This document shows positions 1 to 64,000 of a stretch of DNA of 64,000 nt, piece after piece. Within the stretch, counting starts at the first letter, position 1, and each line of letters starts with the position of its first letter. The stretch covers positions 7,998,001-8,062,000 of the forward strand of contig NC_063150.1 of NCBI RefSeq assembly GCF_020921035.1, read 5' to 3'. Source of the stretch: Rhodamnia argentea. Lineage: Eukaryota > Streptophyta > Magnoliopsida > Myrtales > Myrtaceae. The notes under the pieces were generated by a model. It ran no database searches and was not told where the DNA came from. It saw only the letters and a list, made by a program, of their open reading frames with translations. A program made the translations under genes and the position numbers.

Positions 1-1282
1 TCAATCTGGTTCCAAGGTCTACCCCTTAACCTGTTTTCCTTTTTTTTTTTATCAAAATAATATGAGTATCGATGAAATGAGCAATAAAAATTACAATTCA
101 CCAAAAGCAAAAGTCCAAAATATAATAATAGATAATACGACGAAATGGGAAGAAACAGAGGATCGAGAGAAGGTGAGGGCCGTGAGGCAACCAAAGGGCA
201 AGCGACTTTGGATTGGATACTAGGGTTTCTTTAAAAAAAAAAATAGTAACAAAAAATCGGTTCCAAAATCGATGCGAGTGAGTCTTCACCTAGAACAGAA
301 AATTGGACCGGTTTCATCCGGTTCCCAAAAATTGGAACCGATTCCCGAACCGGTTTGAGCAGGAACTAATTCCCGACCCTATTTTTTAGGTGCGCCGATC
401 CGGGTTCCGGGTAAACCCGGTTCGGGTTCCGGGATGCCGAAGGCCAACTTAACCTGGCCCGACCGAAATGATTTAAAACAACATGAAAAATGTCTAAAAG
501 ATATAAAATCTTAGATATTAGCATTCCAATTATAAATCATATAAGTCAGAACATCAAGCTTATGGTGTCACGTGGCAAAACTATCCCAAGTGACACTGGC
601 AAAGCATAAAAGCCCAGAGGTAAAGTAGGGAATTGCTGCACCACCGGCGGAAGACCGAGTAATCCTTATTTATTTAATTTTTTTTTTAAATCGAAAGAAT
701 TGAAGTTTCAAGAATGACGAATCAATAAATTTAAATCTATGCATCGATATCATTGACCTCATCCTCTCTCTCTCTTTATATATTTTCACGGATTCATTAC
801 TTTTGTAACACCATCCCGTTACTAAATTAATGGGTTTTGCGCATCCAATCAAATGATCCATGACTATCAATACATCTAGAGGCAATAAAATAAAAAAATA
901 TTGTACCTAGTTATATCGAGATTTAGTATGCGATCACGATTAATTCTTTCAATTTCATATTTTTATCGGAAGAATTTCTTTTGTAATCCTTTAGAAGACG
1001 ATGCGGAAGGTATCGGATCTCCGCCCCCGCGCCGTAGTGACTATTGTAGTGTCACGAAATCGCACGTGGCGCGTCTTGAACTAGCAAAGAGATTGCGCAA
1101 TTACATCCAAATTTTTGAATTCTGACGTGGCACAAAGACCATCCTTTCCGCGCGCTCGTGCACTTCCATTGTCGTCGGTCGTCGCCGTCGCCATCATCGA
1201 GCCCATTGCATTTCGATTCTTCGCAAACAGACGTGAAAACCCATTCCGCTCAGTTTGCGATCAGGCGAGGAAGAAGTGGGAA
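1..1282. other. Upstream region of the glutathione peroxidase gene, no gene seen
   Basis: I see no supportable gene here. Bases 285-430 hold purine/pyrimidine motifs of the ggttcc/ggaacc type in both orientations, a texture that recurs near 62.9-63.2 kb and looks like old repeat sequence. The last 250 bases become richer in CG dinucleotides (for example around 1140-1210), as expected of a promoter and 5' leader for the gene starting at 1283. I could not fix a convincing TATA box. Confidence 0.5.
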
Positions 1283-4200
1283 ATGGGTTCCGGCCAATCC
1301 GCCGATGAGAAATCACTCCACGAGTTCACCGTCAAGGTGCGTCGCTACACAAATCGCTCGCGAAATGTCGGTGAAATCTCTCGTTTCTCGCGCTCGGAAT
1401 TCACATCGAATCGCGACCGTATCAATGCTTGATGATGGTGATGCAGGACAGCAAAGGCAATGAGGTGAATCTCGGTGCTTACGAAGGGAAGGTTCTTCTC
1501 GTCGTTAACGTCGCTTCCAAATGGTCACTCGCCCCTCCTCTCTCTCTTCTCAATCAAGTTTCTTCCTTTTTTTCCCGCATTGTGAATATTCCGATGCATT
1601 CGCTCTCTAACTAACGAGATTGATCTGTGCGTGTTTGTGGGTTTGGAAACAGTGGGTTCACCGAACAGAATTACACTCAGCTGACTGAACTTCACAACAG
1701 GTACAAGGATAAAGGTCGGTTCTTTCGCCATTTTTCTCTGTTCCGCTGCATTTTGCTGTCTGTGAGAATGGGCTCTTTCGTGGATGTCGTGTTCATAATA
1801 ATGGGCATGTATCCGTGGTGATTGTCATGGGAATTCCTGCATTTTTCTACTGTTCAGTGGACGTAAGTATGGCGATGAGTGATTAGCAACCATCAGGTGA
1901 TCTTGTGAGTGGGGAAAGAAAACCAGAGATATACTGTGTTTTTACCCAAACAAAAAGGAATACTGTAAAATTAACTAGTGTTGGGGTACTCAAACATCTA
2001 CATGAGAAGCTAAGTAGTCTGGTACTGTAAATGTTGGCCAGGGGTTGCATAACTTGTCTTAATACTGCTTTTGTCTGTGGAACATTGTACGACAAGCTCA
2101 TGACAATGAATCGAGCTCGAATCGAATTTTGTCTTCTACATTTGTTCACTAAGTGGTTTTTCCATTTTTCTGAGATTTTAACGAGTTGCCTTTGTAACTG
2201 ATCCGATGGTTGATGATGCACTACCCTGCCTCGGCATCTTGGCTGGGGTTGCGGTCACTTTTAGGAGGTTGGCCATGCATGCAAGTAAGAATCAGATGAC
2301 TTGGGATGATCAAGTCGACCTAAATGATTGCAGACGGATTTTGAGCTTCATTTCCTCTTGGAAATCACTGTCCACTCTCAATCTGCACAGCACTTGTTCT
2401 TCGTCTGATGTCGCAATCATTTATTTCGCTTTGTTCATCGTCTGTTTGGATATTCGTGAGCATTTGTAAATTTTGCCCCTCATGCTGTGCATTGCCATGC
2501 AAAGTTGTCTGCACTGGAAATTTTCCCCTAGAGAGTAGTCATTTACTCATTTTCTCTATGGATTATTCCAAAGATTATAAAATGCACCGTTGACCTGTCC
2601 TTCTTTACCCCTCCCAAGATGAGTTTAATGAGTTAGAAATTGAAGGAAATTGCTGCTCCCGGTTTCTTCTCAGGATTTGAAATCTTGGCATTTCCATGCA
2701 ACCAATTTCTCAGACAAGAGCCAGCAACTAGCCAGGAGGTGGAAGAATTTGCTTGTAACACATACAAAGTCGAATTTCCCATTTTCCAAAAGGTACGCTT
2801 CTTAGCTGCTCTCTTGCAACTGTTTTAGCTTTTTAAAATTGATTATTTGAATTGTTTTTTCGTCAAATAGGTCCATGTCTTCCCCTTCTCTCGTATGTTT
2901 TTGCCGGGCAGCTATATAGGTTTTCCAGGATCTTTTCTTTTGGGCCCTAATTGGTACCTGTGGCCTGTGACTGAACTGATGCTTTTATCTCTGAATAATT
3001 ACTTCTTTTTGTTGCTTCTCTGAGGGTGGAAACTCTAAGAAATCATAACTTACCTAATGTGGTCTTTGATATTTATCAACAGTTAATAAGCAGGTCGAAA
3101 TGTTTGTAGTCATAGGACTTGTAGCCATTTTAGTTGGAATTCTAAACAGATTGTGGTTGGCTGCTCATTTCTTTATCCCATTTGGTTAGGTTGGTTGTAG
3201 AACATCATCAAGACATGAGGAAATATGTTGCATTGACACCCCCGGGAAATTGGAAAGTGGTTGCTTCTAACCTGTGAAGCATACCTGCTTCAAAGTTCGC
3301 ACATGGTTCGAGTTACCGAGGCAATATCAGATGGTTTTGGCAGCCTTTGTAATACATGCTGGATAGTTTTTTCCCCTGAGTTCCCTGAACTATATAAACA
3401 TGGGCTACACAGATAGTGTTTTCAATTTTCCGGGAAATGTACATGCTCTGATCTTGTTCTTTTGTCACATCATATCGGGACTGGTTAAAATGTTGAATAA
3501 GCTTTGTCTAATAGGTCTGACCATTGTCCAAATTGACTCAACCATCATTGTAGTAGTTAAAAGTTTTGTCATCACATTTTGCAATCAGCTGTGAAAAATG
3601 TTACTAGAATTAATTACAGAATTTTCTTGGACTCTTGAAGGAAAATCTCTCAATAGAAGCTTAAGAGGTCTAATACCGTGACTGGAGGTTAGGACCACAA
3701 GGGACGTAGAAAATCGAACTGTTAAGAGTTCTTGAACCTTTGCTGGGGGTTAGGATCACAAGAATAATGGAAAATTCAATTGTCCTATAACTTTGAAATT
3801 CTTTTGACTTACTGAAAGTCACCAAGCTTTACCAATTTATGGGGACATTGCACGAAAGCTTGTTATTCTTGTTTTTTGTCAGTACAGTTTCTACACTGGG
3901 CAAATTATGTGGAGGGAGGAAATAAGGAACAAACCCAAGACACAGTTCTTGATATAAGTTGGTCACCACCAGCTGGAAACCTTGTTCCGAATCTTGTACT
4001 CTAATTTTTAGTCAGTGGTTACTAACTCACGTCAAGAATGAAGGATTCAGCTGGCATATTAGAAAGTCTTTCAGGAGAAATACTGTGAATTTTTTTGCTT
4101 GGACTGCAAGTTTTCAAAGATTATGATTTTCCTTTCGGTACAGTAATGTACAAAGAAGTCCATAACCTGATTTCCATCAGGATAACGCGTCTATTTTCTT

Positions 4201-5205
4201 TGTTCATTCAGAAATGAGTTTCAGTTGAGAATATGACCCAAACGCATCATTAATTTTCTGTCACTACAGGTAAAACTCAGATGATCTTTTAGAAAATTCT
4301 TAGGGAAAAATAATTCAAAAAATTTCATAAGGTTTCAATTCTTAGATTCTTTTCAGGATATTTTCAGTAGAAGAAGACCATTACTTGAATTCTCAGATAA
4401 GATCAGCCAGTAGTTAACTTCTCACATGAAGAGAGTCTGGTCTGCTTGTATGTTTGGCAATGTAGTTGTAATGAGAAAAACACTTTATGTGTTTGGCTTC
4501 TCATATTATTAAAGGCTGTACAACTCTCAGTGGTACAAAATTCACGATCCACCTCTTATGGAGTGTGACCACAGAGCTACCACATTGCAGGGCCTACCCT
4601 TATCTGGGGACAAGTCGCATTCGATCGCATTATGAGTGTTTGTCGGAAGATTTTTCCAGTTGTTTATAGTAACTCCAAAGTACCAATTTTAAGAACTATA
4701 TCTATGTAGAGACATATTTACTTCTTATGATTTCTTGGATAGTTTTCCTTGCACTCTACATAGCACGGCTTATAATAGATGTAATAGCTCTGTGGTTAAT
4801 ATTGGTTATCTGATACGACTTGTTTGCTCATTTCATATGACTAGTTGGTTTGTTTGAAGTTTTCAGTCGGGGCCTGTGGATGTAGGTTTGTGTCAATGGG
4901 CAAGAAACAGCGCCCCTGTACAAGTACCTGAAAGCACGTAAAACTGGATTTTTGGGTTCAAGAATAAAATGGAACTTCACCAAGTTTCTAGTAGACAAGG
5001 AAGGGCGAGTCATCAACCGCTACGGGACAACTACGCCTCCACTTGCCATCGAGGTAACCGACATTCACTTCTGGCTCTCAAGTGCTCACCTCACTGAACC
5101 ACTCATTTCACTTAGCTTCGCAAGATACTTTTCCTAGGAATTCATCGACATTCATGGATATGTGCTATGCAGGAACACATCCAGAAAGCATTGGGAGTGG
5201 CATGA
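1283..5205 (+). CDS. GPX: Glutathione peroxidase-like thiol peroxidase, 170 aa, six exons
   Basis: Exons by splice consensus: 1283-1336, 1447-1523, 1653-1714, 2674-2792, 4886-5053, 5173-5205; these total 513 nt and stay in frame. Plant enzymes of this family reduce peroxides using thioredoxin. The peroxidatic residue is Cys44, whose codon is split across intron 2 (TG|T), within ASKCGFTEQNY. The likely resolving residue is Cys92, 48 residues on, the spacing known for plant GPXs; Cys73 lies in FPCNQF. Gln79, Trp133 and Asn134 complete the catalytic tetrad. There is no organelle transit peptide. The N-terminus MGSGQS fits the N-myristoylation pattern (Gly2, Ser6), and the family resembles Arabidopsis GPX4/5, so membrane attachment is plausible. 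Intron 4 is about 2.1 kb, far longer than the others. The last acceptor-side residues read K-V-C-V-N-G where relatives have R instead of C. Confidence 0.95.
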
Positions 5206-5268
5206 TTGTCATTCTGTGGCCTATCAAAGTTACAGAAGTTGGTTTAACATGTCTTGACTAGGAGACGG

Positions 5269-5274
5269 AATAAA
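5269..5274 (+). terminator. AATAAA polyadenylation signal of the GPX gene
   Basis: A canonical AATAAA lies 64 bases after the stop codon of the peroxidase gene, a usual distance for a plant 3' UTR. It was not tested against transcripts. Confidence 0.5.
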
Positions 5275-8200
5275 GTATATGAAAGCAACAGAAGTTTCTG
5301 TTGCTGTGACTGATTATCTCCATACTAAGTGCTTATTGTCTAAGTTAGTTCTCACAAAGCTTTTTTCTGTTAACATTACCTGATCAGGATGACCATGAAT
5401 TTTTTGGTTAAGCATGTTTTAGATGTGGAAAGAAGGACCCGTTGTTAGGCGAAATTCATTTGTTCTTTGAGATTCGACAATTCTGAATATGGTTGAAGCA
5501 GATGAAGATATTTTATAGCTCATTATTGTTGAATTGATCATTGTGGCCTGCAGTTCAATGTGCTAGATACACGAAAGTCAGGATGCTCATAATGACAAAT
5601 TCCTTCAACAAGTTGAGCTCTTGTGCTGTTTTAGATTTTGCTAGGAGTGGGGACACTGTGTTTCCAAATGTTTGTTATCATGGGGGACAGTGTTTGTGCT
5701 GTGATGGTCCCATTCTTTGAAGAACTTGAGAAAATCTAGTCATCGGACCATCAAGAGTCAGCTGAGAAGTTCATGCGCTGGACGGCATCCTGGTCAGATT
5801 TTGGCCCTGGCAAGTAATTGCTGAATTGAAAATTGTTTGGATCCTGTTCACCTCGAGTTTACATGGACATGGCTTCTGAGCTTAATACTGCAATAAGTGC
5901 TCGACCAACTCATGAGTCGGGATGTGGAATCTTGCTTAACTGTGTCGCTTTGCGGCATCAATGGTGAAGTTCAGCCTGATATTTCCTATGCAGTCCATAA
6001 ATGCTCGAATTCGCTCATACATGCATGCAAAAGCTCTGTGTCCATTCATTTCTAGATGGATCAGCTCTCAGGGTTTGTTGCCTCGTTTTTTCAGGTGTAA
6101 GAGAAATTTATCAGTTTGAATCGGCTTTAGTCCAGGATAGCACGACGATGAATAACAAGGCGTGTCTTGCATAGTAGTATAGAAGAAGCTAATGACGAAG
6201 CTCCATTAAGGCCGACGTGCGGATCTGGTTAATTCTAATTACAGTTATTTTTCTTGTTTCTTTTTGATCTCTTGCATCCTTAAGGGGCATGACAATTTTG
6301 GATACCTCTGAAACTCCAGCCAGAAGGAGCAATAATTGATTGAAAAAAACACAAACACACACACTAAAAAACAAAAATTTGGCGGTTCTTTTTCGATTTG
6401 GTTAAGCTTTCGATTAAGTAAAACTTGGAGAGACTCTGGAATCTGAGATTAAAAGCGCTTTCCGGGAAGGCAATGTATGTATCATGCGAACAGAACAAAG
6501 GTTGGGTAGCACGTCTGGATCGATTCGGCGCACCAATTCAATGCCACCTCTCCGATCCGCCTACAGGCATGCCGCTATGCTAGAATAGGAAATCCATAAG
6601 TAAGTAATCCATCGTGACCTCGATCAAAGGGGAATTGCGCTGCACCGAGTAAGAATCGAATTTGAAATCTCAACACGGGTGGTTTGATCTTTTACTCTTG
6701 GGAGAGAATACATGCGCACAATTCACTACGGTTTTTTTGTTTTACTATTTTACAAGACGGTGATTCACTTGTGGTCATATAGATATCAAATGTCGTGTGA
6801 AAAATGAAAAGATCGGATTTATAAGAAAGAAAGATGATTACTTTCATATGATTTGGTCAAAGATTTCTAATCATGCATCTATCCTGATTTTTGGCAATTT
6901 AATTTAAGAGTTTCTGACAAGTATATTGGGGGAAGAGGAAAACTATCTCATCAAGGGGAAAAAAAAAATTATTTACAGAGAGTTTGATTGGAGAATTTTG
7001 GGAAGAGAGAAGAGGAAATATCCCCTGAATATGTCACGATACTAAAAAGATTTAAGAAGAAAAACAAAACAAATAAATAAATGGGATAATTGTTCAAAAT
7101 CCTCTCGGTCGTTAGGATTCGGCGCACAACCACAGCGAAATAAAACGTAAAAATGAGAAAGAAAAATCGACACAATATTTATCTTGGTTCAAGGGCTACG
7201 TCTAGCATATGATTCCATTATATTTAGAATTTCGCAACTTTCGTTACATTGTTAAATTACAAGCGAAATAGAGTGTGTATAATAATAACTATTCATGGGC
7301 TAAAGTACAAACTACCAATGAAAAAAAATATGGGCTCAACTATAAAAGCCATATGGCAACTCGGGGGCACCGCCCCCGCAACCCCCGCCTGCTCCACCGT
7401 GGAGAGAGACCCACGTGCCTTCTATCAATGGAGAGTATGAACCACACCGTAACATTGATACCCTTACATCCCTAATTTTGACAATTTACAATTTATCCTC
7501 CTAAACTTCGGCATCGGTGCATAATAGCCCTTCAATTTGATTTTTTTTTGTGTGTGCATCCACTAGTTTTCCGTCTGGTCATTGCTAAAGTGTTAACCTC
7601 CTTATCACATTGTTAATGCTATTTAAAAAGGTAAGACATGGTTAATGCAATTAGAAAGATGACATACAGTAAATCTTCGCCGTATGTGAGCTTTCTCTAG
7701 TATTTTATTGTTAACTATAGACCCGTTTCCTCGAGCCGTTACCCATTAACCCCAGGAAGAAAATCAATAGGGGTGCCGACACATTGTGCAGTGAAATGGT
7801 TGATCAATCTCTCTCACGAATCCGCACGAGCACGAGTTGTACTTGTGAGACTCTCTCATCAAAAGAGAACAACATTCTCACCCGACAGCACCCCATGGAT
7901 TTTTCTCTTTATTTCAAGTGACAGACATCCCATAAAATAATAATTCCGACACAAGATAATAATCTTTCATTTTCCCCAAAAATATGAAAGCAAAGATTCC
8001 ATTAGAAAAGCAGAGTACAAAGAGGTCGGACCCTCGAATGAGACTAAGCAACCACCGACCGTTCCGACACACATCCGGCCCATTTTGATTAAAACCGAAA
8101 AGCTATCTTATCTAAAGTAGAGCCTAGTTGTTGTCGTCAAACAAATGATAGAATGGAAAAATGGTCGTTCTCTGCTTCATTGGTGATTCCACTCCCCACT

Positions 8201-9834
8201 CTCCACCATAACAAAATGTTTCCACTCTATCTTATGAGTAGTTAAAGAGCATAAATTCTCGGCGCGAAATGTACTACTAAAGTACTCCAAAGACTCAAAT
8301 ATAGTAAATCCAGAAGATGGTAAGACTCTTTCAAAGTTCCCCAACAACATAGAGCTTTCCAAGCTCAGACCCGGTCAAGATCCGAACAACAAGAGGAATC
8401 AGACCTTCGAGGAAGAACTCCGTGGGACCCCTCCTTTTAGGGCGCCTAGATAGTTAAAGGTTATCCCTTTGCAACACTAGAAGCTAAGCAAAGTTACGAA
8501 GCTGACTGACTAAGCTTGAGTAAAGCTCGGGCCCGGAGGTGGTGACTAAACTCGCCACAGAGTTCGGGAGCGAGTGAGACTATCCTGGTGAATACAATAA
8601 GAATTGGCTGCTCGCCGCAGCAAAGTACTTTGCTCGAGCTTTCAAAACTTAAACCTACTTTGCACGACTTCACTACACATATATTCCCATTTTATCCAAA
8701 TTGACATGATCCTTCTTAAACCAACTTCGAAGCAGAACCACAAGAATTCGATGAACCGGTACAGCGCTGGATAGGCGACATGCATAACCGCGACCATATA
8801 TGGACAACGAGTGACTTGAGTTCACGTGTCATGTCGTGGTAGTCCCTTTTTGTTTTTTTTTTTGCATAGATGAAACTGAATGACACTGGCCATTCCCCAT
8901 GATTTTTCATTTTCTTCAACCCCCCACCACAACTTGTGGTTGAGATGCGAGGTGAAGGATCTTTCCCTCTTGCCAAACTCTACTGCAACAGATGGGCCAG
9001 GGCTGTGCACGTGGGCTTTGGGCCCCCATGGTGAAAACTCAGTTCCTCCAGCAGAGCTTGGTTGGCAATGTGTGAAACGATCAACTCCAAAGTGGGTTGA
9101 CCCGTTTGTCCCCCCCAATTGGAGGTCGCATTGATGGACTATGTTGGGTTAATGCTGAAGGTTAGGCTTCCGATTTCAAATGTCAAGGGTACTGTGCAAT
9201 GTCTCAATAATGCGCGCCACGTGTGCATAATGCGAGCTATCACGACGATATCGATTGATTCGATGTCTCTCGATTGTATATTAGATAGTACTAACTATAT
9301 ACGTCTCGAAAACGATAACACTTGATTGTCGAGAACACTTGATTCAATGCCACATTTTATCTCATATCGTTGACCAAGAGAAAAGATGTTTTGTCGGATG
9401 TCTAATTTTTTCATTACCACAGTGGCTTCAGGTTATTTTCCTATATCTGGTTGGTTTTAAACCTTGTTCAATGCAATTAAGGTCTGCACCAGTATCAAAT
9501 GGAGCTGTCATATGGATGACAAATTCATGTAATGTAGGATTTTGCAATTAGATGGTGCTATTCTAAACCACGCCTTATAGGTTAATATGGTTTTCCTTCG
9601 TATACTTGAAAAGGGAGAGATGATGTTGAAAGCTTAGGATCTGCCTGAATGACTTGATTGCGTAATGTCAACATAGTTATCAGAATTGGGGGATTTTCGA
9701 TTCACATCATACAATCTTTCAGTCGATTCCAAATCTAAGTGACACATATTTATTAGGTGTATCGATAATATCCTAAATAGCAGGCGAATCTACCGATTCA
9801 TAAGAGAATTTATGATCTGATATGTATCTATCGA
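5275..9834. other. Intergenic stretch with repeat remnants
   Basis: No open frame here resembles a known protein. Bases about 7090-7450 contain a degenerate block (cacaacca..., then a GC-rich cgggggcaccgcccccg palindrome and accacaccgtaaca) that reads like the end of an old Copia-type LTR, but I could not find its ends. About 7450-7600 has 'ctaaacttcg... caatttga' text of the kind found in plant fold-back repeats. The remainder is AT-rich and featureless to me. Confidence 0.4.
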
Positions 9835-10140
9835 CTCCGGCAATTTCGAGGTTAGCCTCGCCCAGCGACGGTGAGGGTGAGATCAACCTCGCCAGCCCTC
9901 GCCTTTGGCTAGTCATCGATATGGAGACCGGCTCAAGGAAGAAGGAGAAGAAAAAGAAAGAAGAAAAAGAAAAAAAAATTAATAATTTTAAAAAGATTAA
10001 AATATAATTAAAAATTATCTTAGCGCCGGATAGATGATTGAATTGGTACAAATGTAAACGATTTAGAATTAAATTGGCAAAAAAATATTTAGCACCGAAT
10101 TGACACAACCGCAATAAATTTAAGACTTTTTTGATAATTT
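9835..10140. repeat. Truncated copy of the fold-back repeat family
   Basis: A GC-rich core with repeated cctcgcc/ggcgag motifs (about 9840-9915) is followed by a purine-rich stretch and then by the arm sequence 'gaattggtacaaatg... ttaaattggcaaa... gaattgacacaa'. The same core plus arm is seen in the fuller copies at 21.5-22.3 kb and 58.0-58.6 kb. Only one arm is present here, so the copy is partial. Confidence 0.6.
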
Positions 10141-10255
10141 TCTCCTCATCCACGGTTACCTTCATGAGATTGTGATAAGTGTTCATCTTTAGATTACTCT
10201 TCCTCACACCCATTTGCATCCCACAAAACTCAATCAAATTTCTGTCTCTTAGGCC

Positions 10256-11295
10256 CGCATGATAACCATTCTGGTTCTCCGATTTTGTTCCCTGGAACAA
10301 AAAAAGATGAGAACTCTATTTGGTAACGTAAATGATTCTAATTCTGATTCTGCTTTTAGAATCGGTTTTAGAAAAATCGAATCGGTTTTAAATCAAAATC
10401 CAGAAAAAAAAAAAAAAAAAAACCTTGTTCTGGGAAAAAAAAATCAGTTTTGAGAAACACAAAACATAATGAAATCTCACATCTCTCATGTTCTCTCGTC
10501 ACTTTTCCCTCAACCTAATAAAAATAAAATAAAATAAAAATAAAAAATTTCAAAAAAAATCACAAAAAATTTAGAAAATCCCTAAAAATAGAAGAAGCTT
10601 AGATTTTGCTAGTTTGACCTTATTTTCATAATTTTGAACCTAAATTTCCTGAATTTCATACATTTCACTCTTTCGCAAAAAATGTCAAAGAAGATGAGGA
10701 CATCCAACATGCGGATGATAGCACATATACTCGTAGCCGTGCGATACAAAATATGACCATCTGTACGTGGAGCCGGAGCCAAACACCCACTTGGATTTAG
10801 GATAGAAGCTGCAAAATGATAGTGAAAGACTTGTACTTCATATCAAGGAGGATAATTTGGTTATTCAACTACTATGTTTGTATGTATTTTGGACAACGCA
10901 ACATTTAAAGAAAAAAAATGAGTTCTTAATATTGGAACTGTCACATGCTTTAATCAAACTTCAAGCGTCATATATTAAAATTTGTATTTCATTTATGATG
11001 TGCCAAAAAAAATGTATTTTAAATTATTTTAGTGTGCATTGGAAATTAGTCTTCAATTTAGGATGAAATTTTACTAAGTAACTACATAGTTATTTGACTT
11101 AAATGAAAAAAATTAGGAAGAGAAACAGTTTTTCGAAACCGAAATTTTGTACAGTTATCAAACACGTTTCTATTCCAGGAACAAAAATTTTGGGCGGTTA
11201 TCAAATGCGTTCTGATTCTCTAAAACTTATCCGGAAACAAAATCGGAAAAAATCATTTCAATCAAAATCGGTTTTCAAGAACAGAATAGTTACCA
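10256..11295. repeat. About 1.04-kb inverted-repeat element (MITE/fold-back type)
   Basis: The left end reads gcatgataaccattctg and the right end, reverse-complemented, reads gcatggtaactattctg. Further inward both arms share 'cgattttgttcc', 'ggaacaaaaa' and 'tttggtaac/tttgataac' words. The centre is AT-rich with no coding potential. I could not find a convincing target-site duplication, so the exact ends and the superfamily are uncertain; a hAT-derived non-autonomous element is possible. Confidence 0.5.
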
Positions 11296-11428
11296 TGCGC
11301 AGCCTTACTCTTCTCTACCACAGTTACCTCCGGCAAAGAGGTCGTCGCCTGTCTCTAGGCCATGCCATTGCCAACTTGTTGTGCCGCCTCCGCACTCGTC
11401 TTGGTTGCCGGCAATAGTGTTGTTCGTC

Positions 11429-11433
<5 letters not shown>

Positions 11434-11460
<27 letters not shown>
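11434..11460. repeat. CT microsatellite
   Basis: An uninterrupted run of CT dinucleotides. Confidence 0.9.
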
Positions 11461-12491
11461 CCCGATGTCGAGTTTTTAAAACATGTGTTTAGCTATTCCT
11501 AGTTATAGGAATAAATTGACATTAAGTAACTTCACGTGTATATGTTGGGGAGAAAACGACCATAAAACTCTTATTCATTTATATGTGAGAAATTAGGGAT
11601 GAAATTAGCACAAGTCAAGTTACATAAGTAAGACATGTACCAAAATTTAATCGACGGGAGACGGTTTTTTTTATCAATTAAAAGGGAGAGAAGTGGTGGC
11701 GAGAAGTGGTGGCCAATATGAGCACCCTACCGTAAAAGTCTCATGCCGACAATCGAAAGTTTGATGTGTTTTACAAGTACCACTCATTTTTTAGCGAGCC
11801 CGTCACCGCCACCCCCACCACTTGTTAATAGACATAGAGCTAAGATTATCATACGCAATGGCACGGTCGAATCTACATTGCGAGCAAACCAAGGCTTTTT
11901 GAGACCAAGGAGCGATAGGAGGATTCGAACCCGTGATGAGGGGGGCTTCAAACCGGCCAGTTTGGCCCGATTCAGTCTGTTACCAGTCCGGTCGGTTTCT
12001 TTTGCACACTCCTAGAGGTTGCCACAACGAGAATAAGATTTACCACACGCCTAGAAACAAGACAACCGAATTAGAAGTCTCTCATCCTAAAATGAAAGAA
12101 AGGATTGTTCTTCTTTTTCCCTACACCAGGTGGATAACAGCAACCATCGTGCTATCTTTGGAAACGGAAATGACAAATGCCGCCCGTAATGATCAGGCGG
12201 CGAGGTCTTATCCAAGTTTCGGGGGAGAGACAGAGGATGGCCCTCGACAGAGACGAGCCGCTATTAGAGAAGATGACCAGTCCTTTTCATAGGGACAAGA
12301 CCAGCGGGCAAAAGATCAAATCTTTGAACCACCTCCAGCAATGCCATTGCCACCTCCATTTGGCCGATTGAGCTCCTGCAAAATTTCCTGACTCGGATCC
12401 AACTCGCCGGTCCGGTTCGGTGGGCCCTCTTTCATCGCCCACCACAGGGGTCTTCTCCTTCATATCTCCTCTCTCTCTCTCTGTCACCCTC

Positions 12492-12502
12492 TCTATATAT
12501 AT
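12492..12502 (+). promoter_or_regulatory. Probable TATA box of the DVL/RTFL peptide gene
   Basis: A TATATATAT run follows a CT-rich tract and lies roughly 170-180 bases before the peptide start codon. With transcription starting some 30 bases downstream, this leaves a leader of about 140 bases, part of which is a GA repeat. This is inferred from position and sequence only. Confidence 0.45.
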
Positions 12503-12633
12503 TGACCCAAAAGCCTCCATTGCTCACTGCCTCAGCACAGCACAAGCAGAGCAAACCAACTTTTGTTCAGAAAAAGAATCGAAACCCATCTTCTTTCTCC
12601 CTTTAAATCTCTGTGGGTGTTCGGCTGTTGGGG

Positions 12634-12641
<8 letters not shown>

Positions 12642-12671
<30 letters not shown>
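12642..12671. repeat. GA microsatellite directly before the DVL start codon
   Basis: A GA run abuts the ATG of the peptide gene at 12673. GA/CT repeats are frequent in plant 5' leaders and bind BPC/GAGA-type factors; its length is likely to vary between individuals. Confidence 0.8.
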
Positions 12672-12672
<1 letters not shown>

Positions 12673-12675
<3 letters not shown>

Positions 12676-12828
12676 GGAGGGACTAACTCAAGCGCAACAA
12701 ACACAGTGAGGACGAGCTTGAAGCCGCGTTCATGGCAGAGGTGCTGCTCGGAGCACATCAGAGAGCAGCGGGCTCGTCTCTACCTCGTGTGGAGGTGTAC
12801 GGTCATCCTCATCTGCTGGCAAGATTGA
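12673..12828 (+). CDS. DVL/ROTUNDIFOLIA-like small polypeptide, 51 aa
   Basis: A single uninterrupted frame encodes a basic, Cys- and Trp-rich peptide. The conserved DVL/RTFL core lies at residues 17-51: K-P-R-S-W-Q-R-C, then R-E-Q-R-A-R-L-Y-L-V-W-R-C, and it ends C-W-Q-D. Family members are plasma-membrane-associated peptides that restrain cell proliferation along organ axes when overexpressed. The variable Ser/Thr-rich N-terminus is short (16 residues), and intronless structure is normal for the family. A TATA-like run about 175 bases upstream and a GA-rich leader support a real gene. It is easily missed because of its size. Confidence 0.9.
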
Positions 12829-15022
12829 TTGGGAAAAAGAAGAAGAAAAACGAAAACGAATCCGAATCCGTAGATACTAACTAGATAGAGAGACGAAGTG
12901 AAGCTGTTGAGCCGGGGAAGGCTTTTCTTCTCAAGCGCAGAAAGCTCTGAAAGTTCCAACGAATGTACAGCCTCTGTTTTCTGTTTATAAAGTGTAGTTG
13001 GTTAAGGTTGACTCGATGGTAACACGATTAAATAAATTATCGCAGGCTAAACAGAGAGGTGCGACTTAAGCTTATTCTTCCTTTTCTTCTCTTTCTTCAT
13101 TGTCATTTTTATTGTATTTTTGCTGATACAGAGTCGAGCAAACCTTTGAGAGAGAGAAAAAATTCTTACTATCTTCACAGAATTTCGAAAATAAATAAGG
13201 AGCATACTAAATCTCAGAAAATTATGAAAGAAATCATGGCTTTGTATCTCAATATATAAGTATTGAAAGTCCGATGGAAAATCGAATCGGTAACCGTGAC
13301 TCGTGAGGTTCTAATTTAAAAATTATCGAGCGGTTGACATCATATAAAAGGTTAAAATCCAAATGTCATAAAGAAAAAAAGAACCGACGGAAATCGTAGT
13401 TTGATTATTTGGGGGAGCTTCTAGGGCCCTTGAGGGATTAATCCTCCCTCAATCATTCTTAGTGTACTTGATTCTAATTCCGATACATAAAGAGCATGCG
13501 GCGATCGACCCAAAGGGATTGAAACAGAGGGTTCTCGTGTGTGATTTGGCATACAGCATGAATTTTATTTTCACTCAAACCAAATATGAACAAGCTCTAT
13601 AAGTCCTTTAGATCCCATCACTCGGTGGATCTATCCTTGTCCCCACCTTGTCCGCACCAACGTTTGGTGCGTGCTAAATTTTACTTTATGATGTTTAATG
13701 AATGTACTCTTTTTAGTTGATGAAATTTCGATCATTGCTTGTCATCCTGTTTACTTATCTCCCTCTCAGACATAATCATTGAGATCAATGGGGGTATTTG
13801 TTCTTCTGTCCCGGCCATAATTCAGTCTGCTTAATAGTTTGCACCAAAAAAAAAAAATGTTGAAGCCTAATAAAACAGATGGGACTAGGTTTCACCGACT
13901 AGTGATCCAATGCCATGAAAACCATACCAAACTAGCCACCGGTTCCATCGGATATCGGCTGGGCCAGAAAAGAAAATCCGATTTCTGTCCCGAACTTTAG
14001 ACCGACTCGACCAATTCAATCGAGACAGCCAGCGGGGAAAAAGATGAGTTGACAACTCATCGCTTTTACTACCCTAGAGCTTCCCTTGCGATGCGCGTAT
14101 TCTCATGGGTTCTCGACTTAAGGAACCGATCCCATGATGTCAACGGTCCAACCCACCCGAGCACATAACAGCTGCACGCAAGAACACGAAAGAGAGTTCA
14201 TGCAGCAACGCAGCTTGTTTCCTTCTGAAACATAACATCCTAAGTTGCTTGCTATTGTTCACTGCAAACTTCGTGTCTTAGGGTTCCTCAAGGATCTACT
14301 CTGCTCCGCCGCATGAAGAGTACCCGCACTTCTACATCCACGCTTCAAATGACCCGAAAAAAGGGAACAAATTCGCATCGATTAGGAGACTCGGAAGGTT
14401 ATCACCTTTTTTCTATACCACAACAATGCCGAGGTTCTAACCTCTTTCTGGCTTTCAACTTTGGCTCCCCTTATGGCAAAGATCATAGCTTTTCTAGCTT
14501 CAAATTATTTTCTACACTCCGGCATGGTAGACGAGAATAGCACTTCCATCAATTTAAACACACCCGATTTAGAAGAAAAATTCAGAGCAGCATCGACTAA
14601 CCTCGCAAAACAAACCGACTTTTCCTAAAGAGGATCGATGCGTGAAATACTCTCTAGTACACATGTCATGATCATAAACACGTACCAAGAAGAATTATCA
14701 GAGCAATAGAATTGACTATTAAAACTTCAAAAGAATGAAGAGAAGATAGAGCACCATGGCATGCTTTCCAAAAGTTTTAGTAGTGCTGGGATTACCGAAT
14801 AGTAACAATAGGAACGCTGTACAGCAATATTCAGAGTAGTCGTCCTTATTTAAGCTATACATAAAAGAGTAAAAGAGCTGCACCTAAAGTCCCAAAATAT
14901 GATTTAATCGCAGGGTGCTAACTGCTAAGATTTCTACCAGTATATCCAAAACAACCCAGATTCTCCAATTATTCAGCAAAAGGGACTGAAAAATAAACAA
15001 TTGAAAAAGCTCTCCGAGTTCA
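12829..15022. other. Intergenic stretch between the DVL and CUE genes
   Basis: No protein-coding segment can be supported. About 13040-13260 is AT-rich and just 3' of the peptide gene. The short open frames near 14313 and 14884 have no family features. The final part is presumably the 3' UTR of the minus-strand CUE gene. Confidence 0.4.
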
Positions 15023-18000
15023 TCAATGGCAACCATGGATGTCCGATTTGAAGCCCCTAAATTCTCCATTAGCAGTTGGGCTCAGAATCCCATTGCCGAA
15101 TTCAGTGTCCTTATCAAAGAACTCCCACCCTAAATCTGTAAGCTCTTTCAGATCGACTCTGCTTTTCTCCTCTTCGAAAGTTGTCTCGGGCAATAGGTCC
15201 TTGATCATGGCTGTCTCGGCAATCTTGTTTGGTGTCCCGCATGTTTCAGCTTCGTCAAGAATTGGATTCGAGGACGTGCTTTTCCGAGAAGAGCTAGATG
15301 AGGCCAAAAGGCAACTAGTTTGGCTAGAGGAAACAGATTTACTTAGGGGAACCCGCTCATCAAACTTCTCTTTAAGGAACTTCACGTCCAGACAAATAAC
15401 CGATATTTCGCCTCTGCAGATATGACTCAATGAGTTTTCGAAACTCTAAATTTTTGGTTATATGATAATGATCACAACATGAGGAGATGCAGGCATCTAA
15501 GGGATGTGTGGCTAATAATATTTATGCACATCAACATCCTAGTTCCTAAGCTCAACTCAATCCATCAAATGAGCACACAAAATTCGAGTATGACTTGAGT
15601 CCCCCACCAAGGCAAAATAGGTAAATGTAAAAACAGAGAAACAAGCATCACTTGACTTCATGAACTTAAAAAACATATATTTGAAGATGAACAGAGACTT
15701 GGAAGCAATATCATCACAGGCATTTATCAAAAGTGCACACTAAAAGTTACTCTTTCACAGATAACGTCAATCCTAAAGCTACCCATGCCAAAGAAGTACA
15801 TTATTCATATATATTATTCAATATCAGAAGATAGGCAGAGCACTTAAAAACCAGGAATGTTAAGCTGGCACCCAATATAAGTACTTATGTGAATGCATAC
15901 GCCCGTAGGAGACCAAGACAGAAAGTGAAAGATGTAAGAAAGACCCCATAACCAACTGTAACACCGTAACAGTCTTTTTTATATAATCGAGGATAGAACA
16001 ACCTCCAGATAACAGCTACAGAAATTCACAAGTGCTCATACAGCATTTTAGGAAATCGATTGTAAGTCCGGATTCTCAATCTGTCTTCACAAATTCCCGT
16101 ATATAAGGTGCTGATTCAAGGCAGAAGGTTCAATTGAGGGATCTATACAAGTATTGGCCTAATGAACTGACAGCTGATAGAGTCCAGAGAGCAATGAAAA
16201 TATCACACCCACATTCACAAGCAAAGTTCACAACTTAAGACCCATCCGCGCATGAACTTAAGTATTAAATGCTTACTGCAATATGTCAACAATTCGCCCC
16301 TTCTCCATAAGAAACTCCCTTAGCTGCAGTGATCAGATGAAATCGGTGCAATCAGTAGTTTATTTATCAGTCTAACATTGAAATTCAGAACACAATCAAC
16401 AGTTCACAAAAAAGAAGTTACCTTGGAATTCTCCTCCGCCTCTTCTTGTAGTACTTTTGATTCTTGAACCACCACCTCCATTATGGCTTCTTGTTCGGCT
16501 AGAGCGCTTTGTGCCTCCTCTTCTTTTTCCTGCTTTTCATTCTCAGCAGCTTTCATCACCTCCTCAGCAGCAGCAAGTCTAGATTCAAGAGCTTCATGCA
16601 TCTTCAAAACAAAACAAATGAAGACAGCGGACATGCCAATATGATGCCCATGATATGAAAAACATCAGGATTGCATTAAACTGATAGGGCAGAATATGTT
16701 ATCCTTGAATAAATGTGTATTACAACCATGTGGCAAGAATATAAGGCAAGTCGTAGGCCACAGACCAGCAAGTTCTATACAATTATCCAAAACCTTTTTT
16801 GCATAACTGTGGCTAAATTATAACTGCATTACATTGTAAATATGCTATGAAACACTAAATGTTTGGCAATAGTATTTAAAGCTACAAAACCTAAAGCTAT
16901 ATGAGGGAGTTTTCTATAGATGTTAAACTATTGGAATTTTGAAGATGTTGCAGACATGAGATGTTTGCCAAACACCTTAGTAAAGCTACAACAATCGTTT
17001 TCACAATTGAAATTGCTGCGGAAAACCTATACCAAACAGTTTCTGAATCTATCATGCTAGTCAACCAAATTATATATATACACACACACAACATCATATT
17101 TCTGTGTCTCCTACATTGTTGTGATCCAGAAAGAGATGTTATGATCTTCACATCCCAAAATTTGAATCTTGAAAACTTCTAATTTTAAGCAAGATAGCTG
17201 CTTTAAGAAGCATATTCACTCGTCAAATCCTACACGAAACCAATGAGAGGCATACGTGAATTTATCTAAAGCACACCCAATTTATATGCAGAGATATTAA
17301 CTTCATCGATTAGCAGAATATGTGATAGAAATTTATTTTCCACCTTTGTCCATTAGATTCTGCGACAGAAGCTTGGCTTCACAAATCACGACAGTGTGGT
17401 AAACTTAGATCTGTTAATTCCCCATAGATGATTAGCTTTGCACATGATGAATTAATAGGGGATGTAGGAAGTACCTCATCAAGAATAGCAAGAGACTTGT
17501 CTCTTTCATCTGACAAGCTGCGCAAACGAGACTGTAGCTCCCTGACTTCAGTTGCTAAAACTGCCTTCTCCCCATACACTTCTCCAGCATGCTGCAAATA
17601 TAAGATATGATAAGCAATTCTATCCACTCTGAGAATAATCGTTTCACATACTGCAATTTAAAGAAGGCGCAACCATATCGTTAGTTTCCTTGGCATGTGC
17701 CAGCATCTTTGTCAGTTCTTCCACCTTGCTTAAAATATCAAGACCTCCCATAGCAGCTTCCTCTTTGGCTACTTCTGCAGCTCTCTCCTGCTCTTCAACT
17801 TCCTTCATCATGTTCATAACCGATTCCATTGCTGAGAACAAAGTTTTCTGCAACAGCAGTAGAGCTTCCGATTAGTGCTTTCAATTAACATAGAGCAAAA
17901 TACTACCAATTTGGTTTAGACAATGTTAAGCACCTTATTATTCTTCGCATCCTCGATGATCTCTTCAAGAAGTTCAACACTGCAAATCTGTCCAGAGCGA

Positions 18001-19520
18001 GTCATGTTCAGCGGAGGATCATCATCCACCTCAACAGTGTCAGTGCAACTGAGTCCTAGCTTCTGAGCAACAGCACTAGATTCAAATTCAAATTCTACAT
18101 TCCCATCAGCACAGTTATTTCCGTGAGCATCAGTATCAATGTCAGATACGCAGCTTGGAGCCTCTGAGGAATGCTCTTGAGGAGAAAGCAACGCCAGTTC
18201 AACATCAGCATTCTCAACCTCAGACAAAAATGTTTCCAAGTCAGAGCTCTTTTCTCCAACACCAGCATCAGAATAACTAGAACCTTTCGAATCAATATGC
18301 CAACTGCTGCTCAACCAGCCACTTTCACAGTTTGAAGGGAGTGACACCAGATAAGAACTTGAAGATGTGCCATTAGTAGGGCCAGGCTCCAGAACTTTTT
18401 TGGACACTGGCATAGGCTCCAGAACATTTTTGGACACTGGCATAGGCTCCAGAACTTTCTCCATACCTAACAAAATTAACTCTTCACCATCAGCATTTCC
18501 ACATTCCTCATTGTCGTCAATAGCATCACATGGATGCAAACCAGAATGTTTCCAGACTTCAGAACTTTTATCTGCTTGAACAACACTCATTTCTTGACTA
18601 CTTTCAGATACAATCAAGGCTTCATTATCAACAGCTCTACCTGGATGATCATTCCCATCATTTGCATCGTAGAAAGGACACTCATCACCAAATGTAGAAT
18701 CAGCATCCACAGAATTGCCTGCACTGTTAGCAGCATTACCAATTCCATTAGACACGTCTTTCGTCTCCAAAGAACTCACAGTTACCCTCTTAGACATATG
18801 TCGGCGCCTTGATAATGAAGCTTGCTCATCAGATTCAACTTCACCAAGATAAGCACAGAAGTACAAGTTAGGCATTATATGGGATTAAAACACACAGAAA
18901 GATTGGAAAAGCGGAGCAGAGAACTGGCCCATTGTTTTAGAACATTTTAGTGACAACTTATTGCCATGTTGGAAAGGAAAATTCTGTCACCTTCTCCATC
19001 TGAATGGCCAAGTGAACTCATATTCTCAGAGCGAGAATCAGCAATTTTTTCCTTTTGTACCATATGAGGAAGAACTTCAGAAAGAATGACTTCCACAGCT
19101 GCATCAGCATCTTTAGGATGCTCAATAGCAACCGCTTTCAGCAAGCGCGCATCGAGCTATGGATAGAAGAGTGAAAAAGATCAGGAATATTGAACAAGGA
19201 CGTGAGAAACACAATGCTCCCACCAAAATTTTATCCAGTAAACAGCATGGACAAAATGATTTAACTAAAAGAAATGTCTGAAGTGCAATATTTGACTGCA
19301 TAAAAAATTTCATTGCATAAGGAAAACACAAACATCCAAACATCAAGAAAATCGACATTTGAGCTGATCAATATTTCAATGAACTCATCCGTAACCTGTT
19401 TGCACAATAACAGAAGAGTCTACAGATATCTAAAAGTATAAACGCTCCTAACTACATAACTGCAATACACACCTGTGGGAATAGTTCCTGTAGGCATTGG
19501 TAAACAGCAGCAAAACCCAT
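15023..19520 (-). CDS. CUE-domain protein with C-terminal coiled coil, 675 aa, eight exons
   Basis: Exons on the minus strand: 19520-19473, 19156-18991, 18838-17934, 17847-17674, 17591-17475, 16601-16422, 16323-16277, 15413-15023; they total 2028 nt in frame. Residues 1-48 form a CUE ubiquitin-binding domain with the F-P motif (LQELFPQ) and an A-A-V-E-V-I-L-S-E segment. Residues 72-373, all in exon 3, are acidic and Ser-rich, probably disordered, with a tandem 10-residue repeat (VLEPMPVSKN/K) near residues 198-222. Residues 374-560 are heptad-rich and Glu/Ala/Lys-rich, predicted to be coiled coil. The C-terminus (about 548-675) has a conserved start, GEISVICLDVK, then a Ser-rich tail. It matches a plant family annotated only as 'CUE domain-containing' ubiquitin-system protein; the exact role is unknown to me. 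Confidence 0.88.
18389..18460 (-). repeat. In-frame 30-bp tandem repeat in the CUE gene
   Basis: The unit ggctccagaac...ggacactggcata occurs twice almost perfectly and a third time in part. It encodes ten-residue copies VLEPMPVSK(N/K). The period is a multiple of three, so copy-number change would keep the frame. Confidence 0.85.
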
Positions 19521-19536
19521 CTTCAAAAGCTACTGC

Positions 19537-20338
19537 CTGCATTATACGAAATCAAGATCGTAATGAGAATTGACAAACAAAAGATTGAGAAACATATAGC
19601 AAGCAACAAGCTGAAAGTGTTAAACCATAGCAACAGAACAACTATTAAAAAAAAAAGTGTCTGATCCCAAAAAAATGTAAGAAAGAAATACAGTGCAAAA
19701 GGCAAAAGTAAGCACAAAGGAGAGCAAGGCAATTCAAGAATTTCTACTCGTCCCTCGGACACACAAGAACATATTACACACAACCCATAAGGGGAAAAGT
19801 AACATAATTCTACACGCCCATAATTTTCAATGACAAAGAATTCCATTCAATACATAAAGTAAAATAAAACCCTAATCCTCTCTGTGGCAACCAAAAAAAA
19901 AAAAACCCCATGCGAATCTACCAGCCCAGGGTACCAAAAGCAGTCAACAGCAAACTCAAGCAAACCGCATTGGATAAACAAATTGACCTTTGAAACACCA
20001 AAATCCACTCACCCACACCGACAACCATAATCACAAATAGAGAAAGAGATCAACGATCACGCTCCGTTCGATTCGAAGATCAGAAACAAAACAACCTCAT
20101 AAACCCAGCAGAAAAAGAAAGAAAAGGATACAAACAATCAAAGCAATCCTCCGAAACGATCAAACCACAGACGAGATAAGAGGCGACAACGAATTCCAGT
20201 CCTCACTTTCGCCCTTTCACACTCAAAATTCTAGCGCACCGTGTGCTTTTCCCCTCTGCATCACCATCATCGGTCGCACAAAAAGGGACGAACGGGGGAA
20301 AGCGAAAGTGCATGGAAAGCGAGAGAAATCGTACAGAC
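19537..20338 (-). other. Probable 5' UTR intron of the CUE gene
   Basis: On the minus strand a donor (GAAG|GTCTGT) at 20339/20338 and an acceptor (ATGCAG|GCAG) at 19537/19536 would splice a leader exon near 20339-20400 onto the short leader just before the ATG at 19520. A GA-rich tract near 20371-20383 fits a plant leader. Inferred from consensus only. Confidence 0.45.
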
Positions 20339-20399
20339 CTTCGACAGCCACACACAGAACAGTCTCCGGTAGAGAGAGAGAGAGTTTGTATTGTGATGA

Positions 20400-21479
20400 T
20401 CGGGTCGGGGCCGTTGCTTTCGTCTAGCGTAGGAGAGTCACGTAGCTAAGGAATTCGGTCCGTCTTTGTAATTACGGAGTCACTCCGAGGGCATTTTCGT
20501 CAGACGGGATGTTCGGCTGAGATCGACCCTTCGTTTTCCATCCATGGCCTTTTGCTTGCGGATTAAGGGTTTGCCTGGTCTCGTCGACCTACGAGTCGGC
20601 TTCCTGGTCAACGCAACACGAAATCCTAGGCATCCGCCGTCGTTAGTAGTGTTTTAACACGCGGCGCTCGTAAATTGTCCCGCCTTCGGCTCGCGGCTCC
20701 CACGTCATGATGATGTCATGGATTCGAACGATCCCGACAGCCGACTCATAAAAGCGGGGCATTGATCGAGGGACGAAATCGCGATTGAAAATACACCGTA
20801 TCTCGAACGATTTGTTTTCCTCAAGTATGTCGGTTTGTTCATTTTCGGTCGTATTCTTTTTATTGAGAAAATTACCAAAAAATATCATAAATGTACGGAT
20901 GCTAGGCCGGCCACGTCGATGATCAAAATTGGCCGGAAAGATTACCTTGACAAATTGTCAAAAAGTTTAGAATTAAATAGGTCAAACTAAAAGATTTATG
21001 AATGAATTGACATATGTACAATTACGCTATGATTTTTTTTTTTGTAATTATAAAAAACTCTTAGGAGAACCCGATCTACTCTGCATATAACAAACTACTC
21101 GGGCATATAATCTTTGAAGCTGCCCTCACCTCATTAGAGCTCTTGTGGAGATGAGAACCTTAGTTGGTAGTTGGTACATATATAAACTATCCTTAAATAA
21201 TGTTATATTGGTTTAATTGCACACTAACAATGTTACATTTATCTAATTGCCTAGGGAAATAATTATATAATAGACTTTGGGTAACTGTTATACTAACGAT
21301 CTGTTTTGAGTCACGAGACAAAAATAATAATTAATTAAAAAATTATTGCGGGATCTACTTTTTGAAGATTTTGTGGCTCACAACCTACCGTTATTCTCAC
21401 AAATTATCCAAATACTGCTATGCTAGCAAAGTCCAATTGCCTAATAACAAATTTATCACATCATTATAACGGGGAAAAC
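20400..21479. other. Intergenic stretch with a half copy of the fold-back repeat
   Basis: About 20870-21015 carries 'ggccggccacgtcgatgatcaaaattggccggaaa... ttgaca' arm sequence of the fold-back family. The first part (20400-20700) is CG-richer and probably is the promoter side of the minus-strand CUE gene. No coding sequence is recognised. Confidence 0.45.
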
Positions 21480-22290
21480 TATAAGAAAAGTATTAAACAT
21501 ATAGCATTGGTGTCAATTTAGTCCTAAAAATTTTGACTTTGAATCAATTCTGTCTTTTTGGCTAATTTTGTTTAGACATTACTTATGTGATGTGGACATT
21601 TTTTAAATATATATTTTATTTGTTTTATTCTTTTCTTTTCTTTCTCTCTCTTTTTTTTTTTTTTTCGGTGGTCGGGATGGCCATGGTTGACAAGGGATGG
21701 CCATGGTTGACAAGGGATGGCATCGCTTGAGCGAGGGTGGCCCTTGCGGCCACGGGTGATTGTCAACCTCACCGGAGCGAGGGTGAATGTCGGTGAGGCC
21801 AATTGTCGCCTTGGCGACGCTCAATGAGGTCGCTCTTGCTCGGGCACCGCCATAGGTGACCATTGGCCTTGCCTAGGCAATGAGCAGCCTCTTCATATGT
21901 CACCTAAGCCAAGGTAGCACCGTTGAGCATCGTCAAGGCCAGGGCGAGGCCTAGTGAGGTTGCCCTCGCCCACTCAATGCTTGGCCTCGCCGACATTCAC
22001 CCTTGCCCTAGCGAGGCCGATGGTCACTTGTGGTAGCGAGGGCCACCCTTGCTCAAGCGAGGCCAACCTTTGTCGATCACGGCCGTGTCGCCTATCGAAA
22101 AAAAAGAAAAGAAATAAAGAAATAAAAATTTAAAAAATTCATATTAAATATCCACCTAAGTAATAACCGGCCGAAATTAGCCGTAAGGATTGAATTGGCT
22201 CTATGTCAAAAGGTTTAAGACTAAATTGACACAATTAAAATATTTAGGATTAAATTGGTACTAATACAATAAGTTTCGGACTTTTCACTT
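21480..22290. repeat. Full fold-back repeat copy, about 0.8 kb
   Basis: The left arm (ggtgtcaatttagtcctaaa... gatgtggacattttt) and right arm (atccacctaagtaataaccggccgaaatt... ttaagactaaattgacac... attggtactaatac) are inverted relatives. The centre (21665-22100) is GC-rich, made of gcgaggc/gcctcgc words, and includes a direct duplication of a roughly 20-bp unit (ggatggccatggttgacaag) at about 21676-21715. No protein is encoded. Confidence 0.7.
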
Positions 22291-22533
22291 TTCGGACACT
22301 TTTCCTGTTATAATGTACCAATTTTATTATGTACCAAACTTGTTTGGTCCATCAACTTTCTCCACTCTTTGGGGGACATAAAAGACGCAAAAGATAGTAT
22401 CGCTTGTTATTTCACAATCATCCGCCACTGTCACTCATGTTTTTTTTTTTTTTTATGGTCAAAATGTCGTTCATGGTTGAGGTTGGCCTTCCGACCCGCC
22501 AAAAGGGTTCATTCCAATCCAGTTTGTGACCTC

Positions 22534-22542
22534 ACAAATGAC
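22534..22542. repeat. Left 9-bp target-site duplication of the MULE
   Basis: ACAAATGAC directly precedes the left terminal inverted repeat and is repeated exactly at 35187-35195. Nine bases is the usual Mutator-superfamily duplication. Confidence 0.93.
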
Positions 22543-22765
22543 GGGCTTTTTTCCAAACCAGGTGGACAAAACAAAGTAAATACCAAATCGGGTGTTGACT
22601 TTTTTTATTTACCAAATCAGGTGTCGCTCGGCGATCATAATGCCGAAGCGACACCCGCTCGGCAATTACATTTGCCGAGCGGCGGGGGCAAGATTGGGCC
22701 GCCACACGCTCGGCACTTATAGTGCCGAACAGGTGTGCCGCTCGGCACCAAAAATGCCGAGCGGC
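22543..22765 (+). repeat. Left terminal inverted repeat of the MULE
   Basis: It aligns by eye with the reverse complement of 34967-35186. Shared landmarks in the same order are taccaaatcggg, gttgactttttttattt, accaaatcaggtgtcgctcgg, gccgagcggcggg and ctcggcacttatagtgccga. Differences are scattered substitutions and small indels, so the two ends are related but not identical. Confidence 0.9.
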
Positions 22766-22830
22766 TCCCACTCGGCATTATGGATGCCGAACGGCCGCCG
22801 TTCGGCATTTTTGGTGCCGAGCGGGTGCCT
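22630..22830. repeat. Cluster of short CTCGGCA...TGCCGAG hairpins
   Basis: At least five near-palindromic units, each a (g/a/t)ctcggca or ttcggca arm, a spacer of about 3-8 bases and the complementary tgccgag(c), follow one another. The right end has the same kind of cluster at about 34935-35105. These could be transposase-binding or secondary-structure elements; function is inferred. Confidence 0.8.
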
Positions 22831-24252
22831 GATCCACCCCGCACCACCCCACACATTGGACACACAATGTAACATATGTTGGTGCTTTGGGACAAATTTT
22901 AGGGGGTGCAATTGTGCTGACAGTGGATGATATGGAAATATCCCCTGTTTACGGAAAACGTCTCTCTCACAGAGAGGGAATGATTCGAGAGTAAAAAGAC
23001 GAAAAGGGGGTCATTCCCGAGAAGTGAGCTTGGGTTGATATGTGAATGATGGAAGCTAAATGGGCAAAGGTAATTTTCGTATGTGCATGCATTTGGAGTG
23101 GGTCGGGGGTATCCTGGCACTCCAAAGGGCTAGGTGATTACGAAAATTCACGTGTAATTGACTAATCTTAGGGAACCAAACTCTTAGCTAGGGCTGAAGC
23201 TTGAATTCATCCGAACAAAAAAAAAAATCACGCGACAAACTAAGAAGTCTCATAAGCAATCGGCTGATTTAACAACCCGTGGATTAAGGGGATAGCGATT
23301 TCGGCGCGTCGCGAGAATTCTTATAATTATGTATGTGTATGTAGCCACCGATATCACACGAAAGCATATGATATTCATGCCTCATGTTTGAATGAGGAGG
23401 GGCGCAAAAAAATAAAAAAATAAAAAGGCATTCTCTTGTCGAATGAGACTCTCATCACTTGCACGAGCCTCCGAGAAACCAAGCAAAGGATTACCCAAAA
23501 AAAAAGGAAAAAGAAAAAAAAAGGTCATCAAGACGATTGGCTTTTGACTATGCATGAAAATCAAAGATGGTGCAGAAACTAAGATGCCTCTTAGGCTATT
23601 CAAAGAATGGCTTCTTGGAACATGCAATTTGCAATTTTTTATTTTATTTTAATCATGTTTTGTCAATCAATAGTTACCGAAGTGCTTTCTTGTGTAAGTG
23701 GAGCAAAAAAAACATGGCTGGTGAACAAACTGAAAAGTTCAATGTACATGATATTGAAGATATTAATTTACATCGAAAGGACATTAAGGCAGTCTTTTAT
23801 CTTTTTGGGGGGTTGGTCGAAGTTCATTTTAGTACTTGGAAAGAGGCAAATTTCGCGAGCCGATGTTGACTTTTTGAGTAGACCCGAAAGCTCATTAGGG
23901 TTCAAGTCATTGTCTAGCTTACGTGGATTGGAGTAATCTCGTATTAAACAACAGATCGGGGTGTGGAGCGATATAAGATGGATTCCGAATACGATGTTTG
24001 CTACGTTTTAGGAAGAATCTTGAGGAGATTAGTGACCGCAGAACGACTAGAACCGCTCTTCTTCCCACTTAAAATTGATTAGAAAGCGTAGGGTGGGTAG
24101 AACAAAATAGATGTTGTTAGAGAAATTGTTAGAGAAATGCTTTCAGTTGATGGTTGGAATATATGAAAGCGGGGACAAGAAAAGTCCCGAGGTAGATAGA
24201 CAATAATGATTTGGGGCTATTGAGGTCGTCTCTTTCCTCATCCCTTTTATGC
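22831..24252. other. Unassigned MULE interior, left part
   Basis: Small open frames on both strands (for example about 23567-23936, +) show no recognised motif and no convincing splice pattern. This may be further captured or degenerate sequence. Confidence 0.4.
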
Positions 24253-24680
24253 TCATGGTTTGAGCATTTTCTTATTTCTTTCATTCTTCACCCTCGTCCA
24301 CTTACGGTTCTTAGTCCTTCTATTCTTCTTCTTCTGCCCCGTGGGAGTAAAGCCTTCCCCATTCGTGTCGGGTTTTCCAATCTCGGGTTGACAATCCTCG
24401 CAGAACCAAAGAACGTCCCCATGGAAAACTACGGTCTCTAGGCAATAACTGAAAAACAGATAAAAAAAAATGAGGCCGACATTCCAAATTTTTAACAGCG
24501 AACATTCTCTTGCATGCATGCATACGAGAATGCACATGTATCATTACGTGATGTAATTATAGAGGGTGTGAGGGGCGAACTTACCGGTGGACAGCGTATG
24601 CCTTACGATCGTTACGGTAGATCAAAGTCTCCTCAAAACCAGTATCTCCACATTGGAGGCGGACAATCGCCCGCATGAAC
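24253..24680 (-). pseudogene. Captured PHD-finger gene fragment with one intron
   Basis: On the minus strand an upstream exon (about 24680-24585) encodes L-Q-C-G-D-T-G-F-E-E-T-L-I-Y followed by K-A-Y-A-V-H-R. A GT donor at 24584 and a TTTTTCAG acceptor next to 24448 join it, in matching phase, to an exon encoding Y-C-L-E-T-V-V ... W-F-C-E-D-C. Together they give the C-G-D-x-G-F ... A-V-H-R-Y-C-L ... W-F-C-E-D-C layout of a plant PHD-type zinc finger. Two cysteines expected between I-Y and K-A-Y are replaced by Arg, and I see no upstream start, so it looks non-functional. The open frame runs on through a Lys/Arg-rich tail to the stop at 24253. A captured host fragment is the simplest reading. 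Confidence 0.65.
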
Positions 24681-25125
24681 ATAAAATCGGGGTAGACCTC
24701 AAACCTTATTTGGATTTTTAGGCATTTAAAAATGTACGGCCTTTAAAACCGATCAACCTAATTCTCACAAAATGGAAACCAAAATTGTGATGGTTGTGAA
24801 AAACAGCGATAATGAATGAACCTTTACGAGAAATTAACGATGAAAAGTCTAGGACGGCCAGAGTATGCGTACCATTTCCTTAGCCGGATTCACCGCCACG
24901 AACGTAGAATCCCCGTCCTGGCCGTGGCGGGAGGGGTACTCGCCACGCTCGGCGGGTCGGTCTTGTTGGACGAGAGAATCCATCCTGTCCTTCCTTTTTT
25001 TCACGAAGCACTTAAGAATGAGAGAAAAATAACCGGGACTAACTTCGTTTTTGCGCTCCAACTTTGAATTCCTTCCCGTCCAATTTATATTGCGAGATTT
25101 GGGGGAGGCCCTCCCGGCTTTGCAG
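24681..25125. other. Unassigned MULE interior between PHD fragment and hairpin
   Basis: Overlapping short frames on both strands (24816-25067 +, 24849-25217 -) have no recognised family features. Part may be upstream sequence of the captured PHD gene. Confidence 0.35.
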
Positions 25126-25223
25126 CCCGTATTTGGGGGAGGGCCCCCCCGGCCGCGGCTCCCTGCGGGACCCGTGGGGTCTTGCGCAGGGAGCCGCGGC
25201 CGGGGGGCCCTCCCCAAATACGG
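25126..25223. repeat. Long GC-rich hairpin with arms of about 40 bp
   Basis: The left arm starts cccgtatttggggg and ends ggctccctgcg (to about 25167). The right arm (25184-25223) starts cgcagggagcc and ends ccccaaatacggg. The arms are inverse complements apart from one or two extra G/C bases in homopolymers. A GA-rich run follows directly. Confidence 0.85.
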
Positions 25224-25227
<4 letters not shown>

Positions 25228-25259
<32 letters not shown>

Positions 25260-25325
25260 GAGTGAGAGTGAGAGGTCATGTCACTTCAAATTTGAGAGAG
25301 TGAGAGAGAGAGAGAGAGTGAGAGG
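25228..25325. repeat. GA/GTGA microsatellite
   Basis: A (GA)n run passes into gtgaga repeats, is interrupted by 'ggtcatgtcacttcaaatt', and resumes as gagagtgagagagaga. The interrupting word ggtcatgt recurs at about 25330. Confidence 0.8.
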
Positions 25326-25369
25326 GAGAGGTCATGTTACATTATTGGCACGGAACCGAGTACGTGGTT

Positions 25370-25570
25370 TGGGGGGCCTCCCTCAACCAAGTACGTTGCG
25401 GTGCCAATAATGGCACCGCATGAAAAAAAATAAAGAAAAAAAAGCAGTGCGTTGCGGTGCCAATAATGGCACTGCAGACTTATGGGAGGCCCGCCCTACA
25501 CCTTATTGTGTGCGGACGTAGCTTCTATTGCGTCTGCACACGGGGCGTTGCGGCGCCATTCACGGGTTTG
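25370..25570. repeat. Copies of the CCAATAATGGC palindromic module downstream of the transposase
   Basis: Two copies of gttgcggtgccaataatggcac and one 'gcggcgccattcacggg' copy occur here. The same modules fill 29.2-29.7 kb on the other side of the transposase gene, with 'tgcggcgcc(a)ttcacggg' in the same orientation at about 29683. Confidence 0.75.
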
Positions 25571-25929
25571 ATTAATTTAGTTTGAATTATTCTCTTTTTG
25601 CATTTGAAAAGTTCATGATGCCCAAGTTTTTTGGCTCCATACGAGGTGGGAAGGGATACTCCGACGACGTGTATGTGTGCAATTACATGTAGTAATTATA
25701 TGTGCACAAAGTAGGAAACTATTGGCCGTAGATTAATTAAGTAATTATATGTACACATAAATGATGAAATATCGCGCAATTGAGATATGGTAATGTCACA
25801 AAAAAAAAATTACATATGTAATATAAAAATCAACTAAAAAAATGAACGTAATAAATATGATCGTTGAGCGGTATTATAACATTACAAAAGTGTCAGCAAA
25901 CTATTTTACATAATTGGCACAACCGGCAT

Positions 25930-28581
25930 CTAATCCCGGGCCGATCTGTGCGCACATGTTTGCCTGTTGTGCCCTGATTTCCCGCAATTCGTGCAATGGT
26001 TACGCGAATCGCCATCGCTCGGGGTTCTCCAGTCCATCTCATTACGTATCCGAGATGCACGAGGCCTTCCTTTCTTCCTAATACGCCTTGGATCCGGAAC
26101 TAATGGCAACTCATTAGCTTTATCCCGGTAGTCATGATGCCCTAACGGATGAAACATGTACCGATAGCATCGAAGGGTTTTGTCCAACGTATAGCATTCA
26201 TCTACGAACCCAGTGTAATCAATTGCATGTAGTTGGCATACTGCAATTACGTGGGAACAAGGAATTTTCAACTGTTCAAATTTCCCACATGTGCATGTTC
26301 GCTCGTGTAGATGCACTTTGTATTTGTTGCCCCCAGATCCTCTAGTTCTATGACGTGCAGTTTTCACTTCGTAAATCCCTCTTTCAGAGTCGAAACATCT
26401 TACCCGATGCCTCTTTGCCTTTTCGCTATTTTTGTGGAGCGTTTCACCCGCAATTTGCGTAAATTGCCATTGGTTGGCCTTCTGCATTGTGTACATCGTT
26501 CTCCTCGTGTCAAAATAATGAGACAACTGGTAAAATATCTTTTCCACCATGGCTGTTATTGGCAAACCACGAACGGGTTTCAGCATCCCGTTGACCGATT
26601 CAACCAAATTTGTGGTCATCGACCCATATCTCTTCCCTCCATCATAAGCCTTTGTCCATTTCTCCCTTGGAATCTGATCACACCATTCCTTTGTGGGTTG
26701 ATCGACCTCCCTAATTCGGCTCATGATGAAATCGAACTTCCGTCGTTGATTCGCGTAAGCTGCACATTACAACAATAATCGGTACAATACATTATAGTAA
26801 AATTTTGTAAAAAGTTTTGAGGTGGGAATTCACAAAATTTAACATTTACCTGCCATTTGAACATGTTTTATCCCGTCGGCATTTTTGAAATATTTTTTGT
26901 AGTTGCTGACAATATGAAGAATGCAATATCTATGGTGGGCATGTGGAGGACGCCACCGTGCTGTCTGCATTGCTTGTTGAATCCCGATATGTCTGTCTGA
27001 TATCACACAAATATCATCCCTTACGGTGACATATCTCCGCAGCATATTCATAAACCACCGCCAGTTGTCAACATTTTCCCTATCAACCACAGCAAATGCC
27101 AATGGGAAATTATGATTATTCCCATCAAGTGAGGCCGCACAAAGGAGCGTTCCTCGGTATTTTCCATACAAGAAAGTACCGTCGACAAATATAACAGGCC
27201 GACAACTTTTGAAACCTTCAATTGTTTGCCTAAAAGTCCAAAACATGCGGTCGAAAACCGTGCGGCTCTCATCCTCGGCCATGCGTTCCTCGATCACGAA
27301 ATGAGAACCTGGATTCTCTTTCATCATTGCGTTCATGTACCTCATCAACTTACCATATGACTCATCCCATCCGCCAAATTCTTTGGCAATCGCCAATTGT
27401 TTGGCATTCCAGATTTTACGGTAAGTAGGTTGGAAGTTAAGCTTGTCTTGAATCTCCGCCATGATCGCCTTGATTTTGATATCCGGTTGGGCGGAGACCA
27501 TTTGTTGGATGAAGCTGCATATGTACATTTGATCGAGGTGCGGATGATCTGCAGATGCATGTATATTCTTGCATGTATGTGGGCCATTATACTTACTTAT
27601 TTTCCAAAACATGCCACCCACTTTTGTGATCGCGCGGAGCCTCCGGCCACATGGTCCATTCGGATTACCACACTTGATGACATATTCTCTCTTCTTCGTG
27701 GTATCATAGTAAAACCTATGATTTCTTCTCATTGAGTACTCCTTGGCGACTAGTCGTACCGCATCCCGTGATGGAAAAAGTCGCCCAACAGCAAATTCTT
27801 TCGACGGATCAAATACCGTGCCGCCCGGCTTTGCTCTTGTATCGTCTTGCATCATATCAAAATCGATCTCCGAGTAGGGCGGTGGATGTACCAATGGCTG
27901 AATGGGGTTACTATCTTGCGTGTTATAGTAACTCTCCATATTGGCAGATTCAACGGCTTCAACATCACTATCATCACTGTCCATCCAACTATCATCGTCT
28001 TCATCGCTAGCCTCATCATGGTCATTATCATCATTATCACCATCATCATCATTATTATGGTTATTATCATCGGACTCACCCGGTCGATTACGCACAATGA
28101 CATCTTGTCCCGCTTGTTCTTCTTCTTCTGCTCCTTCTTGTTCTTCTTCTTCTCCTTCTTGTTCTTCTTCTTCTGCTCCTTCTTGTTCTTCTTCTTCTTC
28201 ACAAACATTGGACCATTCCCCCGTATGATAATCATGTATCACCTGGTGTTCATCTACAATGACATAAAACACTAGAAACCCCATTTCAATGATCTGATTG
28301 GCAAATTGCTGGATCATCCGAACAGTATTATCATCACGCACGTCCATTATATCATACACGACAAACCCTTGTGTGACATTTAGGCATCTATAGATGATGC
28401 TATGAATATACTGATTTCCGGTAATATTCAACGCGCTCTCAATCGTAGCACGTAATGCATCTAATGTCCATATGTTTGCAAACGCGAACCGGATGGATTC
28501 TCCGCCTTCGTAATCAGCTCCATAATCTTTTTGCACTATTCTACCTCCCCAAGGCAAAATCGCAACAGATATAGACGCCAT
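25930..28581 (-). CDS. MURA-like (Mutator) transposase, 853 aa, two exons, intact
   Basis: Exons on the minus strand are 28581-26850 and 26759-25930 (intron 88 bp, GT-AG), 2562 nt in frame without internal stops. Residues 128-200 are a low-complexity Glu then Asp tract. About 255-338 form a MudR-type DNA-binding region with Cys pairs and a final H-T-C. About 455-560 are the MULE catalytic core: Asp467 in VDGTF, Asp529 in ISDRH, and a likely third acidic residue Glu631 in N-L-V-E-S-V-N. Residues 733-747 are a SWIM zinc finger (C-x-C-x9-C-x-H). Residues 833-846 are a C-x2-C-x4-H-x4-C zinc knuckle. The protein would bind the element ends and catalyse cut-and-paste in the nucleus. Intactness suggests recent or possible activity, or capacity to mobilise relatives. 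Confidence 0.93.
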
Positions 28582-29199
28582 TACGCTAAAGAAATTATAA
28601 ATTATTTGGCGGCTACATTTTACGAAACATTACAACAACCAATATATCAAATGAAATAAACATCCTTCTATAGCCATAAAAATTCTGCTAAAGAAATGTT
28701 TACAAAATTAAAATTCAATGAATTTTAAATATTGTAATTATTTCACGTATAAATAACAATCCAAAAAAATAAATCTATACTTGAGAAACTGTAAAAAATA
28801 GGTACAACAAAATTAACCTCGAAATATCGATGGAGAGCACGTGCCGAATGAATATTTCTTAACTCCCAAGACAATGCACCGAGCAACAACGTTGGCTTGG
28901 GACAAAATCACAACTTCTGGGGAAAAAAATTTCAGAAATTAATTTCAATATGACGTAGATATTAATAAAAAATATAAAAAACACACACTGTAATATACAC
29001 TTACTGAAGCAACAGAGAGGGCAAAAATTTCTAAGCCCGGGCAACCGAGAGGGTGTTAGTGTGAAATAGAGGAAGTGCGAGAATTGAAACACGAGAAAGG
29101 AAAAGTGCAAGAGTGATATGAGAATGCGAGAGTAAGAGAAAGGGGAGCTTTAGTCGTGCTTTAAACACGATCGAAGAGAGGCTGTAGCACCCGTGAAGG
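28582..29199. other. Leader/promoter side of the transposase gene
   Basis: An AT-rich stretch with no supported coding sequence. By position it should hold the transposase 5' leader and core promoter, on the minus strand. A few GT/AG-like sites could allow a leader intron but none can be confirmed. Confidence 0.4.
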
Positions 29200-29705
29200 A
29201 GGTAGGACGGCAATAATGACGTTGCAAAAATAGGGGGTGGGAGGCACCCCTCCTACGGCCACAATAATGGCGCAGGGGAGGGCCCCCCATTTCCGGCGCT
29301 ATTAGCGCCGGAAATGGGGGCCCTCCCCACTCCCTAGGGCCGCAGCCCATGCTTGCGCCCTGGGGGCCCTCCCCTCCCTACCCCTGCAGCGCCATAATGG
29401 CGCTGCGGGGGATGGGGTGGCCGGCCCCCCCCCTCCTGCCCGCTGCTGCGCCGCCTTGGGCGCCGGAGCGCGAGGCCCCGCTCGGCAGCCATTATGGCGC
29501 CGCAGAGGTAGGGGGAGGGCCCCCCTAGGCTGCAGCATGGCGCGCAGCCCTAGGGAGTGGGTTGCCCCCCACCCCCTAATCTTGCGGCGCCAATAATGGC
29601 GCTGCAGGCCATAAGGGGAGGGGGCTGCCCCTCCACATGAGCTGCAGCGCCAATAATGGTACTGCGGCCATGGGGGGCGTCTGCGGCGCCTTCACGGGCG
29701 TTGCA
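29200..29705. repeat. Array of GC-rich palindromic modules between two divergent genes
   Basis: At least six units of the type GC(A/G)GCGCC(A)ATAATGGCGCTGC are spaced by G/C-rich text such as gggagggccccc. The unit at about 29387-29407 is a palindrome about a single base. The block lies between the transposase (-) and the mobile-domain gene (+), so it may act as a shared promoter, replication or transposase-binding region. Function is inferred. Confidence 0.75.
29275..29328. repeat. Perfect GC-rich hairpin, arms about 25 bp
   Basis: The left arm ggggagggcccccc... ggcgct and right arm agcgccgg ... ccctcccc are inverse complements (one extra C), with the loop 'att'. It lies at one edge of the module array. 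Confidence 0.85.
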
Positions 29706-29859
29706 GAGTGTCTTTCAGCTCTGCTTTTTTAAGTAGAGGCGAGTGCTCTCATTTCTCATCATCGACTATATTTCTTCGATTGATTACTCAACTCTCGTGC
29801 TCTTCCTCGATTACTTACTGAAGTTACGAAATTTTAGCATTCTTCACAATTACGTTGAA

Positions 29860-32128
29860 ATGGCACGGAGGAGTCACATTCAGCCGGGGCCCGAGAATGA
29901 TTCACTACTTAGTGGACGGGCGCGACACGGATCACAAGCTTTATGGGACACCGAGGTAATTGCGGAATTTAGCATGTTAACTGTCATTTGTCACGACATT
30001 ATGAAAATAGTCACTAATAGTTGATGTGACAATTTTGCGGATACCCGCAACCTGCAGGTTCTTAGATGTCAAAGAGCGGCGCAACACGTAGGTGAACTTG
30101 ATCCGTGAATACTCCCTTATCCGCAAGATTCGGGATTTTACGGTGTTTATAAAATGGGGTTTGTCCGGCTTGATTGGCATTTGATTACGGCATTGGTCGA
30201 GCGATGGAGGCCCGAGACCCATACTTTTCATATCTTTGGAAGGTGAAGTTACGATCACGGCTGCAGGACATTGCGATGATTACGGGGCTTCCTATCGAGG
30301 GACTTGTACATTCTTGGCCCTCCGATTGGAATTGGGGCAATCTATGTGATCATCCGCTTGGTGCTCGGCCACCTCAATCGCGCGGCACACAAATAAATTT
30401 AAGATGGTTGAGTGAAAACTTTCACCATCTTCCGGAAGATGCCGATGAGGACACTGTACTATATCATGCTAGGGCATTCGTTCTTCGCTTGATTGGAGGA
30501 TATATTTTCGCGGACAAATCGGGTGCTCGAGTTAGTTTGCTATTTCTCCCACTATTAACGAACATCGAGGCCCCTACACAGTACGGTTGGGGTTCAGAAG
30601 CACTAGCATGGTTGTATCGGGAGCTATGCCGTGCAACCGATCCAAACGCGAGGCAAATGGGCGGTGCCCTACATGTACTCCAGATTTGGGTGTGGGAACG
30701 TTTCAAATGTGTCTCCCCTGGTCCGACTTCCATTGCTCCTTTCCCGGATGCACCTTTCGGTAGTCGGTATGTCATGTATTGCCTTTTTTCATTTCGTGCG
30801 TCATTAATTTTTTTGCAGCGCGTATAGTACATGAAATCTAAAGTCGTATGTTTCTCAAGCTTGAGTCGAGGCCGAACTACAACCGACGTCCCCACGCATC
30901 TTGTGACACATCTGCGCTACCAATTTGATCGAATGGGGACCGATGATGTAAGTAATGATAGCAACGAGTGGGTTTAATATAATGTTAATCTTTAAATTTA
31001 GCTTTGGTGTAATTTGATATATTTCATTACGATAACGGATTATTTGGGAGCCGTATGACGAAATTGAAGAAGATGTACCAGATTCTTGCTTTCACGGACA
31101 AAACTATTGGAGGGCGAAAGTCCCACTCATCCGTCCTTTGGATAGTTGAGTGGCACTATCCGCACCGTGTACTTCGGCGGTTTCGGTTGCGGCAGCCAAT
31201 ACCTAAGAATCCTCACGATCATAGTGCCTTGCATGGTCTTGATAACACGCCACCCAAGGACCGATTGGGAGAATAAGCACGGACGGTGGATCGATTTGTG
31301 GAAAGGACGTGTCGAACGTATAGTGCGGGGTAGACATTCAACGGAAACACTCCACTTTCATTCCGGATATATGGAGTGGTTTCGTCGACATACAAGGAAG
31401 TTGATTTCTGTTGCGGGAGCTGCAATGGGTTCAACGGTTCGTGCATTTTAATTTCAATTTATTTCACTACTTATTTTAAGTAACATAAATTATTGATATA
31501 TTGATAACTTTTGTTAATTTTAATATCATTACTAGGGTGACGGGGTTGAGCAGATCGTACATATCATGGATTCGGTCGGTCCATCTCCTCAGGCTTGGGA
31601 AAAAGTAAGGACAATAGCTAGGGCAATGTTATATGCCCGGAATGAGGAACGGCGGCTAACAATGATGCCAGCACCTCAACCAGCAACTACGGCAACACCC
31701 GTTGGGCCGGACGAGGAGGATGACCCCCCCGAGACTGTTCACCCAACCCGGAGAAGTCCTCGAGCTGATACATATGATGATGTCGTCCCGTATTCCATGG
31801 AATATCATACAACGGATTTTGCTCCCGAGTTCACTCCGGGGTTCAGCCAACATTTCGATGCGGGGTTCACCCGGTTCGCCGGAACATTTGATGATCAACA
31901 TCCGTGAGACTCGGCTAGTTCTCCTTCGAGTATGGACCCGATTTCTCTCATTCTTATCCAGTCCCTCCTACGGAAGGGTATGACATATTTTCACAAGATA
32001 TGCCTTCGTCATCGAGACATCCTACTCGGTCGGACCCTCGTTCTCGTCGGTATGACACTAGGCTTCCCGATCAACGGAGACAACCTCATTGCGGAACAGG
32101 AGGTCATGTAGGAAGACGACATCGTTAG
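29860..32128 (+). pseudogene. Plant mobile domain (PMD, MAIN-like) gene, decayed
   Basis: Exon-like blocks at 29860-29955, from 30058 to about 30766, about 30820-30950, about 31040-31440 and 31536-32128 spell a PMD protein. Recognisable stretches are F-Y-G-V-Y-K-M-G-F-V-R-L-D-W-H-L-I-T-A-L-V-E-R-W, D-I-A-M-I-T-G-L-P-I-E-G, and N-P-H-D-H-S-A-L-H-G-L-D. PMD proteins descend from transposons and include MAIN/MAIL genes. Disabling changes are an in-frame TGA at 30106-30108 after D-P (CGA to TGA is the likely mutation), two compensating one-base shifts at about 30236-30262, a shift near 31136, another near 31275, and a shift near 31905. Splice sites are mostly preserved. It is divergent from the intact transposase and was probably a second gene of the element. 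Confidence 0.85.
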
Positions 32129-33741
32129 TACATGTAATTGCAATTAACTTGATATCTATTATGAAGATTTCGTGTTTTTGTATATCTTATGCAATTATAT
32201 GTCGTGTTTCGACACGTATCCATTTTTATTTATTTGAAGAAAACACCAAAAAATTAAAAATAAAAAACCACGGAAACGGTGCCCATGGTAACACAAATAC
32301 ACAATTTTTTTGTTCATCACTAAAACCTTAAAAATTGACCTACCACCAAAAACCGTAAACCCTGTGCATCAAAAGGGGATGGTGGAAGAAAAGCATTAGA
32401 TGGAGCAATTTTAAAACACTAATCTCCATTCAAGAAGATCATATAATTATTCAAGAAGATCATATGATTATTGGAGAAGCTACTTTTCTACGTTTCTCCC
32501 CGGTTTAAACACACGTCAGAAGTTTTCCAACATGCAAATTTCATGTTCACTTTTACCCTGGCAAAAGTACACTTTTAGTGTCATAGTTGTGTATGAAGAT
32601 TACTTTAGTGCAAAAAATTTCAAACGGATTACTTTAATACTAAGTCGGAGACAACGGTTTGGTACCTCCGGCAAAAAATTTTCGGTCAAAATTAATACGT
32701 GGCTTGAGCATTTTCTCCTTTTAAATTTCATCCAAAAGGAGCTTTTGGTGATCAAGTTAGTAAATCTTGTGGAAAATTATGTGAATTCTGTCATCAGATT
32801 GTCTCGCGATGAATTGTGAGGACTATAAAGAAGTGACAGTATTTTAATGACTCAAGTGTAGTTGTAATTTTCGTTTTGTCACTTGATTAATGGTGAATCA
32901 TGTGCTGCTCCTCATGGAGTATGTGTCGCCAATCGGATCGCGTAAATCCAATGTCCAATATATTTTCTTGTTTTTTTATTATTGTGTTCGATTGCTTTTT
33001 TTTTTTTTCCTTTTTTTGAAACAACCGTATGAATAGCTTCAAATTAACTTGATCAGCGGAAAAAGAAATGAACTCTCATTTTTGCAGAGATATTATCAGT
33101 CCGTATTTCCTTTAAAGTAGTATATATATATATATATAGGGGGTCAACCCTCAAAAGATTCTATGCATGTTTCTATCCAAGATGAAATCACCGATCCAAC
33201 TACCCCGGCGAAGTCAAATTCCTATTTTGTTTCCCAATCAATGTTCGAGATAATTTTGATGAAATGTCCTGATACAATTTATCCTTAAAAAAAATTATGA
33301 ATCCGGTCGATTCGTTCTCTCATAATTATTCCAAAAAGAGCTAAAGACAACATATCGTGCAGCCACATATATGAGCTCAACTTGCATCTTTCCAGCAACT
33401 TCATAGGATGAATGCTTTGACCAATAAAAATAATAAATTAAAAAAACCAATCGATCCCTTAAAAAAAATATAATGCCTACTCATATAAACATTGGTAGAT
33501 GATAGTTCAAAGTAACTTACAAAATGCATAGAGAGTGTACAGATATACTAAGTAACTTACTAGAGCAAAGAGGGAAAATCCTTAGCCGGAAAGTTACAAC
33601 CGTCAAGTTACGCCGCACCATCTTGTGTCCAGTGCTTCTTGTGAATTGGTATCACAATTTGCATACAAATAATTTTGACTCATCATCAATATATTTGCAA
33701 GTAACGCTCTCTTATATTTGATTCAACGATAACAATTGCAG
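32129..33741. other. Unassigned MULE interior, right part
   Basis: No family is recognised. A TA microsatellite lies at about 33120-33138. The last part (about 33650-33741) ends in a good 3' splice site (ttgcag) and probably is the captured intron of the Bet v 1 piece. Confidence 0.4.
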
Positions 33742-34037
33742 CTAGCCATTTCAAGTACGCGAAACACGGGGTTGGCGCTCCGGACCGGGACAAACTCACA
33801 TACAGCTACGATTGGATCGAGGGCGACGCCTTGATGAACATATTCGAGAAGATCTCGTATGACATCGAGATCGAGGCCAACCCCGAGGGAGGGTCCATAT
33901 GCAAGAACAGAAGCAAGTACTACGCCACTGGTAACATTCGGTTCACTGAGGAGCAAATCAACGAAGGCAAGGAGAAGGTCTTGGGCTTGTTCAACACTCT
34001 TGAGGGTTATCTCTAGGCCAACCGTAATGCTTGCTAA
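33742..34037 (+). pseudogene. Captured last exon of a Bet v 1/PR-10-type gene
   Basis: After a ttgcag acceptor at 33736-33741 the frame encodes H-F-K-Y-A-K-H, W-I-E-G-D-A-L-M, I-F-E-K-I-S-Y-D-I-E-I-E, G-G-S-I-C-K and E-E-Q-I-N-E-G-K-E-K-V-L-G-L-F. These are the second-half landmarks of Bet v 1/PR-10 ligand-binding proteins, from the usual single-intron position onward. A TAG at 34014-34016 precedes the expected end (A-N-R-N-A-C then TAA at 34035-34037), so the reading is slightly shortened. No first exon is found upstream. Text after the stop with aataaataaa near 34247 suggests the 3' UTR came along. It lies wholly between the element ends, so transduplication is the simplest explanation; an older resident gene fragment is the alternative. 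Confidence 0.75.
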
Positions 34038-34930
34038 GAATGTCAAACGTATGAGGTGATCACCGTCTATTACCACAAGATTGTCGATCTTATCATGATG
34101 TCTCTCCTAAAGGGTGTGTGTCTCTTCATGGTTGTTCATTTTTAATCTTGGGTTTATATTCAGATTAAGGAGCCTCGGGCCCGCCCTGTAGCAAGTCTCC
34201 GAGATCGTTCCGTTGTTTTCAGTATTTTGAGAATGGTGTGATGTCAATAAATAAATACGAAGGAAATCCTCTTTCTATTTTCTTAGTATGCGCGTAATTT
34301 ATTATTCCTTAATTTGATACGTGAAAACTAAGGAGGGAAAACGTCAACCGTCAAAAAGCAACATGCTCTTTATTTCTAAAATAATTGGTGTCCGTACTAT
34401 CATTATTTGGATAGTATATGACACCTCAACTAACAATTTATTCTACAAAAGAATAAATCGTTAAGTACTTAGCTTACAAAGAACCGACTAGGTGTTTGAG
34501 GTCCCGTATGCTCGATACTTAAAACTCCAATTCGTTTGCACCTTCTTAATTACAATGTACTGAATAATCGTTATCAATTTCGTGATCAACCCAATTTGCC
34601 TACTTAATTAATTATGATTAATACATACTCTTCCAACAACTCTGTCATTTGGATCAAATGAAATTAGCGCATGCCATGCGAAGTCAATCCAATTATAGGC
34701 AATATGAAAATGATAGGAGTGTAGTGTTGTACATTTTACAATCTAATTCGTCCACAATTTGTAAAATGAAAACCCATTGACCATTTAGCCGATGCCTTTT
34801 TCTTCCCCAACCTTGACCGCTTTCATGTGTCGGATAAATTATTTCCTAATCATTCACTCTATAATACAAGTCCTGTTTCTACCATTGAACGAATCCAAAT
34901 ATATAATTATTTATGATTTCTTTTATTTCG
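34038..34930. other. MULE interior before the right end
   Basis: The first 220 bases look like the 3' UTR of the captured Bet v 1 gene. The rest is AT-rich with no recognised coding or repeat structure. Confidence 0.4.
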
Positions 34931-34966
34931 TGAAGCCGGTCGGCACTTATAGTGCCGAACGGATCG

Positions 34967-35186
34967 CCGATCGGCACTAATATCGCCGAGCGGCGATCCG
35001 TTCGGCACTATAAGTGCCGAGCGGATGGCGGGCCATGACTCGCCCCGCCGCTCGGCAGTGTGACTGCCGAGCCGGGTGTCGCTCGGCATTATGACTGCCG
35101 AGCGACACCTGATTTGGTAAATAAAAAAAGTCAACCCCCGATTTGGTAATTATTTTGTTTTTTACACCTGGTTTGGAAAAAAGCCC
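34967..35186 (-). repeat. Right terminal inverted repeat of the MULE
   Basis: Reverse complement of the left end, sharing the outermost 22 bases exactly and the ordered landmarks listed for the left repeat. A further hairpin of the same ctcggca type lies just inside, at about 34935-34962. The outermost 56 bases now also code the C-terminus of the aspartic-protease-like gene. Confidence 0.9.
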
Positions 35187-36555
35187 ACAAATGACCGTCT
35201 CCGTCCGTCGTGAAGTTGAAATTGGCACAGGCGGTCCCCTGCAACAGCACCGACGAACTAAACCCCAGCCTCATCGACTTGAGGTCGAACCGCAACAGGT
35301 TGTCCTCCATCCGGTGCCCTCCAATCGCAATCGCGGCCCGCGCCTCGGCCCCGCCGTCCACGAGTCCCAGGCACCACACATCCGTCTCCTTCCTCTTGAT
35401 CCTCACCATTGAATTCGCCCCCAGCACGCTCCGTAACACATCCTCGCTCTGCATCACCGGGTCGATCGCCGGCACGGCCGGGCCTGCGCGGGTGCCGGCC
35501 ACATATGTGGCAGAGTAACACAAGCTGAACGGCTTCACCGGCTGTGTCCCGGTGAGGTTGAATGCGGTGGAGGCCTCCTGTTCGAACGCCTCGGCGACGC
35601 CCCTGTAGATGGAGGTCCGGAGTGCGGTGTACGGCGGGACGGTGCCGATCAATGTCCCGCCGTAACCGCTCTCCGGGTCAATCGCCAGCAGAGTGGCGTT
35701 CGGCGGTACGGCCTTCCCGTTGACCACGACAGCTGTCACGCCGACGTAGTACTCGGCCGCCGGGCGCCGCGCGTATGTGATCACGGTGTCTCCCGGTGGG
35801 TTCGGGAGGATCGGCGTATAAGTGAGGCCCTTGGAGAGGTCTATCCCGGGGATGAAGTTGTACGGCCCGGCCGTGCCCACGAAGGTCACGCCGGAGGCTG
35901 TTCGCGAACCAGACAGGCACAACGCAAAGCACCGCGGCGGGGACGGGGCCTCGGTGACCTGCACGGGAAGGGAGACATTGGAGAACCCGAGTGCGGCGAG
36001 GCCGGAGGTCCCCTTTGGGAATTGGGCGAGCAGGTCGGGCTTGGCGCGGGAGAAGGGGAAGTCGGGAATGACGTCCACGCGCCCGAGGCTCGACCCGTCG
36101 GTGGAAGGGAGGCCGAGGGCGTCGAGAAGGGCGTTCTCAAGGCCCACCTTCCCGGTGAGGGGGTTCTCGGGGAAGTACTCGCAGGTGTCGTTGGAGCAGG
36201 TGGGGCCCGGTGGGCGGTCGTAGCGGTAGCCGCAGGCGAGGGAGTCGAGGGGGATGCAGACGGAGAAGTTGCAAGGGATGTGGCGGTAGGTGGCGGAGGA
36301 GTAGCCGCCGGAGTAGCGATCGACCCGGGAGAAGCGGCCGCCGAGGTGGAGGAGGAGGTCGAGGCGTTGGGGAGGGGTCCTCGGGTAAATGGAGAGGGTG
36401 TACCGGAGGGTTGTGTGGTCCTTTTGGATTGGCGAGAGTAAGAGCAAGGACCGCAGCGCCGGCGGAGGCGGCGCCACGGTGAAGAGCGAGAGTGTTGGAG
36501 GAGGAGCGAGAGAGATGATGGGGAGGAGGAAGAGGGCGAGGACGTGGAGTGGCAT
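35131..36555 (-). CDS. Aspartic-protease-like (xylanase inhibitor/EDGP type), 474 aa, 3' end rewritten by the MULE
   Basis: Intronless, as usual for this family. The start at 36555 is chosen because it gives a hydrophobic secretion signal (M-P-L-H-V-L-A-L-F-L-L-P); an upstream in-frame ATG at 36681 would add 42 residues lacking signal character. The fold has paired Cys motifs (C-N-F-S-V-C, C-S-N-D-T-C-E-Y-F-P) and the family segments P-Y-T-A-L-R-T-S-I-Y and C-A-N-F-N-F-T. The first catalytic Asp is replaced (L-L-L-H-L-G-G) and the second site is also changed (T-V-P-P-Y), so it is predicted to be a non-proteolytic, secreted inhibitor-like protein. Residues 1-456 are native. The last 18 (W-A-F-F-Q-T-R ... 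Q-I-G-G) come from the MULE end because the insertion split the original TGA. Confidence 0.85.
   Translation of the reverse strand: MPLHVLALFLLPIISLAPPPTLSLFTVAPPPPALRSLLLLSPIQKDHTTLRYTLSIYPRTPPQRLDLLLHLGGRFSRVDRYSGGYSSATYRHIPCNFSVCIPLDSLACGYRYDRPPGPTCSNDTCEYFPENPLTGKVGLENALLDALGLPSTDGSSLGRVDVIPDFPFSRAKPDLLAQFPKGTSGLAALGFSNVSLPVQVTEAPSPPRCFALCLSGSRTASGVTFVGTAGPYNFIPGIDLSKGLTYTPILPNPPGDTVITYARRPAAEYYVGVTAVVVNGKAVPPNATLLAIDPESGYGGTLIGTVPPYTALRTSIYRGVAEAFEQEASTAFNLTGTQPVKPFSLCYSATYVAGTRAGPAVPAIDPVMQSEDVLRSVLGANSMVRIKRKETDVWCLGLVDGGAEARAAIAIGGHRMEDNLLRFDLKSMRLGFSSSVLLQGTACANFNFTTDGDGHLWAFFQTRCKKQNNYQIGG
35187..35195. repeat. Right 9-bp target-site duplication of the MULE
   Basis: ACAAATGAC, an exact copy of 22534-22542. 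Read on the minus strand it contains the last codons of the original gene (CAT TTG) and the T of its stop codon. Confidence 0.93.
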
Positions 36556-37470
36556 TGTGCTCGTGGGGTTGGGAGTGGGGTTCGATGGGGTGAGTTTTTG
36601 TCTGTGAGAGGAAAAGCGTTCCATTGAAAGAGCATGATGCCATGCGCGAAATGCCGAAGTCCACTTCATTGTGCGCCGCACTGACCCACCGGATCGGCAA
36701 CATGATCGGGATCTTTATCTCTGGCTTTGGACTTTCGGATCGAATCGCCTAGTTGTGGCATGAATTCTTTGACCAAGCACGAGGGCACAACCATAAAAGT
36801 CACTCACTTGAATCGCCGGTCCGATGTGTACCCGGGGGCGATAATGCATTCGATGTTCATGCTCGACCGCTCGACGTGCTGTATCCATGAAGAATCGAGT
36901 CCATGCGCATGTCAAAGAGATAGATTGTGTAAATAGAAGGACGATCGCACCCATTGAGTTGGGGAGAAGACTGCCCTGTTTTATTTTGAGCCGTGTTTCC
37001 TCGATTCTTGGTCGGAGGAAATTTTATACACCGGCCACATTATGTTTGTTTAGTTAATTTGTATGTAGGTGATATAGAGCTAATTAGATACACGAATAGA
37101 GGGAAATATAACCTTTCAATTTTTCAATTGTAACCCTACCTGTAAGTTGTAATGGAAGTCGTGTGTTTCTTCCTATCTCTAGTTAGAGGGAACAATTTTT
37201 CATTTGGCGGATTACGTATATTCACGTGATCCAAACGTGAAACTTAACTAAACATAAATGTAACTATATCGATTTTTATGGCTGACCTATCATCCCAACC
37301 GTTTTCTCCAATCAAGGATGGGAAAAAAGCCCACCGACAATTGAAGTTCCAATTCAAGATTTTCTTTTAAATTTTAGTATTTTTACTAGGGTTAATGAAG
37401 TAGTACGTTGTATTTTTCTCCGACCAATATTCTGATTGGTGAGTGATGGATTGTGGACATCAATAAGTGT
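36556..37470. other. Promoter side of the aspartic-protease-like gene
   Basis: No supported coding sequence. The first 200 bases hold the leader/promoter on the minus strand; the rest is AT-rich intergenic sequence. Confidence 0.4.
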
Positions 37471-37474
37471 CAAA

Positions 37475-38015
37475 GCAGTCATAAACCTATTACATTGGTG
37501 CCATTCGGTCCTAAACCTTTTGCGTTTGTGCCAATTCAATTTTAAACCTTTTTTTTTTGTACCAATTCAGTTCTAAATTTCTTGCATTGATATCAATTAA
37601 GTCAATCCGATCAATTTTAGCTTGAAATCCCTAACGTGGACGTCGATTATCCTACGTGGTATGACCGACGTTGATGTGAACATTTCTTAATATTATTTTA
37701 ATATTTTTAAGCATTTTTTGATTTTTTTAAAATATTTTGAAAAATATAATTAATTTTTTTAAAAAAATATTAAAATGGTATAAAAAATGTTCACGTCGGC
37801 GCCAGCCATGTCATGTAAGACAATCGATATCCACGTCAATGATTTCTAATGAAATTGATCGAATTGACTTAATTGGCATTATACAAAATATTTAGGATTG
37901 AAGTGGCACAAATGCAAAAGGTTTATGACTAAATTGACACTAATGCAAAATATTTAGAACTGAATTGTTACCAAAAAAAGGTTTAAGACTGAATTGACAC
38001 TAATGCAATACGTTA
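37475..38015. repeat. Fold-back repeat copy, both arms present
   Basis: The left arm reads cctattacattggtgccattcg ... cctaaaccttttgcgtttgtg ... ccgatcaattttagc ... acgtggacgtcg. The right arm is its inverse, ending gactgaattgacactaatgcaatacg. The centre is AT-rich (attaatattttaa) instead of the GC-rich core seen at 21.7 and 58.3 kb. Confidence 0.8.
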
Positions 38016-38034
38016 CAAATACCACAGAAAACCC

Positions 38035-38525
38035 TAAACCTAACAAATTTACTCCAGACTATTTTTTTGACCTAAAAAAACTCTAAACTTGTACACTTGT
38101 AACAAATTTACCATAACTAATACACGTGTGATAAATTTACCCTCCATTAATTTTTGTTAATATAACCATCAAATTGCTAGGTTATATGACACATGATAGT
38201 TGATATGAGTACTAATTTAGGATTTTTACCCTTTGTTTGTCATATGTGTATCAATTTGGGATTGTTCGTGGTACTAACCCAATTTAACGGGAGGTAACTT
38301 TCTTACATGTGTACCAGTTTGGAGTTTTCATTGTCAAAAATATTAGTTTATGGTAAATTTATCACAAATGTATCGAATTAGGGTTTTTCCCGATAAAAAA
38401 AATAGTTTATGGTAAATTTGTCACAAATATACTAGTTTGGGATTTTTTTATGATAAAAAAATCATTTGGAGTATATTTATCATATGCGTATTAGTTTGGA
38501 ATTTTTTGCGATATTCTTAAGCCTA
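38035..38525. repeat. Second fold-back family, about 0.5 kb
   Basis: Arms are built of 'accctaaac... caaatttactcc(a)gactattttttt... ctctaaacttgtacacttg' and their inverse 'agtttatggtaaatttgtcacaaa... agtttgggattttttt'. A partial copy is at about 41916-42005. The centre contains the inverted words ccattaatttttgttaa/taacgggag. Non-coding. Confidence 0.7.
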
Positions 38526-38846
38526 GGTAAAATTAACTAATTATAAATGTACGGGATATTCATGGCTATAACCAACAATTAAAATGGTGATCGGCGGTTC
38601 TCTGATCAAAATTCGAGGAAAACATCATCCATTGCGAAATCAATTGAGTAAAAATTTGAATGATATCAATGATTGTACTCTATTAATCAAAAGGGTGAAG
38701 GGATGGCCATAATTAACCCTGACAGCAGTTCCGTCGTCCGAGACATGCATTGTTTATTTATCTATCTCAAACCGGCCATGTACATGGGACATTTATTGAG
38801 ACTACTACTACTGAAATTGTATTGGAACATTATAATAAATTAGGTT

Positions 38847-41800
38847 TGTCGCGACCTAAAAATTAGTTTTTTTCAGGTTAACGGATTATTAGGTTAATTA
38901 GATTAACTAACCTAATTCGGACTCTCCCAAGTCCTACCGAATCGCAACTTAAGTTCAATTACACGTCAAGATTTTAAATTGGAGCCGCCACTAATCTTTT
39001 ATGGTAGGTAGATTAGAAACCTAAATAAAGTATTCGGGGAGAAAATATTTTATTTCATACGAACCGGAGATTAAATGGATTCGGGGACTTGGTTACATTA
39101 ACTTTACAATTAATGCCCTTTCGGTACCCGATTTTCATGAAAAAACCTTAGTTTGATGATTTGAATTAAATTTTTTTTTTTGGGTTTTCTTTTATTAAAT
39201 GCAATGCTAATGCAATCTACCTATATGACATGTGAGATGAAATAACATGGCAAAAATACGTGACATGGCATAATGACGTGGCAAATATGCATGACAAGGA
39301 AAATATAATAATGCAAACTAAACTATAATGCTATGCAACGTGAATGGTATTTTTTGGTATATTTTTGTGTATTTTCGGATTCATGAAAAAATAAAGGTAA
39401 AAACTACCCTAACGTGAAGTAACATCTAATTTAACTTAAGAAATTGATTTCTCAAAGTCCTAATTTTATTAGACATTATTTTCATGCAAGAAGTGAAGAG
39501 AAATGTGATTTAGCTTAAGAAAACGTGACATCTTTTTTGGGATTTTTTAGGAAATTATTTAAACCATGAAAACAGTGAATTTGAACAAAAATAAACAATA
39601 TTGCCCATAAAACACCTTTAAATCCGAAATTCCGATTTTTATTCACAACATCCCCCGATATTAGGGTTAGCGAGTGAATATAGTATAGAATTACCGTCGT
39701 CCATATATACATAGGGCAAACCTTGAAATTCTATTTAGGAATTAGCGATCCGCTCCTCGAGATCGAGGATTTGATATCTAATTCACACGTACGGGCACGA
39801 TCGTACTTCGAGATCAAAGTCATATGTTGCCTTTAATGTACGTTTTCCGAGGGACAAAGCACAATTGGGGAGCATGTGTTATGGGCAAGTTTGTTTAAAG
39901 ATGTGCAAACTTTATAACAGTAAAAAAAAACAAACAACACGAAAAAAATAAAGTAAAAATAAGTCCATTGAGCTTGAATTTTTGAAAATTCAAAGAGGGG
40001 TGGCCGAAATTGTGAAGTGAGAGCCCACCTTTCCTCATCGAAAATTCATTCAATTTTAATTTTAGAAAATTATCTTTGAGGATCGGAAAAATTAATTTTC
40101 AGATAATTCTCAAAAAAATTGGGCAAATATTCAATGAGCTCAAACTTTATCTCTAACAATCAAGTGTCATAACAAAAAAAAAATCACAAGATGAAACTTG
40201 TTCGACCAATAGATAAATATCCGCAATAAATCACATGTTAGAGATAATTCTTAAGATCGGAGAGCACATCCGTAGCACATGAGATAATCTCAAACAACTA
40301 CGAGATAATATAATCCAAACGAACGTGATGGCTCAAGGCAAGAATTATCTCTATTACACATAACAAATCTGATCATGAGGATATATGCACGCCAAGAATC
40401 TGTTTTACCAAAGTTTTGTCTCTTTTTTTTGTGTTGGGCCGATTGAATAGCTTATTATTTGGAGGAAAGACATATTTTCAAGTTCAATCTATTACCCATA
40501 GAATTCAATTCATGGATCAATTCGTCTAAAGAAAACAAACAGGTTCTTGTATAAAAAAAAAATCAATTTCCGGTTCAAGCAAGAATTCAATAAAAAGGTT
40601 TAATTTTTCCTTTGCTTTAATTGCAAATCACACGTGTTCAAAGGGATCCAAGAATGACAATGCAAATTTCCAAGCAAATATGCATAGATTAGCAATTAAA
40701 AGTCCAGAAAAATTACCTCTTTAGCAAATTTTCAGCAAACTTTCAAACTAGGATCCATGCCCAAAGACTTGTGCTTTTGAGTCCGATTCACCACCAATAT
40801 ATTTCAAACAATCAGATCTGGACAGCAGCGAAGAGATTGAGCGGCAACCGTGGTCTGGCGTTTTTTATCAAACAGAAATTTCTGGTTTCACCGGAACCGA
40901 ATGGCAATGGTTGGAGACTTCGGGGATAAGCGGCCAATACGCAGAAGGGCTGTTGGTCGGCGAGGATCGTGGTTGTTTCACAACGGAAGAGAGGTCGGTA
41001 GCGATGCGTTGGCGAAAAGAGGAGAGATCGAAGAGCCCAAATCTAGCTCGAATCGAAGAGGATTGTCTCGATCGGTGGGGGAGACAATCAAACTCTTAGA
41101 TTTTCTCACGTTATGCTAGCTCTACGTGTGCTAAAAAATAATAAGAATCCCCCCCTTAAACCCTTGTACGAACATTATCTTATATAGGTCGGCTCACTGA
41201 CTTCCTCTCGAAGGCTTCGAATATTTTCTTTCCTTTCTTCCATGATCGTGCAAATATTCCAACCTATCTCTTCATTCTCTTGGTTTCCTGTTTTGCCTCC
41301 TCTAGCCATTAAGTCACGTGTATAGGCCTCCGTTTTTCTGCATGAATTGCTGAAAATATAGTCAATTGCTTGCCCTCACCAAAAATTCAGCGAAGATATA
41401 AATCTTTTGTCGCTTTACACGCCAATAACCCAATATTTATTCAGCCCATATTTCCTTTTGTCTCATCAAAGAATATATTTGTCTCACCTTTCCTTTTCTT
41501 GGCCGAATATATGTTATTTGTATATGATTCAATGAAGATTTGCAATATAACCTTTGGCCATGAGAGAAAAGCAACTGGTTAGGCCACATTTCCAATTCAT
41601 GTGGGCTACATCCACTTAATTAAATTAAGAACATATAATCAAATTCAATCGATCGCCGCCGATCCAATAAAGTGAGGATTAATGCAAATGATCCCTATTG
41701 CTAGTGAAAATCTCATGATGGATTCGGCCCATTGCCTATCAAATCAAGTCAATCTCGCACCGCCGATGCAGATAAATGCTAATGCAAATGCGTGAACATA

Positions 41801-41910
41801 AAATTGAGAAACATTAAATATGTTATGCATGAAAATTATTTTTGGCGAGAACTAAAGTTAATTCTCGAAATATGATTGATTTAAGGAAAACGAAAATTTA
41901 GGTGTCAACA
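38847..41910. mobile_element. Solo LTR of a large LTR retrotransposon, 3,064 bp
   Basis: The segment starts TGTCGCGACCTAAAAATTA and ends TTTAGGTGTCAACA, that is TG...CA with a short TGT/ACA inverted repeat. It is flanked on both sides by AGGTT (38842-38846 and 41911-41915), a 5-bp duplication typical of LTR elements. No second LTR, primer-binding site or gag-pol frame is in the window, so unequal recombination to a solo LTR is inferred. A TATATA near 41191-41196 could be its promoter. The small open frames at 40850-41119 have no recognised features. Confidence 0.8.
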
Positions 41911-41915
41911 AGGTT

Positions 41916-42005
41916 GATATCATGAAAAATCCTAAACTGATACACTTTGAATAAATATGCCCCAAACTATTTTTTTACCGTAAAATAGTTTGGGGTATAT
42001 TTGTC
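41916..42005. repeat. Partial copy of the second fold-back family
   Basis: The text 'aaaaatcctaaactgatacactttg... ccccaaactattttttta' followed at once by 'aaatagtttggggtatatttgtc' forms an internal inverted repeat. It adjoins the broken 3' end of the aspartic-protease-like relic. Confidence 0.7.
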
Positions 42006-42955
42006 ATGGATATCATTGGCCTTGGTGCACTTGAGTTGAGGCACAAATCGAAAGGCTTCACCTTCTTCGAACGTGATATCCGTCGTGTCGACGATGCAAA
42101 GAGCCTGAGGATGGGCCATATCACGTGGCTCCAGCGCATTGTGTACGGAACCACCGTGCTTAGCTTGATCCCACCGTGGCCAAGAGGGTCGAACTCTAGC
42201 ACGCGCCGCAAGAACGAAGCCGGCTCACCGTTGATGCAGATGGATCGGACGTCAATGCAGTAGTCGAGATTGTTCTTGGTCACGGGGTTCTTTAGCAATG
42301 AAGTGAAGGAGAGGAACTGTGTTACATCTCTACCCGGCGGCGGAAGCAAGTAAAGCGTCTCGTCTCAGAAAAAGCTTGCTCCCGGGGATGAAGAACTGCT
42401 CGGCAAGCAAATTGCGAACCGCTTGCTGACCGTGGTGGCTCCTATAGCCTTCTTGAATCGTGAGGGAAGAGAGAACGAACTGCACGAGAGGCTTGCCATT
42501 CCTGAAGATCCAGACGGGAAAGAACGAAACAACGATTCTGGAGCGCATGCGAGAAGGACGCCATTCGCGAAAATATTTGCTTTCCGGACACGGCCATCCG
42601 CCGAAGGAATCACCACGTCGTGGGCTGACAGATTCGATAACACACATGACTTGGGTTCGATGCTGTCACCGTACATGCGCATTATCGATCACCGGAGCTC
42701 GAGTTACTCTTACCATCGATTTGGAGCCTACTCGGATGAGCACAAGACTCGGGGATGAGGCCGGTGGCGTATTGCGGCGACGCATTGACGGGAGGCACGG
42801 GGAAGGAGAGGATCTTGCGGGTTGCAGTGACGTCATGAAAACGGGGACAAGAGGTCGACGACGAAGCCGCCGTCGTTCGGGCCGAGGGTGATGGAGTAGA
42901 GAGAAGTGGACGGGTCAAATGGGTGACGTTGGTGCCCGGTTGAGTTTGAGGATGA
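42006..42955 (-). pseudogene. Decayed aspartic-protease-like (xylanase inhibitor/EDGP) copy
   Basis: Minus-strand fragments in shifting frames match the same family as the gene at 35.1-36.6 kb: near the 5' end D-P-S-T-S-L-Y-S-I-T-L-G and G-G-F-V-V-D-L, then A-H-D-V-V-I-P-S-A-D-G-R, then R-F-A-I-C-L-P-S-S, then D-Y-C-I-D-V-R-S-I-C-I-N-G and T-V-V-P-Y-T. Stops and frameshifts occur at several points (for example a stop near 42690). The signal peptide and the C-terminal Cys-rich end are not found. Same strand and family suggest an old local duplicate. Confidence 0.8.
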
Positions 42956-43724
42956 GCTAATTCACTAGGGTTTTGAGCGGTACCAATGGAGCGTTGACTT
43001 TAAACAAGTGTGAAGTTAAATTTCCACCTCGGGGTAGCCGGATTCATGCGAGTTTAGTCTAGCACGGACAAGATCTATAAATTTAAACGATTGTAATCTA
43101 CAAAAAATAAAAAATAAAAAAAATCCCACGTTGTGTGTCGTTTATATGAGCAGTTTATTTGCCCTTATTAAATTGTAATAGATGCGGGACATGGAGAATT
43201 TATGTTACGCCAACTTGTATGGCCAATATTAACCCTTAGCTAGTAATAGTGCTTAGGGATACTAACATTTGGATAACCATGGGGATCCTTCAATAATATT
43301 ATTACTCATTAAGTATCCAAAGTGATGTGACTTAATATTTTTGAGTGTTAGAGATATGACCCAACTTGCAGTTTGTCGTACCATTTAACATATCAATTTG
43401 ATAGACCAATCCCGGTATACGTAACATTGCCCCAAGAACTGTCTCGGATCTTTTTATTAAGTGAATTGACCATACAGCCAGAGGTACTTCATTGACTAGG
43501 AATAGTGTTCAGTCTATAAATTCACCCGAAATCTCCCCCCTCGTAAGTGGGAAGCATGGGTGGAATCTTGATAAACCACATACAATCATCTTTAACCAAG
43601 TTCTCATGATAAAAGCATGATTCCAATACTCGTGGTTCCAAATCGGGAGAGTTGTCCCAAAAAAAAAAAAAAAAAGCTAAACATATTGTGCGGTGGAAAA
43701 TTCGGTTCCAAACTTTTTGAACGT
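42956..43724. other. Intergenic stretch, nothing recognised
   Basis: AT-rich sequence without coding or repeat structure that I can support, apart from an A run near 43658-43675. Confidence 0.4.
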
Positions 43725-43965
43725 GTTAATTTAGTTACAAATCTTTTGACAATTCGTCAATTCAGTCCTAAACATTTTGATTGTGCCAATTTTGTCCTTA
43801 ACATTTCGAATATTTGTTGATTTAGTCCTAAACATTTTAATGAATTACCAATGTAGTTATTATGGCTAATTTTGACCGGAAATTACCGACGTGGCGGTTT
43901 AGTCGGTCTTAACCGTCTTACATGGCTTAACCGCGCACTAACGTGAACATTTTTTTTTTTTTAAG
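43725..43965. repeat. Half copy of the first fold-back family
   Basis: Four tandem versions of 'aattcagtcctaaacattttgattgtgcc' lead into 'ggctaattttgaccggaaattaccgacgtggcgg' and 'gtgaacattttt'. Only one arm is present. Confidence 0.75.
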
Positions 43966-44124
43966 TTTCCTAAGCTTGTATTTGAATTTTTTTATTTTCT
44001 TTCCCTTTCCTTTTTTTTTTTTCCACCTTAAGAGTCACCCTCGGGATCAAGAGGCTGATCGTTCGATCGATATCTACACACGGAAGCAATAACATATAAT
44101 TGCATTGACACATGAAGTTCTAAT

Positions 44125-44170
44125 CCAAGCCCAAGCCCAAGCCCAAGCCCAAGACCATGTTCAAGCCCAA
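44125..44170 (+). promoter_or_regulatory. Tandem Site II (TGGGCT) element array upstream of SmD1
   Basis: The 6-bp unit AAGCCC/CAAGCC is repeated four times and occurs again at 44163. Read on the other strand each is a TGGGCTT, the Site II motif bound by TCP factors in promoters of ribosomal, mitochondrial and other proliferation genes. AAACCTTAA close by resembles a telo-box with one base missing. The array ends about 120 bases before the SmD1 start codon. Confidence 0.6.
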
Positions 44171-44290
44171 ACCTTAACTAAGTCTCTGAGACCCGCCTTC
44201 CTCTCGCTCTCTCTCTCCCTCCCGCGGCTAGTGAGTAGAGAAACTAGTGAGTAATCCCTAAGTCATTGTCTTGCTCGCGAACAGGCGACC

Positions 44291-46805
44291 ATGAAGCTCG
44301 TCAGGTTTTTGATGAAGTTGAACAACGAGACTGTCTCCATCGAGCTCAAGAACGGGACCGTCGTTCATGGCACCATCACAGGTCTATTCTCTCTCTCTCT
44401 CTCGATCGACTTTTTCCCCGTATAGTTCAAGACATAGCTCTGCATTCAGAGAGAAAGCCTAAAGAAGTGTTTAACTTGCGTCACTAGAGGGAAGAAGCGA
44501 AACAATTTGTAATTCACATTAACTTAGACGTATCAGCAAGTAGGTTCGGGTACTTCCTAGGAACAGTGCGCCGATGGTGTGAATGGGGGTGAGGGTGACT
44601 GTTAAAGTTGCAGGGTTTAGTTCTTCCTTCTGTGGAAGAGGTCCTCAGTGGCCTTTGAATTGCATTCACAAGCGACCGGTTCATGTCTTTACGTTTGAAG
44701 GGAGTGTCATGGATAGGTTGAGTTTTTTCCCAATTTCCTACCAGCAAGATATAGCACGTGCTATTTTTGGCTACAGCTACACTAGCTACTGCTCGTTCCA
44801 AGGAAATGGAAAAATGCTCTTTTCATGTTCTTTATGTTGCTTCGCTTCCTCTTGCAACATATTTCTCCCTAATAATGACTCATGATGTGTGCCGTGCTGT
44901 CATGTTTTAGTGTTTAGAAAATGTATGCAAATGCTCATTGTTTAAGATCTCTGAGCCTTATGGAACAGTTTGTGTATGTGTAGGTGTTGCATTCAAGAGT
45001 TATCCTTTTCTTTCAGGCGTTTGTAAGTGAGTTGTCTTGTTGTTGTGTAATTGGATTTCTGGTACTAGTTGTTGCCATCCTGGATTCTGTGTATAGATTT
45101 GTAGGACGATTGGTCCAAAAAGCATGGATATGCTCGATTTGTCAATGTAGTAGTTCCAGTTTATATGGTCATATTTCAGCACGATTGCCCTGGGCGCAAT
45201 TGGGTGAAATTCTTTTTCTACTTGATTTTGTGGATCAGAAAAGGCCCTCTCTGTGATGTTGGACGCCGATGATAATATGTCTTCATGGAACTTTAAGAAG
45301 CATGATAAACATACATCAAGACTACTGTTGGGTGTATAGGAACATGTCCATTCCTTTTTTGAGAATCCTACAACCAAGGATGCACATGTCCGTGCATGAA
45401 TTATTATGGTTCACCATTTAGTACGCCAAATAAAATGGACTGCCATTTGGTTGCTTTACCTATGAGTCGAGTTGAAGATGTTAGAGTACTACTCCTTGGT
45501 AGTGAGACATGAAGTTATACAACTTCTTTGGCCTTGGGATCATTAGTATAGCGAAAGTTGTTTAAGTGGATGTGATCTCTGAGATATGTTAGTTCTCGAT
45601 TAATTTCTATGGCACCTGGAAGAAATTTTATTGGGAATCATACAATCTCAGACTAAGAAACATTCCAGTTATTATCTCTTGCGGTGGTGTGATTGGTTGA
45701 ATGCCTAGCTGGATGTTTGATGGAGGATACAATTTCGATGACCTCTACTCTACCTAAGTTAAGCTGGGGCTCCTTTCTTGCTGGACCTTTTCTCTAATTA
45801 TCAAAACCTCAATATGTAATGGGGTGATGAAACAGGGGTACGTTGAAGTTAAAACCTCCATGTTTTAACCGAGCAAACTAAATTGACACTCTACAAAGTG
45901 AAAGGACCATAATTGAAAGGGAGTGGATTTGGCCAAAGAATTTGTTCATTTCGGTTATTAAGGTCTTTGTTTCATATGTTTCTACAAGGAGTTATGCTGG
46001 ATGGTATTGGCTTAGATCACTCGAGCATGCTGAAGTTGTGGCATTTGTTTGAAGCATTACTGTTTCTGCTCCTCTAGATTGAAGAAGTTGATGAAATTTT
46101 GTAATGGTGATACTGTGTCATGCCTTAACTTCACTTGTTATCAAATGACTTAATTTCTTGTCGTTAATACTATTTGTCTTAAGTTCTTGTAGTTAACACT
46201 ATTTGCTTCAAGAAGTATGCAATCGTGTACTGATGGTTGTATAGAAGTAAAGAGATTCGTCTTCAATAACGTCCTATTTGTCAATATTACTTGTAAAAAA
46301 GAACCTATATAGAAGTAAAGAGATTTGTCTTCAATAACGTCCTATTTGTGAATATTACTTGTAAAAAAGAACCTGCTTCTAAAAGTCATGAGATGCAAGA
46401 CTGTTCTGACCAGAATACAGTGTTGTCTCGTCACAGGTGTTGATATCAGCATGAACACTCATCTGAAGACTGTGAAACTTACTCTGAAGGGGAAAAATCC
46501 TGTGACTCTTGATCACTTGAGTGTGAGGGGTAACAACATTCGCTACTACATCCTTCCTGACAGTTTGAATCTAGAGACCCTATTGGTAGAAGAGACACCA
46601 AGGGTCAAGCCCAAGAAGCCAACTGCAGGTATGTGAGCTACATTTTTAATTTGTTGAAATCATTCTTTACTTTATGTGCTTTAATCCTCCTTTCTTTTTA
46701 CATTCTGCCATGTTATTAACCATTGTGCTGCTCGCTATGTCAGGGAGGGCTTTGGGACGTGGTCGAGGCCGAGGCCGAGGCCGTGGACGGGGGCGTGGAC
46801 GTTAA
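44291..46805 (+). CDS. SmD1: Small nuclear ribonucleoprotein SmD1, 114 aa, three exons
   Basis: Exons 44291-44381, 46437-46628 and 46744-46805 give 345 nt in frame. The protein is a core Sm-ring subunit of spliceosomal U snRNPs. Sm motif 1 is in residues about 7-45 ([10 protein letters not shown] ... [16 protein letters not shown]) and Sm motif 2 in about 55-75 ([13 protein letters not shown]). The C-terminus is a pure Gly-Arg repeat, encoded largely by exon 3, the usual target of symmetric arginine dimethylation. Start, length and both codon-splitting introns match the family. Intron 1 is about 2.05 kb and contains a tandem 68-bp duplication. Promoter Site II repeats fit a constitutively expressed, growth-linked gene. 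Confidence 0.97.
46240..46375. repeat. 68-bp tandem duplication in SmD1 intron 1
   Basis: The unit starting tatagaagtaaagagatt and ending gtaaaaaagaacc occurs twice in direct order with only two or so differences (ttcgtc/tttgtc; tgtcaa/tgtgaa). It ends about 60 bases before the exon 2 acceptor. Confidence 0.85.
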
Positions 46806-49261
46806 CTCGTCCCTGTGTGAGCAAGCAAATTGTGTTTACATTGCCTTAGTGGTTTGAAGGTATCTTGGTTGTTGATTTAGGGATGAAGAGTTTGGAGTTG
46901 AAATTCATTTCATTGCTCTACTTCATTGAAACTGTAGTCTCCCTCGAATGTGGATCTTAATATTCTGAAGCTTGTAATATAGAGTACTGTACTTAGTCTC
47001 TTTTGCGCAACAATTAGCTATGACAGACAAGGATTCTAAATCTGTTGCAGCTCGTTCTTCTTGTGCGCATGCCTCTCTCGCCAGATTGAAGTTTCCATAT
47101 TAATGGTACAGTGAAGACAATTGGCTTAAGTGTTTTCTTGATTATGTTGCCTATACTGATAATGATAACGGTCTACAGGTCGATCATTTGGTCAATTACG
47201 AAGGCAGTGGGCATACTTCAGTCGGATGTTGAAACCTTGAATTTTTTAGGCGCAATATTGTAGCCACTGGTGAGGATTTTCAAAATTCTTCTTTTGTTTT
47301 CCGCAGCTAGATTGGTGAGTAGCCTAGCTGACTTAGATCCTTTTTTGGTTGCATAGATTAGGCTAGAGATCTCGGGTCCAATGGCTATGCAATTCCCACG
47401 GGGTTCAAAAGAATTCTTACTTGACTCTGGTTTGCATGGACCCAATACATCCAGATCGTTGAATACTGAGAAAATTCAGTTGATTTCCACTAGGTCCAGT
47501 GTCATGGTTTCTAATTCTTAGTCCTTCATTTCTCTATATTACCAAGCTGCATGTTAGTAGCTTCTGCCGACTTGTATCGTTTTCTTTCAGTATACGATAA
47601 AGGGCAATGAAATGAATAGTAGCTCACTGCAACTAGTTCATTAGACAAATCTAACAGAATATGGCCTCGCTAAAGTTTCCCCTTTTACTAAAATGGTGTG
47701 AAAAATTTCTTTATCATAAGATGGAGAAACATTGGTCGGTCCCCACCACTGCGTCATTTTCATAATTTGCATGCATGCGAGAGAGCTGTTGATGTAGATG
47801 CAAGCAACCTAGAAAGGACCGAGGGAGGAAAATCGTTCATGATCAGGTTGTTGGTGAGGAGTCAGTTCTAAGGGTCATGGCCGAAACAATCTTGAACTGG
47901 ACAGATGATGTTTGGTTAGGTGGACTGTCTCTTGCATAAAATCAGAGGGGTTTGGAGGGACCTCCTCCTAGGATCTCCTCTCAATTGAAGTCCTCTAGCG
48001 TGTTGTGTTTGTGGATACAGTGTTAGCCAAAAAAAAAAGGGGAAAAAAATTAGAAAATGAAAGATCTCTAATTCTCTACATGACCTACAGGAGCAAAATA
48101 AATGTGAAAGAATGTTTGACTGCGTCTATAGGATCTATCAGTTTCATTCAATTTTTGAAAATGGAGGACTAATATATTTATATTCGTGGTATCTAGTTCA
48201 ATGAAAATTCTGAATAGGAACCTCCTTCCCTTTGAGGGAAAATCTAATATGAACTCGGTATAGTTGTACCGCGATTCGATCGCTTGATCTGGCGAAGTCC
48301 CAGTTCTTCGAATGACTAAAATGTTAGGACAAGATTCTTCAGATTGAAGCCTCAAGGGAATAGCACATCTGAACCATCGAATGCTCATGGCCGAGACACG
48401 CTCCTTCCTTTTTCTTTATGTCATTTTTATCTCTGTCTCGCTCTCTTCTTCCCCTCTAGACTTGGACCATATGACCGAATGGTCGGCCGACTGCCGCGAA
48501 ACAACCGCCGCTTGGCTGCAAGTTTCGTTCCATCGACAGTATCATCACTCTCGTTTAAATGCTGATTCTTGATCTTAACACGACACCCAAAGAATGAAAT
48601 GGAACTGGGAAAAGGAATCCACCATCAGGATTAGCCTTGACGAGAGATTGAACTTACCAAAGAAAATTTTCCATTTCATTTTGGGAATTGTTAGAGATTC
48701 ACGTCATGCATGTTTGAGAATATTGTGAGAGGAGAGAGAGGTTCTTCAGTTGATGTAGCGAGTGTTATGTATTTCTTTTAAAATCCCTCCAATCCGCCCA
48801 AATACATAGGGATTAATGTATTTAACAAATAAAATTTTCTCCTTCGCACTTATATCCCGATACTATTTTACATTTTCACCCTAAACCCTAAAACCTAAAG
48901 GTTTGCTTTATTATTATAGAGAGGGGTTTTTTTTTTTACCTCTAGATTCTAACCTTTTAAGGGCGATTACTACTCGTTTGTAAATTTCGCAAAACTCGCC
49001 ATATTTATTTAACTTTAGACACTTAAAACTTCCGAGGATGTTCAAACTTTGAATCATATAGATTTTTCTCGCAACTCTTTTCTTTTTTCTTTTTTTTTCA
49101 AAATCGACACATAAACAATATACTTCAAATTGTAAAAAAAATTAGATGAAAAACTAGTATGTGAGATTAGCAATGGCATCGTACCACAAGACTTCGAGAT
49201 TCACTTATTTGAAACGAGCTTCTTATCATAAGTGAAAAATGTAAAGGGAGAATCATTAATA
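46806..49261. other. Intergenic stretch after SmD1
   Basis: The first few hundred bases are the SmD1 3' UTR. At 48381-48572 (+) a frame begins with a signal-peptide-like run (M-A-E-T-R-S-F-L-F-L-Y-V-I-F-I-S-V-S-L) and ends after 63 codons without a recognised domain. It could be a remnant first exon of a secreted protein but I would not annotate it as a gene. Confidence 0.35.
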
Positions 49262-49862
49262 AGGCTTTGTTTGTTTCACAAAAAATATTTATAAAGAAAG
49301 ATTTTTCTTATTTTCTAGTATTTGAATCCCTTAGAAAAATGGGTCAAACTTAACAGGAAAATGATTTTCTCTCTAGAGAATCGAAAATCACTTTCTGAAC
49401 TTGAACTAGAAACTCTGTGCATGGGTACAAAAACCCTAATGCTCATTCTCGAATCATAGGCAGCAGGGTCAAGTCCCCGGTGCCTTGGTCCATGTTCATC
49501 TAAGCTACATCCGAGACCTCGCCACGTCGAGGTCCATCAAGGCCGGTGAGACGCCAATAGTTGTGCTTGGGACGCCAAGCCCGGTAATATCGAGGCCGAG
49601 CCTTGGGTCCTTAGCACCTATGCTTGCATTCATTGAGGCTAATTTTTTTTAAAAATTTTAATGTTGATTAATTATTTTCTTTTTATTTTCATGCACTTCT
49701 TTTTTTTATTATTCACTCTTTCCTTTCCTTTCTTTTTTCCTTCTTCCCTGCTCTGTATTCAGGTCTTAACCAAACACCAAAAAATATTATCATCTTTTTA
49801 AAAAATGACTTCTCGAAAAATATTTTCAAAAGCGTTACATTTTTCGCTAACAAACAGAGTTT
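49262..49862. repeat. About 0.6-kb inverted-repeat element, hAT-like MITE
   Basis: The left end aaggctttgtttgtttcacaaaaaata and the right end (reverse complement) aaactctgtttgttagcgaaaaatg are related. Arms further in share gaaaatattttt/aaatattt words. The core (49470-49630) is GC-richer. This 'ctctgtttgttt' terminus is common in plant non-autonomous hAT-type repeats. A clear target duplication was not found. Confidence 0.5.
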
Positions 49863-51008
49863 AAAAATCAGAATGTGCTGACCTGTAGGGACATAAAAAC
49901 AATTTTCATTTCATCAAACTAACATACTCGTTCCATTCTCGTCCATTCCTCAAAGAAAATTTTCCAATATATATTAAAAAAAAAAAAAGCCCGGCAATTA
50001 ACTGGGTCGGGTCGGGTCGGGGTTTTTTTTTAAAACTCTGTGCTTTGACCCAGAATCCAGACCAGTGCGCACGTCGAACCACGTCCCCTGAAATCGCGGA
50101 GTGATCAGTCCGCCGTCTCAATCAAATGACAATTTTCATTTCTGGTGTTCCATTCCCAATCATGTAATTACGACCGTTACTGTAATTTTCTGATCTTTCT
50201 CTCTCCCTCTTGCTCGCTCAATGCAGTATCTTTGTCGCTGTCGGAAAACAGGGATTTCTACTCCACCCCGTTTTTTTAATCAAAGGAAAAGCAAACAAAT
50301 TTAAGAATAGATGTCCCAGGAACTCAATCATTGCATTCTCCAAGTCTCACAGCCGCACTATCTCAATCACGCGCGCATTACAAGACCCCACGTCGACACG
50401 AGCACCACGTCTCTCCTACATCTGTTCTTGAATTTTGACTCACCCAATCTAACGGGATGGCCCCAAAAAAGTTTTCTTTTTTCGTTTTTGGGTCGATGAG
50501 TCTGGTTATTGGGGTAGTTTTGTTTTGTTTTTTTGTTTCCCCTCTCTATCTGTGAATATTAGCTTTTGAATCCCACTTCAAGATTTGGGAGACAAACTTG
50601 ACATGGTAGGCCGGTTGTTCCTGTATTTTCTTGGGTTCCTTTCTTTTTGACGCCAGATATTTGAATTCTGTTTCGTTTTCTTTCTGGTTCTTCCGAATTC
50701 TTCTCTCTCACAAGAAGAAGAAGAAGAAGAGAATCGGCAAGAAAGGAAGGTTAAATGCTCGAGAGCTACTTCTCTTTCTTGGTATATTAATACGCGAACC
50801 AGATAAGCATGAAATCCCATAATTTTAACGCAGCATCTGCAATTAATGCTCTTTCTGGTCGCAGTTGCTTGTGAGACCCACCACTCGAGAAGCAGCTGCA
50901 GCAAGCACATATACATACCCGCACATTCCCCCCCTCTCTCTCTCTGAATCCACTTTTTAGGCCTCTTTTTTGCACCTTGTCTTTTTGCAGCTCCCATGAG
51001 TCTTTCAA
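49863..51008. other. Upstream region and leader of the TBL gene
   Basis: No coding sequence is supported. CT-rich tracts near 50196-50215 and 50930-50945 and a tatattaa word near 50780 could belong to the promoter and 5' leader. A GAA/AAG run lies at about 50711-50730. Confidence 0.4.
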
Positions 51009-54000
51009 ATGTCCAAGAACAAATCATCAGGGTGCTCAGAAATGGTGACCCACTTGGGCGTATTGAACAAATTCAAGCGTCTGAAGAACCCTCTTGAGCC
51101 TTCTTTAGGAATAGTTGGGTTCCTATTTGTAGCTGTCCTCTTCATCGGCTCTTGTTTTTACTTGGACTACGGGGCCGTGACTCAGAGGCTGCGAAACACC
51201 AGGCAGTCCTGGCTTGGCGGTGGCCGGGTGCCGCCGGATGAGGAGGCGGCGGCGGGCGGGCGTCCCGGGTTTCTCGAGGAGGGCGGTGGCGGGTGTGACG
51301 TGTTTGATGGGAATTGGGTGTGGGATGAGAGGTATCCTCTGTATGAGAGCAGAGACTGTGCCTTGATGGATGAAGGTTTCAGGTGTTCTGAGAATGGGAG
51401 GCCTGATAGTTTCTACACCAAGTGGAGATGGCAACCTAAGATGTGTGACTTGCCCAGGTTTCTTCACTCGCATCTTTTGATGTTGTAGTTGCTTCTATTT
51501 TTGAATGATTTTGTAATATTTGATTTGTCATTTTCCCACTGTAGTACTTTTTATTTTTCGCCTTAATTGTTGGATGAGTTTGTATTATGTATATCTGTCT
51601 CATGCTGTGTATTGCTTGTTTGAAGAGTGATTGCATTTATTATTGATGTGTTAGTTTTCTTGATTGGTGCTTTTGTCTCCATTTGGGGTTGTTTGAAATT
51701 TTATACGGTAAGGCAGGTTTTGAATTCCCCCCCGTCCAGTCATTTGATAGGTTGTGAACTTGTGAGTATGGATGTTCTCGTGAAGTGGTATGAAATATGT
51801 TTTAGTTCATGCTTTGTAGTTTCTAGCTTCATAGGAATTCTAGCTCGGTGGATTAATCTTGGCCAACGATGTTTCAAAGTTATTTTTTTTCCACTTGTGT
51901 AATGGAATTTATTCAATCCTAATTTTGAAGAAGAGAAATGATTCAATCCCCTTTTTTTAACTAGTTTGTCCATGTGGGATGGTTACTTAGCTTTGATTCA
52001 GAGGAAAGACTATGAGCAAAAAGTAATCGAGGAGCAAATAAAGGAAAAGAAAGATATGCTTTCTTCCAAATTACTTATATGGTGTCCTAAAGGGAGTGCG
52101 TCACGCTAGAGCTTGAGGAAATGAAGATTGATGTTCATCTCGTTCGATGATTAGTGGGGACTTTTTGGTGAAGGCATGGGTTCAAAATAGAATGCTAGCA
52201 GTCACCCCATTCTGTCAGTTGAAGGGTTTGTCTTAAGATTTTTTGTTTTCTTGTGGTCTGAAGTTTGTTTGTCTTAAGATTGAAACGTGGAAATTGATCA
52301 TATTGATGCAGATAGGTATAGGGAGATTTGAGCATGAGACATTTGCTTTGATGCTATGCAGAGCTATAGAATACCATCAGACAAAACTATAGTTCAAAAA
52401 TAAATACTATGCTCAAGTTCCATTTTTATATGAAGAATCAAGACTTCAAGTAGAATTGCTGCTACACAGGGCCAGTGCATGCAGAGTCCTGTGGGTAATC
52501 AAATTTATTATTTTTGGACAAATTACACATAATCCTATTTAGATGTTGAAACATGATGAAGGTGTCTTTAGCATGTGGTAAGGTATGTCATTGTCGCGCT
52601 CTCTGTTTGTTCTTTTTCCACCATCTTTTGGATGACCTAGTGGATGTAATTACGATGGTTATTTACAATATGCCCAATTTAGGCATCTGGTAGGAGATTC
52701 TCTTTTGCCCTTGAATTTCCTTGATCTGTCTGTCAACTGCAGAGCCTGTAACAGATCTCCTCTACTGATGCTGCATAATTCCAGTTCAACCCATGAAATT
52801 GAAAACTGCTTGATCAAATTGTTCCAATTGGAAAGTCGAGATTGACAAAAGGCCATTAAACGAACTTGAGGCAGTAAGGGGTCCATCTTAAGTTTTATGA
52901 TGATTAGAACCTCTAATTCATTTGTTGATACTATGTCATCTTTTATTAAATTCCTCATGTTTTATGTTGGATTAATTTTATTCCTTGTTCTAATTTGATG
53001 ATGATGGATCAAATATTTAATTTTTTTGTTTGGCAATATAGTCTGAGGTTAGTTTTACATGATCAGAATTGTCTTTGATTAGTTCCTTTCCTCTTGCTTT
53101 AATTAAATGGGGATGAACCAAATATCCATTGTCAGAGAATCTTGTTGTTTCTTACATGTATCTTGTCGTTAACTTCCCACTAGAAAGCAAATATACCGAC
53201 ATTTCTGTGTCTAATTGAGTACAGATTTGATGCAAAGATGATGCTGGAAAGGTTGCACAATCGAAGGGTCGTATTTGTCGGTGACTCAATTGGTCGGAAC
53301 CAATGGGAATCCCTCCTCTGCATGCTTTCCTCCGCTCTTTCTGATAAGGCCGCAGTCTACGAAGTGAATGGTAGTCCAATCACCAAGCACACTGGGTTCT
53401 TGGTGTACAAGTTCAGGGATTTCAACTGCACAGTTGAATATTTCAGATCTCCATTTCTAGTGGTCCAGGGCCGAGCTCCGGTTGGATCTCCAGAAGAGGT
53501 GAAGGTTACCCTCAAGTTGGATCAGATTGACTGGACTTCTAACCTGTGGGTAGACGCTGATCTGCTGGTTTTCAATACCGGGCATTGGTGGAATTATGAG
53601 AAGACTGTACGCGGGTAAAGATGTTCTATTTCGTTGTAAGCTCATATTTTGTCCCGCCCCAATTAATATAGAGACTTTGTGCCAAGCACTACTTTTGGAA
53701 TTGCAAACTGCAAAATGACACTTCACTTGCTTCTTTAGGCAGGTTGATCATATGGCTGAATGATATTTTTGTCTAGATTGAACACTGACAAGGTTCCCTT
53801 CAATCTCTTCCCCTGCGCCACCTTTACAAGCATGGCCTCTGATTCAGACAGGAAGTCATTGCTTATGGCTGCATTATATATTAGGTCGTTTGGCTATGTT
53901 TTCGTTAAGGATATATTCTACGAATGTACTCAATCCCTCTTAATTTGGATTGTCAGTTATGAGTGTGATATAAGAAGTTCAAGGGCTTTTCATAGATATT

Positions 54001-55581
54001 GTTTCTATGCTTGCCGAAAGTATTTACTGTTTCCTTCACAGACCATGTTTTCCTAGTTCTTTTACAATAAGTCGTGGAACTCATTGTCCAGCCATTAGCT
54101 AAGGAAGCCCCATTCTCCCTGATATGCAAACTTCCGGTTGCTGTGGTCACCTTTGTTGGATGCAACCTCGGGTCTTTCGCCTTCCTTTTGCCCTATGTTT
54201 GTATGAGAAAAAGTTTCATTTTCCACGATGAATTTTATCAACTTAGATCTGACCTCTTTGAATGTCTATGACAGGGGCTCTTATTTCCAGGTTGGAAATG
54301 AGGTCAAGATGAATATGACTGTTGAAGATGCATATCAGAGATCGCTAGAGACGGTACTTGACTGGATCAGTGGTCATGTGAATATGAGCAAGAGTCAGGT
54401 CTATTTTCGGTCTTATGCACCTGTACATTTTAGGTAAGTTTATTTCCACTAACCTCGGTGATTTCACTCACCTTCTTTGCATCAGAGGAGCGTAATTTCC
54501 TTTCATGTGGACATTGAATATTTCTCCCTCTTTCTGTTGCTTAGAAGCTGCATTTAAGCTGATGACCACTGGTACAGGATTCTTTGACAAATTTTTCAAC
54601 TAGATATTGTTCTATGATATTTCTTTTGAAAGATGGAGCAACATGTTTCTCTTGTGATATTTCATCTGACTTTCATCGTTAAAGAACAAATTTGTACTCC
54701 AGAAAAATATTTTCTGTTGACTATTTTAAACCTTTCAATTTTATCACGAGCAATTTGATCCTTTCCCATGGCATTTATTCCCATTAGGCTAGATGGAAAC
54801 AAGGCTATGTGGTTCCATGTAAGCAATATGACAGTTTCTTTTCTCTTGGATGTGATATGTCTCTTTTGGAACATGGCTTATCTGCAGCTTCCTCCTCATG
54901 TTTGAAATAGCGCAGCAGATTCTCTATAGTTAGAAGCATCTTTTTTTCTTAAAACTTTAAGCAAAATTGGACTCGTTTCAAGCGTCTGAAGTGATAAGGT
55001 TTATAATCTTTTTATAATTGTTATATTGTGCCCCTCGGATACTGCATTGCTTTAAAAGGTGGTTGAGATGCAAGTCACTTGGTTTGGAAGATGGGGGAAG
55101 AAAATTTTCTACACTCTTGAGCGTATCAAACTTCATTTTATAGTCAGTTATCCGTTATTGCTTATCAATAAGTACCGCATTTCTTATTATTCAAAGTGAC
55201 CATGGCGTGTAAGTTCTTGACAGAGGTGGAGACTGGAGGTCCGGGGGAACATGTCACTTGGAGACTCTACCCGAATTGAGCTCCTCCCCAGTTTCATCGG
55301 TCCATCTAAAAATTCTTACCGATTTGCTAACTGATCGGTCCAACCAAACAGTAAAGAATAACCCTGGCGTGCTGAATATCACAGCCATGACGGCACGCAG
55401 AAAAGACGGCCATTCCTCTTTATATTACCTGGGGACTGAGTTGGGTCCTGCTTCGCTCCATAGGCAGGATTGTAGCCATTGGTGCTTGCCTGGCGTTCCG
55501 GATGTGTGGAATGAGCTTCTTTTTGCCTTTTTCCTGAAGCATGACTCCGTGCGGTTGCGAGATTTGACAAATGCTTCATGA
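51009..55581 (+). CDS. TBL: TRICHOME BIREFRINGENCE-LIKE polysaccharide O-acetyltransferase, 451 aa, four exons
   Basis: Exons 51009-51457, 53225-53614, 54275-54433 and 55224-55581 (1356 nt) are in frame across codons split after two bases at every junction. Residues 32-53 are a single membrane anchor, giving a type II Golgi protein. Residues 95-150 are the PMR5N Cys-rich domain (C-D-V-F-D-G-N-W ... W-R-W-Q-P). The catalytic GDS motif is at 169-171 ([12 protein letters not shown]) and the D-x-x-H motif at 415-418 ([15 protein letters not shown]). These make the Ser-His-Asp triad of the family, which acetylates cell-wall polysaccharides such as xylan or pectin. The subfamily looks closest to TBL10/11, from memory only. 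A decayed copy of the last exon lies 3.7 kb downstream. Confidence 0.93.
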
Positions 55582-56390
55582 GTCTCGTGCTGAAACGAGT
55601 ATAATGCGGTGGTGTTTACACCAACATGAAGAGCTTTACGTCCTAGGAGTTGCAACAGCAAATTGATGACATAGCTTTTAGTTCACTCTTTGTTCTCGAT
55701 TGCCCCGTGCGTACCAGAATTTATGGAAGTCGATGAGAAGCTCGCAATCGGACAGGATTCGACCCCAGGTGGAAAGTTTTTACCTTTCTTGTTTTCCCTT
55801 TCATCCATTACATTTTTTTTAGCTTTCTCTTTTCGGGTGTTCGGATTTGACACCATGGATGTCAAAAAGCAGTACAGAGGCTAAGAAAGTAGATACACAC
55901 ATTTTCATTGTACATGCCATAGTTATACATGATTGAAAGGAGATGGTGAAAGGAGTGTTTTTTGTTAGAGCTTTGGGATATCAACTGTGCTTTGATCTTT
56001 CCTGTGCTGTACTGGTTTTCAAATACCCATACATGTTTAACATGTACAAGAGTATGCATCAGAGCCCAGAGGTCACTTCCGGGTAGATTCAGTCCGTCTT
56101 CGATGATGAGTTGTTCGTAACCTAGTACTGTGCATACCGGCATAGGATCGCTCTTGGGACTTCAGGCGTCGAAACTACATAACCGTTCGGCATTTCGCAG
56201 AAAATCCATTTCCCATCAAATATATTCTTGTGCAGCATATATTTACAGACACTTAGCATGATAAGAAGAAAACATCTAACGGAGTGCCCAAGTAGCGGTT
56301 CTCTATGATTCTGATGGAAGTACAATGATGAAATTCACACCCAACCTCCCACCACTTTGGATTTTTTTTATCAGCTGGCTAGTCGCTGAA
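55582..56390. other. Spacer between TBL and DUF26 genes
   Basis: Contains the TBL 3' UTR and, on the other strand, the DUF26 3' UTR. A stretch at about 55680-56100 has no counterpart in the shorter duplicate at 59.67-59.90 kb, so it is an insertion here or a deletion there. Confidence 0.45.
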
Positions 56391-56790
56391 CTAGTACTTC
56401 TCGTACCTTGTCATGCAATCTCGGAGCATGTATTTGGCTCCGATTTTCTCTGGACAGTCGCTCAGCACGCGGGCTTTGGCGGCCTCAAGGCAGATGGCGC
56501 AGTCCGAATTCTCGAGCAAGGTGTTGCAAAGGGCGTGGCCGTACGCGACCGAGTTAAAGTACGTGGACGAGGTGTAGTAATTGTAGTAGTCGTGGTTCGG
56601 GTTCGGGGTCACGGTCACTAGATCCTCGAGGAGATGAGCCACGCCGTCTCCAAACGGGGTCGCCGGGCAGGTAACTGAACAAGTTACAGTCCCCCTCTAA
56701 CGGGGTCGTGTCCGGGTAGCCTCTGGCGATGCCGCACGCCGAGCAGAGGGCGACGGCGTAAAGTAGGAAGAATCGCGGAAGAACAGCCAT
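56391..56790 (-). pseudogene. Secreted single-domain DUF26 (Gnk2-like) protein with one-base frameshift
   Basis: The frame starts with a signal peptide (M-A-V-L-P-R-F-F-L-L-Y-A-V-A-L-C) and continues to the first DUF26 cysteine (D-C-N-L-F-S-Y-L-P-G-D). It then shifts by one base at a run of four Cs (about 56652-56655). The second part carries the hallmark C-x8-C-x2-C (C-N-T-L-L-E-N-S-D-C-A-I-C) and the later conserved Cys residues. Removing one C would give about 132 residues, the size of ginkbilobin-2-like proteins, which are extracellular and in some plants antifungal or mannose-binding. Everything else looks intact, including a TATTTATA box on the minus strand near 56870, so a sequencing error in the C run must be considered. 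Confidence 0.75.
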
Positions 56791-56867
56791 AGATATTCTC
56801 GTTTCGTCTTATCTCCCTCTTAATTTTCTTTCGAATTCGATGTGCTAGGAATCCCAAAATATTAACG

Positions 56868-56879
56868 GCTATAAATAGG
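56868..56879 (-). promoter_or_regulatory. TATA box of the DUF26 gene
   Basis: Minus strand CTATTTATAGC lies about 80 bases before the start codon. The duplicate at 60.3 kb has the same block with one change (CTATTTGTAGC). Confidence 0.55.
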
Positions 56880-57074
56880 CAGTTCTCTCTTCGGGTTCTC
56901 TGTCTTCAAATTGACTGTTTTTTTTCCATGTTATCTCCTATAGTTTTTCATTTGCTCGTTTCTTCCGTTTCCATTTGTATTTCGTGGTAAGTCCATGGAG
57001 AGAAATGTTTGCTTTGCTAATCATGACACTGCGTGTAGAATGGCACTTGAAAATGAAGTTCTACTCCGGTACGC

Positions 57075-57300
57075 AAGAAATTATCATCGAATTCCAATAT
57101 AATCTTTCCGATCAATATTTGAGGGAAATCCAAATGATGGCAGTGTGCTATGTAGGACGGCCAATGATGATTGAACCGTCACGTCGGCGATTTCGAGCCA
57201 AAATTGATCATAAGGATAAGATTGGAATTTCGGGCAAATATTTAGGACTACATTGGCAAAATTAAAAAAGTTTATATATGAATTGACATCCATGCAATAG
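57075..57300. repeat. Half copy of the first fold-back family
   Basis: The text 'tgctatgtaggacggccaatg... cacgtcggcgatttcgagccaaaattgatc... ttgacatccatgcaatag' matches one arm of the family, inverted relative to 37.5 kb. Confidence 0.7.
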
Positions 57301-57955
57301 ATTTATGTCTGATGAAGTAATTTCCGATCGTTTGTGTATCTTGCAAGTTCCATCGGATGACCATTCGAATTCGATATGGTATATTTGCTAGATCACTGAA
57401 TAATTGGTTGCAATTCATCGGTTTCGGGTGTCACCTAGTTCCACATCTAAAAATTCAGATTATTTTTTTCATGCTACTAAATTTCAATCAGTGTCAATAA
57501 GCAAAAAAAAAAAAAAATGATCATAAAAATTAATTATTAAGGTAATATCAACAATCATTGTTTTTTTTTCATGTAATTAGTTGGCAACTTACCAACACTC
57601 TTTTGAAATGACCGACTTTTATTGTAGTTCACAAACTTTTTACCAAATTTTGTACCAACTTATCATCAAATTTTACTTGCTCCATTTACCAATGTTGGAT
57701 CGAACCTACTAACCCTTACATGAAATTGTCCACTTAAATTAGATAGATTTGTCAACTTTAGTCTCTCAATTCTCCAGTTTCAAGTTCGAATCCTGCTTGA
57801 TATTTTGATGCAAGCCACGAAAAAGAATTCTCAAAGTCATGCAAACATTGACGATTCAACCTTTTATCTGACTTAAAAAGATGGATTTGGTTTGGCGCGC
57901 GAACGATGACTTTTTTAATTTTTTTGGTCGAAGCGAAATATGACTTTGAAGATGG
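57301..57955. other. Intergenic AT-rich stretch
   Basis: I see no gene or defined repeat, only A-runs and degenerate text. Confidence 0.4.
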
Positions 57956-57959
57956 GGAA

Positions 57960-58610
57960 GAATGCCAAAAAAGTTATAAACCTATTATATTAGTGTTATT
58001 TCAGTTATAAATCTTTTAATTATCCTAGATCTTTTAATTGTGTCGGTTTGTCCTAAACCTTTTGCATTTGTGTCAATTAAGCCCATCCGATCAATTTTGG
58101 CTGGGAAAACTCTGATGTGGACACCGGTCATCTTACGTAGCACGGCTAGTGCCGACGTGAATATTTTTTTTATTAATAATTTATTAATATTTTTTTTGGT
58201 TATGTTTCTCTTTTATATCCTTTTCTTTTCTATACTTCTTGTTTCTTCATGGAGGGCCGGCGAGGCGAGAACGTCATCGGGGCTGGGCTAAGGGCATTGC
58301 AACCTCGCCTGCCGCCCTTGCCTGGGGTCGGGCGAGGCCGCGATGACCTCGCTCGGTCTCGGTGAATGTCGTTGGTCCTCAATAAAGAAAAAAGAATAAA
58401 CAAATAAGAAAAGAAAAAAATATTAAAAAGTTATGAGAAAAATGTCCACGCTGGTTGTGTCATGTAGGACGACCGACATTTACGTCTGCAATTTCCGGCT
58501 AAAATTGGTCGGGTGGACTTAATCGGCACAAATGCAAAAGATTTAGTATTGAATTGGCACAACTAAAAGGTTTAGAACTGAATTGTCACCAATATAATAC
58601 ATTTATGACT
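57960..58610. repeat. Full fold-back repeat copy, about 0.65 kb
   Basis: The left arm (aagttataaacctattatattagtg ... cctaaaccttttgcatttgtg ... ccgatcaattttggc ... gatgtggacaccgg) and the inverted right arm (tgtcatgtaggacgaccgaca ... gaattgtcaccaatataatac) enclose a GC-rich core of ggcgagg/cctcgc words (58250-58370), as in the copy at 21.5 kb. Confidence 0.8.
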
Positions 58611-58619
58611 TTTTTTTCA

Positions 58620-59176
58620 TACTTTTCAAGATATTATCTCGCCTCAAGACCGGACAAAAACGGTGAATGAGGATGGCCCGATTTACTGGATTTCTTCTCT
58701 GGATCATCCGAGGGGTACATATACAAAGAGTCATCTGTTGCCGCCCTTCCCTTGTTCCCATCTGTTGTCACGTAGAAAGGCTGCGCGTTGAGTTGTTCCT
58801 CGTTCGTCCGAGATTGCTTTTCTTCCCTGCACTTTTCTCTTCGTAAGTTCACGGAGGGACCTGGCAACAAGTCGGTGCTTGTCCCCTGTTACATGAAGGA
58901 TTTTGTGGTCGACCATTGCATGGTAGTAGGTATCAGCAAGACAATCAAACCATGTGCTCGACTCGATTCAAGCAACACTTCCACTCCATCGTGATTCCGG
59001 ATTCGTTGAATGGTTACTCACTCGAACCCAGAACGCAAAATATATGACGGATTGCGGTATTTGTAGATCGTAATGCTTGGAGAGATGCAGATATTCCCTC
59101 TTATTCGTGAGCTCGCCCCATTTTCACCAACTCTCCCTCAATCAAAAGTCGAAGAATATTGCGTGCGGGCGAATTT
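58620..59176. other. Spacer between fold-back repeat and duplicated TBL/DUF26 unit
   Basis: The open frames here (for example 58788-58994 + and 58634-58870 -) overlap each other and have no family features. Confidence 0.4.
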
Positions 59177-59666
59177 CAATTTGACCTCTGGCTATTGAAG
59201 GCAACATCATCGTCGTGACAATGCAAGGGGGTTTAGGAGCAATTTGATCCTTTCTAATGGCGTTTGCTCCCATTATGCTAGATGGAAACGAGGTGGAGAC
59301 TGGATGTCCGGAGGAACATGTCACTTGGAGACTCTACCCGGCTCTGTCTCCTCCCCTGTCTCCTCCCCTGTTTCGTCGGTCCATCTTAAAGTTTTCTAGC
59401 GGACTCGTTAACCGATCTCGCTCCAACCGAACGGTAAAGGACGACCTCAACGTGCTGAATATCACGACTGTGATGGCAAGCAGAAAAGATTGGCCAATCC
59501 TCTTTACATTGCCCGGGGCCTGAGTCGACTCCTGCTTCACTCCATAAGCAGGATTGTAGCCATTGGCGCTTGCCCCGGTGTTCCGGATATGTGGAATGAA
59601 CTTGTCTATGCTGTATTCCTCGAGCGCAACTCCCAGCGGCCGCGAGATTTGACAAATGCCTCGTGA
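59177..59666 (+). pseudogene. Decayed duplicate of the last TBL exon
   Basis: From about 59287 the sequence follows TBL exon 4 closely: [14 protein letters not shown], then D-C-S-H-W-R-L-P-R-C-S-G in shifted frame, ending D-L-T-N-A-S then TGA at 59664-59666. It has an internal cctgtctcctcc duplication, a TAG at about 59397, another stop near 59522 and no splice acceptor: a deletion joins intron text (gatggaaacgag, compare 54790) straight to exon text. The first 110 bases match TBL intron 3 near 54740-54800. Non-functional. Confidence 0.85.
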
Positions 59667-59906
59667 TTTTAGTGCACACCAGCATAGGACCGCCTCTCGC
59701 TAGATAATTGTTTGGTATTTCACGGAAAATCCGCTTCGGAAAACATATCCTTTGGCAACATATATGTCCACAGCAAATTATTACCGAATCTAATTGTGCA
59801 GACACTTAGCATGAGAAGCAGAACATCTACAGAGTGCCGAACTAGCACTCCGCTTGATTCTAATGAAGTACAACTACGAATTTCACAAAAGACCTCCCAA
59901 TGCCGG

Positions 59907-60301
59907 TTAGTCGCTGAATTTGTATGGTCCGTACCTCATCCTGCAATCACGGAGCCTGAATCGGACTCCCAGACTATTAGGACAGTCGTGCAGCACCAGG
60001 GCTCGGGCGACCTCCAGGCACGTTGCACAATCCGACTTCCGAGTGTGGTGCTGCAGGTGGCGTGGCCGTAGGCGTTCAAGGTAAGGTACGGGGACGAGGT
60101 ATAGTAATCGTAGTTGTCATGGCTCGGGGTCCCGGTTACTAAATCGCCAAGGACATAGGCCGCGCTGTTCCCATAGCCATCCGGGCAATCAAACTCGTTG
60201 CAAATCAAGGATACCGGGGTCGTGTCCAGGTCGCCCCTCGCAGTGCCGGACGTCGAGCAGAGGGCAATGGCGTAAAACGCGAGTTGCGAAAGAACAGCCA
60301 T
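59907..60301 (-). pseudogene. Duplicate DUF26 gene with a one-base deletion
   Basis: The start codon, signal peptide (M-A-V-L-S-Q-L-A-F-Y-A-I-A-L-C) and first half (D-Y-Y-T-S-S-P-Y-L ... G-H-A-T-C-S-T-T-L-G) match the copy at 56.4-56.8 kb. The frame then shifts inside the C-x8-C-x2-C motif at about 60030. In the other frame S-D-C-A-T-C-L-E-V-A-R and C-R-M-R-Y continue to a stop at 59907-59909. The total span is one base short of a multiple of three. As it stands the reading ends with an unrelated tail at 59936. The TATA block upstream is altered compared with the other copy. Confidence 0.8.
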
Positions 60302-63300
60302 ATTTCGAATTGTGATGCACTGGGAAATCCCAAATTCCAAACGGGTTGGGCTACAAATAGGGCAGTTCTATCTTTGGATTCTCCCTCTTCAAATAGGACT
60401 GCTGTTTACGTTATGTCCCCTGTTTTCGTTTGCTGCTTGTTACTTTCCTATATGAATAGATGTGTCGATATGGGGTCTTTGACACATATATTTATATTTA
60501 TATTTTTGTTAATTTATATTTTTCATTTTTTTATAAAATAAATTTTTTTTTAAAGTAAAACTATTTTGGAACGAGAACAAAATGAGAAAAAATCCAGGTG
60601 GAAAAGTTGATACTGTACACATCATACATTTGTGCCAAATCCTATCCGGCTTCATTCCTTACGTTTGGCCAGTCGGACTGTTATTGGGACGACGATATTT
60701 ATCCACGCCGTCTTCTAAAATTAAAATTTCCTCGTGAAAAACTAACTCGCCGGCGAAGTGGGGACAACGGTGCGCACCTTTGACGGCTTCGGCCGACCAT
60801 CTCTCCCCTCGTTTTCCCGCATAATCAGAGGAAATATGTCGACTCGTGTCAGTCTGAACTTATTCCGTACGCGTCCGTCGACCGGAGGTTGCGGGTGCAG
60901 GTGGCGGGTAATAATAAAAAATTATTTTTTATAAATTTTTTTTAGAAAACTTAGAAAAATTTTAATTGCATGCATGAGAGTATTTTAGCAATATTATTTT
61001 CTTAATAAATTATAAAAAAATAAATATTCCATGATTTGTAATACGGGTATAGGTATTGGTCGTTAAATTTGTACCGTATGAAAATAGGTCAAAATGGATT
61101 AAATAGGTCAATATGGGTCGGACGATGTTCGATTTGACTCAAATTTGACCCGACCCACCCATTTAACACCTCTCATAAAACATAGTGTGACACGACGAAG
61201 AGAAAACGGTCGGCATTCCGCATTCATATGCAACGTGGTCGGATGTGATAAAAAAGAAAAAGTTCATGCGATGGTGGCATTCATTTGTGATTCCAAGTCG
61301 ATCGAGCGCCGCTTCATCGAACCCAAAACTAGAGAAATACGATGGATTGCGGTATTTATTGGATGGCAATGCTTCGAGAGGTGCACATTCTTCTGCGCAT
61401 GCGGCGACCGGCGACGAGAGGCGGTCGGCCGGCAACAGGTGGCCATCGGTGTCCGGGCGACCACCGGCGACCATTGCCGAATTTCTCGGGAAAAAAAAAG
61501 GAAAAGAAAGAAACAATAAAAAGGTTATGAAAAATCAGAAAATTTAAAAAAAAACAATGATTTGTTTACGACTCATTTAAACTTATTAGATAACAAATCC
61601 ATTTAATACCTATTAAGTTATTTTTTTTGTCTGATCCTATCTTATCCTATTCTACTATATAAGCAACACTGTATGCGTTATGTGCAGATTATGAAATCCT
61701 GCTCTTCCTCCTCACGCGTCCCCACTTCACTTCCCTCGAAAGTGGGAATTCGAACCTCTCACCTCCCTTTTTTCAAATGGGATTCGGACCCCCAACCTAT
61801 TAAGTTATTAATTAACGTATTTATGATCCAATTGAACTTAATTTTAAAACTTAAATCAACCAACTTATGACATACACTATTTGGAACGTCGTGGAATGCA
61901 TTCGGGGATGCGAACTCGGTGCGCCCACAAAATACTCTGATTCGCTTCCGGATTTGGAGGACCAGACAACAGATCACTACTCCCCTCGCCCGTTGATTCT
62001 GATGCTTTTGCTGACTCTATGCAAACGGATTTGTTCGAGCTCAACTTCAACCTAGAAGATTGCCGGAAAAAAGAAGAAAAAAGACCGTGTGCCCACGATT
62101 CTATGCATATCTAAATAGGGATAACGACGCAAGTAATTCTTGAATTTTAGCTTAATATGCAACGTAATTTATGAACTTTGAATTTATTTAATATGATTTC
62201 TCAAACTTTAACTAAATATGCAATGTTGTCCCCGTATTATATGAAAATGTTCAATGTTGTCCCAATATTTATTCAAATTGAGAGGCGGCGTTGAATATCT
62301 TCATACAGTCATGGACTAAATTAAACATATACAAAAAAAAAAAAAATTTAAGGATGATATTGCACATTGAACTCAATTTTAGGTACCGAATTTAAAGTTA
62401 AAAAACTATATTGCACATTTGGCCAAAGTTCGCGATCTAATGGTATCTTTCCAAATTTGGAACAAAAAAAAGACAAGAAAGATAAATTAATTTACGGCCA
62501 TACCAAAGATTTGTTTACAAATAAATTCAAGTGAAAATATTTAGTTGCAATTCAAGTCATGAATTACAGATTCAAAGTGAACCTTAACTGTTATTCGGTA
62601 AAAAAATCTCTCGAATTCTTTCCCCTTCTTAAAGAATTCGATTAAAGGGATCTTATGGCACGATCCCCAACTCAATTTGGCAATTTAGGAATTTGTAAGA
62701 CTTTAGTGACTTTGATTGCAATCGAACTTCAATGATGATTTTCGGGGTCTCAAATTAGAGGACCCAATTGAGGAAGAGAAAGTTACATAAATAAATCACA
62801 ATGAATATGATATTATCCTTATTCAGATATTTTATCACTCAGTTAATTTGGAGAAATTATGTGGGTGCATACCATAATTGGACCAAATTGGCTGGTTCCG
62901 GTTCCCAAAATTTGAAGTCGGTGATTATTGTCCGGTTCTCAATTCCAGGTATAGACCGAACCACCCGAATCGGAGCGTTATTTTTATTTAATTATTAGCA
63001 AATTAATGAGACTTGATCACATTTTATCATATCTTTAGCGTCTTTTTACCGAGATTGTCATTGATTACATATCCAATATACTAAAGAAGGGTAGTTTATA
63101 CTATGTAGCAACATTTGTAATCTTGTAGGAAATAGGAAAAAAACAAAAAGATTTCACCATCGAATCTTAGACCGACGTTCGATCCGATTCTAAGACTAGG
63201 TGGTTTTGTTCCCGTCTTTCACAAATTGAAAACCGACCCTTTTGGTCTTGGAATCGACCCACCTGGGAAGTGATTACCCCAAGAGAAATAAGTTTTCGCC

Positions 63301-63400
63301 GAAAAGGACAGAAATTGGAGAGGCAAAATTGAAATAAAGTGAAAGTTTTGGGGTAAAACTTACAAAGCCGATGGGCCGTCAAATCTGTAGCGTCTCACAC
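60302..63400. other. Intergenic stretch with degenerate repeats
   Basis: No gene is supported. About 60890-61180 has 'gggtcggacg... atttgacccgacccaccc' text common in plant non-autonomous transposons. About 62100-62440 has 'cttgaattttagcttaatatgcaacgt... aatgttgtcccc' text of a fold-back type, with a partly inverted second half (about 62330-62420). About 62880-63260 repeats the ggttcc/gaaccg words seen near 300-430. Confidence 0.4.
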
Positions 63401-64000
63401 ATCCCCCGTCTTCTGCCAGCCGTTGGATCAGGTTTAAGTCCTGCCCAGGGTTTCTCGTCTCGCGTTCTTCACGCAGCATCTCGTCCTCTACGGCTTTTCT
63501 TCACAGCCGTTCGCTGAGGGCAAACATCTCGTCGGTCTCTCATCTCCATTTTTCGTAGCGCCGCTCGTCCTTCCTCCGCTCCACTGCCGCTATCAGCGAC
63601 CGGGTGGCAGACTAGCGGGCGAGCTCGCCGGTAGGTCCTCCCCGTTTTACTCCCTCTCGGGTTTGGCCTCGAGCTGTGGCGCGAAATTGACGAGCTTCCG
63701 GCCGTTTTTGTGTAGGGGAAGAAGCAGCGGTCGGTGACGTATTCAACGTTGTCGGAAGCTGTGAGGCTGGGACCGTGAGGTGCGTGGAGTTGTCTCTGTA
63801 GAGGGTTTGTCAGGTAAAATTGGATTGCTGTTCCTCTTCAAAATCTGCCATTCGAGCTTGTTGCCGTTAGAGGTTGCATGTTAGGAGGCGAGCAAAAACA
63901 TTGTTGATGCCGTTCAATTTGCGATTCAGTTTGAGATAAGCTACTGCTAATCGTTTTTGGTTGGAAACGGGTTGATTGAAACAGAGCCGTCCAATTCGAG
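63401..64000 (+). other. Possible 5' leader of a gene running off the window
   Basis: Base composition turns CG- and CT-rich, with ctcgtctcgcgttcttcacgc and tcctccgctccactgccgc, and a good donor-like GCCG|GTAGGTCC at about 63629-63638. No coding frame longer than about 60 codons starts here. It could be a leader exon plus intron of a plus-strand gene to the right. Confidence 0.3.

Follow-up and report, generated by a model that had tools for sequence, protein, structure and literature searches.

A Mutator-like element in the stop codon of a TAXi/EDGP-type gene of Rhodamnia argentea and its predicted 18-codon tail

The TAXi/EDGP-type gene described here, of a defence type, runs on the minus strand to a TGA that lies inside the terminal repeat of a transposon, which raises the question of how the gene came by this end and what the added codons mean for the protein. 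We analysed the gene in its window (the whole stretch of DNA, 64,000 nucleotides long, C1:7998001-8062000, whose gene content points to plant nuclear DNA) and searched the genome assembly (346.66 Mb, 74 contigs). An initial annotation had proposed that the transposon inserted inside the stop codon and thereby gave the gene a new tail of 18 residues.

The junction in the stop codon

The following features define the present and the former end of the gene:
35131..36555, minus strand: TAXi/EDGP-type gene (the host gene) in its present form, a single open frame of 474 codons plus TGA
35134..35187, minus strand: the 18 new codons, WAFFQTRCKKQNNYQIGG; the first codon, T/GG, is split between gene and element
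35131..35133, minus strand: stop codon TGA of the present frame, within the terminal repeat
22532..22534, minus strand: ancestral stop codon TGA, preserved in the far copy of the site
22311..22531, minus strand: former 3′ flank or 3′ UTR, with an AATAAA about 205 nt in

Read on the minus strand, the gene ends in ...GGT CAT TTG and a single T, to which GG of the element is joined; the split codon is TGG. The frame thus passes from ...GHL through WAFFQTRCKKQNNYQIGG to the TGA at 35131-35133, and all native amino-acid codons of the gene are retained. Joining the two flanks by script with one copy of the 9-bp duplication gave ...CAT TTG TGA GGT..., a frame of 456 codons compared with 474 now. The ancestral stop is therefore read from the joined flanks of the assembly itself, and the far flank retains the whole ancestral TGA, because the duplication includes the T. 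The placement of the transposon within the stop codon proved exact to the base with regard to the ends, the perfect 9-bp duplication and the joined flanks. Likewise, the reading frame of the predicted 18-codon extension, up to the TGA inside the terminal repeat, was correctly given, and the distance of 12.6 kb to the original 3′ UTR agrees with the length of the element (12,644 bp).

The restored TGA lies 7 residues past the FNFT motif, whereas the present end lies at 25. To place this end in its family, the host protein was compared with the genome, which gave 30 matches. C-terminal ends were compared at 21 paralogue loci, 12 of which stop 3-7 residues past an FNFT-type motif. Three others (L045, L056 and L063) continue 13 to 30 residues beyond it and in six the motif is absent, which indicates that the end of the TAXi/EDGP family is not rigid. 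The statement that the stop is restored at the expected end of the family nevertheless fits where most of the comparable paralogues stop.

The first AATAAA inside the element is found 259 nt from its right end, compared with about 205 nt in the old flank, and polyadenylation in the terminal repeat would thus be possible. A run of 15 A (gene sense) is located at 22440-22454, about 77 nt past the ancestral stop; together with the single open frame it allows the question of a retrocopy origin of the host gene to be asked. The 232 bp of old flank at the junction (duplication included) have one full match and no other in the same assembly among the 40 of 2347 candidates that were scored; past these 232 bp the old flank is a dispersed repeat. 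Nor was an empty paralogous site found in the same assembly, where the host gene has one full-length match and three short ones (65-71%). A tblastn search of prokaryotic and viral contig collections yielded no orthologue, which is what such collections would lead one to expect.

The element and its relatives in the genome

The transposon comprises the following features:
22543..35186, no strand assigned: Mutator-like element, 12,644 bp, with terminal repeats and a 9-bp duplication; 15 two-ended copies in the genome
22543..22800, plus strand: left terminal inverted repeat (extent of the search query), with matches of 89-91% to the nine best other ends
34935..35186, minus strand: right terminal inverted repeat, sharing 83% identity with the left end across 252 bp
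22534..22542, plus strand: target site duplication ACAAATGAC, left copy
35187..35195, plus strand: target site duplication ACAAATGAC, right copy, in the last codons of the TAXi/EDGP-type gene
26850..28581, minus strand: transposase exon 1 with the MULE domain PF10551 (E 3.3e-19; splice model)
25930..26759, minus strand: transposase exon 2 with a SWIM zinc finger (E 2.3e-08) and a CCHC-like knuckle
30174..30827, plus strand: plant mobile domain (PMD) reading frame, PF10536 (E 3.9e-27)

Both tips of the element, at 22543 (plus strand) and 35186 (minus strand), carry the sequence GGGCTTTTTTCCAAACCAGGTG. With up to three mismatches allowed, it has two matches in the window, namely these tips, while the mean expected by chance is 0.00 (100 shuffles). 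The element is flanked on both sides by a perfect direct repeat of 9 bp, ACAAATGAC, which is within the 8-11 bp expected of target site duplications of Mutator-like elements. Its terminal inverted repeats are long: the outer 104 bp are 93% complementary, and over about 250 bp the value is approximately 83%. A transposase with a MULE domain and a zinc-binding region (PF10551, SWIM) is encoded within, and the spliced two-exon model is free of stops over 853 amino acids; the CCHC-like knuckle of exon 2 was recognised by eye and reaches only E 0.091 in Pfam. By these features, all read from the DNA, the 12.6-kb insert is a Mutator-like element. The PMD frame lies on the strand opposite to the MULE transposase. 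In addition, a fragment of Bet v 1 (PR-10) type is present at 33705-34013 (plus strand; Pfam E 2.7e-4, slightly below the gathering score), which is possibly a captured piece of a host gene. Rfam gave no match reaching the gathering threshold, and NCBIfam a single weak match far under its cut-off.

The left terminal repeat has at least 72 matches in the genome, at least 40 of which extend to the outermost base of an element end; family counts are lower bounds, 40 of 144 candidates having been scored. By position these ends belong to at least 25 sites, made up of 15 two-ended copies and 10 single ends. All 15 two-ended copies are flanked by 9-bp duplications (nine perfect, five with one mismatch and one with two). 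As a control, 210 wrong pairings of the same flanks were compared, which showed a minimum of two mismatches and a mode of seven, with 161 pairings having six to eight. The copies with duplications demonstrate past mobility of the family. One of them (L017/L028, C1:10482276-10503561) is 21.3 kb long with a perfect 9-bp duplication, and presumably contains a nested insertion. Dating the insertion from the divergence of the two ends was considered and rejected, because the left end is only 83% identical to its own right end and 89-91% to other ends. Being nearer to other copies than to its own partner, it suggests that left and right ends differ family-wide.

We also listed open stretches in the flanks of 24 of the 25 sites (the single end at C4:11934506 was left out) and ran Pfam on 16 gene-like stretches (10 and 6, one given twice), so that junction counts are again lower bounds. 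At no fewer than six of the 24 sites the junction is reached by a frame that Pfam matches clearly: the TAXi/EDGP-type host gene, a sulfotransferase, a dynamin, a PPR, a DUF674 and a UDPGT frame. Weaker matches were seen at at least three more, a lectin-kinase type frame (E 0.0032 for the stretch at the junction, 1.8e-25 for the adjacent one), an ankyrin-like one (E 0.038) and a Band-7/flotillin-like one (E 0.002). The listing of open stretches, a method that introns and untranslated regions escape, showed no domain-matched frame at the junctions of the remaining sites. Of these nine frames only the TAXi/EDGP-type one is met at a coding end. The other eight junctions seem to lie within reading frames, although both halves are domain-matched for the sulfotransferase alone, where the copy L031/L016 (C4:12066354-12077457, two mismatches in the duplication) splits the coding sequence into parts covering profile positions 1-115 and 123-255.

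A gene that enters an end of this family in the same phase (phase 2) reads 17 codons plus one split codon in 37 of the 39 ends with sequence; in the ends L016 and L019 the phase-2 read-out stops after six. Phase 1 gives a short frame of 5-11 codons in 39 of 39 ends. Phase 0 could be followed in 30 ends, in which it is free of stops for 14-158 codons. At the copy L012 the weakly matched ankyrin-like frame reads into a closely similar peptide. Since the read-out is generic to the ends of the family, the tail did not evolve for the TAXi/EDGP-type gene. Judged from these ends, it would be a by-product of the insertion, being what the terminal repeat normally yields when read in phase 2.

The host gene and its constraint

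The host gene encodes TAXi_N (E 6.1e-22) and TAXi_C (E 1.9e-43) domains, both above the curated cut-off, and its best match among solved structures is carrot EDGP (3vla, E 1e-103). For a leave-one-out count we used seven sequences of the EDGP clade, two of which are joined halves. The host gene is changed at 47 of 154 columns that are invariant in the rest of the clade, compared with 3-10 of 110-117 for each of the six others. The Asp of the first DLG/DVG motif (D117, alignment number), invariant in the six others, is replaced by His. WVDC has lost its Trp and its Cys, and two other cysteines are missing as well; of the 12 EDGP cysteines nine are kept, while each of the six others has all 12. 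Two new cysteines are found elsewhere in the host protein, one of them in the predicted tail.

EDGP-type proteins are reported to have lost the catalytic Asp of the C-terminal half (PMC11313796). With the first DLG Asp changed to His in addition, neither catalytic Asp would remain in the host protein. It is possible, from the substitutions listed here, that the host gene has lost its function. In a wider set of eight sequences, however, the gene is no outlier: it departs at 8 of 48 columns, L046 at 8 of 48, L048 at 11 of 51, L039 at 12 of 52 (of which eleven are gaps, L039 being a half sequence) and the other four at 0-3. Its third codon positions are rich in GC (GC3 0.80), CpG is not depleted (observed/expected near 1.1) and the codon-phase composition is strong. 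The gene may thus represent a distinct lineage and not a dying gene. Where it departs from its clade, its residues tend to have codons richer in GC (29 cases, compared with 11 poorer and 7 equal), which is not the pattern of decay through cytosine deamination. At 42029-42616 on the minus strand, approximately 5.5 kb upstream of the start of the host gene, there is another TAXi-type fragment, interrupted by an internal stop (30% identity, E 3.4e-14); the host gene is thus placed beside a broken relative.

Origin of the tail and comparison with known systems

We regard it as very probable that a Mutator-like transposon entered the stop codon with a 9-bp duplication and that the gene is now predicted to read 18 codons of the terminal repeat, the site having been hit by luck in a possibly weakly constrained host. 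The right end of the inserted 12.6-kb element parts the first base of the TGA from the other two. Ribosomes would now read the split codon as TGG, followed by 17 codons of the terminal repeat, and stop at a TGA there, while the 3′ end of the transcript would be provided by the element in place of the old 3′ flank. The element probably landed there because the family often enters genes, coding sequence included; that it struck the stop codon itself would be luck. The insertion was perhaps tolerated because the host is a divergent TAXi/EDGP-type paralogue that is possibly weakly constrained.

Were the junction an assembly error or a rearrangement, the restored stop would be a coincidence. Such a coincidence is easily obtained, since a T followed by random DNA of the window gave an immediate stop in 0.217 of 20,000 draws. 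The restored stop, which the annotation had taken as independent confirmation of the insertion, is therefore present as claimed and weak when taken alone; we rejected it as strong stand-alone evidence because it arises by chance 22% of the time. The insertion model is better established by the duplication and the like copies of the family, and a perfect 9-bp duplication at the exact family ends, together with zero to two mismatches in 15 of 15 two-ended copies, leaves an assembly error or a rearrangement next to no chance. A weightier objection accepts the insertion and holds that the gene was by then a decaying, unexpressed paralogue, so that there would be no tailed protein and no consequence. 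The many changes at clade-invariant positions, the loss of the first DLG/DVG Asp, of the WVDC Trp and Cys and of two further Cys, and the broken fragment upstream all speak for it. On the other hand, the 456 pre-insertion codons are open and of strong codon-phase composition, CpG is not depleted, and in the set of eight L046 and L048 depart at least as much as the host gene. Because the host is no outlier there, we lowered this explanation from an even chance to somewhat less than that.

The terminal repeat itself could be thought of as a selected terminator, whose short phase-2 and phase-1 frames and AATAAA tidy up gene ends and soften genic damage. The recurrence of both frames in nearly all ends and the AATAAA 259 nt inside the right end of the present copy are what such a terminator would look like, but phase 0 remains open for up to 158 codons in the ends that could be followed, and transposase binding alone is expected to conserve element ends. 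We hold selection of this kind to be very unlikely. Hardly any more credible is the idea that a gene-seeking MULE family carries in its ends a conserved portable tail, AFFQTRxxKQxxYQxxx, which is grafted onto proteins whenever it lands in frame, and which here would have been joined to the last residue of a secreted-type protein, complete in all else, to serve now in a functional product.

The insertion into the stop codon, which remains our preferred explanation, can be compared with published systems. MULE insertion in or near genes has long been known (PMC6446971); what sets the present copy apart from other plant MULEs is its exact position inside the stop codon and the PMD frame and Bet v 1-like fragment that it has aboard. 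In yeast and fly, proteins are documented to have gained tails when their stop codons were lost (PMC4494051). There, as here, DNA that had not been coding adds a short tail to a coding sequence; those cases arose by point mutation or indel and were studied with outgroups and polymorphism, whereas the present one is due to a 12.6-kb transposon and is read from the joined flanks of one assembly. In wheat, the element Mariam lies in exon 6 of a gene and alters the end of the protein from within the coding sequence (PMC6824096). It is alike in that the new stop and the changed C-terminus of a plant protein come from an element in the coding sequence, and in that roughly half of its intact insertions have 9-bp duplications. 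Mariam, however, is 307 bp long, has no terminal inverted repeats and shortens the protein, while no native residue is lost here. With the EDGP, basic 7S globulin and TAXI family (PMC11313796) the host gene has TAXi_N and TAXi_C in common, and differs in the His in place of the first DLG Asp and in the three of 12 EDGP cysteines that are absent. A partial search of the literature turned up no published case of a stop codon that holds a Mutator element.

The event is a well-supported but ordinary kind of insertion. As MULEs are known to insert into genes, and proteins to gain tails when a stop is lost, it is a clean new instance that leaves the general view unchanged. Its value is that of a very clean single-event case, in which a DNA transposon lengthens a predicted protein, no native residue is removed and the ancestral stop is still legible on the far side. 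Since its copies occupy at least 25 sites and several of their junctions fall in reading frames, the family would allow us to ask how frequently tails are read from the ends of such elements.
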